Positions 1 to 64,000 of a stretch of 64,000 nucleotides of DNA are shown one piece after another. The notes beneath the pieces are model-generated. The model saw only the letters and a program-made list of their open reading frames with translations, did no database searches and had not been told where the DNA came from. This stretch comes from Nitrospirota bacterium (GTDB lineage Bacteria > Nitrospirota > Thermodesulfovibrionia > Thermodesulfovibrionales > Dissulfurispiraceae): NCBI GenBank assembly GCA_021791055.1, contig JAJYXI010000042.1, positions 21,663 through 85,662 of the forward strand. The letters are read 5' to 3'. Both the position numbers and the translations under genes were made by a program. Every line of letters begins with the position of its first letter. The stretch's first letter is position 1.

Positions 1-390
1 TGAGAAGAATGCCTCGTAGTCCTTTGGAAAGACATCGTTTATAAAAAGAAGGTCTCCAAGTCCCCATGTGACTATCTGCCTGCCTATCCTTAAATCCCAG
101 CTTTTAGCTGTGTAATCTATATAGCCCTCTCTTAACTCTAAGTCTCCCTTTTCATCAATATGATCATAGGAGGCATCGGTTTTTATGAATACCCTGAACG
201 GCTCCTTTGCTCCATCGAGTTTTAATTGGAACCTCTCTTCTGCCCATTTGAAATCGCCTCCGTCAGGATTCGTTCTCGTACTAAAGGAATAATTCCCCTG
301 AAAGAAACCATGCAGGCTTATATCGCCTGCATGGGATGATGTTATTATGAGTAGTGAAACAAAAAATGAGATTAAAACGAATCTTCTCAT
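1..390 (-). CDS. Outer-membrane beta-barrel/porin-like protein, N-terminal part
   Basis: Only the first 130 residues lie in the window; the gene continues past base 1. It starts with a clear signal peptide (MRRFVLISFF..., hydrophobic core, SHA-GD cleavage region), so the product is exported. The mature part has alternating polar/hydrophobic strands typical of outer-membrane barrels. The segment GRQIVTWGLGDLLFINDVFP resembles the DUF1302/alginate-export type barrels. The start ATG overlaps the stop of the upstream CBS gene (ATGA), so it is the last visible gene of the minus-strand operon starting at 8454. The substrate is not evident. Confidence 0.7.
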   Translation of the reverse strand, partial: MRRFVLISFFVSLLIITSSHAGDISLHGFFQGNYSFSTRTNPDGGDFKWAEERFQLKLDGAKEPFRVFIKTDASYDHIDEKGDLELREGYIDYTAKSWDLRIGRQIVTWGLGDLLFINDVFPKDYEAFFS

Positions 391-809
391 TTCTGTTCCT
401 CAAAATAACGATAAAACCCTGGAAAGCCCTTTGGCTCCACATATGCATCCATTACTGAAAATCTATCTACTACTCCTACGAGCTTCTTATCCCTTACTAT
501 GGGGATTACGGTAAAATTATTCTCAAGCATCATCTCAATGAGTTTTTCTGCCGGGGTCTCTGTATCAGCAGTTATCGGTTCCTTTGACATGATCTTTTTT
601 GCAGTAAACTCATCCAGCTTAATACCTTCTCTTAAGGCTCCGAGGAGGTCAAATTCTGTTACGATGCCTATGACCTCCATATCCTCATTTATTACTGGAA
701 GCCCCGGCAGACCGGTTGACATAAACCCGTAAGCAATCTCTCTTCCTGTTGCATCCGGCCTTACTGCAACCCTCCTGTGCATAAGCATTATGTGCTTCGC
801 ATTTATCAT
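387..809 (-). CDS. CBS domain pair protein
   Basis: A 140-residue protein made almost only of two CBS domains (about residues 7-60 and 75-135). Typical signatures are visible: GLPGLPVINEDMEVIGIVTE in the first and NNFTVIPIVRDKKLVGVVDR in the second. CBS pairs bind adenosyl ligands such as AMP, ATP or SAM and act as regulatory modules. Here the pair stands alone, so it probably regulates a partner or senses energy state. It overlaps the outer-membrane gene by 4 bases and follows the LolA-like gene by about 45 bases, consistent with co-transcription. The partner is unknown. Confidence 0.85.
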   Translation of the reverse strand: MINAKHIMLMHRRVAVRPDATGREIAYGFMSTGLPGLPVINEDMEVIGIVTEFDLLGALREGIKLDEFTAKKIMSKEPITADTETPAEKLIEMMLENNFTVIPIVRDKKLVGVVDRFSVMDAYVEPKGFPGFYRYFEEQK

Positions 810-853
810 TTTAATCCCTCCTTTTCTCCTCTCCCTTTATGGGAGTTTACTAT

Positions 854-1642
854 TCATTCAATCCATTTCTTTGGAGGCTGTCTGAGGAACCTCTCTGAAA
901 AAAGGCTGTCCTCGATACCGATATTGTAATCCGATTTTATGTATGTGACCTCTGTCCTGTGTCCGCTCTGGAGGTTTTTCATTGTCCTTTTTGTGACTGT
1001 TGGGAATCCTTTTACGGTCTTTACTTCATCGGCGCTGAATACTTTGTAAAGCTCTCCTTTCCTGTCAAAATATTCCTCTTTAAGAGGCAGGAAATTTGTC
1101 TTATCAATCCATGAAATTTTGTAACTGTAATCCACATCACCGGCCTTTGGCGTGCTTTTTACAACATAGCAGTCTTTCCCGCCAAGCTTTTCTTCTTTCA
1201 CTATTGAATGTGTATCATCCTGAATGTCCCTTCCGGAGATATCCTCATATGTGAAATCCGAGCCGACAAAGCTTGAGCGTTTGTCCTGTGCAGCAATCCT
1301 TCTCACCATGTTTATTGCAGGAACAAAGAGCCACCTGTCATCATCCCTTTCAGGATATTTATAGACCATGAATGTCATATCCTTTACATCAGCGGGCTGA
1401 AAAAAATACATGAAGAACTTCTGGTCGCCTCCCGGCTCGCCATAGTTTTTTCTCAGCATCGTAAGCTCCCTTACCCTCTCCGCACCGCCCTTGCTTATAA
1501 GCTTCATCATAACCCTTGCCTTAAAGTCTTTCCCCTGATAGAGAAATGCAGCCTGCGATTTTTTCATGACTTCATCTGCTGTGATTGCAGATACATTTAA
1601 TGGTAAAATCAACATAAACACAAGTAAAAGATACTTTGTCAT
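854..1642 (-). CDS. Exported LolA-like (outer membrane lipoprotein-sorting family) protein
   Basis: 262 residues with an N-terminal signal peptide (MTKYLLLVFMLILPLNVSA). The body resembles the uncharacterised outer-membrane lipoprotein-sorting proteins with a LolA/LolB-like fold: conserved regions include FMYFFQPADVKDMTFMVY, DDRWLFVPA and GSDFTYEDI. Members commonly sit beside MMPL/RND exporters, as here (exporter at 3517-5895), and are thought to handle lipids or lipoproteins in the periplasm together with the exporter. It lies 18 bases after the YeeE/YedE gene. The substrate is not known. Confidence 0.75.
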   Translation of the reverse strand: MTKYLLLVFMLILPLNVSAITADEVMKKSQAAFLYQGKDFKARVMMKLISKGGAERVRELTMLRKNYGEPGGDQKFFMYFFQPADVKDMTFMVYKYPERDDDRWLFVPAINMVRRIAAQDKRSSFVGSDFTYEDISGRDIQDDTHSIVKEEKLGGKDCYVVKSTPKAGDVDYSYKISWIDKTNFLPLKEEYFDRKGELYKVFSADEVKTVKGFPTVTKRTMKNLQSGHRTEVTYIKSDYNIGIEDSLFSERFLRQPPKKWIE

Positions 1643-1660
1643 CTTAAAACCTCCTTCCCA

Positions 1661-3052
1661 TTATTTTATGCCTCCGATATGCTCTTCGCGAAGCTCCTTT
1701 AAAAATATCTCATCCGTAGATTTGGTAATATATTCCTTTTTGGATACTTTTGCTATGCCGGATCCCTTCTTTATTGTCCAGACGAGGAGAAAAATCAACA
1801 GAGCAGTGTAAGCAAGGGCAAAGCCGTATTGCGCGTACTCGTTGTCAGGAAGAAGTTCAAGCATATTTTTTGCCTCCATGAAGCCACGGGAGAAGAAGAT
1901 ATCGTCTATCTGATCCTTAAAAAGCGAATACGGGAGATAGCCTAACATAAAGCCGGGCAGGGCGGTAAGACCTGTCATGTATGCCATGCCGAGCCTTGAA
2001 TATGTCCTGATCTCGCAGCCGAGCATCATAACACTGCCGATTCCCAGCATAGGACCGCCTACGAGATGGCCGAGATGAAAACCGTATTTGTATTTTCCGG
2101 CCTCTACAACTACCGGCACATCCCATCCGAGGACAATCCATGTAAAAAGTATTGTCAGATTAAACATAAGTATTGCAACGAGAAGCCCGGCAAATGGCAT
2201 CAGTCCTGTAAACATGGTTTGGGTTATCTTTGCTACCTTCATAGCCTCAAAATGTTTTGGCTTAAAAAGGAGGGACTTTGGTGACATTACGGCGCATTCG
2301 GTGCCGAAACCGGACTTGGCAATACCGAAGCCAACGAGAAGGCCGACCAATGTTTTAAGCCCGAGTTCAAACAGCGGAATGCTGCCGATACTGTTAGCCG
2401 AATTGCCCTTCAGGGCTGTCCATCCCGCGGAAACAAGGAGCAGGAGGAAAAAGGCCGTGAATATCAGGCGGACAGGGTCTCTATACGGCTTGTAATCAGG
2501 GTCATAACTTAATGTTTCAGTCTGATACTCCAGTTCAACGCATTTCTGCACCGTTGACTTGACCTCGTGGTGTTTCATGAACCCGCCGGCATTTAATCTT
2601 GCCATAAGCAAAAATGCAAGATATGCAAAGGGGATACTGACAATAGCCACCACTATTGATGTAAGGCTCATCGCCGGTATGCCTCCGAGGTAATGCCATG
2701 CAGTGCATCCCTGTGCAAGCCTGGTGCCGAATCCGAAGATCATGGCCCCGAAGAAGGCGAGCATTAAGACGCGGGGAGGGTATTTCACCCAGCTCTTTCT
2801 TTCCCGCTCTATGATCGTCACAATGCAGCCCCCGAATATCATGCCGATCAGCACCCAGTGGATATCTCCGCTGTATGTCCGTGTAATAAAATCGGTCCCG
2901 CTTATATTTTCCTCAAGCGTGCCGAACATCTTTGCAAGGCCTGTTGTTATGGGTATCGGTGTTTCATATTTCAGGAAATACAATACTTCTGCAAGCCCTA
3001 CCAGAAATCCTCCCCACACAAAAGACCATGGTTTCGTAAGAATGTTTCTCAA
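1661..3052 (-). CDS. YeeE/YedE family sulfur (or selenium) transporter
   Basis: 463-residue integral membrane protein with about ten hydrophobic segments. It contains the duplicated Cys-bearing signatures of the YeeE/YedE (TsuA-like) family: GTRLAQGCTAWHYLGG near residue 115, KSGFGTECAVMSP near 265 and LGCEIRTYSRLG near 345. Family members import thiosulfate via conserved cysteines, and some YedE members co-occur with selenium-use genes. Its place in an operon with DsrE-family proteins and an SQR-like flavoprotein supports a role in sulfur-species uptake. Because the DsrE gene here looks like a selenoprotein, selenium transport is an alternative. Substrate assignment is an inference. Confidence 0.85.
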   Translation of the reverse strand: MRNILTKPWSFVWGGFLVGLAEVLYFLKYETPIPITTGLAKMFGTLEENISGTDFITRTYSGDIHWVLIGMIFGGCIVTIIERERKSWVKYPPRVLMLAFFGAMIFGFGTRLAQGCTAWHYLGGIPAMSLTSIVVAIVSIPFAYLAFLLMARLNAGGFMKHHEVKSTVQKCVELEYQTETLSYDPDYKPYRDPVRLIFTAFFLLLLVSAGWTALKGNSANSIGSIPLFELGLKTLVGLLVGFGIAKSGFGTECAVMSPKSLLFKPKHFEAMKVAKITQTMFTGLMPFAGLLVAILMFNLTILFTWIVLGWDVPVVVEAGKYKYGFHLGHLVGGPMLGIGSVMMLGCEIRTYSRLGMAYMTGLTALPGFMLGYLPYSLFKDQIDDIFFSRGFMEAKNMLELLPDNEYAQYGFALAYTALLIFLLVWTIKKGSGIAKVSKKEYITKSTDEIFLKELREEHIGGIK

Positions 3053-3115
3053 TTTGTATCCTCCCCAATTTTCTTGAACTTTTATTCAGGGACACGCCCT
3101 GACATTAACTTACTC

Positions 3116-3520
3116 TCAGCCTATTCCGCTGCGGAAGCTAATCACTTCCTTGATTACATTTTTAAGTTCTACACCTAATTGATTTGCCATATCCTGCCAT
3201 CCCTTATCTGATTTCCTCATGTTGGCAATATCCCTGTAAGATTTTTTTGACAGATTCGACATAATGATTATCGCAACCGTGTCTCCTGGCGGGAATTCTT
3301 TAATCAGGGTCTCGATCACATCCGGTTTCTGAACCCCGAAAAAATAGTCCTTAGCCTTTTTCTCAAATGTCTTAAGGTTCTTTGACTGGTTTTTATTAAT
3401 CATCTTTACCAGTTTTTCCAATCTCTCGGACTCTGACAGCCGGGCAAAAGATGCCCCGGGCAGCAAAAACATGAAGATAAGCAGCACAACCAAAACCTTT
3501 CTGATCACTTTGATATTCAC
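3116..3520 (-). CDS. Small exported protein of unknown function
   Basis: 134 residues with a signal peptide (MNIKVIRKVLVVLLIFMFLLPGASFA), followed by a charged, helix-rich domain (RLSESERLEKLVKMINKNQ, ...SDKGWQDMANQLG...). I recognise no family. It overlaps the stop of the RND/MMPL exporter by 4 bases, so it is translationally coupled to it and may be a periplasmic accessory of that exporter. That role is inferred from position only. Confidence 0.6.
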   Translation of the reverse strand: MNIKVIRKVLVVLLIFMFLLPGASFARLSESERLEKLVKMINKNQSKNLKTFEKKAKDYFFGVQKPDVIETLIKEFPPGDTVAIIIMSNLSKKSYRDIANMRKSDKGWQDMANQLGVELKNVIKEVISFRSGIG

Positions 3521-5895
3521 CTCAAACCTCCTTTAAAGAGCCAGCCCCTCAATAGTATTATCAGGGCCGGCAGATATATTATTGTCATTAATGCACTGAG
3601 CATCATCATGCTCACGATGAAAGCTCCTACAGTTATATAAGGCGTAAGCGGAGCAAACATCATTACAGAAAAGGCAGAGGCAAAGAGCACGGCATTGCGC
3701 ATGATACCCTTGCCAGGTCTTGCAGCAGTCCATAGCAATGAATCAGTGATGAGTGATGAGTTAGGAGTTGGTAGTTTAGAATTTACCCCCCCTTCAATCC
3801 CCCCCTTAGTAAGGGGGGGCTGGGGGGGTGACTGCTGACTCTCAGCTAATCTCTGTCTGAACCTGCTTACAAAATGAATTGCAAAGTCCACTGCCATGCC
3901 TAAGCTGAGGCATGATAGCACCGAGATTGGCATGTCGAATCTCTTGCCTGAAAATCCTATGACCCCATAAATGAGGAGTATGGTAAATACCAGCGGCACA
4001 TAGCTTACCAATGCCCATTTAAAGGAACGGAAATTAAACACGAGTATCACAAATACAGCAATGAGGGCAAGGATAAAGCCTTTAACCATATCCCACAGCA
4101 CTTCATGGTTCCAGATGAGATTGAAATAGGCTATGCCTGCTGGCTTTAGATCAATCGGCAGCGGATTTGCCTTTTTATATTCCCCGGCAGCCTTTATAAC
4201 CTCTTTCATTGCGCCTGCATCCCATGTCTTGAGCTGCACCCATATATTTGCCTTTTTAAATGCCGGATCAACCACATTGTCGAGATCAGAGGGCTTGGCA
4301 GACATGCTGAAGAGGAAGAGATACTGTCCTACAGCCTCCTTTGTTTCAGGCACGGTGTCGAATTTCGGATCATCGTCATGAAGTACACGGTTTATTCTCT
4401 TGACATAGTCTGCTACAGAAAATGTCTTTCCCACTACCGGCAGCTTTTCGATGTGCCTCTGTAGTCCTTCGATGTATCTCATTGTCCCGGGGTTTTTGAT
4501 AAAATCGTCCTCTTTCGATATTGCTACTATATAGCCGAGAGATGTGCCCCCGAGCGCGCTGTTTATCTCCCTGTCGGCAACGCGCACTTCGCTGTTCTTT
4601 TTGAACCACTCCACCATATTGTTGTTCACCACGATCTTTGATATGCCGATGACTGCCATGACAAAGAGGACGATGCCTGTAATAACTGTAGCCTTAGATT
4701 TGTAAACGCCCAGACCTGCAAGGCTTCTAAGGAATCTGGATGCCCTGCCTGTCGCCATATCCTCGCCCTGCGATGCCTTATCCAGATTGGATTCCTTCAC
4801 AAACATGAACATTGCAGGGATGAAGCTGAAGCTCAGAACCCTTAGCATCACTGTACCGAATGCCACGAGCCCGCCGAAGACCTTGACAGGAATAATGCTC
4901 ATGAACAAGAGCACTCCGAAACCAGCTGCAGTTGCCAGCGCTGTGTATCGCACAGGGCGCCCCACAGCCCGCATGGTCTCTATGATTGCTGTCTTTTTAT
5001 CCCTCTTCTCTTTATAGCGGAAATAAAACTCATTGAAGATATGTATGCTGTCCGTTGCAATCGCCATCAAAAACACAGGCGCCATGGAGCTCATGATGTG
5101 AATGGGAAATCCGAGGGCTATTAATAACCCCATGCTCCATATAATGCTCATCATAGCATCCATCATCAGCGTAACTGATAAAAATAAATCTTTGAACATC
5201 AGATATCTGACAAACAGCATTACCATCCCTGCAATTGGAGCGAATATTGCCATGAGCTTGAACATCTCTGCGCCGAAGGTATCCCTTGCAACAGGATCAC
5301 CGGCTACATAGTATTTTTCATCACCTTTTTCCTTTTTTAATATCTCCCGTATCCTGTCTGCTATCTCTTTGCCGTTGGCTCCTTTTTCAAGGGGCACATA
5401 AATGGCCGTAGTCTTTCCATCCTTTGATATGATGCGGTTCAGAAAAAGGGGATTGTCATAGAGATCCTTCCGGAATGCCTTCAGCTCCCCTTCGTTCTTT
5501 GGCACATCGGTCATGAGAGGAGCTACGTGCAATATGCCTTCCCCGGCAGTTACATTTGTAATTGTCGGAAAGCTGTTCACATCCCGCGAGGCAACGCCTT
5601 TTATCCGCATAATCTCATCGGTTATTTTTTTAATCTTTCCGAGGGTATCGGCATTGACAATGCCCTTCTCATTCTTTATCCCTACTACGATCATGTCTTC
5701 GTACAGTCCGAAGGTGCGGTCAACCTCGTCATTCCATACCCTCACATCCGATGTTGCCGGAAGCATATTCTTGGGATTCGTGTCGGTCTTCATCTTCGGG
5801 AACTGGGTCATGAAGATAAGTGTGATAATTACCGACAGAATAACCACTAATTTTGGATGTTCAACAGAAAATTCAACAAGAGAAAACTTCCGCAT
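3517..5895 (-). CDS. RND superfamily (MMPL/HpnN-like) exporter with a repeat-derived insertion
   Basis: 792-residue RND transporter with two halves of about six membrane segments each. The first half has the long periplasmic loop after TM1 and the TM4 region PVFLMAIATDSIHIFNEF (near residue 270). The second half has MAVDFAIHFVSRFRQRLAES (near 670). Such MMPL proteins export lipids, hopanoids or other hydrophobic compounds. After the second TM4 block, about residues 683-718 form a Pro/Gly-rich stretch (SPPQPPLTKGGIEGG...NSSLITDSLL). This is encoded by a C/G-rich palindrome plus a heptamer repeat and is probably an in-frame repeat insertion in a cytoplasmic loop. LolA-like and small exported genes follow in the operon. 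Confidence 0.85.
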   Translation of the reverse strand: MRKFSLVEFSVEHPKLVVILSVIITLIFMTQFPKMKTDTNPKNMLPATSDVRVWNDEVDRTFGLYEDMIVVGIKNEKGIVNADTLGKIKKITDEIMRIKGVASRDVNSFPTITNVTAGEGILHVAPLMTDVPKNEGELKAFRKDLYDNPLFLNRIISKDGKTTAIYVPLEKGANGKEIADRIREILKKEKGDEKYYVAGDPVARDTFGAEMFKLMAIFAPIAGMVMLFVRYLMFKDLFLSVTLMMDAMMSIIWSMGLLIALGFPIHIMSSMAPVFLMAIATDSIHIFNEFYFRYKEKRDKKTAIIETMRAVGRPVRYTALATAAGFGVLLFMSIIPVKVFGGLVAFGTVMLRVLSFSFIPAMFMFVKESNLDKASQGEDMATGRASRFLRSLAGLGVYKSKATVITGIVLFVMAVIGISKIVVNNNMVEWFKKNSEVRVADREINSALGGTSLGYIVAISKEDDFIKNPGTMRYIEGLQRHIEKLPVVGKTFSVADYVKRINRVLHDDDPKFDTVPETKEAVGQYLFLFSMSAKPSDLDNVVDPAFKKANIWVQLKTWDAGAMKEVIKAAGEYKKANPLPIDLKPAGIAYFNLIWNHEVLWDMVKGFILALIAVFVILVFNFRSFKWALVSYVPLVFTILLIYGVIGFSGKRFDMPISVLSCLSLGMAVDFAIHFVSRFRQRLAESQQSPPQPPLTKGGIEGGVNSKLPTPNSSLITDSLLWTAARPGKGIMRNAVLFASAFSVMMFAPLTPYITVGAFIVSMMMLSALMTIIYLPALIILLRGWLFKGGLR
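3744..3778. repeat. Degenerate heptanucleotide tandem repeat inside the RND exporter gene
   Basis: Reading the plus strand gives successive 7-bp units CAGTGAT, GAGTGAT, GAGTTAG, GAGTTGG, TAGTTTA. It lies inside the exporter coding sequence and encodes the polar PTPNSSLITDS part of the extra loop. It belongs to the heptamer-repeat family seen elsewhere in the window. Confidence 0.75.
3786..3828. repeat. C/G-tract palindromic repeat (PPLTKGG type) within coding sequence
   Basis: Two nested inverted C7/G7 tracts: an inner perfect 10-bp stem (CCCCCCCTTA / TAAGGGGGGG, 3799-3819) and an outer C7/G7 pair (3786-3792 with 3822-3828). On the coding strand it is translated as PPQPPLTKGGIEGG. Palindromes with this coding signature are dispersed in many bacterial genomes and insert into both genes and gaps. 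Confidence 0.75.
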
Positions 5896-5908
5896 ACACC
5901 TTCCTCCT

Positions 5909-7099
5909 TTATGGCAAATTGCTTAATCCGTGTTTCATTTTCCAGAGAAAATATCTCTCAAATCCGGCCTTAAGGGACTTAATCCAGGTGCTCTTCATGA
6001 GCACTGATTCCTGCCTCGGCGGAAGCACAGGCCTTGCCTTCATGTATGCGGCAGTATTGCCCATATCCATAAGGCATATCACCGATAACTCCTCAGGCGA
6101 AGGCGGAGCTGCATTCCTGAGTTCGGATACAATCGTTGCCGCTGCTGTCTTTGCCATTGTTACGGTCATATAACCTGTCTTTGGCACGCCTGTTGGCACA
6201 GGGGTTGACTCAGGAGGAGCAATAGCCATTGCAACGCCGATAGTGAAGATATTTTTATATTTTGTATGTCTGTAGTTTTTATCCACCGGTATGAAGCCCC
6301 TCGGATTGCCGAGTGGCGCAACAGCAGGGACACCCTTAAACGGCGGCGCTATCATGGCAAGCTTAAATGGCAGTTTTGTGCCGTCCTTAAGCCTCACCTC
6401 TGATGGCACAACCTCTTCAATGGCCTGATTTGCGAGATATTTTATATCCCTCTTTGCAAACTCATCCTCAACGAATCTCTTTGAATTGCCAAGTCCTCCA
6501 ATGCCGAAATGGCCTACATAGGGCTCTGATGTCAGATAAAATATCGGCACCTTATGTCTTATTTTTCTTTTCCTCAGTTCTGTATCCATCTCAAATGCGA
6601 GTTCGTATGACGGCCCGAAGCAGCTTACTCCCTGTGCAGAGCCGAGGATTATGGAACCGGGTTCTTCGAGGATTTTCTTCCACGAGAGATTGGTCTTCAC
6701 AGCATGATCGAGGGTGAATGTACAGTCCGTGTAACCTTTATCCGGGCCGATACCAGGAATTTCATCAAAAGAAAGATGAGGGCCTGTGGATACTATGAGA
6801 TAGTCGTACGGAATCTCTCTTGCAGCAGTGAATACCTTTGATGCATCCGGCTCTATCCTTATAGCAGCCTCGTTAATAAAATCTATGCCTTTTGGCTTCA
6901 GTATCTCAGAAACCCTCAGTGTTATATCATCAGGCCTTCTATGTCCCATAATAAGCCACGGCAGAGACGGCAGGAAGACGAACCTTTCGTCATCGCTCAC
7001 AACCGTTATCGTTGATTCTTTTCCGAGAAGCCTTCTCAACTCAAAGGCAGCGGTGAGACCGCCGAAGGAGCCCCCGAGTATTGCTATTTTTGTCCTCAT
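5909..7099 (-). CDS. SQR-like FAD-dependent pyridine nucleotide-disulfide oxidoreductase
   Basis: 396-residue flavoprotein beginning with a dinucleotide-binding motif (IAILGGSFGGLTAAFELRR) and a second ATG-like segment (KNIFTIGVAMAI) near residue 285. Overall architecture matches the sulfide:quinone oxidoreductase/type-II NADH dehydrogenase family, which oxidises sulfide or other donors and passes electrons to membrane quinone. A conserved-looking Cys in GSAQGVSCFGPSYELAFE (about residue 160) may be redox active. The C-terminal amphipathic segment (KSLKAGFERYFLWKMKHGL) could attach to the membrane. It sits 15 bases after the TusB-like gene, supporting a sulfur role. The exact electron donor is not shown. 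Confidence 0.8.
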   Translation of the reverse strand: MRTKIAILGGSFGGLTAAFELRRLLGKESTITVVSDDERFVFLPSLPWLIMGHRRPDDITLRVSEILKPKGIDFINEAAIRIEPDASKVFTAAREIPYDYLIVSTGPHLSFDEIPGIGPDKGYTDCTFTLDHAVKTNLSWKKILEEPGSIILGSAQGVSCFGPSYELAFEMDTELRKRKIRHKVPIFYLTSEPYVGHFGIGGLGNSKRFVEDEFAKRDIKYLANQAIEEVVPSEVRLKDGTKLPFKLAMIAPPFKGVPAVAPLGNPRGFIPVDKNYRHTKYKNIFTIGVAMAIAPPESTPVPTGVPKTGYMTVTMAKTAAATIVSELRNAAPPSPEELSVICLMDMGNTAAYMKARPVLPPRQESVLMKSTWIKSLKAGFERYFLWKMKHGLSNLP

Positions 7100-7114
7100 T
7101 ACCTTCCCCCGTTT

Positions 7115-7396
7115 TTAGAACATTCCCACTACTTTGCTTTCATTGACCATAAGGTCCACAAGTCCTTCGTAGTTAATCTCTCTAATACCCTTCCCTATCT
7201 CCTCCAAACCCAATCCCCTTAGCCGTGCATCTTCATCAAGGATAAACGCTGTTCCGCAAAAACCTTCAAGCCTCTCCTTCTGTGCAAAATACACTGCATT
7301 CTGTATCAGGCAAATATCAGCAGCCATATCCCTTGCCAATTTTACACCCCTTTTACCCTCATGGGTATCCGGTGAACTTTTGATAATTACAAGCAT
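7115..7396 (-). CDS. DsrE-superfamily protein, TusB/DsrH-like
   Basis: 93 residues, the usual length of TusB/DsrH. It has the alternating beta/alpha pattern of the DsrE fold (MLVIIKSSPDTHEG..., DICLIQNAVYFAQ, LVDLMVNESKVVGMF). The motif DICLIQNAVYFA matches the D-x-x-L-L-Q-x-A-V-Y type seen in TusB. In known systems TusBCD/DsrEFH forms a hexameric persulfide relay in the cytoplasm. It follows the TusC-like gene by 9 bases, completing a D-C-B order. No clear catalytic Cys is present at the C-terminus. Confidence 0.75.
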   Translation of the reverse strand: MLVIIKSSPDTHEGKRGVKLARDMAADICLIQNAVYFAQKERLEGFCGTAFILDEDARLRGLGLEEIGKGIREINYEGLVDLMVNESKVVGMF

Positions 7397-7405
7397 AAAT
7401 CCTCC

Positions 7406-7759
7406 CTAAAAAATCATTGTTGTATCTGATTCATTAATAATCTCAGCGATTTCAGAGCTGTTTGCAATAATTACCCCATCTATGATGTCATCATTCTCGA
7501 GATGCTCATCTTTTATAGAGGTTTTATCAGCATATACATCCGCCCCCATATCAATGCAATCTTTGATCCCCGACTCGATGCTTGAATATTCGGTATTGGA
7601 TGTGTCCTGCCCCTTTTTAGCTGCGTTCACACCGCCATCTACAAGTATCAGTTTTACAGCCATGTCCTCGATTATTCCGCCGAGTGCGTGTCTTATAGCC
7701 TCTGGCGCATCAACAGTGCCGTATGGCGGTCTCCTTAAAATTATGCCTATGCTTCCCAT
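7406..7759 (-). CDS. DsrE-superfamily protein, TusC/DsrF-like
   Basis: 117 residues, TusC/DsrF size. The N-terminus (GSIGIILRRPPYGTVDAPEAIRHALGGII) matches the K/R-x-P-x-G...A-x-x-A opening of TusC. A typical second half follows (GADVYADKTSIKDEHLENDD). It is expected to be the structural middle subunit of a TusDCB-like sulfur relay. Its Shine-Dalgarno (GGGGG, 7765-7769) abuts the stop codon of the preceding DsrE ORF only if that ORF is read through its internal UGA, which supports readthrough of the upstream gene. Confidence 0.8.
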   Translation of the reverse strand: MGSIGIILRRPPYGTVDAPEAIRHALGGIIEDMAVKLILVDGGVNAAKKGQDTSNTEYSSIESGIKDCIDMGADVYADKTSIKDEHLENDDIIDGVIIANSSEIAEIINESDTTMIF

Positions 7760-7768
7760 AATTGCCCC

Positions 7769-8113
7769 CTATAGCCCGAAATTTAAAAAGACGGGTTTTG
7801 ATTTAATCACATTGAAAAGCCCTTTTAATGAGCTCATCTCTCCACCTTCAACAGAGTCCTCTGCCGCAAGACCGCGGGTCTGCATGCATCCTGTTCATAT
7901 GTCAACTTTGAGCCCCCTACCGACAAGATCTTCAAGCGCCGATAGCGACTTTGGAACCTGTCCTTTTACTATCGAAAACACGCCATCACCCGATGCAATA
8001 AGCCTCACCTTCTGACCCCTTTTCAGGGCAGCATCCGCAAGCTTTAAAATAGTGTGGGTGTTCTCAAAACTATAAGGCGTTGTTGAAAGAAACATCACAA
8101 TCTCCTTTTGCAT
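7769..8113 (-). CDS. DsrE/TusD-like protein with in-frame UGA, candidate selenoprotein
   Basis: Read with UGA (7895-7897) as an amino acid, this is 114 residues, the normal size of TusD/DsrE-family proteins. Residues 1-72 give the N-terminal DsrE fold, and the UGA is residue 73. The frame continues as TGCMQTRGLAAEDSVEGG and ends at TAG 7769-7771. Family members have a redox Cys here, as CxxC or C-x9-RG, followed by the conserved RG(L/V). So the UGA replaces the catalytic Cys and forms U-x-x-C. A compact hairpin lies 18-31 nt downstream of the UGA. The start overlaps the ArsR stop (TAATG). The alternative is a nonsense mutation or sequencing error. Sec-machinery genes are not in this window. 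Confidence 0.75.
7864..7881 (-). promoter_or_regulatory. Candidate bacterial SECIS hairpin
   Basis: Downstream of the UGA, CCGC (7877-7874) pairs with GCGG (7867-7864) around a GGUCUU loop. The loop begins with G, as bacterial SECIS loops require, and resembles the GGUCU of E. coli fdhF. A competing fold pairs AGACC with GGUCU around a CGC triloop (7881-7869). Distance to the UGA (about 17-21 nt) fits known bSECIS spacing. This was assessed by eye only. Confidence 0.5.
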
Positions 8114-8454
8114 TAATGCCTCCTTTTGCCTGGATATTTGCCTTTTTTAGTTACAGGACAGCATGCAGGAGCAGGCAGCTCCTCAATGTAGTCCTTCTTT
8201 AAAAGTTTGATTACGTCCGGGATTATGGGGTCTTTGAGGAAATAGCACCTGAGCCTCCCATCCATATAATGGTCAATAACACCATGTGTTCTTAAAATGG
8301 ACAAATGCTGCGATACATTGGGCTGGCTTATCTCGAGAAACTCCTCGAAATCGCTTACGCATTTAACTCCCTTTGTCAGCTCGTCGAGTATCCTTATCCT
8401 TACCGGATGGGCAATGATTTTTAAAAGCTCTATCTTTTTGCCTAATGAACGCAT
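8113..8454 (-). CDS. ArsR-family transcriptional regulator
   Basis: 113-residue winged-helix regulator. The ArsR core is clear: AHPVRIRILDELTKG, then the recognition helix ISQPNVSQHLSILRTHGVI and the wing DGRLRCYFLKD. Cysteines occur at about residue 32 (GVKCVSDF), at about 70 (RLRCYF) and as a C-terminal pair (PAPACCP). Cys-containing ArsR proteins often sense metals, arsenite or persulfides; with a sulfur operon directly downstream, persulfide or sulfide sensing is a reasonable inference. It is the first gene of the minus-strand operon and overlaps the DsrE start (TAATG). Shine-Dalgarno GGAGGTGA lies at 8462-8469. Confidence 0.9.
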   Translation of the reverse strand: MRSLGKKIELLKIIAHPVRIRILDELTKGVKCVSDFEEFLEISQPNVSQHLSILRTHGVIDHYMDGRLRCYFLKDPIIPDVIKLLKKDYIEELPAPACCPVTKKGKYPGKRRH

Positions 8455-8479
8455 CTAATTATCACCTCCAATTATATGC

Positions 8480-8517
8480 TTGAATAAAAATATAATAATA
8501 TTTGAATATATTGTCAA
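8480..8517 (-). promoter_or_regulatory. Sigma70-type promoter and likely ArsR operator
   Basis: On the minus strand TTGACA (8517-8512) is separated by 17 bases from TATATT (8494-8489), 35 bases upstream of the ArsR start. Two TTGAATA direct repeats on the plus strand (8480-8486 and 8502-8508) are 22 bp apart, one between the promoter boxes and one just downstream of the -10. They would suit an autorepressing ArsR dimer. Confidence 0.65.
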
Positions 8518-8557
8518 GAAAAAAATATAACCTAAATTAAGCGCTTCTAATTTAGAA

Positions 8558-8724
8558 ATATAGGTCAGGTGCGGCGACAAGACTTTAAACCCCTCACTTG
8601 TAAAAAATTTATCTTGTATCCGTCATCTACTACATTGAATGCTTGTTGGGTGATGCATTTATAATCTTTCATATACACTTAAAACAACACTTTTTAAAGT
8701 CTTTGAGCCGTGCCTGACCTATAT
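8558..8724. mobile_element. MITE-like element with about 32-bp terminal inverted repeats
   Basis: The left end ATATAGGTCAGG...CGGC...AGACTTTAAA (from 8558) is matched in inverse orientation by the right end, which closes with CCTGACCTATAT at 8724. The two arms agree at most of about 32 positions. The 167-bp interval holds a 35-codon minus-strand ORF that begins MKDYKCITQQAFNVVDDGYK and ends in the left arm. It may be a remnant of a deleted transposase start. It fills most of the 300-bp gap between the radical SAM gene and the ArsR promoter; no other gene is seen there. Confidence 0.6.
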
Positions 8725-8754
8725 GAAATCACTCAACATGGGTGTTAGATATTC

Positions 8755-9897
8755 TTACTCGTAGAGTTTTGTCTTCGAATAGAAAAACGGTTTGAGGGTC
8801 TTGAGCGCCAATACAGAAACTACAGGCTTTAACAGCCACGATGCCCTTGATTTGCTTCCAAGGCACCGCTTGCAGTAAGGATGAACAACCTTGAACTTCT
8901 TGAACCCTTCGATTATCCTTCTTAGTTCCTCTGATGAAAGAATCTCCCTCAAAGATGCCTCTTTAAGATTCCCTATTTTTGTGCGCCCGTCAAAGTCAAC
9001 GCAGCAGAGGGTAACATCTCCGTTATGTAGTATGCTGAAGTGGTCGCGCATGCCAAAACAGTATCCTGCCCATGCATCATGTATCTTTTCGTCATCGAAG
9101 GCATGCCCCCAATCTTCAAGCACATATGTCTCAAAAAATATATTGGGATATATTTCCACTACATTCCATTTATATGAGACAAGTTTATTTATTTTCTTCA
9201 GTGCCATGTCCTTTTTACCTTTATCAACACCGAGCATGTCATAGATGCGCCCTGCCCAATATCCGAAGGTGTTTCTCAATTCCCCGGTTGATGAGATGAC
9301 ATGTATAGGGCCTGTCCCTTTTTCCATATCCCTTTTGCGGAATCTCGTGTTCAAAAAACGGAATTTGAAAATCGTATCTTTATGCCTTGAGTGATAAGAA
9401 GAGAAAAAATCGAGAATGCCGTTAAGATAGACATCGAATGTCAGCGCCCTCGCCTTCCTGAGCGCAAAGGATTTCTCATCAGGCGTCTGCAGAGAAATAT
9501 CAACCTGATAGAGGTCGTAGTTTAAAAGTTTTTTTCCTGCCTCGCCGCCGAGTCCTCCTCCATTGGTTGTTAGTCCTATCTTGATTCCTGTATTACGGGC
9601 ATAGGAGAGAATATCAAAAAAATCCGGATGGAGTGTTGGCTCACCCATCACATGGAAGGTGATCTTTTCACATATGTTGTTTTCATGGAGTTCAGAAATT
9701 ATACGCTTGGCAAGGCCGGTATCCATATAACCGTACTTCCTTTTCATCTCTGACTTGGGGCAGAATACGCAATTGAAATCGCATACATTGGTAAGTTCTA
9801 TGTGAACTCTCTGAAGCGGGATTTCAATATGGCCGAATCGCTGCTTTTTTGAAGAAATAGCTGTTGACATCTTTTTTAAGCTAACAAAAGCTTTCAC
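8755..9897 (-). CDS. Radical SAM/SPASM domain protein
   Basis: 380 residues. The radical SAM cluster motif is C39-x3-C43-x2-C46 (NVCDFNCVFCPKSEM), followed by the MGEPTLHPDFFDIL glycine-rich SAM site. A C-terminal SPASM-type region carries further cysteines (YCFGMRDHF, LCCVDFDGRTKIGNL, HPYCKRCLG), which would bind auxiliary iron-sulfur clusters. Enzymes of this type use 5'-deoxyadenosyl radicals in peptide, cofactor or cell-envelope modifications. No peptide substrate or partner gene is visible nearby, so the reaction is unknown. It is monocistronic, with a divergent fliD-like gene upstream. Confidence 0.85.
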   Translation of the reverse strand: MKAFVSLKKMSTAISSKKQRFGHIEIPLQRVHIELTNVCDFNCVFCPKSEMKRKYGYMDTGLAKRIISELHENNICEKITFHVMGEPTLHPDFFDILSYARNTGIKIGLTTNGGGLGGEAGKKLLNYDLYQVDISLQTPDEKSFALRKARALTFDVYLNGILDFFSSYHSRHKDTIFKFRFLNTRFRKRDMEKGTGPIHVISSTGELRNTFGYWAGRIYDMLGVDKGKKDMALKKINKLVSYKWNVVEIYPNIFFETYVLEDWGHAFDDEKIHDAWAGYCFGMRDHFSILHNGDVTLCCVDFDGRTKIGNLKEASLREILSSEELRRIIEGFKKFKVVHPYCKRCLGSKSRASWLLKPVVSVLALKTLKPFFYSKTKLYE

Positions 9898-9978
9898 TGG
9901 ATGTCAACGAAGGCTCATAAAAATATTGCACTATTCTTTAAATAATGCTAATTTTAATACTAAGGAAGGATTTGATAG

Positions 9979-11208
9979 ATGAGCTCTATTGTTGACACAT
10001 CTTTTTTAAATTTCAGTTTCACCAATTCCATCTCCGGCAAATACACACAGGTTCAGAAGAACAGCTATATAAAGTCCATCCAATCCCAGGAAGACGCAGC
10101 AAATACAAAGATAAGCGCACTGGGCAAGCTCCTGAATTCCCTCGAAGAACTTAAAACAAGCCTTGAAGGCATAAAAACAGAATCCCTCAAGATAATGAAA
10201 GCCGAGGTCTCTGACGAAGGGATTTTAACAGCCACGGCATCTTCATCGGCGACGGAAGGTTTATATTCGGTAAAGGTCAATAGAACTGCGAAATCGCATA
10301 CCCTTTATTCAAAGATGTATCCTGCTGAAAATTCGGCTGTGGGTACAGGCATGCTGACCATAAGGATAGGAGACAATATAGGAGTCGATTTAAATATAAC
10401 AGAATCGAGAAAGACACTCTCCAGAATAAAAGACGCCTTAAATGCATCAGACGCAGATGTAAAAGCATCTCTTAAAAAAGAGGCTTCAGGCTACAGGCTT
10501 GTGATTTCAGCTAAAGACAGCGGTGACGGAAATAAAATAAACATAATCGTATCCGATGACGATCTGAATAATACTGATTCAAACGGCCTTTCCGCTCTCT
10601 CATACGACACAAATACCGCAAAAAACATGACGGAGTCCACCCCTCCTTACAATGCTGTTTTGTTTGCAGACAGCAGCTTCTTTGAAAAGACCGAAAATGA
10701 AATAACGGATGCAATAACCGGCGTAACTATGAAACTCTTAAAGGAAGACGACAAGTTCCCTGTTTACATTACCGTGTCCGAGGATCAGAATTCCCTGATC
10801 TTTGAAAAACTTGATTCTTTTATAGAAGCATACAACAACACCATCAAATTAACAGATGAGCTTCAAGGCGCTAAAGGGACTCTGAAAAGGGACTCCTCAG
10901 TAGGATATTTAAAAAATGCCATGACAGATATCCAGACAAAAACATACAACAACTCAACCCTCAAATCCCTCGGATTCAAGTTTGACACGCAGGATGTAAT
11001 GTCGCTGGATATAGGGAAAATTCAGAGCGCAATGCTTTCAAACCTCGACAATATAACCGATGCCCTCAATACGCTTGCGAGCGAACTGGAGACGACCGTC
11101 AATAGTTACATAGACTCGGTTATTCCGGCGCAGCAGGACAATTACAGAACAATCGTAGCAGAATACATTAAGTCCGAAAAGCATACCTATCGGGCATTTA
11201 ATAGATGA
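9979..11208 (+). CDS. fliD: Flagellar hook-associated protein 2-like (FliD, filament cap)
   Basis: 409 residues. The N-terminal FliD domain is recognisable (KISALGKLLNSLEELKTSLE, then ATASSSATEGLYSVKVNRTA). The C-terminal FliD domain is also present (IEAYNNTIKLTDEL, GTLKRDSSVGYLKNAMTDI, LKSLGFKFD). FliD caps the growing filament and folds flagellin. The protein is at the short end for the family, and no other flagellar gene is nearby. It overlaps the start of the tsaC-like gene by 4 bases (ATGA), an unusual operon partner. Confidence 0.8.
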   Translation: MSSIVDTSFLNFSFTNSISGKYTQVQKNSYIKSIQSQEDAANTKISALGKLLNSLEELKTSLEGIKTESLKIMKAEVSDEGILTATASSSATEGLYSVKVNRTAKSHTLYSKMYPAENSAVGTGMLTIRIGDNIGVDLNITESRKTLSRIKDALNASDADVKASLKKEASGYRLVISAKDSGDGNKINIIVSDDDLNNTDSNGLSALSYDTNTAKNMTESTPPYNAVLFADSSFFEKTENEITDAITGVTMKLLKEDDKFPVYITVSEDQNSLIFEKLDSFIEAYNNTIKLTDELQGAKGTLKRDSSVGYLKNAMTDIQTKTYNNSTLKSLGFKFDTQDVMSLDIGKIQSAMLSNLDNITDALNTLASELETTVNSYIDSVIPAQQDNYRTIVAEYIKSEKHTYRAFNR

Positions 11209-11810
11209 TATTAAAACTCACCGACGAAGCCTCTGAAGAAATAATAAATACATCAATATCCATCCTCAAAAAAGGCGGGATAATCGCATACCCCACAGAG
11301 ACCTTTTATGGATTGGGAGCCAAATACGATATAGACTCTGCACTGAAAAGACTTTATGAGATAAAACAGAGGCCGAAAGAAAAGGCGATGCCACTAATTA
11401 TAGGCGGTATCGATAAGCTATCCTTGATAACAGACTCTATAAATGCCTCTGTCAAAGAGCTTATGGACAGATTCTGGCCTGGGCCATTGACAATTTTTTT
11501 TCACAGCCGTGCAGGACTCTCGGAATACATCGTATCCGAGAATAAAGTGGCGGTAAGGATTCCGGGGGAATCTTTTGCGCTCAAGCTCGCATGTGCAGCA
11601 GGATTCCCTATAACTGCCACGAGCGCAAATATCTCAGGCATGCCCCCTGCCGACAGCGCATCGATGGTCCTCGATTATTTCGGCGACAGGATAGACCTGA
11701 TAATTGACGGAGGCAAAACAAAAGGTGGATTACCTTCCACAATTGTTGATGCAACCGACACCGCAATAAAAATCATCAGGAAAGGCGCAGTAGATATCCG
11801 GTCATCATAA
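11205..11810 (+). CDS. tsaC: Threonylcarbamoyl-AMP synthase (TsaC/YrdC/Sua5 family)
   Basis: 201-residue YrdC-domain protein. Family motifs are visible: IAYPTETFYGLGAKY, KQRPKEKAMPLI (the K-x-R...K nucleotide-binding signature), FWPGPLTIFF and PITATSANISGMPP. It condenses threonine, bicarbonate and ATP to threonylcarbamoyl-AMP for t6A37 modification of ANN-decoding tRNAs in the cytoplasm. Length matches the single-domain TsaC rather than long Sua5. Its ATG overlaps the fliD-like stop. Confidence 0.92.
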   Translation: MILKLTDEASEEIINTSISILKKGGIIAYPTETFYGLGAKYDIDSALKRLYEIKQRPKEKAMPLIIGGIDKLSLITDSINASVKELMDRFWPGPLTIFFHSRAGLSEYIVSENKVAVRIPGESFALKLACAAGFPITATSANISGMPPADSASMVLDYFGDRIDLIIDGGKTKGGLPSTIVDATDTAIKIIRKGAVDIRSS

Positions 11811-11930
11811 ACCTTTATTCAGAGCCATTCACGGACTATCAAGCAGACAGATCCTGTTTATTGAACAATCGTTTATAAAAAGTGAATGTTCTATAAAAAA
11901 CAACTTTTGTTTTAAAAATTAATTTTTTTG

Positions 11931-11959
11931 TTGACAAAGAGAAAATTATGGTGTATAGT
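11931..11959 (+). promoter_or_regulatory. Strong consensus sigma70 promoter
   Basis: TTGACA at 11931-11936, 17-bp spacer, TATAGT at 11954-11959; transcription should begin near 11966. An ATG at 11948 lies inside this promoter, so the downstream gene must start at 11981, which has its own AAGGAG. Confidence 0.85.
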
Positions 11960-11980
11960 TTTCTTCAAAAGGAGAAAAGG

Positions 11981-12526
11981 ATGCTTAAAAGCTTATTCTC
12001 ATCATCCGTAAGAGCCGATGTGCTGGCGCTATTGCTGAATAGCCCTGAAGAAAGGTTTTATGTGAGAGAGATAGCAAAGCTCTTGAGAAAAAACCCGTCG
12101 GGGGTAAAGAGAGAGCTTGATAAATTAGAGGAGATGGGGCTTGTATTCAGTGAAAAGGTTGCCAACCTGAAATACTTCCAGGCCGACAGAAATTCACCCC
12201 TATTTTCTGAGCTAAAAGACCTTATTGCAAAATCCCTCGGACTTCCGGGAGCCTTGAAAAGCCTTTTGCGGGCGAATGATATAAAGTCAGCATTTATCTA
12301 CGGCCCCTATGCCGAAGGAGAGGACACGCCAACAGTTGATCTCATTGTCATCGGTTCATTCACCCCTGCACTGCTAATCGGCCTGCACGATATCGAAAAA
12401 AATTTCGGCAAAAGGATAAATTGTACCGTAATAGAAGAGGCTGAATACAAACTAAAAAAGCGGAAGGATGCAAGCGTAAAGCGCATCCTTGCAGAAAAAA
12501 GGATTACACTTTTGGGAAGGATATAA
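11981..12526 (+). CDS. Winged-helix transcriptional regulator with nucleotidyltransferase-like C-terminal domain
   Basis: 181 residues from the ATG at 11981 (AAGGAG at 11969-11974). The first 80 residues form an ArsR-like winged helix (VRADVLALLLNSPEERFYVREIAKLL, then KNPSGVKRELDKLEEMGLV). The C-terminal half (SAFIYGPYAEGEDTPTVDLIVIG) resembles the minimal nucleotidyltransferase/MNT fold, with a G-x-Y/F...D-x-D-like strand. Such HTH-NT proteins occur in archaea and bacteria with unknown targets. It is driven by its own promoter and followed by the 26-codon lysine/alanine ORF. Confidence 0.8.
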   Translation: MLKSLFSSSVRADVLALLLNSPEERFYVREIAKLLRKNPSGVKRELDKLEEMGLVFSEKVANLKYFQADRNSPLFSELKDLIAKSLGLPGALKSLLRANDIKSAFIYGPYAEGEDTPTVDLIVIGSFTPALLIGLHDIEKNFGKRINCTVIEEAEYKLKKRKDASVKRILAEKRITLLGRI

Positions 12527-12590
12527 GGCTTAAACTTTCCGCAGAGTTTTTCCATGAAAAATCCTGCGGGACCGAAAGGGGGTGAATATA

Positions 12591-12671
12591 ATGGCAACAA
12601 AGAAAGCTCCGGCAAAGAAGGCAGCAGCAAAGAAGCCTGCAGCAAAAAAGGCAGCAGCAAAAAAGAAATAA
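12591..12671 (+). CDS. 26-residue Lys/Ala-rich histone H1-tail-like peptide
   Basis: ATG at 12591 with Shine-Dalgarno AGGGGGTG six bases upstream; TAA at 12669-12671. The product is built from PAKKAAAKK units only: lysine, alanine and proline after MATKKAP. This is the composition of histone H1 C-terminal tails and bacterial H1-like (BpH1/Hc1-type) or HupB-tail segments, which bind DNA non-specifically. Here the tail stands alone. It follows the winged-helix gene by 64 bases and precedes a strong terminator, so it is probably expressed. Its function is inferred from composition. Confidence 0.6.
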   Translation: MATKKAPAKKAAAKKPAAKKAAAKKK

Positions 12672-12702
12672 GAAAAGTCGAATTGGGAATGTACGATTTT
12701 TA

Positions 12703-12780
12703 GGGAATACCCAAAAACAACTTATACGGTTGCTAAAAACTCTTGGGCTGGTTTTTAAGTTGGGTATTCCCCTTTTTTTT
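12703..12780 (+). terminator. Rho-independent terminator
   Basis: GGGAATACCCAA (12703-12714) pairs perfectly with TTGGGTATTCCC (12760-12771), followed by CC? to T8 (12773-12780). The loop of about 45 nt can form further structure (AACTTA/TAAGTT). It ends the 11981-12671 transcript and abuts the 3' end of convergent lpxC. Confidence 0.8.
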
Positions 12781-13678
12781 AGCTATAGTTTAAAACTTGG
12801 CGGGGTAAATGGTCAACTTCCGATGAAATCAGGCTATAGCAGTCCACAGACGAGACGAGCTTCTTCAGAAAGTTTATATTTGCGGTATGGCCTGCCTTTT
12901 CAAGCATAATATGTCCATGTATCGGAAAACCGATCAACGACAAATCTCCTATCGAATCAAGTATCTTATGTCTTACAAATTCGTCATCGAACCTGAGCCC
13001 TGCCGTATTCAAAATACCTTCGTCGCCGACAATCACGGCGTTGTCAAGAGACCCGCCCTTTGCAAGACCGTTTGCCCTTAACTTCTCAACATCGCTTAGA
13101 AATCCAAATGTCCTCGCAGGGGCAATCTCCCTGACAAAACTCTTCTCATCGAGATCAACAGTAAGCTCCTGTTGACCTAACATATGATGCCCAAAGTTTA
13201 TATAGTATGATATGCGTCTTCCGTCGTATGGTAGGGCAACTATCCTCGAATGAGCATCCTCATACACAACAGGCTTTGTGATCTTTATATACGGCATCTT
13301 TTTGCCCTGTTTTGCTATGCCTGCATCGAGTATAATCCCTACCAGCTTTGCAGAGCTTCCGTCCAGTATCGGAATTTCAGGACCGTCAACCTCAACGATA
13401 AGATTATCGATGCCGAGTCCCGATGCTGCGGCAAGCAAGTGCTCCACTGTCTTTACCTTTACTATATCAGAGCCGCCGACAAAGCCGATTGTCGTAGCAA
13501 AGGCGGTGTCGACAACAGAGGCAACATTTGCCCGTATTATTGCTCCCTTGTCTGTGCGATAAAAGACGATACCCGTATTCCTTGAGGCTGGTTTGAGCTT
13601 CACAGTCGCATACTTGCCTGTGTGCAAACCAATGCCATGGAAGGTGATCTCTTTTTTTATTGTTCTCTGTAATCTCAT
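12779..13678 (-). CDS. lpxC: UDP-3-O-acyl-N-acetylglucosamine deacetylase
   Basis: 299 residues from the ATG at 13678 (MRLQRTIKKE). An upstream in-frame ATG at 13732 would add a non-conserved leader. LpxC removes the acetyl group from UDP-3-O-acyl-GlcNAc, the committed step of lipid A synthesis, using a cytoplasmic zinc centre. Visible landmarks are FHGIGLHTGK at the N-terminus, KTVEHLLAA (zinc His), RHKILDSIGDLSLIG (zinc His/Asp) and GHTANINFLKK. Full length for the family. It shows that the host makes an LPS-type outer membrane. Confidence 0.95.
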   Translation of the reverse strand: MRLQRTIKKEITFHGIGLHTGKYATVKLKPASRNTGIVFYRTDKGAIIRANVASVVDTAFATTIGFVGGSDIVKVKTVEHLLAAASGLGIDNLIVEVDGPEIPILDGSSAKLVGIILDAGIAKQGKKMPYIKITKPVVYEDAHSRIVALPYDGRRISYYINFGHHMLGQQELTVDLDEKSFVREIAPARTFGFLSDVEKLRANGLAKGGSLDNAVIVGDEGILNTAGLRFDDEFVRHKILDSIGDLSLIGFPIHGHIMLEKAGHTANINFLKKLVSSVDCYSLISSEVDHLPRQVLNYS

Positions 13679-13791
13679 CAGGGCAATATAGCAAGCAAAT
13701 AGCATACCATCATAAAAATTAATATAAAACAATGGGATAGAAACATCGGAGTGTTGATTAATTTCGATATTGTGTGATATTTACCACACTC

Positions 13792-13859
13792 AGATAGCTA
13801 ATAGCTCATGGCTCATAGCTGTTAGCAAGAAAAAATACCATGAGCTATGAACTATGAGC
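13792..13859. repeat. Two inverted blocks of degenerate heptamer repeats between lpxC and tldD
   Basis: First block, plus strand: AGATAGC, TAATAGC, TCATGGC, TCATAGC, TGTTAGC (13792-13826). Second block in opposite sense: CATGAGC, TATGAAC, TATGAGC (13839-13859), which includes the last codons and stop of tldD. The blocks can pair as a hairpin and might act as a terminator-like structure for tldD. Confidence 0.75.
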
Positions 13860-15243
13860 TAATCTCTCCTCCAACCACCATCTCAGGAATCCTTAGGGTC
13901 GGCATGGCATCAGAGACAGGAACGCCCTGTCCGTCCTTTCCGCAGGTGCCAATCGAAAAACCAAGGTCAGAGGCAACCATATCTATAGATTTCAAAACCT
14001 CCGGGCCGTTTCCAACAAGTGTTGCACCTCTCACCGGCTCGCCAATCCCGCCATTTTCTATAATGTATCCTTCCTGAACCTCAAAGACAAAATCGCCTGT
14101 TACCGTATTTACCTGCCCTCCGCCCATCTTTTTAACCAACAGACCCTTGGTTACAGACCTGATAACCTCATCAGGAGACCTATTACCCTGAGCTATAAAT
14201 GTATTCGTCATCCTCGGCACGGGTTTATGCTCGTAAGACTCCCTTCTGCCGTTACCTGTGGACGTAGTTTTATCCACCATGGCAGTGTATCTGTCGTACA
14301 TATATCCCAATAGAATCCCCTCTTTCACGAGGATATTCCGTTTTGAAGGTGTCCCTTCATCATCAAAGGAAAACGATCCCCTCTTGTTTGGAAGGGTCGC
14401 ATCATCTATAACCGTAATCGCATGAGAGGCCACTTGCTGGCCAATCTTTTTTGAATAAACAGACAATCCCTGCTGGACAAGGTCTGCCTCAAGACCGTGA
14501 CCTATTGCCTCGTGAATCATTGTACCGCCAGCCTCTGATGAAATAACAACAGGCATCCTGCCGCCGGGCGCCCTCTTTGCACCAAGCATCATCACAGCCC
14601 TCTGTGCAGCCTTGAGCGCAACACCATCCATTGGCCTGTCATCAAAAAGCTCATACCCTATAAGACCGCCAACAGGCTCGTACCCTGTCTGAATAACATC
14701 TCCATCTATGGCAATTACCTGCACTACGCCCAGAGTGTAAACCCTTTCGTCCTCCGACACAAAACCATCGGATGTATAAATCTTCACATTCTGCAAGGAA
14801 TCACGATAAACGACATTGACCTGTTTAATCCTCTGGTCAAATTTTCTTGCGGTCTCATTGCCGGTTTTTACAAGGCCAACTTTTTTAGGCATCGGGATAG
14901 TTTCAGGAGGTGTTTTTATAACAAAGGTTACCTCTGGAGACCTCTTTTTCATGTCAATAACAATATCCTGAACAGAACTCGATGCTGCCTTGCTAACCGT
15001 ATCTGCAAGCTCCATAAGGACGCCTTCAGAAAAATCATTGCTATATGCATAAGCGGTTTTGCCGTTATATATAAGTCTGATGCCCATGCCTGCGGTAGCC
15101 CCTGCAATCACCTTCTCTATCTTGTCGTCCTCAAGCTGAATAGCCGTGGTTCTTCTATTCTCAATAAAAATATCCGCATACTCCCCGCCATTTGAAAGGG
15201 TCTTTTTTATGAGTTTCTGCAGAATCTCATCATCTACCATCAA
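13852..15243 (-). CDS. tldD: TldD family metalloprotease
   Basis: 463 residues, normal for TldD. The zinc motif H-E-x3-H is visible in MIHEAIGHGLEADLVQ. Other signatures are SFSFDDEGTPSKRN near residue 285 and the C-terminal GTCGKDGQGVPVSDAMPTLR. TldD works with TldE as a heterodimeric protease that processes peptides such as microcins and CcdA. No tldE partner is visible beside it. The last two codons and stop lie in a heptamer repeat, so the C-terminus (GGEISS) has been shaped by the repeat. Confidence 0.93.
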   Translation of the reverse strand: MMVDDEILQKLIKKTLSNGGEYADIFIENRRTTAIQLEDDKIEKVIAGATAGMGIRLIYNGKTAYAYSNDFSEGVLMELADTVSKAASSSVQDIVIDMKKRSPEVTFVIKTPPETIPMPKKVGLVKTGNETARKFDQRIKQVNVVYRDSLQNVKIYTSDGFVSEDERVYTLGVVQVIAIDGDVIQTGYEPVGGLIGYELFDDRPMDGVALKAAQRAVMMLGAKRAPGGRMPVVISSEAGGTMIHEAIGHGLEADLVQQGLSVYSKKIGQQVASHAITVIDDATLPNKRGSFSFDDEGTPSKRNILVKEGILLGYMYDRYTAMVDKTTSTGNGRRESYEHKPVPRMTNTFIAQGNRSPDEVIRSVTKGLLVKKMGGGQVNTVTGDFVFEVQEGYIIENGGIGEPVRGATLVGNGPEVLKSIDMVASDLGFSIGTCGKDGQGVPVSDAMPTLRIPEMVVGGEISS

Positions 15244-15320
15244 AAATCCTCCATAAAATTCAATTTCGGTATTTTAACATAAAGGGCTTAACGTCAGAGG
15301 AAACAGGATATGGTTTTTAA

Positions 15321-15749
15321 TTATAAATTACCATATAAGAAATCGATAGGCTGTAAAATTAATGTTTTGCCAATCTTTTTACGGTATAGATTCTTAAAGT
15401 CGTTTGAATTTCCAGTTATAAAATAATCCATTCTATTGGATATAGCAGTGGCAAGTATTATCCTGTCGTTTTGAGGAAGACTATTCACCAATTCATATTT
15501 TATATCCGCCAGAACATCGGCAAGAATCTTTGATTTCTTAATCAATTCGTTAAGCAGCGGCAGTCTTTCAGGTTTTTTTATCTTTATATTAAAAACTGAT
15601 TCTCTGCAAACAAGGTTGGATACATAGACTTCCACAGCACCCATCGATTGAATTTCATAAATCAGATAGGCTCTTGATCTTTCACTGCCTGAATAGGCAA
15701 TGGAGAACAAAACATTGCTGTCCAGAAATGCCTTTATTTTTTCTTCCAT
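15321..15749 (-). CDS. PIN-domain toxin (VapC-like)
   Basis: 142-residue PIN domain: an N-terminal FLDSNVLFS with the first acidic residue, a central E (VCRESVFN), and C-terminal DRIILATAI...DYFITGNSNDF with the remaining acidic residues. PIN toxins are Mg-dependent ribonucleases acting on tRNA or other RNA. Its start overlaps the end of the AbrB-type antitoxin by 16 bases, the classic antitoxin-first arrangement. The specific RNA target is unknown. Confidence 0.87.
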   Translation of the reverse strand: MEEKIKAFLDSNVLFSIAYSGSERSRAYLIYEIQSMGAVEVYVSNLVCRESVFNIKIKKPERLPLLNELIKKSKILADVLADIKYELVNSLPQNDRIILATAISNRMDYFITGNSNDFKNLYRKKIGKTLILQPIDFLYGNL

Positions 15750-15979
15750 TTAGACAGGATTCCCTCTTTTTCCCCTTTTTTCATCATATCCGCTTTCTCA
15801 AGCTGTTTGACAAACTCATCAGAAAACTCTCTTAAAGGCACTGTTACAGCAGGTTTTATCAGAATGCCATTTTCCTTAAGCTCAATGACCACAGGGGATT
15901 TCGGTTTTATGCCTAATTTCTCCCTCAATTTTTTAGGGATCGTCACCTGTCCTCTCTCCCCAATTATTACGGTTTCCAT
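15734..15979 (-). CDS. SpoVT/AbrB-type antitoxin (VapB/MazE-like)
   Basis: 81 residues. The swapped-hairpin AbrB domain is evident at the N-terminus: VIIGERGQVTIPKKLREKLG followed by KPKSPVVIELKENGILIKP. The charged C-terminal tail (EFVKQLEKADMMKKGEKEG) would wrap and neutralise the PIN toxin encoded downstream. The complex probably autoregulates the promoter in 15980-16030. It lies next to the defence island but is a separate unit. Confidence 0.87.
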   Translation of the reverse strand: METVIIGERGQVTIPKKLREKLGIKPKSPVVIELKENGILIKPAVTVPLREFSDEFVKQLEKADMMKKGEKEGILSKWKKK

Positions 15980-16215
15980 TTTTCTTACCTCTCTTACATC
16001 TTTTATCTTATAATTGCATATTTTCAGAAAATACGCAATATTTCGACTGCCATGGTGCCACTACTTAACCTAACTGATAATGCATGATTAAATGGATAGC
16101 GAGCGTATTCCCCGCAGCCCCATGCTTCGCACGTCATTTGGGTCTGCGAGGAATGCGAGATCCAGCGAGGCTTAGGCACAATCTATGCTAAACTCCTGAT
16201 AAGGTCTTTCAGATA

Positions 16216-18237
16216 TTATTCATGGCTATGGTCCCATCCCCGAATCTCCGCTTCCTCCCATGCCTTTTTGCATGGAATACTCAGGGCAACAGATGGCTCT
16301 TTTCCCTTTTGGAGAAATTTTCCCATATTGAAACATTGACTACGAGCCTTCGGGGTTAGGAAATTACGCTCTTTGAGCCATTTGGATAATTCAAACCATC
16401 CCTTGCTACCCTTGTTCTTGCAAAATTCTATTACCTCCTTCTCACTTGGAATGCTTGGATCGTAGGCCGGTCTTCCACCTCCGGCAATATATTCATCACG
16501 GATGCTTGGCGGCAGTGTAAAATCTCTGACTTTCAAACCATTCCAGCATTCTTCCCTTTTACAGTACTCTGTCACATTCTGCTGAGTGTCGCGAATATAA
16601 TCGTTCACAATCTGTGACATGGGTTCCAAGATGTCCAAGATCTTATCGCTGACCGCTTGTTTCTGCCATATCTTTTCCAAGTCAATCCTTAAATCTGTAA
16701 GATGAAACAACCATGCAAGGCTATAGGCAACAATATTGTGATGATATCCCTGAAAGCTCTGCCTGCGAATAATCTTCTCCACAGAATTCCAGAGAATGAG
16801 CAACGCAACCGTCTTTTTAAAGAAAGACACCCAGTCTTCTTCCTTTTGTTCTCTCAGCCATTCATTGAACCGTCCAAAATTTTTCTGTCCTCCCAAGCTT
16901 ACCATATGGGGAAGTCTCAAATATGTGTTCCAGACTTTTCCGAACTTGATCTTGTCAAACTTCTGATGTTTCGGTCTAAGCGCATCGAACTGGCGTTTTT
17001 GTGCAGGTGTTCTGGCAGTCAAGTTTCTGAATTCCTCATAACTTCCTCGGGCACGCTCGTAGAACCAGTAGGTCTGGCGTGAACCACCAGTAGGATCAGG
17101 TGCTGGGATGTTGTTTGAAATAGTCTGAATCTCCGGGTGAGGTGCCTGGTTTGCAGCAAGGTCTGCCAGTTGAACCTTGTTCTGGGTATTTGAATACTCA
17201 CTGATCTTCGGAACAAGTATGGGGACATCCTCCGTTTTATGAATAACGGTCAATTTCATCTGAACATAGATATTGCCAATATCTGCCCGATCTTTCTTTC
17301 GAGTATGATAGAGAGAAGCCGTTGTCTGTCCCCCATTTACGATCTGAAAATCTTCGGCACGCACCAATCCGAATCCCGCCTCCGAGGATGTGACTTCAAC
17401 GCTTCTGGCAAAAACCGTGATCCCGTTGTTATAGGCACAGAACATGTCGGGCTCTTTCAGTATTGTCTCCCTGATTCCCCTGTTGACATTGCCGCGGGAA
17501 GAGAGGAACACCCGTACATTCATGTCGAGCATTTTGATGCCCCATTTCGCATACATATCGGCAAGAGCTGAGCCAGGAATGAATCCAAGATAGGTGGAAT
17601 AGCGGTCAGTTTCGTTTTTTCTGACTACGCATGGGAGTGGTCCACCGCAATATTCAGCGAATTCTATTGTTATCTTTTCCCTCTCGCCTGTTCTATAAAA
17701 ATGGCATGTTCTTTCAATGTCCCAGACTGTACGAATAATCTCGATGTCGTCAATCACATCAATATCTGCTGGCCTCTTCTGGGTTATTCCATCTGTAATC
17801 ACAACAATCTTTGCTGTCCTGATATCACCTCTGCACTCATTTATGAGACTGGCAAGTTCATGAGCCTCGTTCGAGATGTCAATTCTGTTTTGCAGCCCCT
17901 TGAGGCTTCGCGTCAGAAAGTTTGTTGCACTCCTGAATAAGGAGTTTACTTCATCATTGGGAATCCGGGCTTTTGCAGGATCGTCTTCATCCATGAAATG
18001 TGATATGACGAGTGTAATGTCTTTTAATTCGTCATCATAGTGGTAGCCATCAACTTTCATGCCTCTGCCCTTATATGGACAGGGAACAAGACTTTCTATT
18101 TCTCCATAGTCCTCCAGAATGCTTCCCATTTTTTCAACAAATACCGTTTCTCGCATCACTTCGCCTATAGCATTAGCTTCGGCTCTTATTTCTTCATGGA
18201 AGTCTCTTGAAAATTCAAAAACATCTTCGGCGATCAT
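16216..18237 (-). CDS. AIPR family (abortive infection phage resistance) protein
   Basis: 673 residues. The AIPR signature is clear near residues 260-320: FCAYNNGITVFARSVEV and AEDFQIVNGGQTTASLYHT, followed by NIYVQMKLTVI. AIPR proteins occur in abortive-infection and restriction-type loci; a nuclease role has been suggested for the family. Here it is the last gene of the Dcm-Vsr-ATPase-Z1-DUF4420-AIPR operon, five bases after the DUF4420 gene. The C-terminal 150 residues (EVIEFCKNKGSKGWFELSKW) look like a small helical DNA-binding domain. Its molecular action is not established. Confidence 0.87.
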   Translation of the reverse strand: MIAEDVFEFSRDFHEEIRAEANAIGEVMRETVFVEKMGSILEDYGEIESLVPCPYKGRGMKVDGYHYDDELKDITLVISHFMDEDDPAKARIPNDEVNSLFRSATNFLTRSLKGLQNRIDISNEAHELASLINECRGDIRTAKIVVITDGITQKRPADIDVIDDIEIIRTVWDIERTCHFYRTGEREKITIEFAEYCGGPLPCVVRKNETDRYSTYLGFIPGSALADMYAKWGIKMLDMNVRVFLSSRGNVNRGIRETILKEPDMFCAYNNGITVFARSVEVTSSEAGFGLVRAEDFQIVNGGQTTASLYHTRKKDRADIGNIYVQMKLTVIHKTEDVPILVPKISEYSNTQNKVQLADLAANQAPHPEIQTISNNIPAPDPTGGSRQTYWFYERARGSYEEFRNLTARTPAQKRQFDALRPKHQKFDKIKFGKVWNTYLRLPHMVSLGGQKNFGRFNEWLREQKEEDWVSFFKKTVALLILWNSVEKIIRRQSFQGYHHNIVAYSLAWLFHLTDLRIDLEKIWQKQAVSDKILDILEPMSQIVNDYIRDTQQNVTEYCKREECWNGLKVRDFTLPPSIRDEYIAGGGRPAYDPSIPSEKEVIEFCKNKGSKGWFELSKWLKERNFLTPKARSQCFNMGKFLQKGKEPSVALSIPCKKAWEEAEIRGWDHSHE

Positions 18238-18241
18238 AAAA

Positions 18242-18892
18242 TTACCTCTTGATTAACAGGAAATATTTCGAAAGATCATAATTGAAATGCCCACAAGCTG
18301 AAAGCACAACAGTATAATGAAGGTCACCAAGTCCTTGCGGTACATCTGTTATCCTCGGAAATCCTTCGCTTACATGGAAAAGCTCTTCTTTTATAACTGT
18401 GTAACTGCTATTGTTGTAGAGATGGGTGTGAATATCCAGATATCCAGCCTCTCTGAGTGAATGTTCGAAAGTATAGGCAACTGGCTTTTCTGAAAGGATG
18501 CTTCTTAGAGACTGAACCAGACCGGGTAATGTCTCACCACCGGCACTCGACTTCGCAAGAGTAAGGACGAATAAATGCAGAGAGTTCAGTCCCCGGTCGT
18601 CAAGTTGTCTCTCATTATTAATTTGAACCTTTCGAGGTTCTTTTGTTATTGTCGTTTTTACTTCAACTGCATGGCCATTTGTTTCGAAATCATGATAGTT
18701 GCGCCTGCAGCCTTTCCATGAATTGACAGCAGCTACAAACTCCATACCTGCTTGAATCATGCGCTGTAGCCACCAGAGTTCACCGTACAAGCCGATTTGT
18801 TCTTCAGATGAAAGCCCTTCCTGTCCATGCCGTTCAAAAAAAACGACCCCATCTTGCCAAGAAATCTGCAATTTCACTTCTGCGACTTTCAT
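18242..18892 (-). CDS. DUF4420 / PD-(D/E)XK-motif protein, C-terminal half (frameshifted gene)
   Basis: 216-residue ORF. From residue 17 on (VFFERHGQEGLSSEEQ) it continues the family sequence: IGLYGELWWLQRMI, then HDFETNGHAVEVKTTITKEP with the nuclease-like D...E-V-K core. The first 16 codons are an out-of-frame read of the upstream half. The true gene runs from 19265. A run of eight T on the coding strand (A8 at 18836-18843) has one base too many to keep FLARWGRFF and ERHGQEGL in one frame. The product as joined would be about 340 residues, normal for DUF4420. Confidence 0.8.
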   Translation of the reverse strand: MKVAEVKLQISWQDGVVFFERHGQEGLSSEEQIGLYGELWWLQRMIQAGMEFVAAVNSWKGCRRNYHDFETNGHAVEVKTTITKEPRKVQINNERQLDDRGLNSLHLFVLTLAKSSAGGETLPGLVQSLRSILSEKPVAYTFEHSLREAGYLDIHTHLYNNSSYTVIKEELFHVSEGFPRITDVPQGLGDLHYTVVLSACGHFNYDLSKYFLLIKR

Positions 18893-19265
18893 TTGTCAGG
18901 CAGCCATTCAGAGATCTGACGAGATCAGCGCAAACAGTTACAAAAATGTCTCTGTTTTCCCGCTGTTCAAGGAAAAGACGGATATGGCGGGTGTCCCACC
19001 TTGGAACATCAAGAGTAAGAATTTCAAAATCCATTCCTTTCCACTTCGGGAAGTCAATCGAAAGAGTTTCTCCTGAGATCCCAGCCTCAATAAGCAGTTC
19101 CCAGATGCTTCCGGGAGAAGTGCAACCAAGCCTGATACCCGTTTCTTTTTCCAGATCGAGACGCCGATATGTCCGCTGATGAGAATCTATATCTGGTGGT
19201 AGTTTTCTCTCCAATTCTTTCCACATTTCCCGCATGAGCAAATCTATGCGATCTGCTGAACTCAT
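18834..19265 (-). CDS. DUF4420 / PD-(D/E)XK-motif protein, N-terminal half (frameshifted gene)
   Basis: 143-residue ORF starting at the ATG that shares a base with the Z1 stop (TGATG). It holds the N-terminal DUF4420 region (CTSPGSIWELLIEAGISGETL, LTLDVPRWDTRHIRLFLEQR, DIFVTVCADLVRSL). It ends prematurely at TGA right after the T8 run (GRFF-stop), where the family continues with ERxxxxGLSxEEQ. So this and the 18242-18892 ORF are one gene. The cause may be a real frameshift, a homopolymer sequencing error, or programmed slippage. Confidence 0.8.
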   Translation of the reverse strand: MSSADRIDLLMREMWKELERKLPPDIDSHQRTYRRLDLEKETGIRLGCTSPGSIWELLIEAGISGETLSIDFPKWKGMDFEILTLDVPRWDTRHIRLFLEQRENRDIFVTVCADLVRSLNGCLTNESRRSEIADFLARWGRFF

Positions 19266-22075
19266 CAGTATTCCTCCATATACACAGGCCCTGCCCAGTA
19301 CTCAATGGGTACAGCGGTATCACTAAATGGAAAACTGACGGCAAAACCAACCACTTCCTGACCGGTTAACCCATAATTATTCTTTGTATTGTCAATATCC
19401 TTGCAGGCGGGAAGATATATCAGGATAAGTCCTCTTGTCTTCGGCCTGACAACCCGAATGGCCAACGATGTCGGAAGTCCGTCCGATCTCTGCTTTCCCC
19501 GGGACCGGTCAAATTCCAAAGCCCTTTCAATTTCTTCTGTCGAGAGGTCCAATAATTCATCGGCAGGACTTGTAAGAGTCCCTATGGATATTTTGTCAGG
19601 GAGAACTTCAAGAGGAGTTCTCCTGACACATCCGATTATATATTTTCCCATCTGATACTTGTGTTCCGCATCCTGCAGGATATTGGAAACAATAATCACA
19701 TGCCAGTCAATGAGTTCGTTGTTCTTGTTCTGCCTCTCAATGAAATCAGCAATCCGTGCAGGATCAACAACCCTTTTTGCGACATCCTGCGTAGCGTAAC
19801 TCCTCAGAAAGTTCAGTACGGGGGCTGGTTGAACATTCTCCCAGTGATATCGTGGCTTACTTGGGTCTACTTCTCTTGAACAGTCACGACCAATCTGTTC
19901 TGTCAATATCTGGAGAGCTGTGCGGTTGATTGCCAGATGTCGTGGATCAAAGACAATGGTTTTGGGGAATTCTCCGGAGAATGAAATGGACAGTTTCTCT
20001 GCATTTCTGGATTTGCCAGCAGAAGTAACAGCGAGTCTGCCGGGATGACTTCGGACTTTGAGGCCGTAATTCTCCGGTGTACTATTGATAGCAACCATAT
20101 ATTCCAGTTCATTTCGCAACTCTTGGTTTGCAAGAGCAATATGCCGATACCATTCTGCCAGTTCAGGTGTTGTATATATGCGGCAAAGATCATTGTATCC
20201 TTCCCTGTAGCCAAACCAGCGCCCCATTTGCATAAGCGTGTCATACATACGGGAGGCACGAAGATAGTAGGAAACCGATAAACCCTCCAGTGTCAGTCCT
20301 CTTGACAGTTTATCTCCGCCAATGGCAATTACATTAATACCTCTATCCTCCCAAGGGACATCTTCGCCTCGCAGGATTCTTTCTCTCACAAGAGCATCTG
20401 CATCCCTGTAGTCTAATATGTCTCCAATCTCACCGTTTATACCCTTGACTCTAACCGTCTTTGCGGCACTAAAGAGTTCCCTCTTGATTTCATTCCATGA
20501 GGATGGTATTGCTTCTCTAAATCCCTTTCCCTCCATTTTCGCCGACGTGGGTAGAAAATCATTCTCCCAGAGGCTCCTGAAATCAGACAGGGAGTCCGAC
20601 CCTGACATTATTCTGGCAACCAGTTTACGCAATTCCTTTTCAACCAGATCCTTGATCTGTCTCTGCACCGCTCTAAAGCGGGTAACATGAATCAACATGG
20701 AGTTATGCACTACACCTTCTTTTCTGATTCTTCTTGTGGCACAGACCAGCAGAAAACACCTCATGGCCTCCAGTAACGATTCCGGCAGTTGTGCCACACA
20801 GAGGCTACTTTTGTGCGTATCGGGTATCCTTTCAGTATGATCGACCACATGTCTGACAAGGGGAAGTTGTTCCATGTTTTCAATACCCTGCTCGGAATAG
20901 CCTGCAATGCCGAAAACATATTTAGGCCCTATATAATTGGTCGGCTGTGGAAGACTGATAACAAAATGTCTCGGAAACAAATCTTCACCATAACTGGGAT
21001 GGAATCCCTTGTTATGAATAAAGATATTTGCATATGGTGTAGCTGTATATCCGATATATGCACTTTTTTGAAATGTGAACAACAATTGTCTTATATGTTT
21101 GTTCGTTTGTGTTGGATCATAATCTTCGACAATATTTCCATCTTCATCTCTCTCTGGTATTCCTGTATCCACAGATGCAAAATCGCATTCATCATCAATC
21201 AATAGCAGCGGAATGTCGGGGATAACTCTTCGGCCTTCCAGTTCTGTCGTTCCAGGAAGACTGTTCAGCCAGCCGATAAGGTTCTTGAGAATTGTCACAT
21301 TCTTCTTGATAATCAAAATAATAGGATCACCGGTTACAGAAGGAATTATTCCTGCCTGTGCAGCCACTGCTCTGCTGAAATCACCGTTCTGGCTACTGCT
21401 CGTAAGAGTATTTACAATTCTGTGATCTGAGAATATCCTTCGGACACCTATACGCCTTTCCCGTCCCGTAAGTCTCTGGATTCTATCCAAGTCATAGCCA
21501 AGCAACTCTTCATTAAGACGATCCTGAGTCTGACTTCGAAGGCTGTTATGAATGCCCGCAAGTATGATAATGAGTTTGTATCCTGCGTCCAAGGCCTTAC
21601 AGATTAGGGCAGTATAGTTGGATGTTTTACCCGACTGTACACTGCCCATAACCATCCCTCTCCTGTCCCATGTTCCTTCGCGGCAGGGATCTTCGAGCCG
21701 GCTAAGTATCTCACTCGAAAGCCTGTCAAGATTTTCCACCACATTTGCCGGGCGTCCCTTCTGACTGACCAAGTAGGACTTGAGATGATCCCAGAAATGC
21801 CACGGAAACTGGCGTTTAATTGGCATGTTCGTTGAAACATTGAACCAGTCTTCATGTCCAACGAAATCTTCCAAGGTAAGAATGGTTCCCTCAATTGTGA
21901 CAGTGAGCATACTCTCGATCTTGAGAAACAGCTTTTCTTCGTCTATGCTATCTGCAAAAGAAGGCTTCATAAGCGCAATGAAGGACCTGATTCCTTCTGG
22001 AGTAACTTTTTGATTAGCAAAAAATGCGATAGCCGTCCGAACAATGTCATCGATGCTCATCTGTTTAATATTCAT
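19265..22075 (-). CDS. Z1 domain (helicase-like) defence protein
   Basis: 936 residues. An N-terminal P-loop is visible in GMVMGSVQSGKTSNYTALI (about residue 148), and a Walker B in LLLIDDECDFASVDT. The Z1 domain hallmark is NVIAIGGDKLSRGLTLEGLS, then SRMYDTLMQMGRWFGYREGY. Z1 proteins are SF2-related ATPases found only in defence loci, where they are paired with MutL-like ATPases, DUF4420 and AIPR. It overlaps the ATPase stop by 4 bases and the DUF4420 start by one. It probably acts as the motor or sensor of the complex. Confidence 0.9.
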   Translation of the reverse strand: MNIKQMSIDDIVRTAIAFFANQKVTPEGIRSFIALMKPSFADSIDEEKLFLKIESMLTVTIEGTILTLEDFVGHEDWFNVSTNMPIKRQFPWHFWDHLKSYLVSQKGRPANVVENLDRLSSEILSRLEDPCREGTWDRRGMVMGSVQSGKTSNYTALICKALDAGYKLIIILAGIHNSLRSQTQDRLNEELLGYDLDRIQRLTGRERRIGVRRIFSDHRIVNTLTSSSQNGDFSRAVAAQAGIIPSVTGDPIILIIKKNVTILKNLIGWLNSLPGTTELEGRRVIPDIPLLLIDDECDFASVDTGIPERDEDGNIVEDYDPTQTNKHIRQLLFTFQKSAYIGYTATPYANIFIHNKGFHPSYGEDLFPRHFVISLPQPTNYIGPKYVFGIAGYSEQGIENMEQLPLVRHVVDHTERIPDTHKSSLCVAQLPESLLEAMRCFLLVCATRRIRKEGVVHNSMLIHVTRFRAVQRQIKDLVEKELRKLVARIMSGSDSLSDFRSLWENDFLPTSAKMEGKGFREAIPSSWNEIKRELFSAAKTVRVKGINGEIGDILDYRDADALVRERILRGEDVPWEDRGINVIAIGGDKLSRGLTLEGLSVSYYLRASRMYDTLMQMGRWFGYREGYNDLCRIYTTPELAEWYRHIALANQELRNELEYMVAINSTPENYGLKVRSHPGRLAVTSAGKSRNAEKLSISFSGEFPKTIVFDPRHLAINRTALQILTEQIGRDCSREVDPSKPRYHWENVQPAPVLNFLRSYATQDVAKRVVDPARIADFIERQNKNNELIDWHVIIVSNILQDAEHKYQMGKYIIGCVRRTPLEVLPDKISIGTLTSPADELLDLSTEEIERALEFDRSRGKQRSDGLPTSLAIRVVRPKTRGLILIYLPACKDIDNTKNNYGLTGQEVVGFAVSFPFSDTAVPIEYWAGPVYMEEY

Positions 22076-23619
22076 TTTTTGAACCTCGTCTGAGCATAAT
22101 CATCCAGATGAGCCCGGTATGCAGGATGGGTACTGAAAATATCCATTCCGCACAGTATATCCACAGCCTGTTCGTGGTTTTTTCCCTCGTTGCGGTATTT
22201 CCGGTACAGTTCAAGACAAATATCGAGAAGTTCTTTGGGCGGCGGATTCAGGTCTGCGGCAAGATCTGCATGGCAATCTTCGTGTTCCAGACCATCCATG
22301 ATGATAAGGCGATGAGGGACCGTACTTTCGATGACATGAAAAAGTTTTTTGACCCAGTTCTTCGTTGGAGCGAACTCATCAAGAATCAGCCTGATAACAG
22401 AGTTCTCCTGATTTATCTTGTATATGATCTTTTCACCTATTTTTTTCTTGATCCATACTTCATCAGTTTGTCTTAAAATACCGTTTTTTCTTACGGCACC
22501 GGTTCTCGCTCTGTATACTTCCGCAGCCTTCTGCCGGGTAGCCTTGGCGACTCTTTCCAATTCAGCCCTCAGACGGTCAGGAGGTATCGCAACTGCCTTT
22601 CTGACATCAATAGACCATTCATGGTCCATGTCATTGGTAATATCAACTTTTATCCTTGCCAGCTTGTAATGTTCTTCTGCCTTTAAATCAAAGTTCAGAT
22701 ATCCACCTGAGACGATCATCCGGCGGTTGCGATAAATATAAAACCCTTGCTGTGCATTCCAGCCATTAGGTCCTGCACCATTAATACTCTCAGCTTCACT
22801 CCTTTTTGATACATGTGGTAGAACATAGGGCATCACTGAAATCCTGCTATCTTCGTATTTTTCAGAAGAAAGTTCGCGGGTAAAATCATTCCTGCGGAGA
22901 TAAGGGTCCCAAGGTTCACACTTGGCAACACCGACGAAGATATTTATCTTCTTTGGGTGTGGTTCAAGATACTGGTGAAAAACCATTTCGAGATATTCCT
23001 TCACAACAAGGAACTTATCAAGAAATGCCTCCTCAGCATTGTAAGGTGCTGTTCCGGGGGGCTCATCAATAATTCGGTCAATGTTCTGCCAGAGAACGAC
23101 AGTTCCGCTCTTGAGCTCATTGATTCCTGAAAGAAGATCCATGGCGTCTCTTGGCGGAACCCTTCCCAAAAGCCAATTGCGTGAAGTCTGGACATGATCG
23201 AGATCCCAGAACCGGGTTGCAGTTTTAGCATCTGTGGTTTTTGTAATGACAGTTAAAAGCTTGCACTGCGAAAATGAGGCTGTTTTAAGTCCGAGACCGA
23301 ATCTTCCCAAATCTTTGGAGTCCCGTTCTTCCAGAGGGCTTTGCGTTCCCAATCTCATGGCTTCCACCAGACGCTCTTCTGTCATTCCAATTCCATCGTC
23401 CATGATACGAATCCAAGGCCTACCATCATTCCATGCATATTCGATCCAAATGTTGCTTGCACCAGCAAAGATGCTATTATCAATGAGATCAGCAACGGCC
23501 ATGCTCAAGTCATAGCCGAATGCCCTTAGCGAATGTATCATTGCATCGGCCCGAGGTGGGCATTTCTCGAAATTGTCAGCGGCGTATGCCATCTCTGTTC
23601 GCGGAGACTTTGTTTTCAT
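22072..23619 (-). CDS. GHKL (MutL-like) ATPase of the defence operon
   Basis: 515 residues with a GHKL ATP-binding domain at the N-terminus: N-box AVADLIDNSIFAGA (near 40), G1 IRIMDDGIGMTEERL (near 72), G2 GRFGLGLKTASFSQ (near 106). The middle part resembles the transducer domain of MutL-type proteins. The C-terminus is unassigned. In Mza-type loci a MutL-like ATPase is fixed next to Z1, as here with a 4-base overlap. It would use ATP-dependent dimerisation to license the system on recognised DNA; that is an inference. Confidence 0.87.
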   Translation of the reverse strand: MKTKSPRTEMAYAADNFEKCPPRADAMIHSLRAFGYDLSMAVADLIDNSIFAGASNIWIEYAWNDGRPWIRIMDDGIGMTEERLVEAMRLGTQSPLEERDSKDLGRFGLGLKTASFSQCKLLTVITKTTDAKTATRFWDLDHVQTSRNWLLGRVPPRDAMDLLSGINELKSGTVVLWQNIDRIIDEPPGTAPYNAEEAFLDKFLVVKEYLEMVFHQYLEPHPKKINIFVGVAKCEPWDPYLRRNDFTRELSSEKYEDSRISVMPYVLPHVSKRSEAESINGAGPNGWNAQQGFYIYRNRRMIVSGGYLNFDLKAEEHYKLARIKVDITNDMDHEWSIDVRKAVAIPPDRLRAELERVAKATRQKAAEVYRARTGAVRKNGILRQTDEVWIKKKIGEKIIYKINQENSVIRLILDEFAPTKNWVKKLFHVIESTVPHRLIIMDGLEHEDCHADLAADLNPPPKELLDICLELYRKYRNEGKNHEQAVDILCGMDIFSTHPAYRAHLDDYAQTRFKK

Positions 23620-23701
23620 AAACCCTGTTTGCTTCCTTCAAAATTTAATCATCGGAATTCCGACATTATATCTTAATAAAATCTCAAATGTTCATAATGA
23701 A

Positions 23702-24106
23702 TTATTTAATTAGCCGTTTGAGTTTCTTTTCGATTTTTTTGGGGTCCTCGAGTTCACACTCCCATATTATTATAACTTTCCATCCAAGAAACTGTAATGC
23801 TTTCTCTTTTTGCTTGTCTCTCTCAATATTCTCTTGAAACTTTTTCTGCCAGAATTCCTTTCTGCTTTTTGGCTGATATGCATATTTACAACCAAGATGA
23901 CGATGCCAGAAGCAACCATGCACAAGGATAACGGTTCGATACTTCGGAAGTACGATATCTGGTTGCCCGGGAAGATTTTTAACATAAAGACGGAACCGGT
24001 AACCCATCCTGTGGAGCAGAGCTCTCACCTGTTTTTCCGGTACCGTATCCTTTCCGCGTATGCGGGACATCATTTCGCTTCTTTTCTCTTTTGACACGAT
24101 ATCCAT
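23702..24106 (-). CDS. vsr: Very short patch repair endonuclease
   Basis: 134 residues, family length. It has SEMMSRIRGKDTVPEKQVRA at the N-terminus, the catalytic region LPGQPDIVLPKYRTVILVHG-CFWHRH, and KKFQENIERDKQ and WKVIIIWECEL at the end. Vsr nicks 5' of the T in T:G mismatches produced by deamination of 5-methylcytosine. It begins 2 bases after the cytosine methyltransferase stop, the usual pairing. Confidence 0.95.
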   Translation of the reverse strand: MDIVSKEKRSEMMSRIRGKDTVPEKQVRALLHRMGYRFRLYVKNLPGQPDIVLPKYRTVILVHGCFWHRHLGCKYAYQPKSRKEFWQKKFQENIERDKQKEKALQFLGWKVIIIWECELEDPKKIEKKLKRLIK

Positions 24107-24108
24107 GT

Positions 24109-25674
24109 TCAGTCAACCATCCCTGCCTCATTTAATATGTCATATACAATTTCAGCAATCTGTTTTGCCAGAAGCGGCGGAACAGCATTTCCTACCTGCA
24201 CATATTGGGAAGTTCGAGGGCCGACAAATAAATAGTTGTCTGGAAAGGTTTGCAAACGAGCTGCTTCACGAACAGTGAGACTTCTGCATTGCATGGGATC
24301 AGGATGAATATAGTAGTGTCCATCTTTTGAAATATGCGATGTAACAGTTGTTGCTGGACGATTTTCGACCTGAACCCTGAAACGATCCGCAAAATTTCCA
24401 CTATCCAAGGCAAGCGGAACATTATTGTGATCCGGTAGCAGGTCTGGTGGAAAATCCTTCAAGATCGGGGTCCGATGGCGGACTTTGGCAAAACAGGCAG
24501 CATAAAGATACCTGTGCAGGTCGCTATGCATATGGCCACGAGTGCTGTGATTGCAGACTCCGTCCAGCATAGGATCGATAAACCACACCTTTGCATAATC
24601 AGGTGAGGATTCCACTGACAGAAACTCACTGCCACGGTCATATTCCGGAGGAGTCAATTCATGCAGAACAGTTCTCACATAATCTTGTACATCTTCTCCA
24701 GCAGCCCGGCGTATGCCGGCAAACCAACGTTTATTAAGGGCATCTCTGAGATTGCCAATCCATGCATGTATACTGTCTGTGGTTCTTGACAGACCGCTAC
24801 GAACGGCAGGCAGATCGGATAATACGCTTGATGCAGATACCTGTGTTTGCATTGGCAGTGCTTCAGTAGTTACACGGCCGAGATCATCCCGGATACCTAG
24901 TAGAATCACACGATGTCTCGCTTGGGGAATTCCGTAATTTTCAGCCCGTATTACCGAATCTCGCAAATCGCCGTTGACAAGGGCATTGGCGTTAATCAGA
25001 GAATATATGCCATATCGATGTCTGCGACCCGTATGACAAGTTGTACGACTTTCTCGACGTATTGCTGATGCAGGTTCCTGCAAGTCCTCGATCATGCGAT
25101 GAAAAATCCTCTGATTTTCCAGAGTGGCTGAGAGAAGACCTTTGACGTTCTCCATTATGAATACAGCAGGCCAATGGTCGGCAATTATCTGAAGATATTC
25201 TACGTAGAGTCTTTGTTTAACATCTGTCTTGGGATCGTAATTCTCATTCCCGCTGTTTCGTGAACGACCTGCAAGAGAATATGCCTGACATGGAGGTCCT
25301 CCAATCAGTACCCAGTTATCGTTCCCGTTCAGTGCAGTTCTAATGCGTTGTCTTACAATCCTTTGCGGAAGCTTTTCATTCCCTAATTCTGCAAGCCATG
25401 ATTTTGCATTCGCAATTTCAGCCTCTCGTGGATGCTTGTCATATAATTCTTCAAGGGTTATCCGGCCCCTTAGAAATTCATAGTAGTCATCAGGCACTTC
25501 AAGCAAGTTGAATTCACGAAAAAAACTTCTCAACCTGAGTGTCTGATGGGCACTCCGATGTTTTTCGATGGATAGTTTGATATCAAATCGCTTGGCTCCA
25601 TTTTCGGAAATTACGGAAGAAAATCCTTCTCCAAGACCACCAGGGCCAGCAAAAACATCAATAACCGGTATCAC
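24109..25674 (-). CDS. DNA (cytosine-5-)-methyltransferase
   Basis: 521 residues. C5-MTase motifs in order: I VIDVFAGPGGLGEGFS, IV GGPPCQAYSLAGRSRN with the catalytic Cys, VI FIMENVKGLLS, VIII-like ARHRVILLGIRDD, IX SLTVREAARLQTFPDNY and X YVQVGNAVPPLLA. It is longer than Dcm because of inserts before motif IV and in the target-recognition region. It likely marks self DNA for the downstream ATPase/Z1/DUF4420/AIPR proteins. The target sequence cannot be read from the protein. Confidence 0.93.
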   Translation of the reverse strand: MIPVIDVFAGPGGLGEGFSSVISENGAKRFDIKLSIEKHRSAHQTLRLRSFFREFNLLEVPDDYYEFLRGRITLEELYDKHPREAEIANAKSWLAELGNEKLPQRIVRQRIRTALNGNDNWVLIGGPPCQAYSLAGRSRNSGNENYDPKTDVKQRLYVEYLQIIADHWPAVFIMENVKGLLSATLENQRIFHRMIEDLQEPASAIRRESRTTCHTGRRHRYGIYSLINANALVNGDLRDSVIRAENYGIPQARHRVILLGIRDDLGRVTTEALPMQTQVSASSVLSDLPAVRSGLSRTTDSIHAWIGNLRDALNKRWFAGIRRAAGEDVQDYVRTVLHELTPPEYDRGSEFLSVESSPDYAKVWFIDPMLDGVCNHSTRGHMHSDLHRYLYAACFAKVRHRTPILKDFPPDLLPDHNNVPLALDSGNFADRFRVQVENRPATTVTSHISKDGHYYIHPDPMQCRSLTVREAARLQTFPDNYLFVGPRTSQYVQVGNAVPPLLAKQIAEIVYDILNEAGMVD

Positions 25675-25702
25675 TGCAACTCCTTAATTACAAGAATTAC
25701 TA

Positions 25703-25906
25703 TTAGACATTTTTATTTTTTCCCAGCCATTCATCAACTTCCTCTCTCCGGAAACGCCACTGTGTTCCGACCTTTGAAGCAGGAATCTTACCTGCTTGAA
25801 CCATACGGTAAACTGTATCCTTGCTGAGTCGCAGGAAAACTGCTACCTCTTCCAAAGTCATTAAGGTCTCTATGATTTCCTTCTCTTGGTAATTCCTATC
25901 TTTCAT
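25703..25906 (-). CDS. Excisionase-type helix-turn-helix regulator
   Basis: 67 residues. A MerR/excisionase-like winged HTH: LMTLEEVAVFLRLSKDTVYR, MVQAGKIPASKVGTQWRFR and REEVDEWLGKN. It is the first gene of the defence operon, 28 bases before the methyltransferase start. A perfect palindrome abuts its start codon. It probably autoregulates the operon, as controller proteins do in restriction-modification loci. Confidence 0.85.
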   Translation of the reverse strand: MKDRNYQEKEIIETLMTLEEVAVFLRLSKDTVYRMVQAGKIPASKVGTQWRFRREEVDEWLGKNKNV

Positions 25907-25929
25907 AGTTATGCAAGTATTGCATAACT
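25907..25929. promoter_or_regulatory. Perfect 10-3-10 palindrome at the defence-operon start
   Basis: AGTTATGCAA-GTA-TTGCATAACT, touching the ATG of the HTH gene and covering its ribosome-binding region. A related ATGCATAT follows at 25930. It probably is an operator for the HTH protein or another regulator. Confidence 0.65.
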
Positions 25930-26353
25930 ATGCATATTAGTCAATAACAAAGCATGTTATTCCAGAGTCTCTTATAAAAAGAGAGACGACCTTTTAAAGC
26001 GAGAAATCCTTTGCAGTATTGTACAGACCTCTGGGCTGGTCGAGTAAAGCGTTGACGGTCTCCTGAATGTTTTTAATAGCAATCGTCAACAGTTTCGTTC
26101 CCTAATACCTATCGACTTGCAGATGAAACTAACAGTCATCGACATTTGAAACTGTCATGTGTTTCAGGAAGAAGTCAATACCTTACCTGACAGGCTATGT
26201 CTTGTCCTTTAGCAGGATAAAAAAGCGACTAATTTTCATCATATCCCTTACATCTTATCCGATGCCGATTAGGCTTTATTACCTTCTTACAGACCGATAA
26301 TCTTTTCTTCTTTTCCCTTGCACTAAAAATCCCCAATACCATAAAATATCCCC
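25930..26353. other. Intergenic region between the defence island and mtnP
   Basis: 424 bases without a convincing gene. It must hold the divergent promoters of the HTH-led operon and mtnP. An inverted pair AACAGTTTC / GAAACTGT (about 26089 and 26146) is visible. No tRNA or clear insertion boundary was recognised. Confidence 0.5.
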
Positions 26354-27139
26354 ATGAAAATCGGCTTGATAGGCGGAAGCGGGCTTTATGAGATTGAAGG
26401 GCTGGAGATAACAAAGGAAGTCTCCATATCCACGCCATATGGAGATCCCTCATCTGTTTACAAAATAGGAACAATCTGCGACAAAGAAATAGTCTTCCTT
26501 CCAAGGCACGGAATTCCCCACAGCATACCTCCCCACAAGATAAATTACAGGGCAAATATATGGGGCTTTAAATCGCTGGGAGTAGATAGAATCTTATCGG
26601 TAAGCGCCGTAGGCGGAATTAACAAAGATATGCCTCCGGGTTCTATTGTCCTTCTCGACCAGATAATCGACATGACGATTGGAGCAAGGATATCCACATT
26701 TCATGATGAAGATAAGGTCGTTCATATAGATTTCACCAACCCTTACTGTCCTGAGATGAGGGATTTGATTATTAAAGCCTCACATAATATCGGAGTGCCT
26801 ATAAATAAAGCAGGAACATATATATGTACAAACGGCCCAAGACTTGAGACTGCAAAGGAGATAAAGTTTTTCTCCATGATAGGCGCCGATGTTGTAGGAA
26901 TGACAGCAATGCCGGAGGCATCCCTTGCGAGGGAACTTGAAATATGCATTTCAGGAATATCTGTTGTAACCAATTATGCTGCAGGAATCTCAGAGCGCAA
27001 ACTTACAACCACAGAGGTTGTCGAGACAATGAAAAACTCCATAGACCGCATAAAATCCCTGATTAAAGAAGTCATCTCTCAAACGCCAGACTCCCGCAGT
27101 TGTCCATGTAAGGACGCATTAAAAGATGCGGAACTTTAA
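26354..27139 (+). CDS. mtnP: S-methyl-5'-thioadenosine phosphorylase
   Basis: 261 residues of the PNP/MTAP family. Landmarks are IGLIGGSGLYEIEGLE at the N-terminus, FLPRHGIPHSIPPHKINYRA for phosphate/sugar binding, ICTNGPRLETAKEIK, GADVVGMTAMPEA and the base-site segment VTNYAAGIS. The enzyme cleaves methylthioadenosine to adenine and methylthioribose-1-phosphate in methionine salvage. NYAAG rather than an N-Y-x-T/D pattern suits adenine-type substrates. It stands first in the housekeeping run. Confidence 0.9.
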   Translation: MKIGLIGGSGLYEIEGLEITKEVSISTPYGDPSSVYKIGTICDKEIVFLPRHGIPHSIPPHKINYRANIWGFKSLGVDRILSVSAVGGINKDMPPGSIVLLDQIIDMTIGARISTFHDEDKVVHIDFTNPYCPEMRDLIIKASHNIGVPINKAGTYICTNGPRLETAKEIKFFSMIGADVVGMTAMPEASLARELEICISGISVVTNYAAGISERKLTTTEVVETMKNSIDRIKSLIKEVISQTPDSRSCPCKDALKDAEL

Positions 27140-27214
27140 CTCCTTGACACTATTAGCTTAATCCTATTATCATAAAATGTTCTAAAAATGTTCTAAAAAT
27201 TTCCGGAGGTTTAC

Positions 27215-27973
27215 ATGTCAGGGCATTCCAAATGGTCTCAGATAAAACACAAAAAGGCCAGCACTGATGCTAAACGGGGCAAAATATTTACAAAAATAGT
27301 CAAAGAGATTTCTGTTGCAGCACGTACAGGTGGCGGAGACCCCGAAGGCAATCCAAGACTGAGAACTGCAATTGAAAAGGCCAAAGAAGTAAACATGCCT
27401 TATGACAATATTAAAAAGGCCATCATGAAAGGCACCGGCGAGCTTCCCGGCACCACATATGAAGAGGTCATTTATGAAGGGTACGGCCCGGGCGGAGTGG
27501 CGCTCCTTATAGAAACTCTTACAGATAACAAAAACAGAACGGTCTCAGAAGTCAGGCATATATTGTCAAAGAACGGTGGGAGTCTTGGAGAGGCAGGATG
27601 CGTCGCATGGATGTTTGAGAAGAAGGGGTATATCCTTGTAGAAAAATCAAAGGTGGACGAAGACACATTAATGTCCATAGTGCTTGACGCAGGCGCAGAG
27701 GACATGAAGAATGACCCGAAAGAAGACAATTATGAAATCATTACATCCCCTGAAAATCTTAATACAGTGAAAGAAACAATCGAAAAACAGGATATTACTG
27801 TCTCATTATCAGAGATAACGATGCTGCCCAAAAGTTATGTCCCGATAGAGGGCAGCACAGCCGAGCAGATGGTCAGACTAATCGATGCTCTCGAAGACAA
27901 TGACGATGTCCAGAATGTTTATGCCAATTTCGATATACCTGAAGAGGCAATGGCAACAGCAAGTGGTAAGTAA
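27215..27973 (+). CDS. YebC/PmpR family protein
   Basis: 252 residues, full length. The N-terminus [20 protein letters not shown] is diagnostic, as are [35 protein letters not shown] and the closing [19 protein letters not shown]. Members have been described as DNA-binding regulators and more recently as translation factors easing ribosome stalling at proline runs. Shine-Dalgarno CGGAGG lies upstream. It heads a run with the DUF502 protein and glmU. Confidence 0.95.
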
Positions 27974-27987
27974 GAAGTTGGAATTAT

Positions 27988-28611
27988 ATGGTTGAATCTA
28001 TACATATTACCTTCAAAAGAAAATTCTTAGCAGGACTGATAGTTACAATCCCGGCAGTTATAACAATATTCGTCCTGGTCGGAATATTCAGATTTGTTGA
28101 CGGCATCTTAGGCCCGTTTTTCGACTTCTTCCTCGGCAGACATGTAGCAGGATTAGGTTTTATTGCAGCCATTGTTATCGTGTTTCTGATAGGAATAGTT
28201 TCGACAAATGTATTCGGCAAAAGGGTATTAAGTATTATAGAAATGATCTTTCTGAAAATACCGGTCTTTAAAAGCATTTACACCTCAATAAAACAGCTTG
28301 TCGACGCATTCTCGCCCGACAACAAGAGTTCTTTCAAGAAGTTTGTTATTGCTGAGTATCCAAGACCCGGAGCCTACGCCTTCGGCTTTTTGACAAAGGA
28401 ATGCGTAGTTGAATCCAACGGAAATGAAACGCCGTTAAAGGCTGTATATATCCCGACAAACAACCTGTATCTCGGAGAAATCGTCCTTCTCGATGACAAG
28501 AGCATAACCTATACCGACATATCAATAGAGGAAGGCATTAAAATTATTCTTTCAGGCGGAATAGCTGCCCCTTCAAAAATATTGGAGACAAAGGGAGAGC
28601 TAAGGCAATGA
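27988..28611 (+). CDS. DUF502 family membrane protein
   Basis: 207 residues with two hydrophobic segments near the N-terminus (FLAGLIVTIPAVITIFVLVGIF; AGLGFIAAIVIVFLIGIVS). The DUF502 body follows (IFLKIPVFKSIYTSIKQLVDAF, YIPTNNLYLGEIVLLDDKS). The function is unknown. It overlaps glmU by 4 bases. Confidence 0.88.
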   Translation: MVESIHITFKRKFLAGLIVTIPAVITIFVLVGIFRFVDGILGPFFDFFLGRHVAGLGFIAAIVIVFLIGIVSTNVFGKRVLSIIEMIFLKIPVFKSIYTSIKQLVDAFSPDNKSSFKKFVIAEYPRPGAYAFGFLTKECVVESNGNETPLKAVYIPTNNLYLGEIVLLDDKSITYTDISIEEGIKIILSGGIAAPSKILETKGELRQ

Positions 28612-30017
28612 AATCATCTTATTCCTTGGCAGTAGTCATCCTCGCAGCAGGTCTCGGCACAAGGATGAAGTCGTCAATACCAAAGGTCCTTCATAAAATA
28701 TACGACAAACCCATAATTCAGCATGTTGCTGACTCAATAAAACATTTAAGGGCAAAAAACAATATAGTTGTGATAGGCCCAAAAACCGATGGAATAAAAA
28801 ACACCCTTGACGGTTATCCTGTAATATTTACTGCTCAAAAAGAACCAAAAGGAACAGGAGATGCCCTTAAGGTTGCTATTCAGAAATTAAAGGGATTCAA
28901 CGGCACAGTGCTGGTATTAAACGGAGACACCCCTCTTATAAGCACACAGACTCTACAAAGGTTCTTGAGACTTCATAAACAGAATAAAGAGGATATATCC
29001 ATCATATCGTTCATCGCAGAGGACCAGCATTCTTACGGAAGAATCATCAGGGAAGGCAATAGAGCGAAGGCAATAATAGAGGATAAGGATGCAAGCGAAG
29101 AACAGAAAAAGATAAAAGAAGTAAACAGCGGCATATATGCAATCGAATCCCATACATTAAAGCTTCTGAAAGAAATAAAGATAAACAAGGCAAAAGGAGA
29201 GTATTACCTCACCGATATAGCGGATATAGCCGCAAGAAAAGGCTATAAGGTCGGCGCCCATATCCTCGGAAATGAAGCAGAGATGACAGGGATAAACACC
29301 CGTGAAGACCTATATAAGGCCGGTCATTATATGAGGGATAAAATTTTATCCGGATGGATGAAAAGTGGGGTTTCATTCATAGATAAGACCTCTGTCTTCA
29401 TACACCCTGATGCAAAAATAGGCATGGATACGGTCATATATCCAAATGTTCATATCGAAGGCAAGACAATCATAGGCAGCGGCTGCATAATATATCCAAA
29501 TACAAGAATAGTCAGCAGCACGATCGGCAATAATGTAGTTATAAAGGATTCCACAGTAATCGAATCTTCCACGATAAAAGATAAAGCCGCCATAGGGCCG
29601 TTCGCCCATATCAGACCGGGCTCGATAATCGGCTCAGCATCCAGGATTGGAAACTTTGTCGAGATAAAAAAGTCCATCATCGGAAGCGGCACAAAGGCAT
29701 CGCACCTCAGTTATTTAGGAGATGCAGAGATAGGTAAAAATGTGAACATAGGAGCAGGGACCATAACCTGCAACTATGACGGAAAACAAAAACATAGAAC
29801 TATAATAGAAGATAATGTATTTGTCGGAAGCGATACACAGATTGTCGCGCCGGTGAAGGTTGGGAAGGGCGCATATGTAGGCGCCGGCTCAACAATTACA
29901 AAGAATGTCCCTCCCCTATCCCTCGCAGTCAGCAGGGCTGAGCAGAGGCACATAGAGAAATGGGCACTCAAAAAACAGAAAACAGAAAACAGAAGCCAGA
30001 AGTCAGAAAGGGAATAA
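28608..30017 (+). CDS. glmU: Bifunctional N-acetylglucosamine-1-phosphate uridyltransferase/glucosamine-1-phosphate acetyltransferase
   Basis: 469 residues. The N-terminal pyrophosphorylase has VILAAGLGTRMKS and QKEPKGTGDALK; the C-terminal left-handed beta-helix carries hexapeptide repeats and the acetyltransferase signature NFVEIKKSIIG...KASHLSYLGDAEIG. It makes UDP-GlcNAc for peptidoglycan and LPS. The last residues (KKQKTENRSQKSERE) come from a heptamer repeat and are not family-conserved. glmS follows 4 bases later, giving a complete UDP-GlcNAc branch. Confidence 0.95.
   Translation: MKSSYSLAVVILAAGLGTRMKSSIPKVLHKIYDKPIIQHVADSIKHLRAKNNIVVIGPKTDGIKNTLDGYPVIFTAQKEPKGTGDALKVAIQKLKGFNGTVLVLNGDTPLISTQTLQRFLRLHKQNKEDISIISFIAEDQHSYGRIIREGNRAKAIIEDKDASEEQKKIKEVNSGIYAIESHTLKLLKEIKINKAKGEYYLTDIADIAARKGYKVGAHILGNEAEMTGINTREDLYKAGHYMRDKILSGWMKSGVSFIDKTSVFIHPDAKIGMDTVIYPNVHIEGKTIIGSGCIIYPNTRIVSSTIGNNVVIKDSTVIESSTIKDKAAIGPFAHIRPGSIIGSASRIGNFVEIKKSIIGSGTKASHLSYLGDAEIGKNVNIGAGTITCNYDGKQKHRTIIEDNVFVGSDTQIVAPVKVGKGAYVGAGSTITKNVPPLSLAVSRAEQRHIEKWALKKQKTENRSQKSERE
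29972..30006. repeat. Heptamer tandem repeat at the 3' end of glmU
   Basis: Five 7-bp units: AAAACAG, AAAACAG, AAAACAG, AAGCCAG, AAGTCAG. It encodes the extra polar C-terminal tail of GlmU. Confidence 0.8.
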
Positions 30018-30021
30018 AGGA

Positions 30022-31848
30022 ATGTGCGGAATTATAGGCTATATCGGCAATAAAAATGCCATACCTGTGGTGATGGATGGATTAAAGCGCCTCGAATACA
30101 GGGGTTATGACTCAGCAGGCATAGCATATTTCACTGAAGGCAAAATAGAGGTCAAAAGATGCAAGGGCAAAATCCATGACCTTGAAAGTATAGTCAATAA
30201 ATGTAATATATCGAGCAATCTCGCCATAGGCCATACAAGATGGGCAACCCACGGCAAGCCTTCAGACGAAAACGCCCACCCCCACAGGTCGGACGGAATA
30301 GTTATTGTCCACAATGGAATAATAGAAAACTATGTGGAGCTAAAGCATAGACTTCAGGAAGATGGCTTCACATTTACATCAGAGACAGATACAGAGGTGT
30401 TATGCCATTTGATAAACAAATATTCAAAGACAAATCCCCTCGAAGAAGCAGTGAGGACAGCACTTAAAGAGGTTAAAGGAGCATACGCATTTGCTGTTAT
30501 CAATGAAAGAGAGCCGGATAAAATAGTAGCGGTGAGGAAGGAAAGTCCCCTTGTTATAGGACTCGGAGAAGGCGAATACTTCCTTGCATCGGATGTCCCT
30601 GCATTCCTGAGCCACTCTAAAGAGGTCATATTCATCGAGAACAATGAAATGGCAGTAATGCACAGGGACGGCGTAATCATAACAGACTTTGAAGGAATGC
30701 CTTTAAATAAAAATGTTGTCACAATCTCATGGAGCCCATCAATGGCAGAAAAGGGCGGTTACCGCCATTTCATGTTGAAAGAGATATATGAGCAGCCGAG
30801 GGCAATAGCAGACACCATCAGGGGAAGGGTCTTGCCTGAAAAGGGAGATGTGGCAATAGAAGAATTCGGCCTCACGCCAGAAGCCATTAAATCTGTTGAC
30901 AAGATATTCATTGTTGCTTGCGGCACATCTTATCACGCAGGGATTGTAGGCAAATACATGATAGAGGAACTGGCAAGAATACCTGTTGAGGTCGATATAG
31001 CCTCTGAGTTCAGATACAGAAATCCGCTAATAACCGGCAACACGCTGTTTATTGCGATAACACAATCAGGAGAAACAGCAGATACCCTCGCAGCCATAAG
31101 AGAAGCAAAAGGGCTTGGCGCAAAAGTTCTGAGCATCTGTAATGTAATAGGCAGCACTGCTTCCAGAGAGTCTGATTTTGTCTTTTATACACATTCAGGC
31201 CCTGAGATAGGAGTGGCCTCTACAAAGGCATTCACAACCCAGATTGTAGCATTATATCTTTTAGCAATAGCATTAGGCAAAGGCAGGGGCAATCTGTCAG
31301 GCGAGGCTTCATCCATGCTTATAGAGGAGCTCCTCCATCTTCCTGCAAGGGTAGAACATGCAATGGAACTGGACAGGGAAATAAGCAGCATCGCAAAAGA
31401 ACTATTCAAGGCAAAGGATTTTCTGTATCTCGGAAGAGGTATAAACTATCCGATAGCGCTTGAGGGAGCATTAAAACTAAAAGAGATCTCTTATATTCAT
31501 GCAGAGGGTTACCCTGCCGGCGAAATGAAGCATGGCCCAATAGCGCTTATTGATGAAGATGTTCCTGTTGTCGTCCTCGCACCTTCCGGAAAGCTGTACG
31601 AAAAGGTATTGTCCAACATGGAAGAGGCAAAAAGCAGGGGAGGCGCCATAATAGCCGTTACTTCAAATAACGACGGCGCTGCAAAAAAGCTTTCCAGATA
31701 TTCCGTCTCTATAAATGAAAGCAATACTTATTTAAATACAGTATTACTCACAATCCCTCTTCAGCTCCTTGCGTATCACATCGCCGTCTTGAGGGGTTGC
31801 GATGTGGATCAGCCGAGAAACTTAGCGAAGAGTGTAACGGTGGAGTAG
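30022..31848 (+). CDS. glmS: Glutamine-fructose-6-phosphate aminotransferase (isomerizing)
   Basis: 608 residues, full length. Cys2 nucleophile in CGIIGYIGNKNAIPVVMDGL, glutaminase loop GHTRWATHGKPSDENAHPH, and two SIS domains (VACGTSYHAGIVGKYMIEEL, ITQSGETADTLAAIREAK, EGYPAGEMKHGPIALI). The C-terminus DQPRNLAKSVTVE is canonical. It produces glucosamine-6-phosphate from fructose-6-phosphate and glutamine, feeding GlmU directly upstream. No glmS ribozyme is expected or seen in the 4-base gap. Confidence 0.97.
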   Translation: MCGIIGYIGNKNAIPVVMDGLKRLEYRGYDSAGIAYFTEGKIEVKRCKGKIHDLESIVNKCNISSNLAIGHTRWATHGKPSDENAHPHRSDGIVIVHNGIIENYVELKHRLQEDGFTFTSETDTEVLCHLINKYSKTNPLEEAVRTALKEVKGAYAFAVINEREPDKIVAVRKESPLVIGLGEGEYFLASDVPAFLSHSKEVIFIENNEMAVMHRDGVIITDFEGMPLNKNVVTISWSPSMAEKGGYRHFMLKEIYEQPRAIADTIRGRVLPEKGDVAIEEFGLTPEAIKSVDKIFIVACGTSYHAGIVGKYMIEELARIPVEVDIASEFRYRNPLITGNTLFIAITQSGETADTLAAIREAKGLGAKVLSICNVIGSTASRESDFVFYTHSGPEIGVASTKAFTTQIVALYLLAIALGKGRGNLSGEASSMLIEELLHLPARVEHAMELDREISSIAKELFKAKDFLYLGRGINYPIALEGALKLKEISYIHAEGYPAGEMKHGPIALIDEDVPVVVLAPSGKLYEKVLSNMEEAKSRGGAIIAVTSNNDGAAKKLSRYSVSINESNTYLNTVLLTIPLQLLAYHIAVLRGCDVDQPRNLAKSVTVE

Positions 31849-31900
31849 CTCATAGCCAATTTAGCTCTTAGCCCATAGCTAAGAACTATGAGCCATGAAC
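31843..31900. repeat. Heptamer repeats between glmS and the helicase gene
   Basis: GAGTAGC, TCATAGC, then TCTTAGC, CCATAGC, followed by inverse-sense TAAGAAC, TATGAGC, CATGAAC. The first unit overlaps the glmS stop. Same sequence class as the block between lpxC and tldD, again with both orientations side by side. Confidence 0.75.
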
Positions 31901-31930
31901 TTAATTATGTTATACTAAAAGGAGAACAAA

Positions 31931-34036
31931 ATGGCAAAAGAAGTCTTATTAGAGGAACTCAATCCCCAGCAAAAAGAGGCAATACTATATTCAAAAGGTC
32001 CGCTTCTCGTACTTGCCGGGGCAGGTAGCGGTAAGACAAGGGTAATAACCCATAAGTTTGCCTATCTCGTAAGAAAGAAGAAATACCGTCCTTCATCCAT
32101 CTTCGCTGTCACCTTCACAAACAAAGCAGCAAACGAAATGAAAGAAAGGATCAGCCGGTTTGTCGAGCATGATATGAGGCAGTCATGGATAGGGACATTC
32201 CATTCCCAGTGTAATAAGATTCTCAGAAGGGAAATAAAGGCGCTGGGATACAAACCTGATTTCTCGATATATGACGACGACGACCAGTGTAATCTCATAC
32301 GCCATATCCTCAGGGAGCTAAAGATATACGAGGCGCTTTACAAAGGTGTCGCTTCGAGGATAAGCATCCTGAAATCATCTCTTATATCTCCTGAAGAATT
32401 TCTGTCTCAGGGAGACGGCTTCAGCTTTGACGAAAAACTCGGAAGAGTATATCTCAAATATCAGGACGAGTTAAAGAGATGCAATGCACTCGATTTCGAC
32501 GACCTTATAATGCTTACAGTAAAGTTATTCGAGGAGAATCCAAAGATACTAACTAAATATCATGATATGTTCCCTTATGTCCTCGTAGATGAGTTTCAGG
32601 ACACAAACCATGCACAGTACAGACTACTCCAGCTATTGTCATTATCCAATAAAAACATCTGTGCTGTGGGAGACGATGACCAAAGCATATACAAATTCAG
32701 AGGGGCTGATGTCAGCAATATCCTGAATTTCGAGAAAGATTTTCCTGACGCAAGGATTATAAAACTCGAGCAGAATTATAGGTCTACACAGAATATCCTT
32801 GATGTCTCCGGTGCAGTGATATCAAAAAATCCTCAGAGAAAACCGAAAAGCCTCTGGACAGAAAAGGGATGCGGAGAGAAGGTATTCTACTGCAGGCTGA
32901 ATTCAGAAGAGGAAGAGGCAAAATATGTCGCGCGCACCATAAAAGACCTTTACCTGAAGGGCAACTTCGAATACAGCCACTTCGCAATCCTTTACAGGAT
33001 AAATCTTCAGGCAAGGGCAATAGAGGATGCCTTAAGGGAAGAGGCCATCCCCTATCATGTGGTAAGCGGTGTGAGCTTTTACCACAGGCGGGAGATAAAG
33101 GATATTATCTCGTATATGAAAATCACCCTTAATCCTGACGACAATGTAAGCCTGAGAAGAATAATAAACAGTCCGCCAAGGGGCATAGGCGCATCCACCA
33201 TATCGAAGGTAGAGCAGGAAGCAAAGAAAAATTCGGTCAGCCTTTTTGCTGCCATAAAATTGATGCTTAAATCAAACGGTGTGGCATCGTCCATTAAAGA
33301 TAAGCTGAGCGAGTTCGTTAAGATCATGGACAGTATCTCCTCAAACCCTTACAAAACCGCCGCAGATATGCTCAAGGACATTGTGGAAAAAACAGGTTAT
33401 ATAGAAGATATAGAAGAAGACAGACTGCAAAATATACTGGAACTTGTGTCATCTGCAGAAAGTATAACCGTTAAAGATTTTGCTGACAGGGTATCGCTCG
33501 TGGCAACATCCGATGATGCCACGCAAAAAATATCCGTATCACTGATGACCCTGCACAGCGCAAAAGGACTCGAATTTCCGGTGGTCTTTGTTGTCGGCGT
33601 AGAAGAAGGAATCCTTCCATATTTCAAGGCAATTGATGACGCATCTGAAATGCAGGAAGAGAGAAGGCTCTTCTATGTAGGCATGACAAGGGCAAGGGAT
33701 GTCCTGTGCATTACAGGGGCAAAGAGGAGAAGGCTTTATTCAAAGGTTCAGGAGCAGGAGCCTTCAAGGTTTTTACAGGATATACCAAAAGACTGCTGCC
33801 ACTGGATAGAAAAGGTACAGCAAAAAATAGAGGCAGCTCCGGAGCCTGTTAAAATAATCCCTAAAAAACCTGCCGCGGCATATGTTGTCGGATGCAGAGT
33901 AAAGCATCCATCATGGGGTGTCGGCGTGGTCAGGGACTGCTGCGAAGAAGGAAACGACATGAAGCTCACAGTGAACTTCCCGGGCATCGGACTGAAACGC
34001 TTAGCTGCTAAATATGCGAACCTTGAAAGGATATAA
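31931..34036 (+). CDS. UvrD/PcrA/Rep-type superfamily I DNA helicase
   Basis: 701 residues. SF1A motifs: Q-motif LNPQQKEAI, Walker A LAGAGSGKTRVITHK, Ia FAVTFTNKAANEMKER, II YVLVDEFQDTNHAQY, III VGDDDQSIYKFRGA, IV QNYRST, V VSLMTLHSAKGLEFPVVFVV and VI RRLFYVGMTRARDVL. The C-terminal Tudor-like tail (VVGCRVKHPSWGVGVVRDC) matches PcrA/UvrD proteins that bind RNA polymerase. It unwinds DNA 3'-5' in repair. Shine-Dalgarno AAGGAG. gatC follows 3 bases downstream. Confidence 0.93.
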   Translation: MAKEVLLEELNPQQKEAILYSKGPLLVLAGAGSGKTRVITHKFAYLVRKKKYRPSSIFAVTFTNKAANEMKERISRFVEHDMRQSWIGTFHSQCNKILRREIKALGYKPDFSIYDDDDQCNLIRHILRELKIYEALYKGVASRISILKSSLISPEEFLSQGDGFSFDEKLGRVYLKYQDELKRCNALDFDDLIMLTVKLFEENPKILTKYHDMFPYVLVDEFQDTNHAQYRLLQLLSLSNKNICAVGDDDQSIYKFRGADVSNILNFEKDFPDARIIKLEQNYRSTQNILDVSGAVISKNPQRKPKSLWTEKGCGEKVFYCRLNSEEEEAKYVARTIKDLYLKGNFEYSHFAILYRINLQARAIEDALREEAIPYHVVSGVSFYHRREIKDIISYMKITLNPDDNVSLRRIINSPPRGIGASTISKVEQEAKKNSVSLFAAIKLMLKSNGVASSIKDKLSEFVKIMDSISSNPYKTAADMLKDIVEKTGYIEDIEEDRLQNILELVSSAESITVKDFADRVSLVATSDDATQKISVSLMTLHSAKGLEFPVVFVVGVEEGILPYFKAIDDASEMQEERRLFYVGMTRARDVLCITGAKRRRLYSKVQEQEPSRFLQDIPKDCCHWIEKVQQKIEAAPEPVKIIPKKPAAAYVVGCRVKHPSWGVGVVRDCCEEGNDMKLTVNFPGIGLKRLAAKYANLERI

Positions 34037-34039
34037 AGA

Positions 34040-34327
34040 GTGAAAATAACAAATGAAGATGTAAAACATATTGCAAGGCTTTCAAGACTCCATTTGTCAG
34101 ATGAAGAGACAGATACCTTCAGCGGACAGTTAAGCTCAATAATGGAGTATGTGGAACAGTTAAACAGCCTCGATACCGGCAACATAGAGCCGACATCCCA
34201 TGTGATACCTCTAAACAATGTCATGAGAGATGATATTCTGATGACCTCCCTGCCTATGGAAGAGGCACTTAAGAATGCGCCGGATTCCACAGAAAAATTC
34301 TACAGGGTCCCGAAGATAATAGAATAG
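34040..34327 (+). CDS. gatC: Aspartyl/glutamyl-tRNA amidotransferase subunit C
   Basis: 95 residues beginning at GTG. It has the family pattern VKHIARLSRLHLSDEETDTF, ...MEYVEQLNSLDTGNIEPTSH and LPMEEALKNAPDSTEKFYRV-PKI. GatC stabilises GatA in the GatCAB complex, which amidates misacylated Asp-tRNA(Asn)/Glu-tRNA(Gln). gatA and gatB are not adjacent. Confidence 0.95.
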   Translation: MKITNEDVKHIARLSRLHLSDEETDTFSGQLSSIMEYVEQLNSLDTGNIEPTSHVIPLNNVMRDDILMTSLPMEEALKNAPDSTEKFYRVPKIIE

Positions 34328-34328
34328 T

Positions 34329-34679
34329 ATGCTTAGATGTTTCTTGAGATCGAAGATACACATGGCAACTGTTACCGAGTCAAACCTCGCCTATGAGGGA
34401 AGTATTACCATAGATAAGGAATTGATGGATATGTCAGATATACTCCCTTACGAGCAGGTTATGATAAGCAATCTGAATAACGGCGAAAGGTTTGAGACCT
34501 ATGTTATACCTGGAAAGCCCGGTTCGAGGGAGTTTTGTCTAAACGGCCCTACAGCAAGAAAGGGAGTGGTTGGGGACAAAATTATCATTTTCGCATACTG
34601 CTATATGGCTGATGATGAGATAAAAGACTTTGAGCCAGAAATCATCAAGCTTGACGAAAACAATAATCCTGCAAAGTAA
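34329..34679 (+). CDS. panD: Aspartate 1-decarboxylase proenzyme
   Basis: 116 residues. The self-cleavage site Gly24-Ser25 is visible in NLAYEGSITIDKELMD; Ser25 becomes the pyruvoyl cofactor. Other signatures are MLRCFLRSKIHMATVTES and NGPTARKGVVGDKIIIFAYC. It makes beta-alanine for pantothenate/CoA. It starts 2 bases after gatC. Confidence 0.95.
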   Translation: MLRCFLRSKIHMATVTESNLAYEGSITIDKELMDMSDILPYEQVMISNLNNGERFETYVIPGKPGSREFCLNGPTARKGVVGDKIIIFAYCYMADDEIKDFEPEIIKLDENNNPAK

Positions 34680-34713
34680 AGCGAATCGTTCACATAGCAT
34701 ATGGCAGTCAGGT

Positions 34714-35484
34714 TCATTCACCTGCCTGCCATATGCTTTCTATCGAGATACACTTCATTGCAACATCTTCAATATTATCCTTAGTAACATCACTGATATA
34801 AGGCAGCATGCCAATTACCGGCACAGGACATAACTTCCTCAGCACATCAGGATTTGTCTTTTCCGCAAGGCTGTCTTCCGGAGGATTATGGGAGTTAATA
34901 ATTACTCCAAGCACATTAATTCCCTCTTTTAAAGCATAGTTAACTGTCAGGAGTGTGTGATTTATTGTTCCAAGTGTTGGTCTTGCAACTACAATAACAG
35001 GAAATTCCAAGTCTTTGATAAGATCAATAACAAAATAAGCCTCTTGCCTCTTATTGATAGGCACAAGCAGTCCCCCTACTCCCTCCACTACCATAAAATC
35101 GTATTTCTTAGAAAGAGCGCCATAAGCGCTGAAAATTTTATCAAGGTCAACAGGCCTTTTTTCCAATTCAGCCGCAACCATCGGCGCAAGGGGAAACTCA
35201 AAACGAATTGGAGTAACCAAATCTATGGAATCATCCATCTCAGCCGTCTCCCTCAAAAACATCCCATCGGATGGTATTAATGTCTTATCTTGCCCTTTGC
35301 CCTTTGCCCCTTGACCCTTGCCCCTTTTTTCAGTGCATCCGGTCTCAACAGGCTTCATTGCGCCAACTTTAATACCCTTTTTAATCAAAGCCCTTATTAT
35401 TGCAGCAGAGACAATAGTCTTGCCTACGCCTGTATCCGTGCCTGTTATAAAAATGCCTTTTGACAATGGTGCCCTTCTTGTCAT
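34714..35484 (-). CDS. bioD: Dethiobiotin synthetase with repeat-encoded loop
   Basis: 256 residues. P-loop GIFITGTDTGVGKTIVSAAI, then GAMKPVETGC, and VVEGVGGLLVPIN. It forms dethiobiotin from DAPA, CO2 and ATP. About residues 51-67 (EKRGKGQGAKGKGQDKT) form an insertion of Lys/Gly/Gln encoded by five heptamer repeats, placed just after the PVETG substrate loop. The protein is correspondingly longer than typical BioD (about 225). No other bio gene is visible except possibly the SDR upstream. Confidence 0.92.
   Translation of the reverse strand: MTRRAPLSKGIFITGTDTGVGKTIVSAAIIRALIKKGIKVGAMKPVETGCTEKRGKGQGAKGKGQDKTLIPSDGMFLRETAEMDDSIDLVTPIRFEFPLAPMVAAELEKRPVDLDKIFSAYGALSKKYDFMVVEGVGGLLVPINKRQEAYFVIDLIKDLEFPVIVVARPTLGTINHTLLTVNYALKEGINVLGVIINSHNPPEDSLAEKTNPDVLRKLCPVPVIGMLPYISDVTKDNIEDVAMKCISIESIWQAGE
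35289..35323. repeat. Heptamer tandem repeat inside bioD
   Basis: CTTGCCC, TTTGCCC, TTTGCCC, CTTGACC, CTTGCCC on the plus strand. Five 7-bp units, 35 bp in all, kept in frame with bioD by their flanks. Confidence 0.85.
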
Positions 35485-35527
35485 CTCTAAAATCTGTCAA
35501 GTGACTGTTAGATTTTCTTGCAAAATT

Positions 35528-36250
35528 TCAGATAATCCTGCTTTCAAGGCAGAATACCTGTCCTGTTATATTCTCTGTGCCTGCAAGATACACTATAAAC
35601 CTTGCCGCTTCCTTCGGATCAGATAGTGTATCTAAAAGGCTGACCTCTTTTGCCTTCTTCATGGCTTCTTCTGCATTCACTCCCATCTTAGTTGGCATAT
35701 ATCCTGGCAGAATTGCATTTACTTTTATTTTAAACTCTGCGAGCTCTATTGCAGCAGTCTTTGTAAGTCCAAGCAATGCAGCCTTTGAAGCGCTGTATGC
35801 AGCTTGCCCCTCTTTCCCCTTCAGCCCTGAATATGAGGATATATTGATAATATGCCCGCCCTCTTTCATCAGTGGCGCAAATGCCTTTATGCAATTAAAG
35901 GTACCTTTAAGATTTACATCCATTATCCTGTCCCAATCCTTTTCGCTCTGCCTTATCAATAACGCATCCTTTATCACCCCTGCATTGTTTACGAGAACAT
36001 CCACCCTCCCCCACTTTTTACAGACATATTCAGCCATTTTTGAGACATCCTCAAACCTGCTCACATCGGCCTTCACAGATATAGCCATATCACCAATCAT
36101 TTCTGCAAGTTCCTGTGCCGACTTCTCGGACTCAAGGTAATTTATGACAGCCCCATATCCATTTTTATAAAATGCCAGAGCGATTTCCTTTCCCAAACCG
36201 CCTGCTGCGCCTGTTATTACAGTGACCTTATTAGTCATAAGTCTTATCAT
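35528..36250 (-). CDS. Short-chain dehydrogenase/reductase (FabG-like)
   Basis: 240 residues (start at 36250 or at the ATG 36238). NAD(P) motif VITGAAGGLGKEIALAF, structural NNAG in VLVNNAGVIKDALL, and the catalytic Ser-Tyr-Lys in INISSYSGL and AAYSASKAALLGL. It is close to 3-oxoacyl-ACP reductases. Its position upstream of bioD could mean a role in pimeloyl-chain synthesis, but this is only positional. The left end of an inverted-repeat element lies immediately upstream of its start. Confidence 0.85.
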   Translation of the reverse strand: MIRLMTNKVTVITGAAGGLGKEIALAFYKNGYGAVINYLESEKSAQELAEMIGDMAISVKADVSRFEDVSKMAEYVCKKWGRVDVLVNNAGVIKDALLIRQSEKDWDRIMDVNLKGTFNCIKAFAPLMKEGGHIINISSYSGLKGKEGQAAYSASKAALLGLTKTAAIELAEFKIKVNAILPGYMPTKMGVNAEEAMKKAKEVSLLDTLSDPKEAARFIVYLAGTENITGQVFCLESRII

Positions 36251-36254
36251 TAAT

Positions 36255-36439
36255 GGTATAATAAAGTCAGCAGGACAGCCTGACTTGAAGCAAAACTTCT
36301 GGGTTCTCTGAGGGGCAAAGTAACGACTGCCCCTTCCATTTGCACCGAAAAGAACATTTATATTCAGTTTTGCTGCTTATTAAGCACCAACGGCTAATAG
36401 TTTTGCAAAAGTCAGGCTGTCCTGCTGACTTACTGTACC
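36255..36439. mobile_element. BIME/MITE-like element with about 40-bp inverted ends
   Basis: Left arm 36255-36296 and right arm 36400-36439 are inverse copies with few differences. Both contain an AAGTCAGCAGGACAGCCTGACTT-type core that is itself a near-palindrome (AAGTCAG/CTGACTT), like a REP unit. The 100-bp centre includes AGGGGCA/TGCCCCT. It fills the gap between the SDR start and the 36463 gene, and its left arm could supply the SDR -10 box (TATTAT). No ORF. Confidence 0.65.
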
Positions 36440-36462
36440 TATTTTAAGCAATCGGAGGAAGT

Positions 36463-37023
36463 ATGGCAAGGTTCGAAGAAGTACAGATGACAATAGCAGA
36501 GTCTGCAAAGAATTATCTCGATATATACAACATGCAGGTTCTTATCGAGCAGTTCACCCTCGACAGGGAAGGCAGGTTTTCTCTCACACTGCCCAACATG
36601 GAGCAGCCATTCCCTGTATCGGCAACCTTATCATTCATTTATGATGCCTTCCAGACAGGGATGACGCTTTACGAAGACAATACACTGGATGAAAATAATG
36701 CAGATGTGGATACCTCTATAGAATTAGAGTTTACTGTAAAATTCCCAATAATGAAAGACTATCCTGATATAGAGTCACTAATCGAGGAAATAAGCGAAGA
36801 ATACCCTGATACAGAGCCTATCCTGACCATCAGAGAAATCATTGGCGGCGATGAACCATTCAAGGAATACGAAATGCACTACAGCTATGATATAGAGGCA
36901 GAAGATGCCACAGACAGCGAGTTGTTTGATGAGATATTTGAAGAACTGAAGGGAATTATGGAGTTGATCTACGCAAGGACAGAAAACTATATAGACCAGT
37001 CATGGTACAGGGGTGATGAATGA
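36463..37023 (+). CDS. Conserved-looking acidic protein of unknown function
   Basis: 186 residues, GGAGG at 36453-36457. Very acidic, with strand-rich N-terminal half (EQFTLDREGRFSLTLPNMEQ) and an acidic helical C-terminal half (ELFDEIFEELKGIMELIYAR). No motif recognised. It overlaps the HAD hydrolase start by 4 bases (ATGA), so the two are co-translated. Confidence 0.7.
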   Translation: MARFEEVQMTIAESAKNYLDIYNMQVLIEQFTLDREGRFSLTLPNMEQPFPVSATLSFIYDAFQTGMTLYEDNTLDENNADVDTSIELEFTVKFPIMKDYPDIESLIEEISEEYPDTEPILTIREIIGGDEPFKEYEMHYSYDIEAEDATDSELFDEIFEELKGIMELIYARTENYIDQSWYRGDE

Positions 37024-37697
37024 TACCGCTAAAGGACATTAAATTTGTCCTGCTGGATATGGATGGAACGCTTCTTGATAAATACTTTGACGACTATTTC
37101 TGGGAGCACCTCGTTCCTGAGAAATATGCAGAGAAGCACTGTATAACCTTTGGCAAGGCAAAAGAGGAACTGCTTTCAAAGTATAAGGACCACGAAGGCA
37201 CCCTGAACTGGACAGATATAGATTTCTGGTCAAAGGAACTGGATCTTGACATACCTGCGCTAAAAGAGCAGATAAAGCACCTCATTGAGGTGCATCCCCA
37301 TGTGGAAAACTTTCTGAGGATGCTGAAAAGGCACAAGAAAAAGGTGTATATGGTAACCAATGCCCATTACAAGGTCCTTGATATAAAACTGAAAAAAACA
37401 GAAATAGGCAAGTACTTCGATAAATGCATCACATCCTTTGAAATAGGCTATCCAAAGGAAATGATGGAATTCTGGAAAAAAACAGAGAAGATATTAAAGT
37501 TTGATAAAGAAAAGACCCTTTTTATTGACGATACGGCAGAGATACTCAAGACAGCAAAAAACTTTGGGATAAAATATCTCCTCTTAAAGACAAGGGCAAA
37601 TTCCAAAAAGCAAGATAAGCCGATAAACGACTTTCCGTTTTTAAAGGACTTTAAAGAACTCCTAACTCAAGACCCATCTTTCCACAAGACCTTGTAA
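37020..37697 (+). CDS. HAD-superfamily hydrolase (YrfG/GMP-IMP nucleotidase-like); 3' end altered by element insertion
   Basis: 225 residues. HAD motifs: I FVLLDMDGTLLDKYFDDYFW, II VYMVTNAHYK, III K (YPKEMMEFW) and IV LFIDDTAEIL. The N-terminal L-D-x-Y-F-D-x-x-F-W pattern fits the YrfG group of nucleotide phosphatases. The 20-bp att repeat covers codons DFKELLT. Joining the left flank to the sequence after attR would give the ending DFKELLTLS and stop. In the present arrangement the last 9 residues (QDPSFHKTL) come from the integrated element. Confidence 0.85.
   Translation: MIPLKDIKFVLLDMDGTLLDKYFDDYFWEHLVPEKYAEKHCITFGKAKEELLSKYKDHEGTLNWTDIDFWSKELDLDIPALKEQIKHLIEVHPHVENFLRMLKRHKKKVYMVTNAHYKVLDIKLKKTEIGKYFDKCITSFEIGYPKEMMEFWKKTEKILKFDKEKTLFIDDTAEILKTAKNFGIKYLLLKTRANSKKQDKPINDFPFLKDFKELLTQDPSFHKTL
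37649..37668 (+). repeat. attL core
   Basis: CTTTAAAGAACTCCTAACTC, identical to 49218-49237. It lies in the 3' end of the HAD gene. Confidence 0.88.
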
Positions 37698-37784
37698 ACC
37701 GCCAACAAATCCTTTGCCAGAGCCTATTTACAGAGATTTGACTTTTTACTGCCTTCACTCTTTTTCACCCGTTTTTTACCTATT

Positions 37785-37807
37785 ATTATTACAATATTAT
37801 GACAGTG
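37785..37807 (+). repeat. Left copy of a 23-bp subterminal direct repeat
   Basis: Begins ATTATTACAATATTATG and ends ACAGTG. An exact copy lies at 49144-49166 within the integrase 3' coding end. Candidate integrase arm-binding sites. Confidence 0.75.
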
Positions 37808-37832
37808 AACGGTTGAACAATCGTTCAATCGT

Positions 37833-37863
37833 AAAAAACCCCGACTTAAACACTGGGGGTTTT
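37833..37863 (-). terminator. Rho-independent terminator of the 37846-38709 gene
   Basis: Minus strand: AAAACCCC-loop-GGGG-TTTTTT. The stop codon lies in the loop. A TTGAAC/GTTCAA inverted pair follows at 37813-37828. Confidence 0.7.
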
Positions 37864-38709
37864 GGACTTAGGAGAGCTTGACAGGCAATCCTTTGGATTC
37901 AGGACGTCCTGCAAATCGTCCTGTTTAGAGAAATCAAATACAGGTATTTCAACATCGTCAACGACAGGCTCAGGGGGATTGAGCTTTTCGTATGTTTCAC
38001 AAATAACAAAATATGCACCCTCGCATTTTTCCGACAGTTCAGGGATTGTATTTGATACTTTTTTCATTACTTTGCCCATCATTGCCCACTGTTGGCGCAG
38101 GGCATTGTCGAGGGCTTCAGGGGACAGCTCAGGGATTTCGGCGGCACGCACAAGAGCAACAGCAATGTCCCTCTCATCCATTTTAAGGGCATCGTTAAGG
38201 TTTTTAGCGCCCAGCATTTCCAGCACCTCTGCCTTCCTGATATCCTCTGAGTTTCCGCCTATCCGAAGCCATTCCGCCGTTACATCGTTTTTATCCCACT
38301 CCCGCATCTCCGCCTGCATCTCCGCCCTTGCCCGCTGCGCTTTAAACCTTGCTGCTACTTCCTGCGCCCATTCATCCTTTGGCAGGGACATTAACCTTTC
38401 AAATTCGGCTTCAGGGTTAAGGTCTTCAATGTTTGCAAGGCATTCATCAAGGGATTTTGGTTTATCTGCAAACGCTAATATCTTTTTTACAGCACTTACA
38501 AAATCCGTTCCCTCTAACACCATCACGGCATCGACAGCATTAATTGTCTTTTTGGTGTCCTCGTGATATGCCAGCCAATAGCCCGGGTTTTTCTTGCTTT
38601 CATAAAAATTCCAGCCGTTCTTATTGCTGCAACCAAAATACTCTCGAAGATTAACCTTTTTTGCCAGCTCTAAATCCTCTTCACTAAATCTTTTCTTTTC
38701 CTTTTCCAT
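37846..38709 (-). CDS. Element-encoded protein, primase-like N-terminus, unknown
   Basis: 287 residues. The N-terminal 75 residues (LREYFGC..., YWLAYHEDTKKTINAVDAVM, VLEGTDFVSAVKKILAF) resemble the DNA-bearing fold of CHC2 primase N-domains (NAIDFVM-EG-DFPEAV), though without the zinc cysteines. The rest is helical and acidic. The C-terminus DLQDVLNPKDCLSSSPKSK contains a DxLNP motif shared with three other proteins of the element. It is transcribed leftward toward attL. A role in replication is a guess. Confidence 0.65.
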   Translation of the reverse strand: MEKEKKRFSEEDLELAKKVNLREYFGCSNKNGWNFYESKKNPGYWLAYHEDTKKTINAVDAVMVLEGTDFVSAVKKILAFADKPKSLDECLANIEDLNPEAEFERLMSLPKDEWAQEVAARFKAQRARAEMQAEMREWDKNDVTAEWLRIGGNSEDIRKAEVLEMLGAKNLNDALKMDERDIAVALVRAAEIPELSPEALDNALRQQWAMMGKVMKKVSNTIPELSEKCEGAYFVICETYEKLNPPEPVVDDVEIPVFDFSKQDDLQDVLNPKDCLSSSPKSKTPSV

Positions 38710-39010
38710 AGTTCCCTCCGTTGTTGTTTAAAACTATTAATAGCAAAGGACATAAAAAAGGATATAAGAAAGGCAACAGAGGGCTTAAGGGCATAAGGCT
38801 TCCTTACAGGGAAAGGAAGGAAGGCAAAGGACGGCTTAAAAGATTTGGACAGGGACACAAATTTACGTAGCTGTCCAAAAATAAGAGGGCGGAAAGGCAA
38901 GGATAGACAATAAATACACAAAATATTTTAAGACTGTGAAAACTCACACAAATTTTAAACCTCAATGCTATTAGTAATAAGTATAAAACTTTTAAAGAGG
39001 AGGTTTTACC
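38710..39010. other. Intergenic control region in the mobile element
   Basis: 301 bases between divergent genes. Contains GGACAG...CTGTCC (38848-38878), which can form a hairpin, and an AT-rich stretch before the Shine-Dalgarno of the 39011 gene (AGAGGAGG). No gene seen. Confidence 0.5.
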
Positions 39011-39154
39011 ATGAAGAAGACAAAACTTATCAACTTCAAAATTTCGGAGGCTGATTACAAACAGCTTAAGGCAGAGGCAGACAAATTAAGGATACCTTTG
39101 TCATCACTTATCAGAACAAAAATTTATACGGCGGAGGCGGTGAACCATGAATAA
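39011..39154 (+). CDS. Small ribbon-helix-helix protein
   Basis: 47 residues, good Shine-Dalgarno (GAGGAGG). Sequence MKKTKLINFKISEADYKQLK then AEADKLRIPLSSLIRTKIYT is a typical MetJ/Arc (RHH) fold: a short strand followed by two helices. It is probably a DNA-binding copy-number or transcription regulator upstream of the replication gene. It resembles the N-terminus of the 42322 coiled-coil protein (SKVISFRVSEDEFEGLK). Confidence 0.7.
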   Translation: MKKTKLINFKISEADYKQLKAEADKLRIPLSSLIRTKIYTAEAVNHE

Positions 39155-39266
39155 CACTAACGACATAAATATAACTGCTAAGACAATACAAATAGGCTGG
39201 TACTGGAATATACGTATATTCCACGCATTTGGAATTATTACGGGCAATGATTTGTCAATGAATTAA
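39147..39266 (+). CDS. Possible 39-residue peptide
   Basis: Starts within the RHH gene stop (ATGAATAA) and ends before the Shine-Dalgarno of the helicase gene. Trp/Ile-rich (IQIGWYWNIRIFHAFGIITG). Translational coupling is possible, but there is no other support. Confidence 0.3.
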   Translation: MNNTNDINITAKTIQIGWYWNIRIFHAFGIITGNDLSMN

Positions 39267-39280
39267 GAAAGGAGATAACA

Positions 39281-40783
39281 ATGAATCCAAAAGAAAGCGC
39301 CCTGCCGGGCAATGGGCAGGGCAACAACCAAGAGAACAACAACGGGAACACTAATCCAAATAATAGCATAAATGATGAAAACAATTATATATGGTTTCCG
39401 GGGACAACAACAGAAACTACTGCTAAGAAAAAGAACGAGCAATTAGAGATGATACGACATAAGCTTGCCGTAGGACGTTGTGGAAGTGTACAGATGTATT
39501 ATGACCACAGAGCGGGGAGTTATTTCATTATAAATAGTAATGATGAAACCATATTCGTCAAAGAGACAGGCGCTAAAAAACTAATTTATGATGTTTTTGG
39601 TGTATCAGCTAAAGAAGCTGGGCAATTACTCTATGACGTCCAGAGTGTATATCGGATTTTCGATCCATCAGCACCGGAAATACAATACCGAGGCGAAGGC
39701 GAACCCGCATATCTGAATATGTTCACGCCTTCCAGATATATGCAGATTGCAGCAGCCGAGACGGAAGACAGCGAAAGAATTAAGGATATGGACTGGGAGC
39801 AGTACCCAGCGGTCAGGCTATTACTCGGCAATGTTTTTGGCGATGATGAAAAGGCTGTAATTTATTTTGTGAATTGGCTAAGCGCAATTATCAACACAAG
39901 AAAGAAAATGAAAACAGCTATCGTCTTAAAGGGCAATCAGGGGACGGGTAAGGGTGTGCTGTTTGACTATGTAATTAGCCGAGCCGTTGGGCAAAAGTAT
40001 TGCACGACTGTTTCCAACGAGGAGTTACGGAGCGACTTTAACGACTGTATGGACAACAAATTGTTTGTCGCGTTTAATGAAGTTAAGGCGGATATGCATG
40101 AACGCTCAACAATTTACGAACGTCTCAAGGCTTATATCACAGACGATAAAATCATTATCAACGGCAAATACAGGCAGGCGGTGCAGCAGAGCCAATATTT
40201 TAACTGTATCGTTTTCTCGAACCATGAAATCCCACTACAAATTGAGTGGAGCGACAGAAGGTACAGCGTGTTTGAAACATCGCTACATAAACTGCCAGAA
40301 GTGGTTAATCGTGAATATGGCAATGACGTTACCATGAGCGAATGGATAGGGAGTATCCTACCGCCGGAAGTGGATGAATTTCTTATCGATGTGGCACGAT
40401 ACGACTATAACATCGAAACTGCCATGACAGCACTTAAGACATCCGCAAAGAAAAGAATCCAAGAATCCACGACAACCGCAATCGTAAAACTCATATCTCA
40501 CATGAGAGAAAAAGATATTGACTGGTTATCGGTAGAATTAATGCCCTTGTGCGAGGGGAAACAGTCAGAGGGGACATTAACGAATCAGTTTGAAAAACTC
40601 GAAAAATTTCTAAAAGAAGTAGAGGCAAACAAATATACACAGGACACGTTGAAATGGGTATACCATATTTATATCGGCTTGGAGCAAAACGAGCGGAAAA
40701 TTTGGCAGACATGGACATCCTACATCGGGCATACATATGCCACCTGTGGGGTCAGATACAGGAGTTTCGAGCGCACTAAATAG
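39281..40783 (+). CDS. DUF5906-type superfamily 3-like replication helicase/primase
   Basis: 500 residues. An Asn-rich N-terminus precedes a helicase domain with Walker A AIVLKGNQGTGKGVLFDYVI (about residue 217), Walker B-like NKLFVAFNEVKADM and a sensor segment NCIVFSNHEIPLQIEWSDRR. This matches DUF5906/VirE-like proteins encoded by phages and plasmids next to primases. It probably unwinds the origin to replicate the excised circle. The iteron cluster starts right at its stop codon. Confidence 0.82.
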   Translation: MNPKESALPGNGQGNNQENNNGNTNPNNSINDENNYIWFPGTTTETTAKKKNEQLEMIRHKLAVGRCGSVQMYYDHRAGSYFIINSNDETIFVKETGAKKLIYDVFGVSAKEAGQLLYDVQSVYRIFDPSAPEIQYRGEGEPAYLNMFTPSRYMQIAAAETEDSERIKDMDWEQYPAVRLLLGNVFGDDEKAVIYFVNWLSAIINTRKKMKTAIVLKGNQGTGKGVLFDYVISRAVGQKYCTTVSNEELRSDFNDCMDNKLFVAFNEVKADMHERSTIYERLKAYITDDKIIINGKYRQAVQQSQYFNCIVFSNHEIPLQIEWSDRRYSVFETSLHKLPEVVNREYGNDVTMSEWIGSILPPEVDEFLIDVARYDYNIETAMTALKTSAKKRIQESTTTAIVKLISHMREKDIDWLSVELMPLCEGKQSEGTLTNQFEKLEKFLKEVEANKYTQDTLKWVYHIYIGLEQNERKIWQTWTSYIGHTYATCGVRYRSFERTK

Positions 40784-41053
40784 CACACCTTAGCACAGAA
40801 TAGCACACTAAAAATTGGCTTAGTGTGCTATTCTTTTTTCTTTTTAATTCAAAGACTTAACCCCGTTTTAGCACACTTAGCACAGTAATTTTAAAAAAAA
40901 CTCTTTTTAAATTTCTTCTCTCTTTCCCCCTCTGCTATTTCTCTTATACTTTTTTTTCTTATTTTTACTGTGCTACTGTGCTAAAAGATAGATAAGTATA
41001 TGATATTATTGTGCTTTTTGATAGCACACTTGATAGCACACTTGTAGCACACT
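40781..41053. repeat. Iteron cluster, candidate replication origin
   Basis: About ten copies of a TAGCACA(C/G) 9-mer. Direct: 40781, 40791, 40801, 40869, 40878, 41022, 41034, 41045. Inverted: 40822-40830, 40967-40975, 40975-40983. An AT-rich stretch (40905-40966) separates the groups. It lies immediately downstream of the helicase gene. Confidence 0.75.
40799..40839 (+). terminator. Terminator built from two iterons
   Basis: AATAGCACACTAA (40799-40811) pairs perfectly with TTAGTGTGCTATT (40820-40832), followed by CTTTTTT. It is 16 bases after the helicase stop. Two inverted iterons form the stem. Confidence 0.75.
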
Positions 41054-41464
41054 TATATTGGTTCTGTACTGTTTTGGGGTTTAGGGCTAAGAAAAGGATT
41101 GCTCATTAAGGGAACGGCAGGGCAAGGCAAGGCAGGAACTACCAGCCTTCAGCTAAAAGAGCTACCACAAGCCTCAGAAGAGAGAGAAAAGACACAGCAA
41201 CAGGCAGTCGGGACGGCATTACCACCAGCCCGCCTTCCCTGCCATTCAGTTTCCTACCGAGGAGGTCTTATGCCCTCTGCCCGCCTCTCCTGCCCTCTGT
41301 TTTTTTCATATAAGAAACTTTTACCCTATTTTGCGTATTATAGGGTGGACATTGTCAATTTTTTGAATCAAAAAGGTATAAGAAAAAGCAAATGGCGTCA
41401 AACGACCAACCCCCCTTGGGGAAAATTTTTCCCCAAGGGGGGTTCACTGTGGATTAATCTCTCT
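41054..41464. other. Non-coding stretch with a perfect 18-bp palindrome
   Basis: Holds AACCCCCCTTGGGGAAAA (41408-41425) and its exact inverse (41427-41444) with a one-base centre, 20 bases beyond the stop of the coiled-coil gene. An open frame across it (41099-41731, plus) has no family features and overlaps that gene, so I do not call it. The stretch may hold origin or termination functions. Confidence 0.6.
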
Positions 41465-42322
41465 TTATATCCATCGCCCAGCCATAAAACCCCCGGCGAT
41501 GAGGACAACGAACAGCAGTATCATCCACAACGGAATACCTGTTTCTGCATATGCTGCATCCCTCTCTGTTGTGAGTTTTGTAATTTCAGACTCCATCGAT
41601 TCAACAACAGACTGCAAGCGTTCCACTTCAGCCTTGCCAGCTTCCGTTTCAGCTTTCAGACTGTTGTTTTCATTTTCCAAACGGTTCAACGCAGACTCCA
41701 GCCGCTCGGTCTTTTCGACCTCGGACTGTAGACTGCTTTTTATCCTATCTTTTTCTTTTCCTTGAGCCGTAATCCTTTCGCAGTTATCGCAATCTTTTTC
41801 TTTTCCTTGAGAGAGTTCTTGAGCCTCTGCCCTTGCCTCGGCTATTTCTGCCGTTAGCCTATCGCATTTACCTTGCAGGTTAGTTTTGTGTTCTGCCAGC
41901 CTTTCTGTCTCCGCCTGTAGCTCCGCCCTTTCCCTGTCCATCTCCGCCATCTTTTCGCACGCCGAACAGTCAGGAGCCGGGGATGCCCTTAGCTCCTCTA
42001 TCTCCTGTTTGAGGTCGGCGATTTGCAGCAGGGTTGTTGTTAGTTCTGTTTTCGTTTCGCATTCCGAGCAATCAGCAGAGATTTTGATTGTCTCCTCGGC
42101 GGCGGCGAGGTCTTTTTGGAGTTCTTTTACCTGTATACAGTCCTCACAGTTTTGATGTATACAATCATCGTTATTCTTGTATACATCCTTGTATACAGCC
42201 GGATTATCCTGTATACAGCCTGTAACGATGCCCTTAGCGTAATCGTTTACGCTACCCTGTGTTTTTAATTTTAACCCTTCAAATTCGTCTTCTGAGACCC
42301 TGAAACTGATTACTTTACTCAT
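41465..42322 (-). CDS. Membrane-anchored ribbon-helix-helix coiled-coil protein with four CxxC motifs
   Basis: 285 residues from the ATG at 42322 (GGAGG at 42329-42333); the open frame upstream of it is repeat DNA. Residues 1-35 (SKVISFRVSEDEFEGLKLK) look like an RHH DNA-binding domain. Residues 65-255 are a long coiled coil. CxxC pairs occur at 59-62, 85-88, 119-122 and 178-181, three of them as DCxxCE. Residues 263-281 (IPLWMILLFVVLIAGGFM) are a C-terminal membrane segment. So DNA binding is at one end and a membrane anchor at the other. It probably binds the surrounding TGTATACA array. No named family recognised. Confidence 0.75.
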   Translation of the reverse strand: MSKVISFRVSEDEFEGLKLKTQGSVNDYAKGIVTGCIQDNPAVYKDVYKNNDDCIHQNCEDCIQVKELQKDLAAAEETIKISADCSECETKTELTTTLLQIADLKQEIEELRASPAPDCSACEKMAEMDRERAELQAETERLAEHKTNLQGKCDRLTAEIAEARAEAQELSQGKEKDCDNCERITAQGKEKDRIKSSLQSEVEKTERLESALNRLENENNSLKAETEAGKAEVERLQSVVESMESEITKLTTERDAAYAETGIPLWMILLFVVLIAGGFMAGRWI

Positions 42323-42507
42323 ATTTGACCTCCTGTATACAGACTGTAGACAACCTGTATACAGTAATAGCGTAAACCTGTATACAGCACCCCACTTGTA
42401 TACAACCCTGTATACAAAAACTGTAAACAGCATGTATACACCCTGCAAAAAAACACGCAAAAACCTGTATACAAAATCTTGTTCAATGCTATTAAAGACT
42501 GTATACA
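42132..42507. repeat. Array of 13 TGTATACA palindromes
   Basis: Perfect copies start at 42132, 42156, 42178, 42190, 42210 (inside the coding region) and 42334, 42356, 42379, 42397, 42409, 42433, 42466, 42500 (upstream). Variants: TGTAGACA at 42345 and TGTAAACA at 42422. Many spacings are near multiples of 11 bp. The 42334 copy touches the GGAGG of the 42322 gene. Coding copies fall in two frames (C-I-Q/H and V-Y-K). Confidence 0.9.
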
Positions 42508-42522
42508 AAAAAGCAAGCATCA

Positions 42523-42594
42523 GCAACCGCCGCCGCTGGCATCGGTTGCGCTTGCCCTCTCTTTGAGAGGGTTACCCCCAACCCCTATGGGGAG
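42523..42594. other. Candidate oriT
   Basis: Upstream of mobC: GCAACCG (42523-42529) with CGGTTGC (42543-42549), CCCTCTC (42555-42561) with GAGAGGG (42565-42571), and CCCC-TAT-GGGG. Nested inverted repeats next to mobC/relaxase genes are typical of transfer origins. The nic site cannot be placed. Confidence 0.5.
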
Positions 42595-42612
42595 TAGAAA
42601 GGAGGTCAACAG

Positions 42613-42909
42613 ATGAGAGAAAAGAAATTAACGGTAAGACTAACAGATGTGGAGTTGGAAACAATTAGAGAGAGGGCAGGTATCGCTAAACTGTCCATGT
42701 CTCAGTTTTTATTGCGTGCAGGTATCGGCAGACATATTAAACCAGCCTTACCAGATGACGTGAGGCGGAGTATTGCAGGCTGGGGGAGGAATTTAAATCA
42801 ACTTGCCCACATAAAAAATTCCACCGGGCAAATAGAAATCGAGGCAGTGGAAAGATTAAGAGCGGAAGCCCAAAAAATCGTTAATGCTATATCCAATATA
42901 ACGAGGTAA
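42613..42909 (+). CDS. mobC: Relaxosome accessory protein MobC
   Basis: 98 residues: RHH N-terminus (REKKLTVRLTDVELETIRER) and the MobC motif region (IAGWGRNLNQLAHIKN, ...AVERLRAEAQKIVNAI). MobC proteins help the relaxase open oriT. AGGAGG upstream; relaxase starts 2 bases after the stop. Confidence 0.88.
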   Translation: MREKKLTVRLTDVELETIRERAGIAKLSMSQFLLRAGIGRHIKPALPDDVRRSIAGWGRNLNQLAHIKNSTGQIEIEAVERLRAEAQKIVNAISNITR

Positions 42910-42911
42910 AC

Positions 42912-44147
42912 ATGGCAACGAGCAGAACAAGAGGAATGCAGGGGACTACAGGATTATTAAATTATTGTCTGGACACTCAGGGCAAAAATAATCGTGTGCA
43001 GTTTGTGCATAGTACGTTTATATCCGGCACAGATAAAGACGGGATTGCGTCAGAACTTAAACTATTCGCAGGGAAAAAGTATGACGGACTGGCAACACGT
43101 ATATCATTTGACCCACACGACAGAAAATTGTCAGGGCAAGAATTTAAAAACTTTTGTGAAATAATTAGTAAAGACTACCTAAAGGATCGCAATTATATTG
43201 CGATATGCCACAACGACACGGAACACCAGCACATCCATATTATTAGCACGTTTTTGGATGCGGATAACAAACCCCTTAACTTTGTCGGGAGGGCAAAATA
43301 CAAAGAAGCAATACGACAACAAGAAACAATCGATAAAGCATGCCGTGAACTAAATTTATCCACTCTGCAAAGACCAGAAGGGCGTTTTAATACCAGAGAT
43401 GGGATTGAAGGCTATAGCTACAAAAACGAGCGGATTGTTAAAGCGGAGAAACAGGGAAAACAGCCCGAGAAAGCAGAATTACGAAAGCTCATTAACAATG
43501 CTAAAAGTATATCAGAGCTTGAGCCGTATATCACCAGAGAGACAGAAAACAGTTTAACGTTTTCTTTTAAGGGCAAGAAAATCAGGCTAAATAGTATTAA
43601 CATGAGCCTCAAAAACAGGGCAGACCTTGAAACCTATATCAGCAATCGCATACAGCACAATCAGGGCAATGCTGACCGTCTCCGTAGGGCAGAGCAGATG
43701 TTTTTAAACCGCCTTACAAAAACGATGGAGGCACTGAAATATCAGGGCATGGCAAAACAAGAGATACAAAACAGGATTAATGCTGTCCTCTCTCACAGAG
43801 CCAAGAATGACGCCCCTTCTGCCCGCTGGGAGAGCTTGAAAAATATGAAATCCGAACTGGACAGGGTTATGACGAGGGAGCAGTTGCAGACGATAAAACA
43901 GCAGATGTACCGCCAACAACTGATAAAACGGCATCAGTCAAAAATGCTGAAAAAAGCGCTCAGGGCGGGCAATCCCATAGCCGCATTTGCACTGGGGATT
44001 ACCTATATCATCAACGCCATTGCCACAAGGCACGGCGACATCAACCGGGACGGAATAACCGAGGATTACATAACCGAACTATTGAAAACGAAACAAACCC
44101 TGAAACAACCAACGCCAGAGCCAAACCGCATGGCTCCGGGAAACTAA
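42912..44147 (+). CDS. Relaxase (MobA/VirD2 family, MOBP-like)
   Basis: 411 residues. The N-terminal nuclease domain has a candidate catalytic Tyr in GLLNYCLDTQG (residue 17), and the metal-binding triple-His block in ICHNDTEHQHIHIISTF (near residue 100). It would nick oriT, stay covalently on the 5' end and be exported with the strand through a helper T4SS. The C-terminal 200 residues are helical and basic. The last residues, KQTLKQPTPEPNRMAPGN, resemble the tail of the 45564 protein, a possible shared secretion signal. Confidence 0.88.
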   Translation: MATSRTRGMQGTTGLLNYCLDTQGKNNRVQFVHSTFISGTDKDGIASELKLFAGKKYDGLATRISFDPHDRKLSGQEFKNFCEIISKDYLKDRNYIAICHNDTEHQHIHIISTFLDADNKPLNFVGRAKYKEAIRQQETIDKACRELNLSTLQRPEGRFNTRDGIEGYSYKNERIVKAEKQGKQPEKAELRKLINNAKSISELEPYITRETENSLTFSFKGKKIRLNSINMSLKNRADLETYISNRIQHNQGNADRLRRAEQMFLNRLTKTMEALKYQGMAKQEIQNRINAVLSHRAKNDAPSARWESLKNMKSELDRVMTREQLQTIKQQMYRQQLIKRHQSKMLKKALRAGNPIAAFALGITYIINAIATRHGDINRDGITEDYITELLKTKQTLKQPTPEPNRMAPGN

Positions 44148-44159
44148 AGGAGGTATAAA

Positions 44160-45383
44160 ATGGATTTTGCAAATCTTTACTCAGACCTTTTAGGGCGCAC
44201 ATCATATTTGATGAGTGCATACGCTAATGAAATCGGCAGCACCGCCATTTCCCTTGCTTTTGTCATGTCTCTAATGCGTATCGGCAACGAGGCATGGAAA
44301 AGTGGCTATGAAAAATCAATGCCGTTCATCAAAGACCAAGCGGCGAAATTCATTGTTGTTGTTGCCCTCTGTATGCCGTTCAATCTTATCCCCGGATACA
44401 ACGGCAGCTTTATTACAACGTTTCCACAGGTGGTTATGGAATCAGGATTCCAGACGGCTAAGGGGATAATTGCAAACGGCGGGAATTGGAGTGCATCAAC
44501 GCTAATTATGCTGCCAAATAATCTGGATGAAAAAATACGCAAACTCAAGGCAGAACAAGCACAGACGGCGGCGCAGAAAGAGGCGGAGTTTAACCAGTTA
44601 TGGGAGAGTGACGAATTTAAGAAGGATTTGGAAAAAAACGCCAAATTTAGCTCAATCGGCACGTTTATAAAAGGGTTGGCTGTTGCCGTTATTATCTTAG
44701 CTGTCATGTCTCCCCTGCTGATTGCCCTTGCCATGATTGGCGGTATAGCCGGCTGGATTGCTGCTGGGACGATTGTAATAATCGTATTGTCGAGGATGCA
44801 GGGCTGGGCAGACGGGACGGTGGCTGCCACGCCCCCAGCGTTTGAGCTTTTAAAATGGGCGCTGAACGAAATGGCGCAGTTTATATTTACGTCAGTTGCC
44901 ACGTTTAGTTTTTATGCAGTGATGATAACCGCCAGCATCAAAGCCGTTATCCACACATTGCTTTTTCCCATCTCGGTTATCAACGTTGGGTTTGAGAGCA
45001 GACGGCAGATTTTTTATTCCCAAATCGCTAAATTTATTTCCCTTGCCCTGACCCCCGTTGTTGCTTGTATCGTGTTTATTGTCTCCGCCGAAGCATTTAC
45101 CATGCTATCGGGTAAATTTGGTTTAATCGAGGTCATGCAACGGGTTTTTGTCGGTTCAACGCCATCACACGATGCGCCTGTGATGCAGATAGTTTCGTGG
45201 TTTTTCCGCTTTGCTATTGCCTGCCTGATAGCCCCGGCGATGCTTGCTCTGCCCGTTGCAAAACTGATTTGGCAAAGCGAGCGTTTCGCCAGTGAGGTTA
45301 TCGGGCAAGGATTCGCCGCCATGAACACATTTCAGAATTGGGGAAACGTTGGGGCAAACATGCCATCGATGCCCCGGAAATAA
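44160..45383 (+). CDS. TrbL/VirB6-like polytopic membrane protein
   Basis: 407 residues with about six membrane spans, including FIVVVALCMPFNLIP, VAVIILAVMSPLLIALAMIG, FIFTSVATFSFYAVMITASI, FISLALTPVVACIVFIVS and FFRFAIACLIAPAMLALPV. A soluble, Lys/Glu-rich helix lies between spans 1 and 2. The layout resembles TrbL/VirB6 channel components or conjugative entry-exclusion-type proteins. AAAGGAGG 6 bases upstream. Alone, without other T4SS genes, it may adapt a helper apparatus. Family assignment rests on topology only. Confidence 0.65.
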   Translation: MDFANLYSDLLGRTSYLMSAYANEIGSTAISLAFVMSLMRIGNEAWKSGYEKSMPFIKDQAAKFIVVVALCMPFNLIPGYNGSFITTFPQVVMESGFQTAKGIIANGGNWSASTLIMLPNNLDEKIRKLKAEQAQTAAQKEAEFNQLWESDEFKKDLEKNAKFSSIGTFIKGLAVAVIILAVMSPLLIALAMIGGIAGWIAAGTIVIIVLSRMQGWADGTVAATPPAFELLKWALNEMAQFIFTSVATFSFYAVMITASIKAVIHTLLFPISVINVGFESRRQIFYSQIAKFISLALTPVVACIVFIVSAEAFTMLSGKFGLIEVMQRVFVGSTPSHDAPVMQIVSWFFRFAIACLIAPAMLALPVAKLIWQSERFASEVIGQGFAAMNTFQNWGNVGANMPSMPRK

Positions 45384-45398
45384 AGGAGGGATAAAAAT

Positions 45399-45551
45399 AT
45401 GGATAAAGAACAGCTAAAAAAAGACTTACAGGATTTTAGAAAAGGTATGACCGAGGAGGCAGCCAGCATTGGCAGAATCACCGCTGCTGTAATGGTTGCT
45501 GTTGTGGTCATGATGGCTATTTTTAATGTCATCGAGGTTATGGGAATGTAA
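45399..45551 (+). CDS. Small single-span membrane protein
   Basis: 50 residues, AAGGAGGG upstream. A charged N-terminus (MDKEQLKKDLQDFRKGMTEE) precedes one membrane span (AAVMVAVVVMMAIFNVIEVM). Between the VirB6-like gene and the next small gene with the same Shine-Dalgarno pattern, so likely a real cistron. Function unknown. Confidence 0.6.
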   Translation: MDKEQLKKDLQDFRKGMTEEAASIGRITAAVMVAVVVMMAIFNVIEVMGM

Positions 45552-45563
45552 AGGAGGGACAAA

Positions 45564-45824
45564 ATGATTAAAAAAATTACAGATGCAGTAACAAACGAAA
45601 TCAAAAAACGGATTGAGCCGCAGATGGACGGCATCGATAAAAAATTGGACCGAATTAATAATCGTATCGATAACATCGAGAGCTACATGGAATTGCGAGC
45701 TATGATGAAAAATTTTGACATGCTGTTATCGAAACACGATAACGCCGACGTAAACGATGTTTTAAATCCATCGCAGACGCTGAAAAAACCAACACAGCAG
45801 AACAACAGGAGACCGGGACAATGA
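45564..45824 (+). CDS. Element protein with coiled coil and LNP/LK C-terminal tail
   Basis: 86 residues, AAGGAGGG upstream. A helical coiled-coil-like N-terminal part (MDGIDKKLDRINNRIDNIES, heptads of I/L) and a polar tail VLNPSQTLKKPTQQNNRRPG. The tail matches others in the element (relaxase, 47282 protein). Function unknown. Confidence 0.65.
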   Translation: MIKKITDAVTNEIKKRIEPQMDGIDKKLDRINNRIDNIESYMELRAMMKNFDMLLSKHDNADVNDVLNPSQTLKKPTQQNNRRPGQ

Positions 45825-45997
45825 GTATGTTCACCACAGCCGAGAAAATATGTTTACACATCACAAATCTGGTTTTTTGGCTATGCGTGCATGCCGTTGT
45901 TGATAGTTTCCCAATCGAGCAGGACGCCGTGTCTCTGGTCATGGGGAGCATCGTTGTTAGTACGATATACACAATTACACAGGAGGTCAACAGATGA
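45821..45997 (+). CDS. Small hydrophobic protein
   Basis: 58 residues, start overlapping the previous stop (ATGA). Two hydrophobic stretches (ICLHITNLVFWLCVHAVV; DAVSLVMGSIVVSTIYTI) suggest a two-span membrane protein, holin-like in size. No family recognised. Confidence 0.5.
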   Translation: MSMFTTAEKICLHITNLVFWLCVHAVVDSFPIEQDAVSLVMGSIVVSTIYTITQEVNR

Positions 45998-46164
45998 AAA
46001 AGATGATAACTATTAAACGCTACATCCCATCCAGAGAGGATTACACCGAGCCGTTGAATTTTAAGAAGCTTAAAGAAAAAGGCATAACAGAAAAATATGT
46101 TAAAAAACTTTTAGGAGGACAAAGAAATGGAACAGGCATTAAAAACAAAAATACAGCGTTGTAA
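45994..46164 (+). CDS. Small basic protein
   Basis: 56 residues, start overlapping the previous stop and preceded by AGGAGG. Lys-rich (MKKMITIKRYIPSREDYTEP, LKEKGITEKYVKKLLGG). Its 3' end overlaps the next gene by 38 bases. Unknown function. Confidence 0.45.
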   Translation: MKKMITIKRYIPSREDYTEPLNFKKLKEKGITEKYVKKLLGGQRNGTGIKNKNTAL

Positions 46165-46903
46165 AAACGCAGGGAGTGTGTTTCACCACAAGGGGCGCAG
46201 GGTTGCCACCTATGCCCCTGACAGCCTGCCCATTGAGCGCATGGCATTGCAGGAGGCACAGGAAATACTACAGAAACACGGCGCAGGAGCGTTGTTTGGC
46301 GTGTATCAACAACTATCAGTGAGATTTGGCAGTTTGATTGTTCTGTTGCCTGTGGGACAGCAGGTAACGGATCCGTTGATAGCGCAGGCAATGGCAGAGA
46401 TGCAGTTAGTCGTTACGAGTGCAGATAAAGCGTATTGTCTGTCGTGGTATTTTAATATCAGAGCAGGACAGGCTAAACTGGACGTAGCGCAGATGTTTAA
46501 TATAGACGCAGAGCAGGCGATTAAAAACATCAGGGAGATGCTCACATACTCGTTGCATCTAATCCAAACAGCACAGCGGGAAATGCAGGAATATCAATCC
46601 TCTGAACGTTACAACGACACGCTGGCGCAAATCGAAATACTACAGAAATACATTTACTATCCTGAATCGTTAGACAATTTCAAACGAGAGTTTATGCGCA
46701 ATATCCCCGCAGGCGGCGCAGATTTGTTGGTTGTAGAGGACGAGCGGTTATATAACTACATTACGTCAGCATTTGCCCGGCAAATCGCTGATTCACAGGG
46801 CGCATATGCAGAGCACCAAAAGTGGCGTAGAGAGCTATTAATGAGCATTGGCGATGACTCCGCAGGAGATGCAGGCGGAGTAAATATCACAATGGGGAGG
46901 TGA
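46127..46903 (+). CDS. Element protein of unknown function
   Basis: 258 residues with TAGGAGG upstream. Helical, soluble and without a recognised motif; notable segments are GAGALFGVYQQLSVRFGSLI and KLDVAQMFNIDAEQAIKNIR. The next gene starts 7 bases after the stop. Probably part of the same maintenance/transfer operon. Confidence 0.65.
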   Translation: MEQALKTKIQRCKNAGSVFHHKGRRVATYAPDSLPIERMALQEAQEILQKHGAGALFGVYQQLSVRFGSLIVLLPVGQQVTDPLIAQAMAEMQLVVTSADKAYCLSWYFNIRAGQAKLDVAQMFNIDAEQAIKNIREMLTYSLHLIQTAQREMQEYQSSERYNDTLAQIEILQKYIYYPESLDNFKREFMRNIPAGGADLLVVEDERLYNYITSAFARQIADSQGAYAEHQKWRRELLMSIGDDSAGDAGGVNITMGR

Positions 46904-46909
46904 TTGAAA

Positions 46910-47266
46910 ATGAGTAAAGAGTTTGACGACATTTTAAATCCGCCAAAACCAGCACAGGGACAGGGAGACGATATTATCAGTGCCGATAATATTACTGCAA
47001 CGTTAACAATCACGAAGCAGGAATTAACAAGGGCGATGAAAAAACTACACGAGTTAACCAACGCCGATAAGTTACATCAAGCTTTTAATCTTGTGTGGTA
47101 TAAAAAAATGGACATCGCGACCGCAGAGCAGATGGGGATGATTACGACCCTGTATCGATGCGCAAAGGACGGGTCTGTTAGACCACCAGTTGATTTGGAC
47201 GATTATTACAGGGAAACAAACGGACTGAATACAGCCCCACCATCGGGCAATAAACCGGGATTGTAG
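46910..47266 (+). CDS. Element protein with N-terminal DDILNPP motif
   Basis: 118 residues from ATG 46910 (GGGGAGG at 46894-46900; a TTG at 46904 is too close). Begins MSKEFDDILNPPKPAQGQGD, repeating the (D)xLNPP motif of its neighbours. The rest is helical (TITKQELTRAMKKLHELTN, WYKKMDIATAEQMGMI). Unknown function. Confidence 0.6.
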   Translation: MSKEFDDILNPPKPAQGQGDDIISADNITATLTITKQELTRAMKKLHELTNADKLHQAFNLVWYKKMDIATAEQMGMITTLYRCAKDGSVRPPVDLDDYYRETNGLNTAPPSGNKPGL

Positions 47267-47281
47267 AAAGGAGGAAACACT

Positions 47282-47506
47282 ATGCTTAGGGAATTGGAAA
47301 GTTTAGGCAACGGAGACCCTATGCCGTTGTTTAATGGTCTAACCAGGACGGCACAGACCCTATCTCAGCTAATGCCAAAACAGGACGAGAAACAGCACAT
47401 CCTTGACGTGCTTAATCCGCCGCAATCGTTGAAACAACAGCCGGAGCGGACAAACGAGCAGGACAATTACAACAACGTTGATTTATCGCCGAGACCGGGC
47501 AGGTAA
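47282..47506 (+). CDS. Small element protein with LDVLNPPQSLKQ tail
   Basis: 74 residues, AAAGGAGG upstream. The second half HILDVLNPPQSLKQQPERT and terminal SPRPGR match the tails of the 45564 protein and the relaxase. It is the last cistron of the rightward operon, followed by a terminator. Confidence 0.6.
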   Translation: MLRELESLGNGDPMPLFNGLTRTAQTLSQLMPKQDEKQHILDVLNPPQSLKQQPERTNEQDNYNNVDLSPRPGR

Positions 47507-47519
47507 TCCACGACAGAGA

Positions 47520-47547
47520 GGGCAGGTTAATTCCTGCCCTTTTTTTA
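47520..47547 (+). terminator. Rho-independent terminator of the mob operon
   Basis: GGGCAGG (47520-47526), loop TTAATT, CCTGCCC (47533-47539), then T8. It follows the 47282-47506 gene. Confidence 0.92.
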
Positions 47548-47629
47548 TCCTTCTCCGTCCCTCTCCGTAAAAATTAATGTCCATGACGCTATTTAAACCA
47601 GTATCACTTTTTTAAGGAGGATACTGTTT

Positions 47630-47941
47630 ATGGAAAAGTTGTTGAAGGCAGAGGAAGTTGCAGAGATGTTGAGCGTAGAGCTTAGCACAATTTACAACTG
47701 GTCGCACAAGGGAAAAAGAGGCGTGAGTAAGATTCCGTTTCTTAAGGTTGGGGCATGCTTGCGATTCAGGCAGAGCGACATTGAGGCGTGGCTATGTCCC
47801 AAGGAGAGGGAATCAAAACCACAGCCAGACAAAGAGCCAGAGATTAAAAAACCAAAGACAAAGACAGGGCATCGGAAAAAGAAAAATCTATACATCGATA
47901 GCCTTGTTGAGTCTGCAAAAGCAGATGTATTAATCGATTAA
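47630..47941 (+). CDS. Helix-turn-helix excisionase-like protein
   Basis: 103 residues. MerR/Xis-type HTH: LLKAEEVAEMLSVELSTIYN, WSHKGKRGVSKIPFLKVG, LRFRQSDIEAWLCP, then a basic Lys/Pro-rich tail (KPQPDKEPEIKKPKTKTG). Adjacent to the integrase, it likely directs excision or regulates it. Two AATCGATTAA sites (47930-47941 as a palindrome TTAATCGATTAA, and 47951-47960) flank its stop codon. AAGGAGG upstream. Confidence 0.82.
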   Translation: MEKLLKAEEVAEMLSVELSTIYNWSHKGKRGVSKIPFLKVGACLRFRQSDIEAWLCPKERESKPQPDKEPEIKKPKTKTGHRKKKNLYIDSLVESAKADVLID

Positions 47942-48083
47942 CGCCTCTACAATCGATTAATACCTCAAGGACGATACAAACATCGTCTTAGAATGTGATA
48001 TACTCTCCACAAGGCTTATAGGCTCTTTGACAACGGCGGGAACACAAGGTCTTTGTGGAGTAGTAAGGAAAGGAGAATAACTT

Positions 48084-49190
48084 ATGAAACACAAGACAGG
48101 ATTGTATTTAAGAGGTAACACGTACTGGATGTCATTTACGGCAAACGGCAAGGCATATCAGCGCAGTACAGGCACAGGGGACAGGAAGTTAGCAGAGAAA
48201 ATCAGGGCAAAGGTGACGACCCAGATAGCAGAAGGGAAATGGTTTGAGATTGACGTGGCAAGGCAGCATACGTTCGAGGACATGACAGATAAATTCCTGA
48301 ATGAGCATTGCAAGTTTAACAGAACGCCCAGCACCTATAAAAGATACAAGGATGCTGTAAGACTCTTGGAGCCTTATTTATCTGGACTAACCATCGATAA
48401 AATAACTTCAAACCTCGTTAACCACGCTAAAAATGACCTTCTGCAAAAGGGATATAAAAAGGCTACAGTGTTTTTGACTATCAGGATGCTGTCTAAGATG
48501 TTTAACCTTGCAATTAAGGAATGGGAATGGTGCAATCTCAATCCTGTTTCAAAGGTTACCCTCGGAAAACCTAACAATGAAGTGGACAGGTGGTTGACCT
48601 ATGAGGAAGAACAGAAGCTGCTAAGTGGCATGTCAGGATGGATGCAGGAAATCTGCCTGTTTGCCTTGAATACAGGCATGAGGCAGAATGAAATCCTATC
48701 CCTGAAAATTCATAATGTGAATCTGTTTAACAGAACTGTTACGGTTGCTAAAGAGAACTCAAAAACCAAAGAGGCGAGGGTAATTCCTTTAAACAGTGTT
48801 GCCCTTGAGATACTAAAGAAACGACTGTCCACGCCTTCTATATCAGGTTATGTATTCTATGAAAAGACAGGACAGAAGATTGACCAATTCAGTTTCGCTA
48901 ATCTCTTTAAACACTATGTCAAAAGGTCAGAGATAACACATTGCCGATTCCATGACCTGAGGCACACCTTTGCAACAAGATTGGTTCAGTCAGGCGTTGA
49001 CATCTACAAGGTGAGTAAACTATTAGGGCATTCCGACATATCCACTACCCAAAGATATGCCCACCATTACCCTGAAAGTCTAAGAAATTCGGTTGAGATT
49101 TTAGACACTTTTTATGCCGAAAATCAGACCGAAAAACAGGGCGATTATTACAATATTATGACAGTGGCAGGGGGTAAGACACATAACTAA
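48084..49190 (+). CDS. Tyrosine site-specific integrase
   Basis: 368 residues. N-terminal arm/SAM-like core-binding region (KFNRTPSTYKRYKDAVRLLE), then the catalytic domain with R (LNTGMRQNEILSLKI), H-x-x-R (FHDLRHTFATRLVQSG), H/W (KLLGHSDISTTQ) and Tyr (RYAHHYPESL). It recombines attP with the chromosomal site. It ends 27 bases before attR. The last 25 residues contain the 23-bp subterminal repeat (DYYNIMTV). Confidence 0.93.
   Translation: MKHKTGLYLRGNTYWMSFTANGKAYQRSTGTGDRKLAEKIRAKVTTQIAEGKWFEIDVARQHTFEDMTDKFLNEHCKFNRTPSTYKRYKDAVRLLEPYLSGLTIDKITSNLVNHAKNDLLQKGYKKATVFLTIRMLSKMFNLAIKEWEWCNLNPVSKVTLGKPNNEVDRWLTYEEEQKLLSGMSGWMQEICLFALNTGMRQNEILSLKIHNVNLFNRTVTVAKENSKTKEARVIPLNSVALEILKKRLSTPSISGYVFYEKTGQKIDQFSFANLFKHYVKRSEITHCRFHDLRHTFATRLVQSGVDIYKVSKLLGHSDISTTQRYAHHYPESLRNSVEILDTFYAENQTEKQGDYYNIMTVAGGKTHN
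49144..49166 (+). repeat. Right copy of the 23-bp subterminal direct repeat
   Basis: Exact copy of 37785-37807 in the same orientation, inside the integrase gene. Confidence 0.75.
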
Positions 49191-49217
49191 TTGTTTTTAA
49201 AAGTGAAAATAGGGGTT

Positions 49218-49237
49218 CTTTAAAGAACTCCTAACTC
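49218..49237 (+). repeat. attR core
   Basis: Identical to 37649-37668. It covers the last codons of the convergent 49220-49591 gene, which keeps its reading frame and stop. Confidence 0.88.
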
Positions 49238-49591
49238 TTTCTTAAGCCACTCTTCCACTCTTTTGTTAATCGGATACATGCTGAAATATGCCTTGCTTTT
49301 GTTCTCTTCTATGGCTTCCAGCAGCAAATCCTGAGGGATCTCATCTATCTGTGCCAGTGTTTCTGCATAATCAGCAGCGGTGTGGCGCATCAAGAAGAGG
49401 ATTGGCTTTTTATCCATAGTGTCTATATAAAAAACATATCCCTTTATAGGCTCTTTTGCCTTTATTCCTTCCTCTGTGATTATACGCCTCGGCTCCATTA
49501 AATCCTTCGGATCAATGTCCCACCTTATATTCTCTATAACAAAAGATTCCTTCTTAATGTCGTTCAATGATAAAACCTTACTGAATATCAT
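49220..49591 (-). CDS. Conserved-looking hypothetical protein at the att site
   Basis: 123 residues. Mixed alpha/beta (FVIENIRWDIDPKDLMEPRR, GYVFYIDTMDKKPILFLMRH) with a helical C-terminus ending RVEEWLKKELGVL. No family recognised. Joining the flanks without the element would make it overlap the HAD gene tail to tail. Confidence 0.65.
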   Translation of the reverse strand: MIFSKVLSLNDIKKESFVIENIRWDIDPKDLMEPRRIITEEGIKAKEPIKGYVFYIDTMDKKPILFLMRHTAADYAETLAQIDEIPQDLLLEAIEENKSKAYFSMYPINKRVEEWLKKELGVL

Positions 49592-49629
49592 ATAGCATTA
49601 CCTCCATAAGACAAATTTAGAAAGGAGCA

Positions 49630-49980
49630 TTATGCATTCCCTACCGGATTACCGGGATTGCTCCTTTTATACACATCTGCTGCGGTTATGCCCACATCTT
49701 CAAGCATTTCCATATTTGCAATGTCTACCGTCTTAAACGGAACCTTTAATGCATCCGCAACCTGCTTTAGCGTCATTCCCTTTGCATAATGCATCTCCGC
49801 AATCATTACCTTAAGTGCATCATCGATGATAAATTTTTTCAGCTCGACATCCACATTTATAACACTGCAAGCCTCATTAAAGTTCAGCCCGTTTTTTAAT
49901 CCCTCCCTTATCTTTGCCATTGCCTCAGTGTAGATATTATCTTCTTCTGCGTTATATTCCCTATACATAAAGTCTGTCAT
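49630..49980 (-). CDS. Hypothetical protein with HTH-like region
   Basis: 116 residues. The central part KGMTLKQVADALKVPFKTVD resembles a helix-turn-helix, and the N-terminus is acidic (YREYNAEEDNIYTEAMAKI). Located between the 49591 gene and the acyl-activating fusion, all on the minus strand. DNA binding is a guess from the helix pattern. Confidence 0.6.
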   Translation of the reverse strand: MTDFMYREYNAEEDNIYTEAMAKIREGLKNGLNFNEACSVINVDVELKKFIIDDALKVMIAEMHYAKGMTLKQVADALKVPFKTVDIANMEMLEDVGITAADVYKRSNPGNPVGNA

Positions 49981-50031
49981 AAAAACTCCTTTTATTCTTA
50001 ATTTATTAAATTTAACACATCCGGCAAAGTT

Positions 50032-52647
50032 TTATCTATTTTCTGCCAGTTCCATAACCCTCTTTCTCAATTCATCCGCAAAATACTGATATTCATCAAT
50101 GCCCTCGGGCTTCTGTTCCATATTAATATCGCTTAATATCAGAGGTTTTCCAAAAAACACCTCTATTTTTGAGGGTCTTATAAACGCTGTACCCCTCGGA
50201 AGCGCCTTGAATGTTCCCTTGATAAATGCGGGTATAACAGGAATATTCATTTCCAAAGCCAATATTCCTATGCCCTTTTTAAACTCCATTAACCTTCCAT
50301 CAAAAGAGCGTCCACCCTCTGGAAATACACATAGGGCATTTTCGTTCCTCAAAACATACGCAGACATCTGAAGCGCCTTATACAGATATGTCTCCGGGTC
50401 TATAGGTATCACATGGCTTATTTTTGCAAACCATGACCTGAGCCTTCCTATAAAGTATTTCTGAAAGCCAATAAAGTAAAGGTCTTTAAAGGTCTTATAT
50501 GGAACAGACGATGCAATCACAAAGCCGTCAAGGAAGCTGACATGATTGGGTGCAATGACAAAAGGCCCATTCTGAGGTATGTTCTCACTTCCCTCTACTT
50601 TGAGGCGAAATAAGAGTTTGAACAAGACCTTCTGTATGGTAAGAAAAACATACGCAATGGCAATCTCCATGTTGTTGTAAGAAAAACCAACCTTTTCCTT
50701 GTCTTCAGGCAACGGCTCTTTTTCGAGGATATCCTTCCACGATGCAGCGCCGCCTTCCTTTATCCCTCCTTCCGACACAAACTCTTTCAGCTTTAAGACA
50801 ATGTCTCCTACCGTCTGAATCTCGGCCATGAATTCATCAGGAAGACTAACAGAAAATGCTGTTTCGAGGGAAGATACAAGCTCTATCCTCTTTAATGAAT
50901 CAAAACCGAGGTCAAGCTCAAGATTATCCGAAGATTGGATTGGAATAACCTCTGCCATCAACGGCCTTATGCATTCAACAACCCTCATGCCAACCTCATC
51001 CTCCATAAGGCTTCTGTCTTCAACTTTAACCTTTACCTCTTCGCCTCTGGTTTTTATGAGTTCATTTATCATAAATCGTCTAAGCTTGCCCAGAGGCGTG
51101 CGAGGCAAAGGCTCAGAATGTACGGTGTAGCCTTTAACCCTCATATATTCTGGCAGTCTCATTGAGACCTCGTTTATCTGCCACTTTAAAGCCTCAGAGA
51201 TATTGCCTATCAATGATTTCCTTGCATATTCAAAGTCAGGGACTATTACTGCATGCAACTGCCCTTCCCTTTCGGTAATGCAGAGCTCTTTGACAAGCAG
51301 AATTGAGACATAAAATTTTTCGACATCTTCAGGATAGACATTCTTTCCTGAACTCAGCACAATCACCTCTTTTTTGCGTCCTGTTATAAAGAGATAACCA
51401 TCTTCATCCAAATATCCGGTGTCGCCTGTCAAAAGCCATTTTTCACCGTTTATGGCCTTTATGGCATCTTCGGTTGCCACGATATTTCTGTAGTATCCCT
51501 TCATAACCATATGCCCCCTTACCATTATCTCTCCGTCATCACTGATTTTTATTTCAACACATGGCAATGGTTTTCCTGCAGAACCCGGCTTTCTTTTTTC
51601 AGGGGGATTGAATGTAATAACAGGGGATGTCTCTGTCAGTCCGTAACCCTCAAGAACTGTAAAACCTAATGCCTCGAGGTCTTTCATTATAGACGGCTCC
51701 AGCCGTGCACCCCCGCTTGCAAAGAATTTAAGCCTGCCAAAGTTTTTGTGAATAGATTTGAATACAACCTTTCCCATGTTCATAACAAGTTTTGTTCTCA
51801 ATATTCCGCACAGCTTCATTATCCATAAAACAATCCTCGAAAATAATTTTTTCTCCTTTATCTTTGAGACGATCCCATTCCTTATCATCTCAAGGAGCCT
51901 TGGAACAGCAACCACAATAGTCACATCTCTGTCTTTTATTGCTGATATAAGGTCTGCTGCCTTTAAACCGGGCGCAAAAGTGATGGTTGCGCCTATAAAG
52001 ACAGGGACAATGAATGCGCACATGAACGGATATGTATGGTGAAGTGGAAGTATGGACAGGACATTGTCATCATGGGTGACCACCTTTGCCTGAATGACAG
52101 CATCGGCATCAGAACAGAAATTCTCATGTGTTAGCATCACACCTTTGGGCTTTCCTGTCGTGCCTGATGTATAGATAATGGAAGCGATGTCGTCGGGAGA
52201 AACAGGCGGATGGGTGAATGGGTGAATGGGTGAATGGGTGAATGAAGCTGTATCAAGATTTATTTCCTTTATATCAGTTCCTTCTACAGCCTTTAAGACA
52301 TTGGCTTCTGTCTTGGAGCTGTAAAAAACGATTTTAGTTTCTGAATCAGTAAGGAGATTTCTGACCTCGTCACTGCCAAGCTGCATATCGATTGGGACTG
52401 CAATTCCACCGCACATGAGTATTGCCATGTATGTAGCACACCATTCAGTCCTGTTCTCCGAAACTATTGCGATCCTGCCGCCTTTATTAAGGCCGTTGCT
52501 TAAAAGAAAAGATGCAATACTATTTGAGAGTAAAAAGAATTCTTCATAGGTCATGGCCTTCCATGAGCCGTCAAAATAATTGAATGCAATTCGGTCTTTA
52601 TTCTTTTCTACAGAGGATTGAAAGATTGAGGGAATGGTATTATCCAT
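50032..52647 (-). CDS. Fusion: AMP-dependent acyl-activating enzyme, acyl carrier domain and PlsC-type acyltransferase
   Basis: 871 residues. Residues 1-530 form an ANL ligase: P-loop IIYTSGTTGKPKGVMLTHEN, VLEGYGLTETSPV, LTGDTGYLDEDGYLFITGRK. Residues 545-625 are a carrier domain with the phosphopantetheine Ser in DLGFDSLKRIELVS. Residues 660-871 are an LPLAT acyltransferase with H-x4-D in IAPNHVSFLDGFVIA and FPEGGRSFDG. It could activate a fatty acid, load it on its own carrier and transfer it to a lysolipid, like a split LplT/Aas route. An 8-bp tandem repeat (52211-52242) encodes FTHSPIHPFTHPP before the P-loop. Confidence 0.88.
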   Translation of the reverse strand: MDNTIPSIFQSSVEKNKDRIAFNYFDGSWKAMTYEEFFLLSNSIASFLLSNGLNKGGRIAIVSENRTEWCATYMAILMCGGIAVPIDMQLGSDEVRNLLTDSETKIVFYSSKTEANVLKAVEGTDIKEINLDTASFTHSPIHPFTHPPVSPDDIASIIYTSGTTGKPKGVMLTHENFCSDADAVIQAKVVTHDDNVLSILPLHHTYPFMCAFIVPVFIGATITFAPGLKAADLISAIKDRDVTIVVAVPRLLEMIRNGIVSKIKEKKLFSRIVLWIMKLCGILRTKLVMNMGKVVFKSIHKNFGRLKFFASGGARLEPSIMKDLEALGFTVLEGYGLTETSPVITFNPPEKRKPGSAGKPLPCVEIKISDDGEIMVRGHMVMKGYYRNIVATEDAIKAINGEKWLLTGDTGYLDEDGYLFITGRKKEVIVLSSGKNVYPEDVEKFYVSILLVKELCITEREGQLHAVIVPDFEYARKSLIGNISEALKWQINEVSMRLPEYMRVKGYTVHSEPLPRTPLGKLRRFMINELIKTRGEEVKVKVEDRSLMEDEVGMRVVECIRPLMAEVIPIQSSDNLELDLGFDSLKRIELVSSLETAFSVSLPDEFMAEIQTVGDIVLKLKEFVSEGGIKEGGAASWKDILEKEPLPEDKEKVGFSYNNMEIAIAYVFLTIQKVLFKLLFRLKVEGSENIPQNGPFVIAPNHVSFLDGFVIASSVPYKTFKDLYFIGFQKYFIGRLRSWFAKISHVIPIDPETYLYKALQMSAYVLRNENALCVFPEGGRSFDGRLMEFKKGIGILALEMNIPVIPAFIKGTFKALPRGTAFIRPSKIEVFFGKPLILSDINMEQKPEGIDEYQYFADELRKRVMELAENR
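52211..52242. repeat. Four tandem copies of TGGGTGAA in a coding region
   Basis: Perfect 8-bp unit x4 in the ligase domain of the 50032-52647 gene, about residues 136-146. As 8 is not a multiple of 3, gain or loss of one unit would shift the frame. Confidence 0.9.
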
Positions 52648-52652
52648 TTTTG

Positions 52653-53183
52653 CTATACCTTTTTCACTTTTTCTTTAAGTCTCGTCATTACTTCTTCAAA
52701 CGGAATGGTTTTTACCTTGCCAGTTTTAATATCCTCTACGCGCTTTTTAAGCTTATTAAGTTCTCTCCTGATTTTATTCTGGGTAAAGCCCATAAAAGTC
52801 ATTTCCCACAGGCAGTGAGCTATGATTTCTTCTTTTGACATCCTTTTGAGAACTTTTGAGGATACCTCGTATCCAAGCCACTTTGACCATGGCGTATACT
52901 CAAGGGCGTATGATTGCTTAGCATCCTTTTCCAAGCATATACCGCTGACATCAAAATATGCGTTTTTGCCTCTGCCGACTCTTTTTATGTCAATAACCAT
53001 ACCTTCTTTACTGTATCTTGGACGCATCTGTTTTAAGGTCTCAAAAACATTCTTATATTCGTTGATGTTCTTTTTTTGATCGGGATAAAGCGCTAACAAA
53101 GAGGATTTAACATCTTTGAAACTGCAAACTTCCACGATGTCTTTGAGCAATACTTTCATTGTTTTATCTTTATGTGCCGGCAT
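52653..53183 (-). CDS. Hypothetical protein
   Basis: 176 residues (an inner ATG at 53159, MKVLLKDIVEVC, is an alternative start). Helical with a central beta segment (VDIKRVGRGKNAYFDVSGIC, ALEYTPWSKWLGYEVS) and a basic helical tail. Resembles a small domain-of-unknown-function family, but I cannot name it confidently. Five bases separate it from the acyl-activating gene. Confidence 0.6.
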   Translation of the reverse strand: MPAHKDKTMKVLLKDIVEVCSFKDVKSSLLALYPDQKKNINEYKNVFETLKQMRPRYSKEGMVIDIKRVGRGKNAYFDVSGICLEKDAKQSYALEYTPWSKWLGYEVSSKVLKRMSKEEIIAHCLWEMTFMGFTQNKIRRELNKLKKRVEDIKTGKVKTIPFEEVMTRLKEKVKKV

Positions 53184-53216
53184 TGATTAAATGTACCTGC
53201 CCTGATTATTACCTGT

Positions 53217-53927
53217 TCAAGATTGTACCTGATTCTCTATACAATCCAATTCTATGACTTCTATACAGTCGCAGTCCTTATAAACTTCTTTCACTCTCGG
53301 CATGTAATCTTTCAGTGAGTATTTGTTATTAATCCGGAATATGAGAAATATTCCAAAATCTGACTTTGTACCTTTTATATACTGCAGCATTTTCTTTTTG
53401 TATGCTCTTCTTTTTGTATTGTTTATAATTTCTGGATTATGAAGCAATTTTATTTCAATTAAAACTGGCCCAATGAATCCGTAAGAAACCAGAAAATCAG
53501 TTCTTTTATCGTCAAGGAGTTGTTCTTCTCTCCTTATATTAACTTCGTTTCCTCTTAGCCCCTTTTTCAATAATGCATTTTCAAACTGCGACTTGATGGT
53601 CTTCTGAATTAGCGTCTCCTGCTTTCTCTTTGCTTCTTGTATGAATTTATATGCCCCTTCATCTTCCACCCATCTTTTAAGGTCTTTATTAATGGCTTTC
53701 TTTATTAGTTCAAACAAGTCTTCTGACGAGGCTATATCGAGATATTGTGTTTCTTTCAACTTGTTATATTTCTTAATGCACTCCGCAATGTTTTGAGGCT
53801 TGCCTATATACCGCATATATTCCTGTCTTAATTTATGCAAGTTGTACTTAAACCAATTCATACCTTCCTTTGAAGAATTCTTCGCAATGTAGCTTTCCAA
53901 ATCTTTTAAATGAGCATAAGATTTCAT
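53217..53927 (-). CDS. PD-(D/E)XK nuclease-like protein
   Basis: 236 residues. Helical N-terminal 110 residues followed by a restriction-endonuclease-like core. D144, E158 and K160 stand in DKRTDFLVSYGFIGPVLIEI-K, the D-x13-E-x-K pattern, with E134/E135 as a possible upstream acidic residue, then YIKGTKSDFGIFLIFRI. It starts 55 bases downstream of the NACHT-like gene, so it could be its effector. Nuclease activity is inferred from the motif. Confidence 0.65.
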   Translation of the reverse strand: MKSYAHLKDLESYIAKNSSKEGMNWFKYNLHKLRQEYMRYIGKPQNIAECIKKYNKLKETQYLDIASSEDLFELIKKAINKDLKRWVEDEGAYKFIQEAKRKQETLIQKTIKSQFENALLKKGLRGNEVNIRREEQLLDDKRTDFLVSYGFIGPVLIEIKLLHNPEIINNTKRRAYKKKMLQYIKGTKSDFGIFLIFRINNKYSLKDYMPRVKEVYKDCDCIEVIELDCIENQVQS

Positions 53928-53981
53928 CTCTTTTAAATTGTTGAAATAAGCAACAACTATCTCCCGCAGATACTGGGCATA

Positions 53982-56900
53982 TTAGTAGTTGTCTTTGCCC
54001 TTTTTAGATATGGCAAATGATTTGTCTAATAACGCAAAGAATTGTTTTTTATATTTCGGCTGTTTGATATACATTATCGGTGAAGCAAAATTACTGTCGC
54101 GTATCAAACCTATATCATGGGTCATTTCAAATGGAAAACTTCCCTCTTTTATTTTTTTGATTCTCCATTTTATCGCTTCATCATTTGAAAACCTTTCAAT
54201 CAGGTATTTGTTTGCGTCTTCTGCAAGCTGGTGTACATCTCTCTTGTCTTTATACTTCCTGAAAATGGCTTTAAAATATTTCTCATCCGGCTGAATAGCC
54301 GCAATCGCCCTTAATGCAGATGCGCGGTATTGCAATAAAAATTTCTGTTCATCTACAAATCTTTTTAAAATCGGAACAGCCTCAACAATCCGATACTGTT
54401 CACTTGCATAAATAAAGCTTTCCGGCATAAATCTATGAAGGTCGTCATCTCGGTTTTTAATATAGAGTTTTAACAAGTTGCTTATCTCTTTTTCCGTCAG
54501 AGTTGGAATCAATGAAAATATAGCATGGCGGTGTTCACCATAAGCAAATGGAATATAGTTGATAATGCGCTGCCTGTATTTAGAAATATCAATCTTTAAT
54601 GAATCCGCAACCCTCAAACAGTCGCCAAAGATATGAATAAAGCTGTGAGTGGTATAAGTTGTGGTCCCGCCTTCTTTTCTATTGATAGTAAGCTTTTGTT
54701 CACCTGGATCAAACTTATCAAAAATTGATTCAATGACTAATTTTTCTAACCGTTCCTTATCTTGCTCATTAATTATTTGTTCAAGTTGCTCCTTGTTTTC
54801 CAAATAAAAATGAAATACTCCCTTATCATACATGCCTTTTTGTGGTTCTAATTTAAATTGGAAATCCCTATAAATATCCTTAGCCTTGTTTGCCTTCTTA
54901 GCTTCGCTTTTCCATCGCTTCTCGGCTGCTGCGTATTCTTCCCTGAAATATTTTCGACCTTCCTCATAAACTTCTTTATTATGAGTATAAGTTGATTGAA
55001 GCGTCCAGAGAGCGCGCCTTTCTTCCCCAATTTCTTTTAACTCATCAATAAACTTTCCAACCTGAGCCTTTTCCAATAAAAGCGTAAACACGGGTATGAT
55101 GCTGAATAAATGCTTCCTGAGCTTGTCCGATTTTTTTATCTCAGTAATTAATCTAAAGATATAATTTTTATCTTTTTCTTTTAATGAAATGGCAATGTTC
55201 TTAATAAATTGAGCCGTTTCAGTTATATACCATTGCTCATGAGAAAATGCTGATACAATGATTTTTTGCAGTTTGTTTTGAATTTCTTTATCCCAAACAT
55301 TTTTTATATTTTGAATTATTTGGTCATCTTTATTATCGAATATAGTTTCATGATTCATGAATTGAATCATGAATTTAGGGTCATTAACGAAACAGTCCAG
55401 CAGGTATTTGACGGCTTTTTTCTCTTTTACTTCCCACAATCCATATCTGGCATGAACATACTCCCTATCATGCTTTGTCCATTCTACAAAGCAGTCAATG
55501 GAAAACCTGTCGTTAGGATCGGCTTGCCGGCATGCCCCTATTAAAGCTTGAATTACTGCGTTATCATTTGTATTCAAATATTCTGAGACTTGTTTGATAA
55601 GCGCAATATCCTTAAACTTGCTTAACGCTGATATTGATGCCCTTTGCAGAACGTTGTTTTTTCCTTTGATAAATTCAACCAGCTTACTTTTCCAGTAATT
55701 CTTCTCCGGTTGTTTAAAGAGATTCATCTCTATGAGAAATTCGAGTATAGAAGCTGCATTGCTTTTTGTTATATATGTTGCAGTCTTAGCTTCTATACTG
55801 TCCTTGAGAAAAGAGTGCTGACTAACATCAAAATAGTGGGATAAATTTCGTGCTATATCAAATCTAATCCAGTGCTGAACTCTATTGTAGTAATTGAAGA
55901 TATTCCTAAAAATATCCCTCCTATCTTCAACCGGCAGTCTGTTGGTATCCACCGTTGTTAATAAACGATGATATTCTTCATCTTGAACTATAGAATCTCC
56001 TGATGCCCCAAAATGAAGAATCGGTTTCAATAGCGAAATATCAAGGTCAATTGCAAATCCCAATGTATTAAACCATGAGGGGAAAATCTCTCTAATCTCC
56101 TGATCAACTGCAATATCGAAAATACTCTGGTCTGCCCTCCCTAATCTCAACATCTCCTTAGCAGCAAGATATTCCTGAAATTCAGTGTTCTCGAATTCGA
56201 TAGTGTCTATGTTGTCTTTTAAAAGACTCCTGTTATAAAAAGACTCAAGCGGCACTTGCTGCAGAAGGCTGATATTAAGATTAGAGTCAACATCATCGAA
56301 GAAAGTCATTAATTCTTCTTTTGACAGAATATTTGTCTGATATATTTCCATAAGGAGGGCAAGTTTCTCCTGCACTCGTTTTATAATTTCCTTCTTTTTC
56401 GTGACCGTCCTTTTCTCTTCAAGCTCTAATTTTCTAGAAATAAAATATTCAAATATCTCTGTCTTTGTTAATTTCCTTGCATATTCGGCACCCTTATCTT
56501 TGATGATCTCAATCATCAATTCAAGGTAACGAGGCACCTGTATAAGAGGAGTCCGATAGGCAGTTTCAAAAAGAGCCATTATTTTCTTAATATCATTTTG
56601 TGACAGTCCGGAACTCTCCAGATACTCATGCGTTTGTTCGCTTGAAAAGCGTATGATCTCGATAAAGTTGAAGATCGAGTCAACGAAAGACTCCTGATCT
56701 TTCTTAAAATGGTGGATTCTGCACGATACAAAGAGATGGATATTCTTATACTTACTTGAGAATTCTTTGATCCAGTCGACAAACCTTGAGAAATCTTCAT
56801 ATTTGATTTCATCCAGTGCATCAAGGCAGACAATTGTTGCGTCAGTGTTTTGCAAAGCAAAGTCTTTTGTTTTGAGGAAAGAAGCGTTTTTTAGCTTGGT

Positions 56901-57239
56901 TTCAGAAAGCCTATCATTTATTTCATCGGCAATAGCGGTCTTCCGAGCAATGAAACTTTCAATGTCTATATCCACCTTCTTCAAGTCAATAAAAATCCCT
57001 TGCTTGTTTTGTTCGGGAGCACGCAAAATGATTTCTTTTAAAAGTCGCGTCTTGCCGTAACCCGGCTCGGAGAGAATAAATAACCTTTTTACAGAGAAAC
57101 TATCTTTAAATGAAAATTTATCATCATAGAAAAAATCATAGTCACCGTATTCAGCTTTCGATTTAAGCAGTTGTTCAAATGTGGAATAGTATTTTAATCT
57201 GGGTTGAATATAGATATTCGGCTTTTGAACAGTAATCAT
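53982..57239 (-). CDS. NACHT-type STAND NTPase with HEAT-like repeats
   Basis: 1085 residues. P-loop at 57-64 (LFILSEPGYGKTRLLKEI), Walker B at 136-144 (ATIVCLDALDEIKYEDF) and a sensor VSCRIHHF near 172, as in NACHT ATPases. The helical remainder (about 430-1085) has alpha-alpha repeats suggesting HEAT-type recognition (e.g. ISALSKFKDIALIKQVSEYL). The N-terminus lacks an enzymatic effector domain; a separate nuclease-like gene follows. STAND proteins with this build act as phage sensors, so a defence role is plausible but unproven. Confidence 0.75.
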   Translation of the reverse strand: MITVQKPNIYIQPRLKYYSTFEQLLKSKAEYGDYDFFYDDKFSFKDSFSVKRLFILSEPGYGKTRLLKEIILRAPEQNKQGIFIDLKKVDIDIESFIARKTAIADEINDRLSETKLKNASFLKTKDFALQNTDATIVCLDALDEIKYEDFSRFVDWIKEFSSKYKNIHLFVSCRIHHFKKDQESFVDSIFNFIEIIRFSSEQTHEYLESSGLSQNDIKKIMALFETAYRTPLIQVPRYLELMIEIIKDKGAEYARKLTKTEIFEYFISRKLELEEKRTVTKKKEIIKRVQEKLALLMEIYQTNILSKEELMTFFDDVDSNLNISLLQQVPLESFYNRSLLKDNIDTIEFENTEFQEYLAAKEMLRLGRADQSIFDIAVDQEIREIFPSWFNTLGFAIDLDISLLKPILHFGASGDSIVQDEEYHRLLTTVDTNRLPVEDRRDIFRNIFNYYNRVQHWIRFDIARNLSHYFDVSQHSFLKDSIEAKTATYITKSNAASILEFLIEMNLFKQPEKNYWKSKLVEFIKGKNNVLQRASISALSKFKDIALIKQVSEYLNTNDNAVIQALIGACRQADPNDRFSIDCFVEWTKHDREYVHARYGLWEVKEKKAVKYLLDCFVNDPKFMIQFMNHETIFDNKDDQIIQNIKNVWDKEIQNKLQKIIVSAFSHEQWYITETAQFIKNIAISLKEKDKNYIFRLITEIKKSDKLRKHLFSIIPVFTLLLEKAQVGKFIDELKEIGEERRALWTLQSTYTHNKEVYEEGRKYFREEYAAAEKRWKSEAKKANKAKDIYRDFQFKLEPQKGMYDKGVFHFYLENKEQLEQIINEQDKERLEKLVIESIFDKFDPGEQKLTINRKEGGTTTYTTHSFIHIFGDCLRVADSLKIDISKYRQRIINYIPFAYGEHRHAIFSLIPTLTEKEISNLLKLYIKNRDDDLHRFMPESFIYASEQYRIVEAVPILKRFVDEQKFLLQYRASALRAIAAIQPDEKYFKAIFRKYKDKRDVHQLAEDANKYLIERFSNDEAIKWRIKKIKEGSFPFEMTHDIGLIRDSNFASPIMYIKQPKYKKQFFALLDKSFAISKKGKDNY

Positions 57240-57310
57240 TAATTTTTATTCAGGAGCGCAACTCCTTTCCCCCTCTTGTCATCTCTCTCCAAAAAACATT
57301 ATACCCCTAT

Positions 57311-57583
57311 TCACTCGTCCTTTTCCCTCTGAAACCCTATCTTCTTGGAATGCTCGCCTCTTTTTAAGGTGCCAAAATGGCGCCTTAAAGATTCGTATTC
57401 CTCTTTTGATAATTGAATCATGAAATCTACTGGAAAGCGGTTTATATTTCGTCTGACCTGTCTTTTCAGGTGCTTAACCTCTACGCCGTAAAGCTCTGCA
57501 AGATCGGCATCTAATATCACCTTTTCGCCTCGAATCATCAATATCTTCTTCTCAATAATCTCAACTGGAATAAGTGCCTTCAT
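57311..57583 (-). CDS. ORF6N-domain protein, probably truncated
   Basis: 90 residues. The ORF6N/KilA-N-associated domain is clear: PVEIIEKKILMIRGEKVILD, LAELYGVEVKHLKRQVRRN, RFPVDFMIQLSKEEYESLR. Family members continue after FGTLKRG-HSKY with an LPYAFTEQGV segment. Here the sequence turns into KKIGFQREKDE and stops, so it looks truncated. It lies upstream of the NACHT gene by 72 bases and may be a phage-derived relic. Confidence 0.8.
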   Translation of the reverse strand: MKALIPVEIIEKKILMIRGEKVILDADLAELYGVEVKHLKRQVRRNINRFPVDFMIQLSKEEYESLRRHFGTLKRGEHSKKIGFQREKDE

Positions 57584-57672
57584 TTTCCCTCCAACTTAAG
57601 GTCACAATTTGTGATCTCAAACTTGCAACCTCTTGATAATTAAGTTGAAACATTAGCCTCATAATTTGCAGT

Positions 57673-58458
57673 TCAACTCAGCAGCTTCAATGCCTTTTCG
57701 TGCAGTTGCTTATTCCCTGCGGCAAGGATGGGCACGCTTCTTTTAAGCCCTATCTCCATTTCCTCTATAGGATTTCCATCCATATCAGAGAATACTCCAC
57801 CAGCCTCTTTTATTAGAAGATAGCCGCCTGCAAAATCAAAGCTCCGCGATGGAGATGGGGTTAAAAATACGCTTACAGAACCATATGCAACATATGCAAG
57901 ATCTAATGCCGTTGCACCAAAACATCTTGTCCTTCTTGTCTCTGAAAGCAGTCGTATCATCTTTGGAATATCGTTTTTCGGACTTGGCGATTCATAGGCA
58001 ATCAGATAGAAGACATCGTCTTTTTGTGCATGGATCCTTTCGCCGTTGAAGAATGCACCTTTGCCTTTTTCTGCCCAGAACTCATCGCCTGTAAGGAGAT
58101 TTATAACATATGCAAGAGAAACGCTGCCGATGTTATCTTTATCAGCAACTGCAATTGATGTGCAATAAAATGGTATTCCTGTAATAGCATTTTTGCTTCC
58201 GTCAATGGGGTCTATTAATACCCTTTTGCCGCCTCCTTTTATTTCCTTGAGTCCGGCCTCTTCGGAAATTATGCTTAATGGTTCATTTAGGGCTTCCAAT
58301 GAGCCGATGATAATATCCTCAGCCTTTTTATCGATTGGAAATGTCTTGTCTCCGGATGCACCTTTGCCAATAGCTTCAGAGGCAAAGGGCTTCAGCCTTG
58401 TGTTCCCTATTTCGGAAAAAAGATGCTTGCCGATTTGTCTTAGATTTTCGATTTTCAT
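57673..58458 (-). CDS. Inositol monophosphatase family protein
   Basis: 261 residues. Metal-binding motifs: ISEEAG (E), VLIDPIDGSKNAITGIPF and SRSFDFAGGYLLIKEAGG. Family members dephosphorylate inositol-1-phosphate, fructose-1,6-bisphosphate or PAP. The DPIDGSKN variant leans toward archaeal/bacterial bifunctional enzymes. Its substrate is not fixed by sequence. It is divergent from hisC by 27 bases. Confidence 0.88.
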   Translation of the reverse strand: MKIENLRQIGKHLFSEIGNTRLKPFASEAIGKGASGDKTFPIDKKAEDIIIGSLEALNEPLSIISEEAGLKEIKGGGKRVLIDPIDGSKNAITGIPFYCTSIAVADKDNIGSVSLAYVINLLTGDEFWAEKGKGAFFNGERIHAQKDDVFYLIAYESPSPKNDIPKMIRLLSETRRTRCFGATALDLAYVAYGSVSVFLTPSPSRSFDFAGGYLLIKEAGGVFSDMDGNPIEEMEIGLKRSVPILAAGNKQLHEKALKLLS

Positions 58459-58521
58459 AACTCATTATACCCGACAACCAAAACATTGACAACGGTTCTC
58501 TGTCCATTTATTATAAAAAGC

Positions 58522-59571
58522 ATGAAAAACATGGATTTCTCGAAACTCGCAAGACCAAACATACGCTCTCTCAAGCCATACGAGGCAAAAGAGATTCCAT
58601 GCAAAGTGAAGCTGGATGCCAATGAAAGTCCGTATTGCATTGACATTACGCCTGACAAAAAAGTCCTTCAAAGGCTTAACCGCTATCCCGATCCAGAGAC
58701 TAAAGAGCTCAAGAAGGCGATATCAAAAACCCTCAAAGTCAATTCTGACAATATACTTTTAGGAAATGGCTCCGATGAATTAATTTATTACTTGATCATC
58801 ACCTTTGGTGGCCCTGTGCTTTATCCTGTACCAACATTCTCCATGTACGGCATTATCTCACAGGCATTGGGAGAGAAAAATATCGGAATACCATTAAACA
58901 AAGATTTTGACCTCGATATTGATAAAATGCTCGCTACTATAAAAAAATGCAACCCCAAGCTTATATTCCTCAGCTCGCCAAACAATCCGACAGGAAACTG
59001 TTTTTCTGCCGAAAGCATATTAAAAATCATAGAGGCATCTAAGGGCATTGTGGTTGTGGATGAGGCATATCAGCCATTCTCAAGCGAGAAGGGCTTTTTA
59101 CCTTTATTAAAGGATTACAAAAACTTAGCCATACTCAGGACATTAAGCAAAATAGGTTTTGCATCATTAAGGGTCGGCTTTCTAATAGCTGATGAAGGCT
59201 TGATCAATGAGGTCAATAAGGTAAGGCTTCCATTTAATCTCAATTCAGTATCCCAGGCAATGGCATTGGAGGCATTCAAAAACAAGGACGTCATAGAATC
59301 ACAGATAAAAAATATCACTTCAGAAAGGGAAAGGTTGTTTGAGGAATTAAGCAAAATTAATAATGTATCGCCCTATCCCTCTGAGGCAAATTTCATATTG
59401 TTCAAGACAAAAAATGCAGATATAGTCTTCCAGAAGCTGATAAAAAATGGTGTTTTGGTGAGAAACTTAAGCAGTGCTGTCAAAGACTCATTAAGGGTGA
59501 CAGTCGGAACACCTGAAGAAAATAACTTTTTTATAAAGGCATTAAGAAAATCCATCGGAGGAAAGGCGTGA
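58522..59571 (+). CDS. hisC: Histidinol-phosphate aminotransferase
   Basis: 349 residues from ATG 58522 ([20 protein letters not shown]); the 58486 start would add an unlikely leader. PLP-dependent fold type [45 protein letters not shown] (PLP Lys in SK) and C-terminal [11 protein letters not shown]. It converts imidazole acetol phosphate to histidinol phosphate. The stop overlaps the hisB start. Confidence 0.95.
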
Positions 59572-60155
59572 GAAAGGTTAAGGTTGAAAGAAGGACTAAA
59601 GAAACAGACATAGCAGTTGAAATAAATCTCGACGGAAGCGGCAAATACTCTATAAATACATCCATCCCTTTTCTTGACCATATGCTCTCGCTGATGTGCA
59701 GGCACGGACTATTCGATGCAAAACTGAAGGCAAAAGGAGATATCGAGATTGACTATCATCACACTGTTGAGGATGTCGGAATCGTCCTCGGCAAGGCGAT
59801 TAAGCAGGCGCTTGGAGATATGAAAGGAATATCGCGATATGGGCAGGCATCCGTGCCCATGGACGAGGCGCTTGCATCAGTAAACCTCGACATCAGCGGC
59901 AGGCCTTATCTTGTCTATAAAGTGGAATTTCCCAAGAAGAGCAAACTCAAGGATTTTGACCCTGACCTTATCGAAGACTTTCTTCAGGCATTTGTGAGCA
60001 ACAGCAGTATTACGCTCCACATTAACGTCCTTTATGGCAGGAACACCCATCACATAATCGAGGCGATATTCAAGGGATTGGGACGGGCATTACGACAGGC
60101 AGTAACCATCGACCCGAGAATAAAAGGCCTGCCAACGACAAAAGGGAAACTGTAA
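59568..60155 (+). CDS. hisB: Imidazoleglycerol-phosphate dehydratase
   Basis: 195 residues, starting at GTG (59568) that overlaps the hisC stop (GTGA). Mn-binding motifs: [30 protein letters not shown] and the second half [20 protein letters not shown]. It is the monofunctional form. hisC-hisB is a two-gene fragment of the histidine pathway here. Confidence 0.96.
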
Positions 60156-60169
60156 CTTTATCCAAATCC

Positions 60170-60211
60170 AGCGATAAGGATGGGTCTCTTCAGAGACTTA
60201 TCCTTATCGCT
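60170..60211. terminator. Long hairpin between convergent hisB and AsmA-like genes
   Basis: AGCGATAAGGAT pairs with ATCCTTATCGCT, continued by two G-T pairs and GTCTC/GAGAC around TTCA: about 19 bp of stem. No U tract follows, so it may be a bidirectional attenuator or a mobile hairpin rather than a classic terminator. Confidence 0.55.
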
Positions 60212-60222
60212 ATATCACGGTT

Positions 60223-61236
60223 TTACTTTATCGCCGGCAGGAGGCCGCCAACATCCTTTAACACATCCTGCAACGGCTTTGTTGCCTGCTCAAGGGGTGA
60301 AGTAATAGTCCTTCCCAACTCCTCCGAGACCTTTCTTTTAAAAGAATCCTTCAGGTCGTTCTGGAGATTGTTCCACTTTCCCCATATGTTAAAGTTTACA
60401 GCAATCTCTCCTTTTTTCTTTATGAGATCCATTACAAGAGGTGCGGATATTCCCATCAAAAAGCCCCTCGCCTCTATATCCATATCCCTTATCCTGAGCA
60501 AAGAGGGCGCCTTAACATAGCCTTTATCGAGAATGAAATTCGAATCCAAATTCAGCCTTCCCTTTTTAACCCTCACATCCCCTTTCATGTAAGGCCTTAA
60601 TAAGGTTATATCCATGCCCTTTATGGATAAATTCCCTTTGAAGTCTGCGTCAGGCATCTTTCCTTCTGATTTCACCAACGCCTTACCACCATTCGGTAAT
60701 TTTGCAGATGCATCAATGGCGGTCTTTCCCGGTTGAAGGAGGGACATGCTGCTCTTCACATCAATATCCACATCGGTTAGGTTTAGATTGAACCCTTTTA
60801 TGTCATCCTCGATAATTACATTTCCATTGTTTACCTTAAAGGTCTTTATAATAAGCTCTACAGACCGCTTTTCACCCTCTTTCTTTTTAAACTCAGGGAA
60901 AAGCCATTTGCCGCTTTTAGTCCTTTTAATGACAAGACGCGGCGAATCCATCTCTATCTCCTTGATGTCAAATTTCTTTCGTAAGAGCGCCCACAGATAC
61001 GGTTTAAGCCTCAGTTCTTTTATCTGAAGGAAATCAGTCCCGGCAAGCGTTTTCACCAAGATATCATCTGCCACTATAGCATTCCATCCTATCTTTAAAT
61101 TCTTAATTGAGATGCCAGGGCCGAGGGCTTTGTCAATCCTTTCTTTCACAAAGGAGTCGAGAGGAAAAAATAGAATAAGCCCTGCTATGGATAGAATGAG
61201 GATTACGGTAATGCCAAGAATAACCTTTTTAAGCAT
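60223..61236 (-). CDS. AsmA-like/DUF748-type membrane-anchored protein
   Basis: 337 residues from ATG 61236. One N-terminal membrane anchor (VILGITVILILSIAGLILFF), then a long periplasmic beta-rich region with AsmA features (IKNLKIGWNAIVADDILVKT, KMPDADFKGNLSIKGMDI, VKKGRLNLDSNFIL). AsmA-like proteins are implicated in lipid transport between envelope membranes. Short for the family. Confidence 0.75.
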   Translation of the reverse strand: MLKKVILGITVILILSIAGLILFFPLDSFVKERIDKALGPGISIKNLKIGWNAIVADDILVKTLAGTDFLQIKELRLKPYLWALLRKKFDIKEIEMDSPRLVIKRTKSGKWLFPEFKKKEGEKRSVELIIKTFKVNNGNVIIEDDIKGFNLNLTDVDIDVKSSMSLLQPGKTAIDASAKLPNGGKALVKSEGKMPDADFKGNLSIKGMDITLLRPYMKGDVRVKKGRLNLDSNFILDKGYVKAPSLLRIRDMDIEARGFLMGISAPLVMDLIKKKGEIAVNFNIWGKWNNLQNDLKDSFKRKVSEELGRTITSPLEQATKPLQDVLKDVGGLLPAIK

Positions 61237-61297
61237 AGTTATATAAAAACAAAAAATTCCGATATTATCAAGCCCAAACAATGGTATAATTTATCTT

Positions 61298-62413
61298 ATG
61301 AATGCACCATTGCAAACAGGCTCCCTGAAAATAGCGACAATCATGGGCATACCTATAAGGGTTCATTTTTCGTGGCTGATCATCTTTGGCCTGATAACAT
61401 GGTCATTATCAACATTTTATTTCCCGAAGGCTGCACCACAACTACCTGCGGCAGCTTACTGGATTAACGGGGCAGTGGCAGCTTTGCTGCTTTTTGTTTC
61501 CGTTGCATTCCATGAGTTGTCGCATTCGTTCGTTGCACTTAAATACAAATTGTCGATAATCAACATAACCCTGTTCATTTTCGGCGGGGTTGCCCAGATG
61601 AAGGGAGAGCCTCCGAGTCCAAAGGCTGAATTCAGGATCGCTATTGCAGGGCCTTTGTCCAGTTTCTTCCTATCAATGATTTTTGGCATTGCCTATAATG
61701 TGGCAACAACGCAGGTTACAAAGGCGCTTTTCTCATACCTTGCACAGCTTAACCTCATACTTGGCGCATTCAATCTGATACCCGGATTCCCCATGGACGG
61801 CGGAAGGGTTGTGAGGGCATTTATATGGAAAAAAACAAACGATTTCTTTTATGCAACGCGAAAGGCATCCACTTACGGACAAAAGATTGCAATGTTCTTC
61901 ATAATTTTCGGCATATTTTCCATATTTGCAGGATTTCCGGGTGGATTGTGGCTGATGCTCATAGGCTGGTTTCTATATTCCGCATCACAGGCGAGCTATC
62001 AGCAGGCGAGTCTTCAGCAGACACTCAATGGAATTAAAGTCAGGAATATAATGGTGAGAGATATTGTAACCATGCCGTCAAATCTAACAGTGGACACAGC
62101 AGTCAATGAATACTTCCTGAGATACGGTTACGGCGGATTCCCGGTGGTTGATGACGGAAAATTCCTCGGATTCATTACTCTAAAAGAGATAAAGGATGTG
62201 CCGAGGGAAAGGTGGAAGGATATTAAAATATCCGAAATCTTCGTGCCTCATGACAAGAAATGGGAGGTTGCCGAGGAGGATGACATTATGAAGGCGCTTG
62301 AATTGATGATAATGGAAGACAAGGGAAGACTGGTGGTAACAGATAAAGAAAGCGTAATCGGGCTTATAACAAGGAACGGCATAGCAAGGTATGTTCAGAT
62401 TATGGCCAGATAA
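61298..62413 (+). CDS. Site-2 protease (M50) with two CBS domains
   Basis: 371 residues. M50 zinc motif H-E-x2-H in AFHELSHSFVALKY and the second ligand in NLIPGFPMDGGRVVRAF, within about six membrane spans. The C-terminal 130 residues (VRNIMVRDIVTMPSNLTVDT, FLGFITLKEIKDVP, SVIGLITRNGIARYV) are a CBS pair, which binds adenine nucleotides and may gate activity. It cleaves substrates within the membrane. The thyX gene starts 22 bases downstream. Confidence 0.92.
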   Translation: MNAPLQTGSLKIATIMGIPIRVHFSWLIIFGLITWSLSTFYFPKAAPQLPAAAYWINGAVAALLLFVSVAFHELSHSFVALKYKLSIINITLFIFGGVAQMKGEPPSPKAEFRIAIAGPLSSFFLSMIFGIAYNVATTQVTKALFSYLAQLNLILGAFNLIPGFPMDGGRVVRAFIWKKTNDFFYATRKASTYGQKIAMFFIIFGIFSIFAGFPGGLWLMLIGWFLYSASQASYQQASLQQTLNGIKVRNIMVRDIVTMPSNLTVDTAVNEYFLRYGYGGFPVVDDGKFLGFITLKEIKDVPRERWKDIKISEIFVPHDKKWEVAEEDDIMKALELMIMEDKGRLVVTDKESVIGLITRNGIARYVQIMAR

Positions 62414-62435
62414 TAGGAAGATAACAGGAGGAAGA

Positions 62436-63167
62436 ATGTCAGAGGCAAAGCTAAAGGTCATTCTGCTTAAACACACGCCAAATCCAGAGGAGATTGTGGC
62501 AATGGCTGCAAAGCTCTGCTACAGCCCCTCGGATATAGAGGCATTGAAAGAAAAGATAGAAGCAAAAGACCAGAAGGCATTTGTTGAGAAGCTCGTGAAG
62601 ATGGGACACATGAGCCCGATAGAGCATTCTTCATTCACCTTTGCAATCGAAGGCATATCGAGGGCATGCAGCCATCAGCTTGTAAGGCACAGGCTCGCAT
62701 CATACAGCCAGCAATCGCAGAGATACGTTAGTGAGGAAACGGGCTTTGATTACGTAATCCCACCCATAATAAAGGAAGACAAAGCGCTTAAGAGATATTT
62801 TGAGGATTTCATGTCAGAGGCTCAGAAGGCATACAACCACATCGTAAAAAAGCTCAATGAAAAAGGCGTAAAAGGCGAGTCGGCAAATCAGGATGCGCGC
62901 TTTATACTTCCCAATGCAGCAGAGACAAAGATAATAGTTACTATGAATGCAAGGGAATTATTGCATTTCTTCAGGATGCGCTGCTGCAACCGCGCGCAGT
63001 GGGAGATAAGACGGATGGCTGAAGAAATGCTGAAACTTGTCAAAAAAACATCGCCTGTAATATTCGAAAAAGCAGGCCCAGGCTGTCTCTATGCGCCGTG
63101 CCCTGAGGGAGAATATACATGCGGAAAGATTGTGGAAGTAAGAAAGAAATACGGGGTTGCTAAATAA
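62436..63167 (+). CDS. thyX: FAD-dependent thymidylate synthase
   Basis: 243 residues from ATG 62436 (CAGGAGG at 62425-62431), not the upstream 62391 ATG inside the protease gene. ThyX motif is RHRLASYSQQSQRYV, close to the canonical R-H-R-x7-S-x-R-Y/x; NARELLHFFRMRCCNRAQWE follows. It forms dTMP with FADH2 and methylene-THF. A C-terminal PCPEGEYTCG has cysteines. Confidence 0.95.
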   Translation: MSEAKLKVILLKHTPNPEEIVAMAAKLCYSPSDIEALKEKIEAKDQKAFVEKLVKMGHMSPIEHSSFTFAIEGISRACSHQLVRHRLASYSQQSQRYVSEETGFDYVIPPIIKEDKALKRYFEDFMSEAQKAYNHIVKKLNEKGVKGESANQDARFILPNAAETKIIVTMNARELLHFFRMRCCNRAQWEIRRMAEEMLKLVKKTSPVIFEKAGPGCLYAPCPEGEYTCGKIVEVRKKYGVAK

Positions 63168-63840
63168 TCTCCATCTTTGCATCCAGTATCATCGCTCTTT
63201 CCTTATAACTTGGGGAATAAAGGGCAACTGGATTTAAATCTATCTCTTTAATTAAATTGGTCGCCATCATTTCCGAGACAGAAACGATTATATTAATCAG
63301 TGCATCAAAATCCACAGGCGGATTTCCACGATAGCCTTCTAAAAGCCTGTAACCTTTAATCTGTCTGATAAGCCAGAGGGCATCGTCTTTCTTGAGTGGT
63401 GCAAGGCCGAATGAAACGTCCTTGAACAATTCAACAAATACTCCCCCGAGGCCGAACATAACAATGGGGCCGAATTGCCCGTCTATTACACCACCCACAA
63501 TAACCTCAAGCCCCTGCGGGGCCATCTCTTCGATTAAAACGCCTTCAGCATGCTCAATACGCATTAGTTCTGAAACCGCATTCTTTAATTCATCCTCATT
63601 TTTTATGTCGAGCCTTATACCTTTGACATCGCTCTTTGAGATTATTTTTGATGATGAGACCTTTGCAACAAGGGGATATGAAAGGGCTGAAAGCTGAAGG
63701 CTGAAGGCTGAAAGATGGGTGTCTTTAGGTATAAATATCCCATCGGGCACAGAGAAGCCCATGTTTTTAAACAGCCCCTTTACTTCGTGCTCAAGAAAGG
63801 CTTTTCTACCTCTGTTTTTTTCAATAAACTCTTTTAGCAT
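63160..63840 (-). CDS. ATP-grasp acyl/acetate-CoA ligase (ADP-forming) beta-subunit-like
   Basis: 226 residues, PF13549-like. KAFLEHEVKGLFKNMGFSVP at the start, YPLVAKVSSSKIISKSDVKG (ATP-binding Lys), VLIEEMAPQGLEVIVGGVID, FGPIVMFGLGG and LIKEIDLNPVALY. These subunits couple acyl-CoA hydrolysis to ATP formation with an alpha subunit, not visible here. About residues 42-56 (THLSAFSLQLSALSYP) contain a heptamer-repeat-encoded insertion. The stop overlaps the thyX stop tail to tail. Confidence 0.85.
   Translation of the reverse strand: MLKEFIEKNRGRKAFLEHEVKGLFKNMGFSVPDGIFIPKDTHLSAFSLQLSALSYPLVAKVSSSKIISKSDVKGIRLDIKNEDELKNAVSELMRIEHAEGVLIEEMAPQGLEVIVGGVIDGQFGPIVMFGLGGVFVELFKDVSFGLAPLKKDDALWLIRQIKGYRLLEGYRGNPPVDFDALINIIVSVSEMMATNLIKEIDLNPVALYSPSYKERAMILDAKMEII
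63686..63713. repeat. Heptamer tandem repeat inside the ATP-grasp gene
   Basis: GCTGAAA, GCTGAAG, GCTGAAG, GCTGAAA: four 7-bp units. They encode the Ser/Leu/Ala-rich loop of the neighbouring gene product. Confidence 0.85.
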
Positions 63841-63866
63841 CTCACCTTGAAAATGTACCTGTTGTA

Positions 63867-64000
63867 CTAGCTTACTAATTCGGTAACTTTTTGAAGTTTA
63901 TCAAAAGGTGTCTCATAATTCAATCCACCGTGTTTCCTCAGATGATTATATTCGAATAAAAAGTTTCCAAGATTCATAATCAGATCCTCCTCAGAGTCAA
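63867..64000 (-). CDS. Transposase C-terminal fragment (IS481/IS3-type integrase core)
   Basis: The last 44 codons before TAG at 63867-63869; the gene continues beyond the window. The ending NFLFEYNHLRKHGGLNYETP is typical of rve integrase-core transposases (Y-N-x-x-R-x-H-x-x-L...TP). Whether the rest is intact cannot be seen. Confidence 0.8.
   Translation of the reverse strand, partial: DSEEDLIMNLGNFLFEYNHLRKHGGLNYETPFDKLQKVTELVS

Follow-up and report, generated by a model that had tools for sequence, protein, structure and literature searches.

Gene arrangement at the dsrE locus

The window, a stretch of 64,000 nucleotides of Nitrospirota DNA, carries on its minus strand a row of genes centred on a member of the DsrE family (Table 1). 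This gene starts with the ATG at 8113 and contains a single interruption, a UGA at codon 73, behind which 41 sense codons (74–114) follow in frame before a TAG is reached. The UGA at codon 73 and the 41 downstream codons had been described in an earlier note on this DNA, and the coordinates given there are right; the strand, for which it gave none, is minus. Its description of the gene boundaries also holds, in that the TAG (7771..7769) lies 9 bases ahead of the next start (ATG at 7759), and the GGGG immediately behind the TAG is likely the ribosome-binding site of the next gene, judging by its position. If the UGA were a stop, 7894..7760 would be non-coding, which is the gap of 135 bases pointed out previously. 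On the other side, the TAA of the arsR gene overlaps dsrE by one base, its final A being the A of the dsrE ATG.

Table 1. Positions of the dsrE gene, its sequence elements and its neighbours in the window.
Feature	Position	Strand	Evidence
ArsR/SmtB-family regulator, upstream of dsrE	8113..8454	minus	HTH_5 46.3 bits; HTH_metalloreg 72.8 bits (cut-off 55)
DsrE-family gene, predicted selenoprotein, 114 residues with UGA read through	7769..8113	minus	Translation, PF02635, AlphaFold model
UGA in frame at codon 73, the predicted Sec in U-T-G-C	7897..7895	minus	30 of 30 and 75 of 80 loci
Cys76 codon, C of U-x-x-C	7886..7888	minus	Invariant in alignments A1 and A3 (21 and 25 rows)
Predicted bSECIS stem-loop, 5 bp including one G-U	7864..7877	minus	Local fold; covariation and synonymous conservation in relatives
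TAG, end of dsrE if UGA is read through	7769..7771	minus	GGGG directly after
DsrF/TusC-like subunit	7406..7759	minus	PF02635 47.1 bits; TIGR03010 32.8 bits (under cut-off 94.15)
DsrH/TusB-like subunit	7115..7396	minus	PF04077 40 bits; TIGR03011 44.1 bits (under cut-off 49.2)
Pyridine-nucleotide-disulfide oxidoreductase	5909..7099	minus	PF07992 59.6 bits
YeeE/YedE-type sulfur transporter, same gene row	1661..3052	minus	PF04143 66.6 bits

The likely function of the ArsR protein is to regulate the operon in response to persulfide or metal, and the oxidoreductase encoded behind dsrH is, from its sequence, likely a sulfide:quinone reductase (SQR)-like enzyme. The best NCBIfam match of the latter is SQR_III_seleno, a model for the selenoprotein subtype among type III SQRs, with 94 bits and thus far under the cut-off of 525; no UGA interrupts the reading frame of the SQR-like gene itself. 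Past it, an RND-type exporter, the YeeE/YedE-type sulfur transporter and others are encoded in the same direction.

With the UGA read through, the DsrE protein matches the Pfam family DsrE (PF02635) over residues 5–105 with 47.5 bits against a cut-off of 22.7, and an AlphaFold model calculated with Cys in place of Sec shows the DsrE fold with a mean pLDDT of 91. Foldseek TM scores are 0.86/0.84 with 1jx7, 0.84/0.75 with 2hy5_A (DsrE) and 0.84/0.74 with 2d1p_A (TusD). An hhalign alignment with E. coli TusD as a single sequence, which is ungapped around the motif but has a probability of only 23%, places the UGA opposite Cys78, in agreement with the earlier assignment of the UGA to the catalytic Cys of TusD/DsrE. 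The UGA also falls opposite the first Cys of the C-K-T-C motif of YchN. The curated TusD equivalog TIGR03012 gave no match to the protein at an E value of 0.001, and a TusC match was weak (20.6 bits); the protein is therefore filed as DsrE-like and not as TusD. Designed PPR repeat proteins, which appeared at the top of the PDB sequence searches, were taken as spurious.

Conservation of the UGA, the frame behind it and the hairpin

Matches to the DsrE protein of the window were present in 46 of 60 genomes, the source genome included. Exactly one in-frame TGA was found in 37 of the 38 best matches (E up to 8.3e-18), and these 37 are spread over 34 of the 60 genomes, again including the source genome; the 38th (G015) lies at a contig end and begins with the last base of the codon at the TGA position. 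The remaining matches contain no stop, score weakly, with E values of 4e-9 at best, and look like other DsrE paralogs. In all 30 loci fetched from this search the U of a U-x-G-C motif stands at the same place; L036 starts inside the gene. The UGA is codon 73 in the sequences assigned to subfamily A and codon 77 in those of subfamily B. When each GTDB species was represented by one genome, a scan yielded 103 relatives, of which the 80 loci from named genomes were kept; the aligned codon is TGA in 75 and TGC in 5 (three from Bacillota, two from Nitrospirota), so that the search for Cys and Sec variants suggested in the earlier note has returned both, and a single base separates the two forms. 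The conserved codon is accompanied by conserved neighbours: when the window proteins were used in tblastn searches of the 75 TGA loci, DsrF was found at 73, DsrH at 73, ArsR at 63 and SQR at 58 of them.

A phylum-wide draw of 148 genomes, including the source genome, gave TGA in 36 of 40 matches with E values up to 3.5e-38, and the four stop-free matches are full-length, all belong to one family (f17) and have the Cys form C-G-T-C. These four loci (L177–L180, in G087, G100, G078 and G070) constitute a natural Cys counterpart. More distant DsrE sequences from one genus of another family in the phylum (L181, L182 and L183, in G064, G082 and G073) carry TGA as the U of a U-G-T-C motif and are predicted to form a further Sec-DsrE subfamily. 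In the 17 full-length database homologs that were fetched, the UGA position is occupied by Cys throughout, within C-x-x-C in 16 and within C-x-x-S in P0136. A tree of 91 rows, built on few columns and with its root and the direction of change left open, requires 2 changes to account for the distribution of Sec and Cys; Sec is thus not scattered on the tree. A nonsense mutation or sequencing error (TGC to TGA) in a Cys gene whose remainder is now eroding, which the earlier note had kept as a possibility and for which the 5 loci of 80 with TGC at this codon might speak, has a practically negligible probability and was rejected, since a local mutation is ruled out by the conservation of the UGA across 34 of 60 genomes and 75 of 80 named loci, and by a following frame that is under purifying selection and has no further stops.

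The frame behind the UGA was compared in both subfamilies. It contains no stop in 1265 codons of subfamily A (31 of 32 sequences) and none in 1906 codons of subfamily B (47 of 49), against 62–120 stops in the other two frames. The pN/pS ratio after the UGA is 0.189 in A and 0.246 in B, and before the UGA 0.135 and 0.224, respectively, values that indicate purifying selection on the downstream frame at the protein level. Residues invariant after the UGA in a 21-row alignment include G75, C76, R80, E92, S95, L96, G98 and L99. Erosion of this frame in relatives, which the earlier note had named as an observation that would speak against readthrough, was therefore not seen in subfamily A, with its stop-free codons and low pN/pS. 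It could be argued instead that the UGA is a real stop which releases a 72-residue product, the conserved tail and the hairpin having a regulatory role or belonging to a separate small protein. Of 271 database relatives, all 120 that were listed end before the UGA position, with 72–98 residues that cover only the first 61–63% of the query. However, these short lengths probably arise because gene callers stop at TGA, so that the database copies are likely cut at the UGA and lack the catalytic residue; in addition, full-length Cys homologs exist, and the tail keeps C76, R80 and S95-L96-x-G98-L99 invariant under amino-acid-level selection in the same frame. We consider a real stop exceedingly unlikely.

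A bacterial SECIS (bSECIS) element has been modelled as a hairpin with a G within the first two loop positions, 16–37 nt from the UGA (PMC13188914), and this published model was checked by folding and covariation on 81 unique sequences, 32 of subfamily A and 49 of subfamily B. The earlier note had proposed a hairpin with a GGUCU-type loop at bSECIS distance, and its loop and distance stand: the apical loop GUCU lies at 7872..7869, 21–22 nt behind the UGA, the GGUCUU loop beginning 21 bases after it, and a C-C mismatch follows the 5 pairs. The window fold by itself, in contrast, is level with chance, as 65 of 200 shuffles do as well as the local 23-nt fold (z -0.40) and, in free 63-nt MFE folds, many single sequences, that of the window included, pair differently from the proposed stem. 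What rises above chance in these comparisons is the conservation and covariation of the hairpin in relatives, where the loop G and the distance of the bSECIS model are found. The loop reads GGUCUU in 28 of 32 A sequences and CGUGCG in 24 of 49 B sequences, with variants in the other B sequences, and lies 21–22 nt behind the UGA. The mean number of standard pairs (of 6) is 5.34 in A, compared with 3.01 in synonymous-codon permutations, and 5.57 in B, compared with 4.22, with none of 500 permutations as high in either case; the local MFE z over 200 permutations is -12.1 for A and -20.1 for B.

Within subfamily A, 89.7% of cells pair (83.7% when shuffled) and 15 cells have changes on both sides (5.8 when shuffled), values that none of 500 shuffles reached, and sliding the stem model out of register lowers pairing to 27–52%. 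Two other measures in A, the count of pairs in which both sides changed (2 versus 1.5 shuffled; 234 of 500) and that of further pair types (7 versus 6.5 shuffled; 220 of 500), are not above shuffles, because most inner pairs hardly vary; covariation is plainly visible in L031 and L035. Where the hairpin lies, synonymous divergence almost disappears: at codons +6 to +10 it drops to 0.04, 0.13, 0.06, 0.18 and 0.00 in A; in B it is 0.12 at +7, 0.10 at +8 and 0.00 at +10, and codon +9 varies freely (0.60).

Selenocysteine machinery and decoding of the UGA

The source genome encodes SelA (633 bits), SelB (381 bits) and SelD (329 bits), all above the curated cut-offs. Its selD gene (L018, about position 1531) contains one in-frame TGA at the catalytic Cys position (G-U-A-A-K), and SelD is thus predicted to be a second selenoprotein of this genome; a GGUCC-GUC-GGACC hairpin lies behind this TGA and is, taken alone, not significant (z -1.30). 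SelA occurs in 56 of the 60 genomes (source genome included), among them 33 of the 34 with a UGA-containing dsrE, the exception being G030, which is 80% complete; at such a frequency, co-occurrence with SelA does not discriminate.

A canonical tRNA-Sec was not found in the 87-contig assembly of the source genome with the Rfam model, with a sequence pattern or with the tRNA-Sec of a relative and its flanks. The sole match over the cut-off of RF01852 in this genome (L009) was rejected as tRNA-Sec; ARAGORN assigns it as tRNA-Ser(UGA). The same program detected canonical tRNA-Sec(UCA) in 9 of 12 relatives searched, including two of three from the same genus, and the gene was not found in the other three, namely G003 and G006 (subfamily A UGA gene) and G050 (subfamily B). 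In G001 and G002, selC lies about 0.6–1.5 kb from tRNA-Ser(UGA); in a synteny search, the corresponding contig of the source genome matches the tRNA-Ser side to about L081:9833 and then diverges, with no tRNA-Sec. As selC of G001 adjoins a gene of lysine/alanine-rich repeats, we infer that tRNA-Sec is present in the organism and missing through an assembly gap. The search for the Sec machinery advised in the earlier note therefore succeeded for selA, selB and selD, but not for selC in the assembly itself.

A tRNA-Sec-like gene of 123 nt with a long variable-arm insertion and the anticodon GCA was found at L010:1501-1623 (C71:61270-61392 of the source genome), just upstream of a thiosulfate/YeeE-type transporter gene and unreported by ARAGORN. 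It is also present in G001 and G002 (L079 and L080), and its features make it a candidate tRNA-Cys of the selC* type. According to a review, selC* tRNA-Cys occur in Nitrospirae, and versions with a UCA anticodon in Desulfobacterales (PMC7609411). Together with the missing canonical tRNA-Sec, these genes raise the question of whether an opal-reading, tRNA-Sec-like tRNA-Cys inserts Cys at the UGA, so that the product has Cys. However, the anticodon is GCA in all three genes, which therefore decode UGC/UGU and not UGA, canonical tRNA-Sec(UCA) is present in most of the relatives searched, SelA and SelD score above their cut-offs, and the hairpin stands at a SelB-type distance. Reading of the UGA as Cys is accordingly very unlikely.

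Proposed function and comparison with known systems

Taken together, the gene of the window very probably encodes a selenoprotein, the DsrE-like subunit of a sulfur relay of the DsrEFH/TusBCD type, in which the hairpin located 21 bases behind UGA73 would assist its reading as Sec. We propose the following hypothetical mechanism, in which (i) SelB carrying Sec-tRNA would bind the hairpin and decode the UGA; (ii) the selenolate of U73 would take up sulfane sulfur as a selenopersulfide, the donor being TusA or polysulfide made by the SQR-like enzyme; (iii) U73 would pass the sulfur on, probably towards a DsrC/TusE-type protein; and (iv) Cys76 of the U-x-x-C motif may resolve or release the sulfur at U73. 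A role in sulfane-sulfur relay with Sec as the acceptor appears likely by analogy with Cys67 of DsrE in the type II DsrEFH of cable bacteria, which aligns with Cys78 of A. vinosum and takes sulfur from TusA in a complex that passes it on to DsrC (PMC13293266).

Alternatively, the protein could be a selenoprotein that does not take part in a sulfur relay, such as a redox enzyme with a U73-C76 selenenylsulfide that reduces persulfides or selenium compounds. U-x-x-C and C-x-x-C are redox motifs, TusD has a single Cys at this site (I-C-V-A-A-A) and YchN has C-K-T-C, a Cys-type DsrEFH with TusA exists separately, and the additional Cys76 leaves room for a redox role. In contrast, the conserved neighbours DsrF and DsrH fit a DsrEFH complex, and type II DsrEFH of cable bacteria transfers sulfur through the Cys that aligns with A. 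vinosum Cys78 (PMC13293266). We regard a purely redox function as unlikely and favour the sulfur relay.

The source genome encodes DsrC and DsrA, and also contains a second DsrEFH set with a Cys-type DsrE (C-E-A-C) and TusA (L175:2594-3963, on C38), about 6–7 kb from dsrC, with DsrA further along the same contig. Because this Cys-type set lies near dsrC, the Sec set need not feed DsrC; it is likely a separate branch and perhaps takes sulfane sulfur from the SQR-like enzyme. At its widest, our hypothesis is that of a selenium-based DsrEFH throughout the Nitrospirota, in which Sec would be the sulfane-sulfur carrier (as a selenopersulfide). This relay would be controlled by an ArsR sensor and cooperate with an SQR-like enzyme, a separate Cys-type DsrEFH would serve the Dsr pathway, and surveys would have missed the Sec genes since gene callers cut them at the UGA; we give this wider scenario about an even chance.

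Genome-based predictions of sulfur oxidation and disproportionation make use of DsrEFH. If the catalytic residue is Sec across the lineage, the called proteins stop one residue short of the catalytic position, and functional DsrEFH may have been miscounted in Nitrospirota. Selenium supply would then be linked to energy metabolism based on sulfur, and the Sec and Cys forms, as a natural pair of one sulfur carrier, would allow a test of what selenium adds.

Searches of open-licence PMC papers found none in which 'selenoprotein' and 'DsrEFH' occur together, and none with 'selenocysteine' and 'DsrEFH' among the matches listed; selenocysteine, sulfurtransferase and TusD all occur in PMC5372745. Type II DsrEFH is a divergent trio described from cable bacteria, sulfate reducers and Nitrospirota, its subtype 1 being mostly from Nitrospirota (PMC13293266). 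In contrast to the predicted Sec of the window, the survey of this type reports Cys in 99.3% of sequences, and words in 'seleno' are absent from the passages searched in four papers, this survey among them, on type II DsrEFH, disproportionation, cable bacteria and the YTD cluster (PMC13293266, PMC12998232, PMC13047784 and PMC8780430). The Sec versions may have escaped the survey through truncation by gene callers at the UGA.

The protein resembles DsrEFH of A. vinosum (2HY5) and TusBCD of E. coli (2D1P) in its fold and in an active-site position aligned with Cys78, at 16–19% identity in the Foldseek alignments, and the trio has the order D-C-B of E. coli tusDCB. It differs from them in having a predicted Sec in place of Cys and, three residues further along, a second thiol at a position that is Ala in TusD. 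E. coli YchN (1JX7) is the best genuine PDB sequence match and the top Foldseek match and has C-x-x-C at the same place, but represents the Cys form. DsrE-like selenoproteins (Pfam02635, U-x-x-C) have appeared in published lists since at least 2005 (PMC1088965, PMC1794560, PMC9312934, PMC13188914), in line with the earlier note. The listed proteins, from Desulfovibrio vulgaris and the Sargasso Sea, share with the window the UGA at the first position of U-x-x-C and a predicted bSECIS (PMC1088965, PMC1794560, PMC13188914). The passages on this family give few members (two Sargasso sequences and one genome) and mention no operon, whereas the gene described here encodes a DsrE-like subunit of a conserved arsR-dsrEFH-sqr operon of Nitrospirota with two or three subfamilies. 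Thus, DsrE-like U-x-x-C selenoproteins were already known, and what is new is their operon context, how widely they occur in Nitrospirota, the evidence from covariation and their systematic truncation in the databases.
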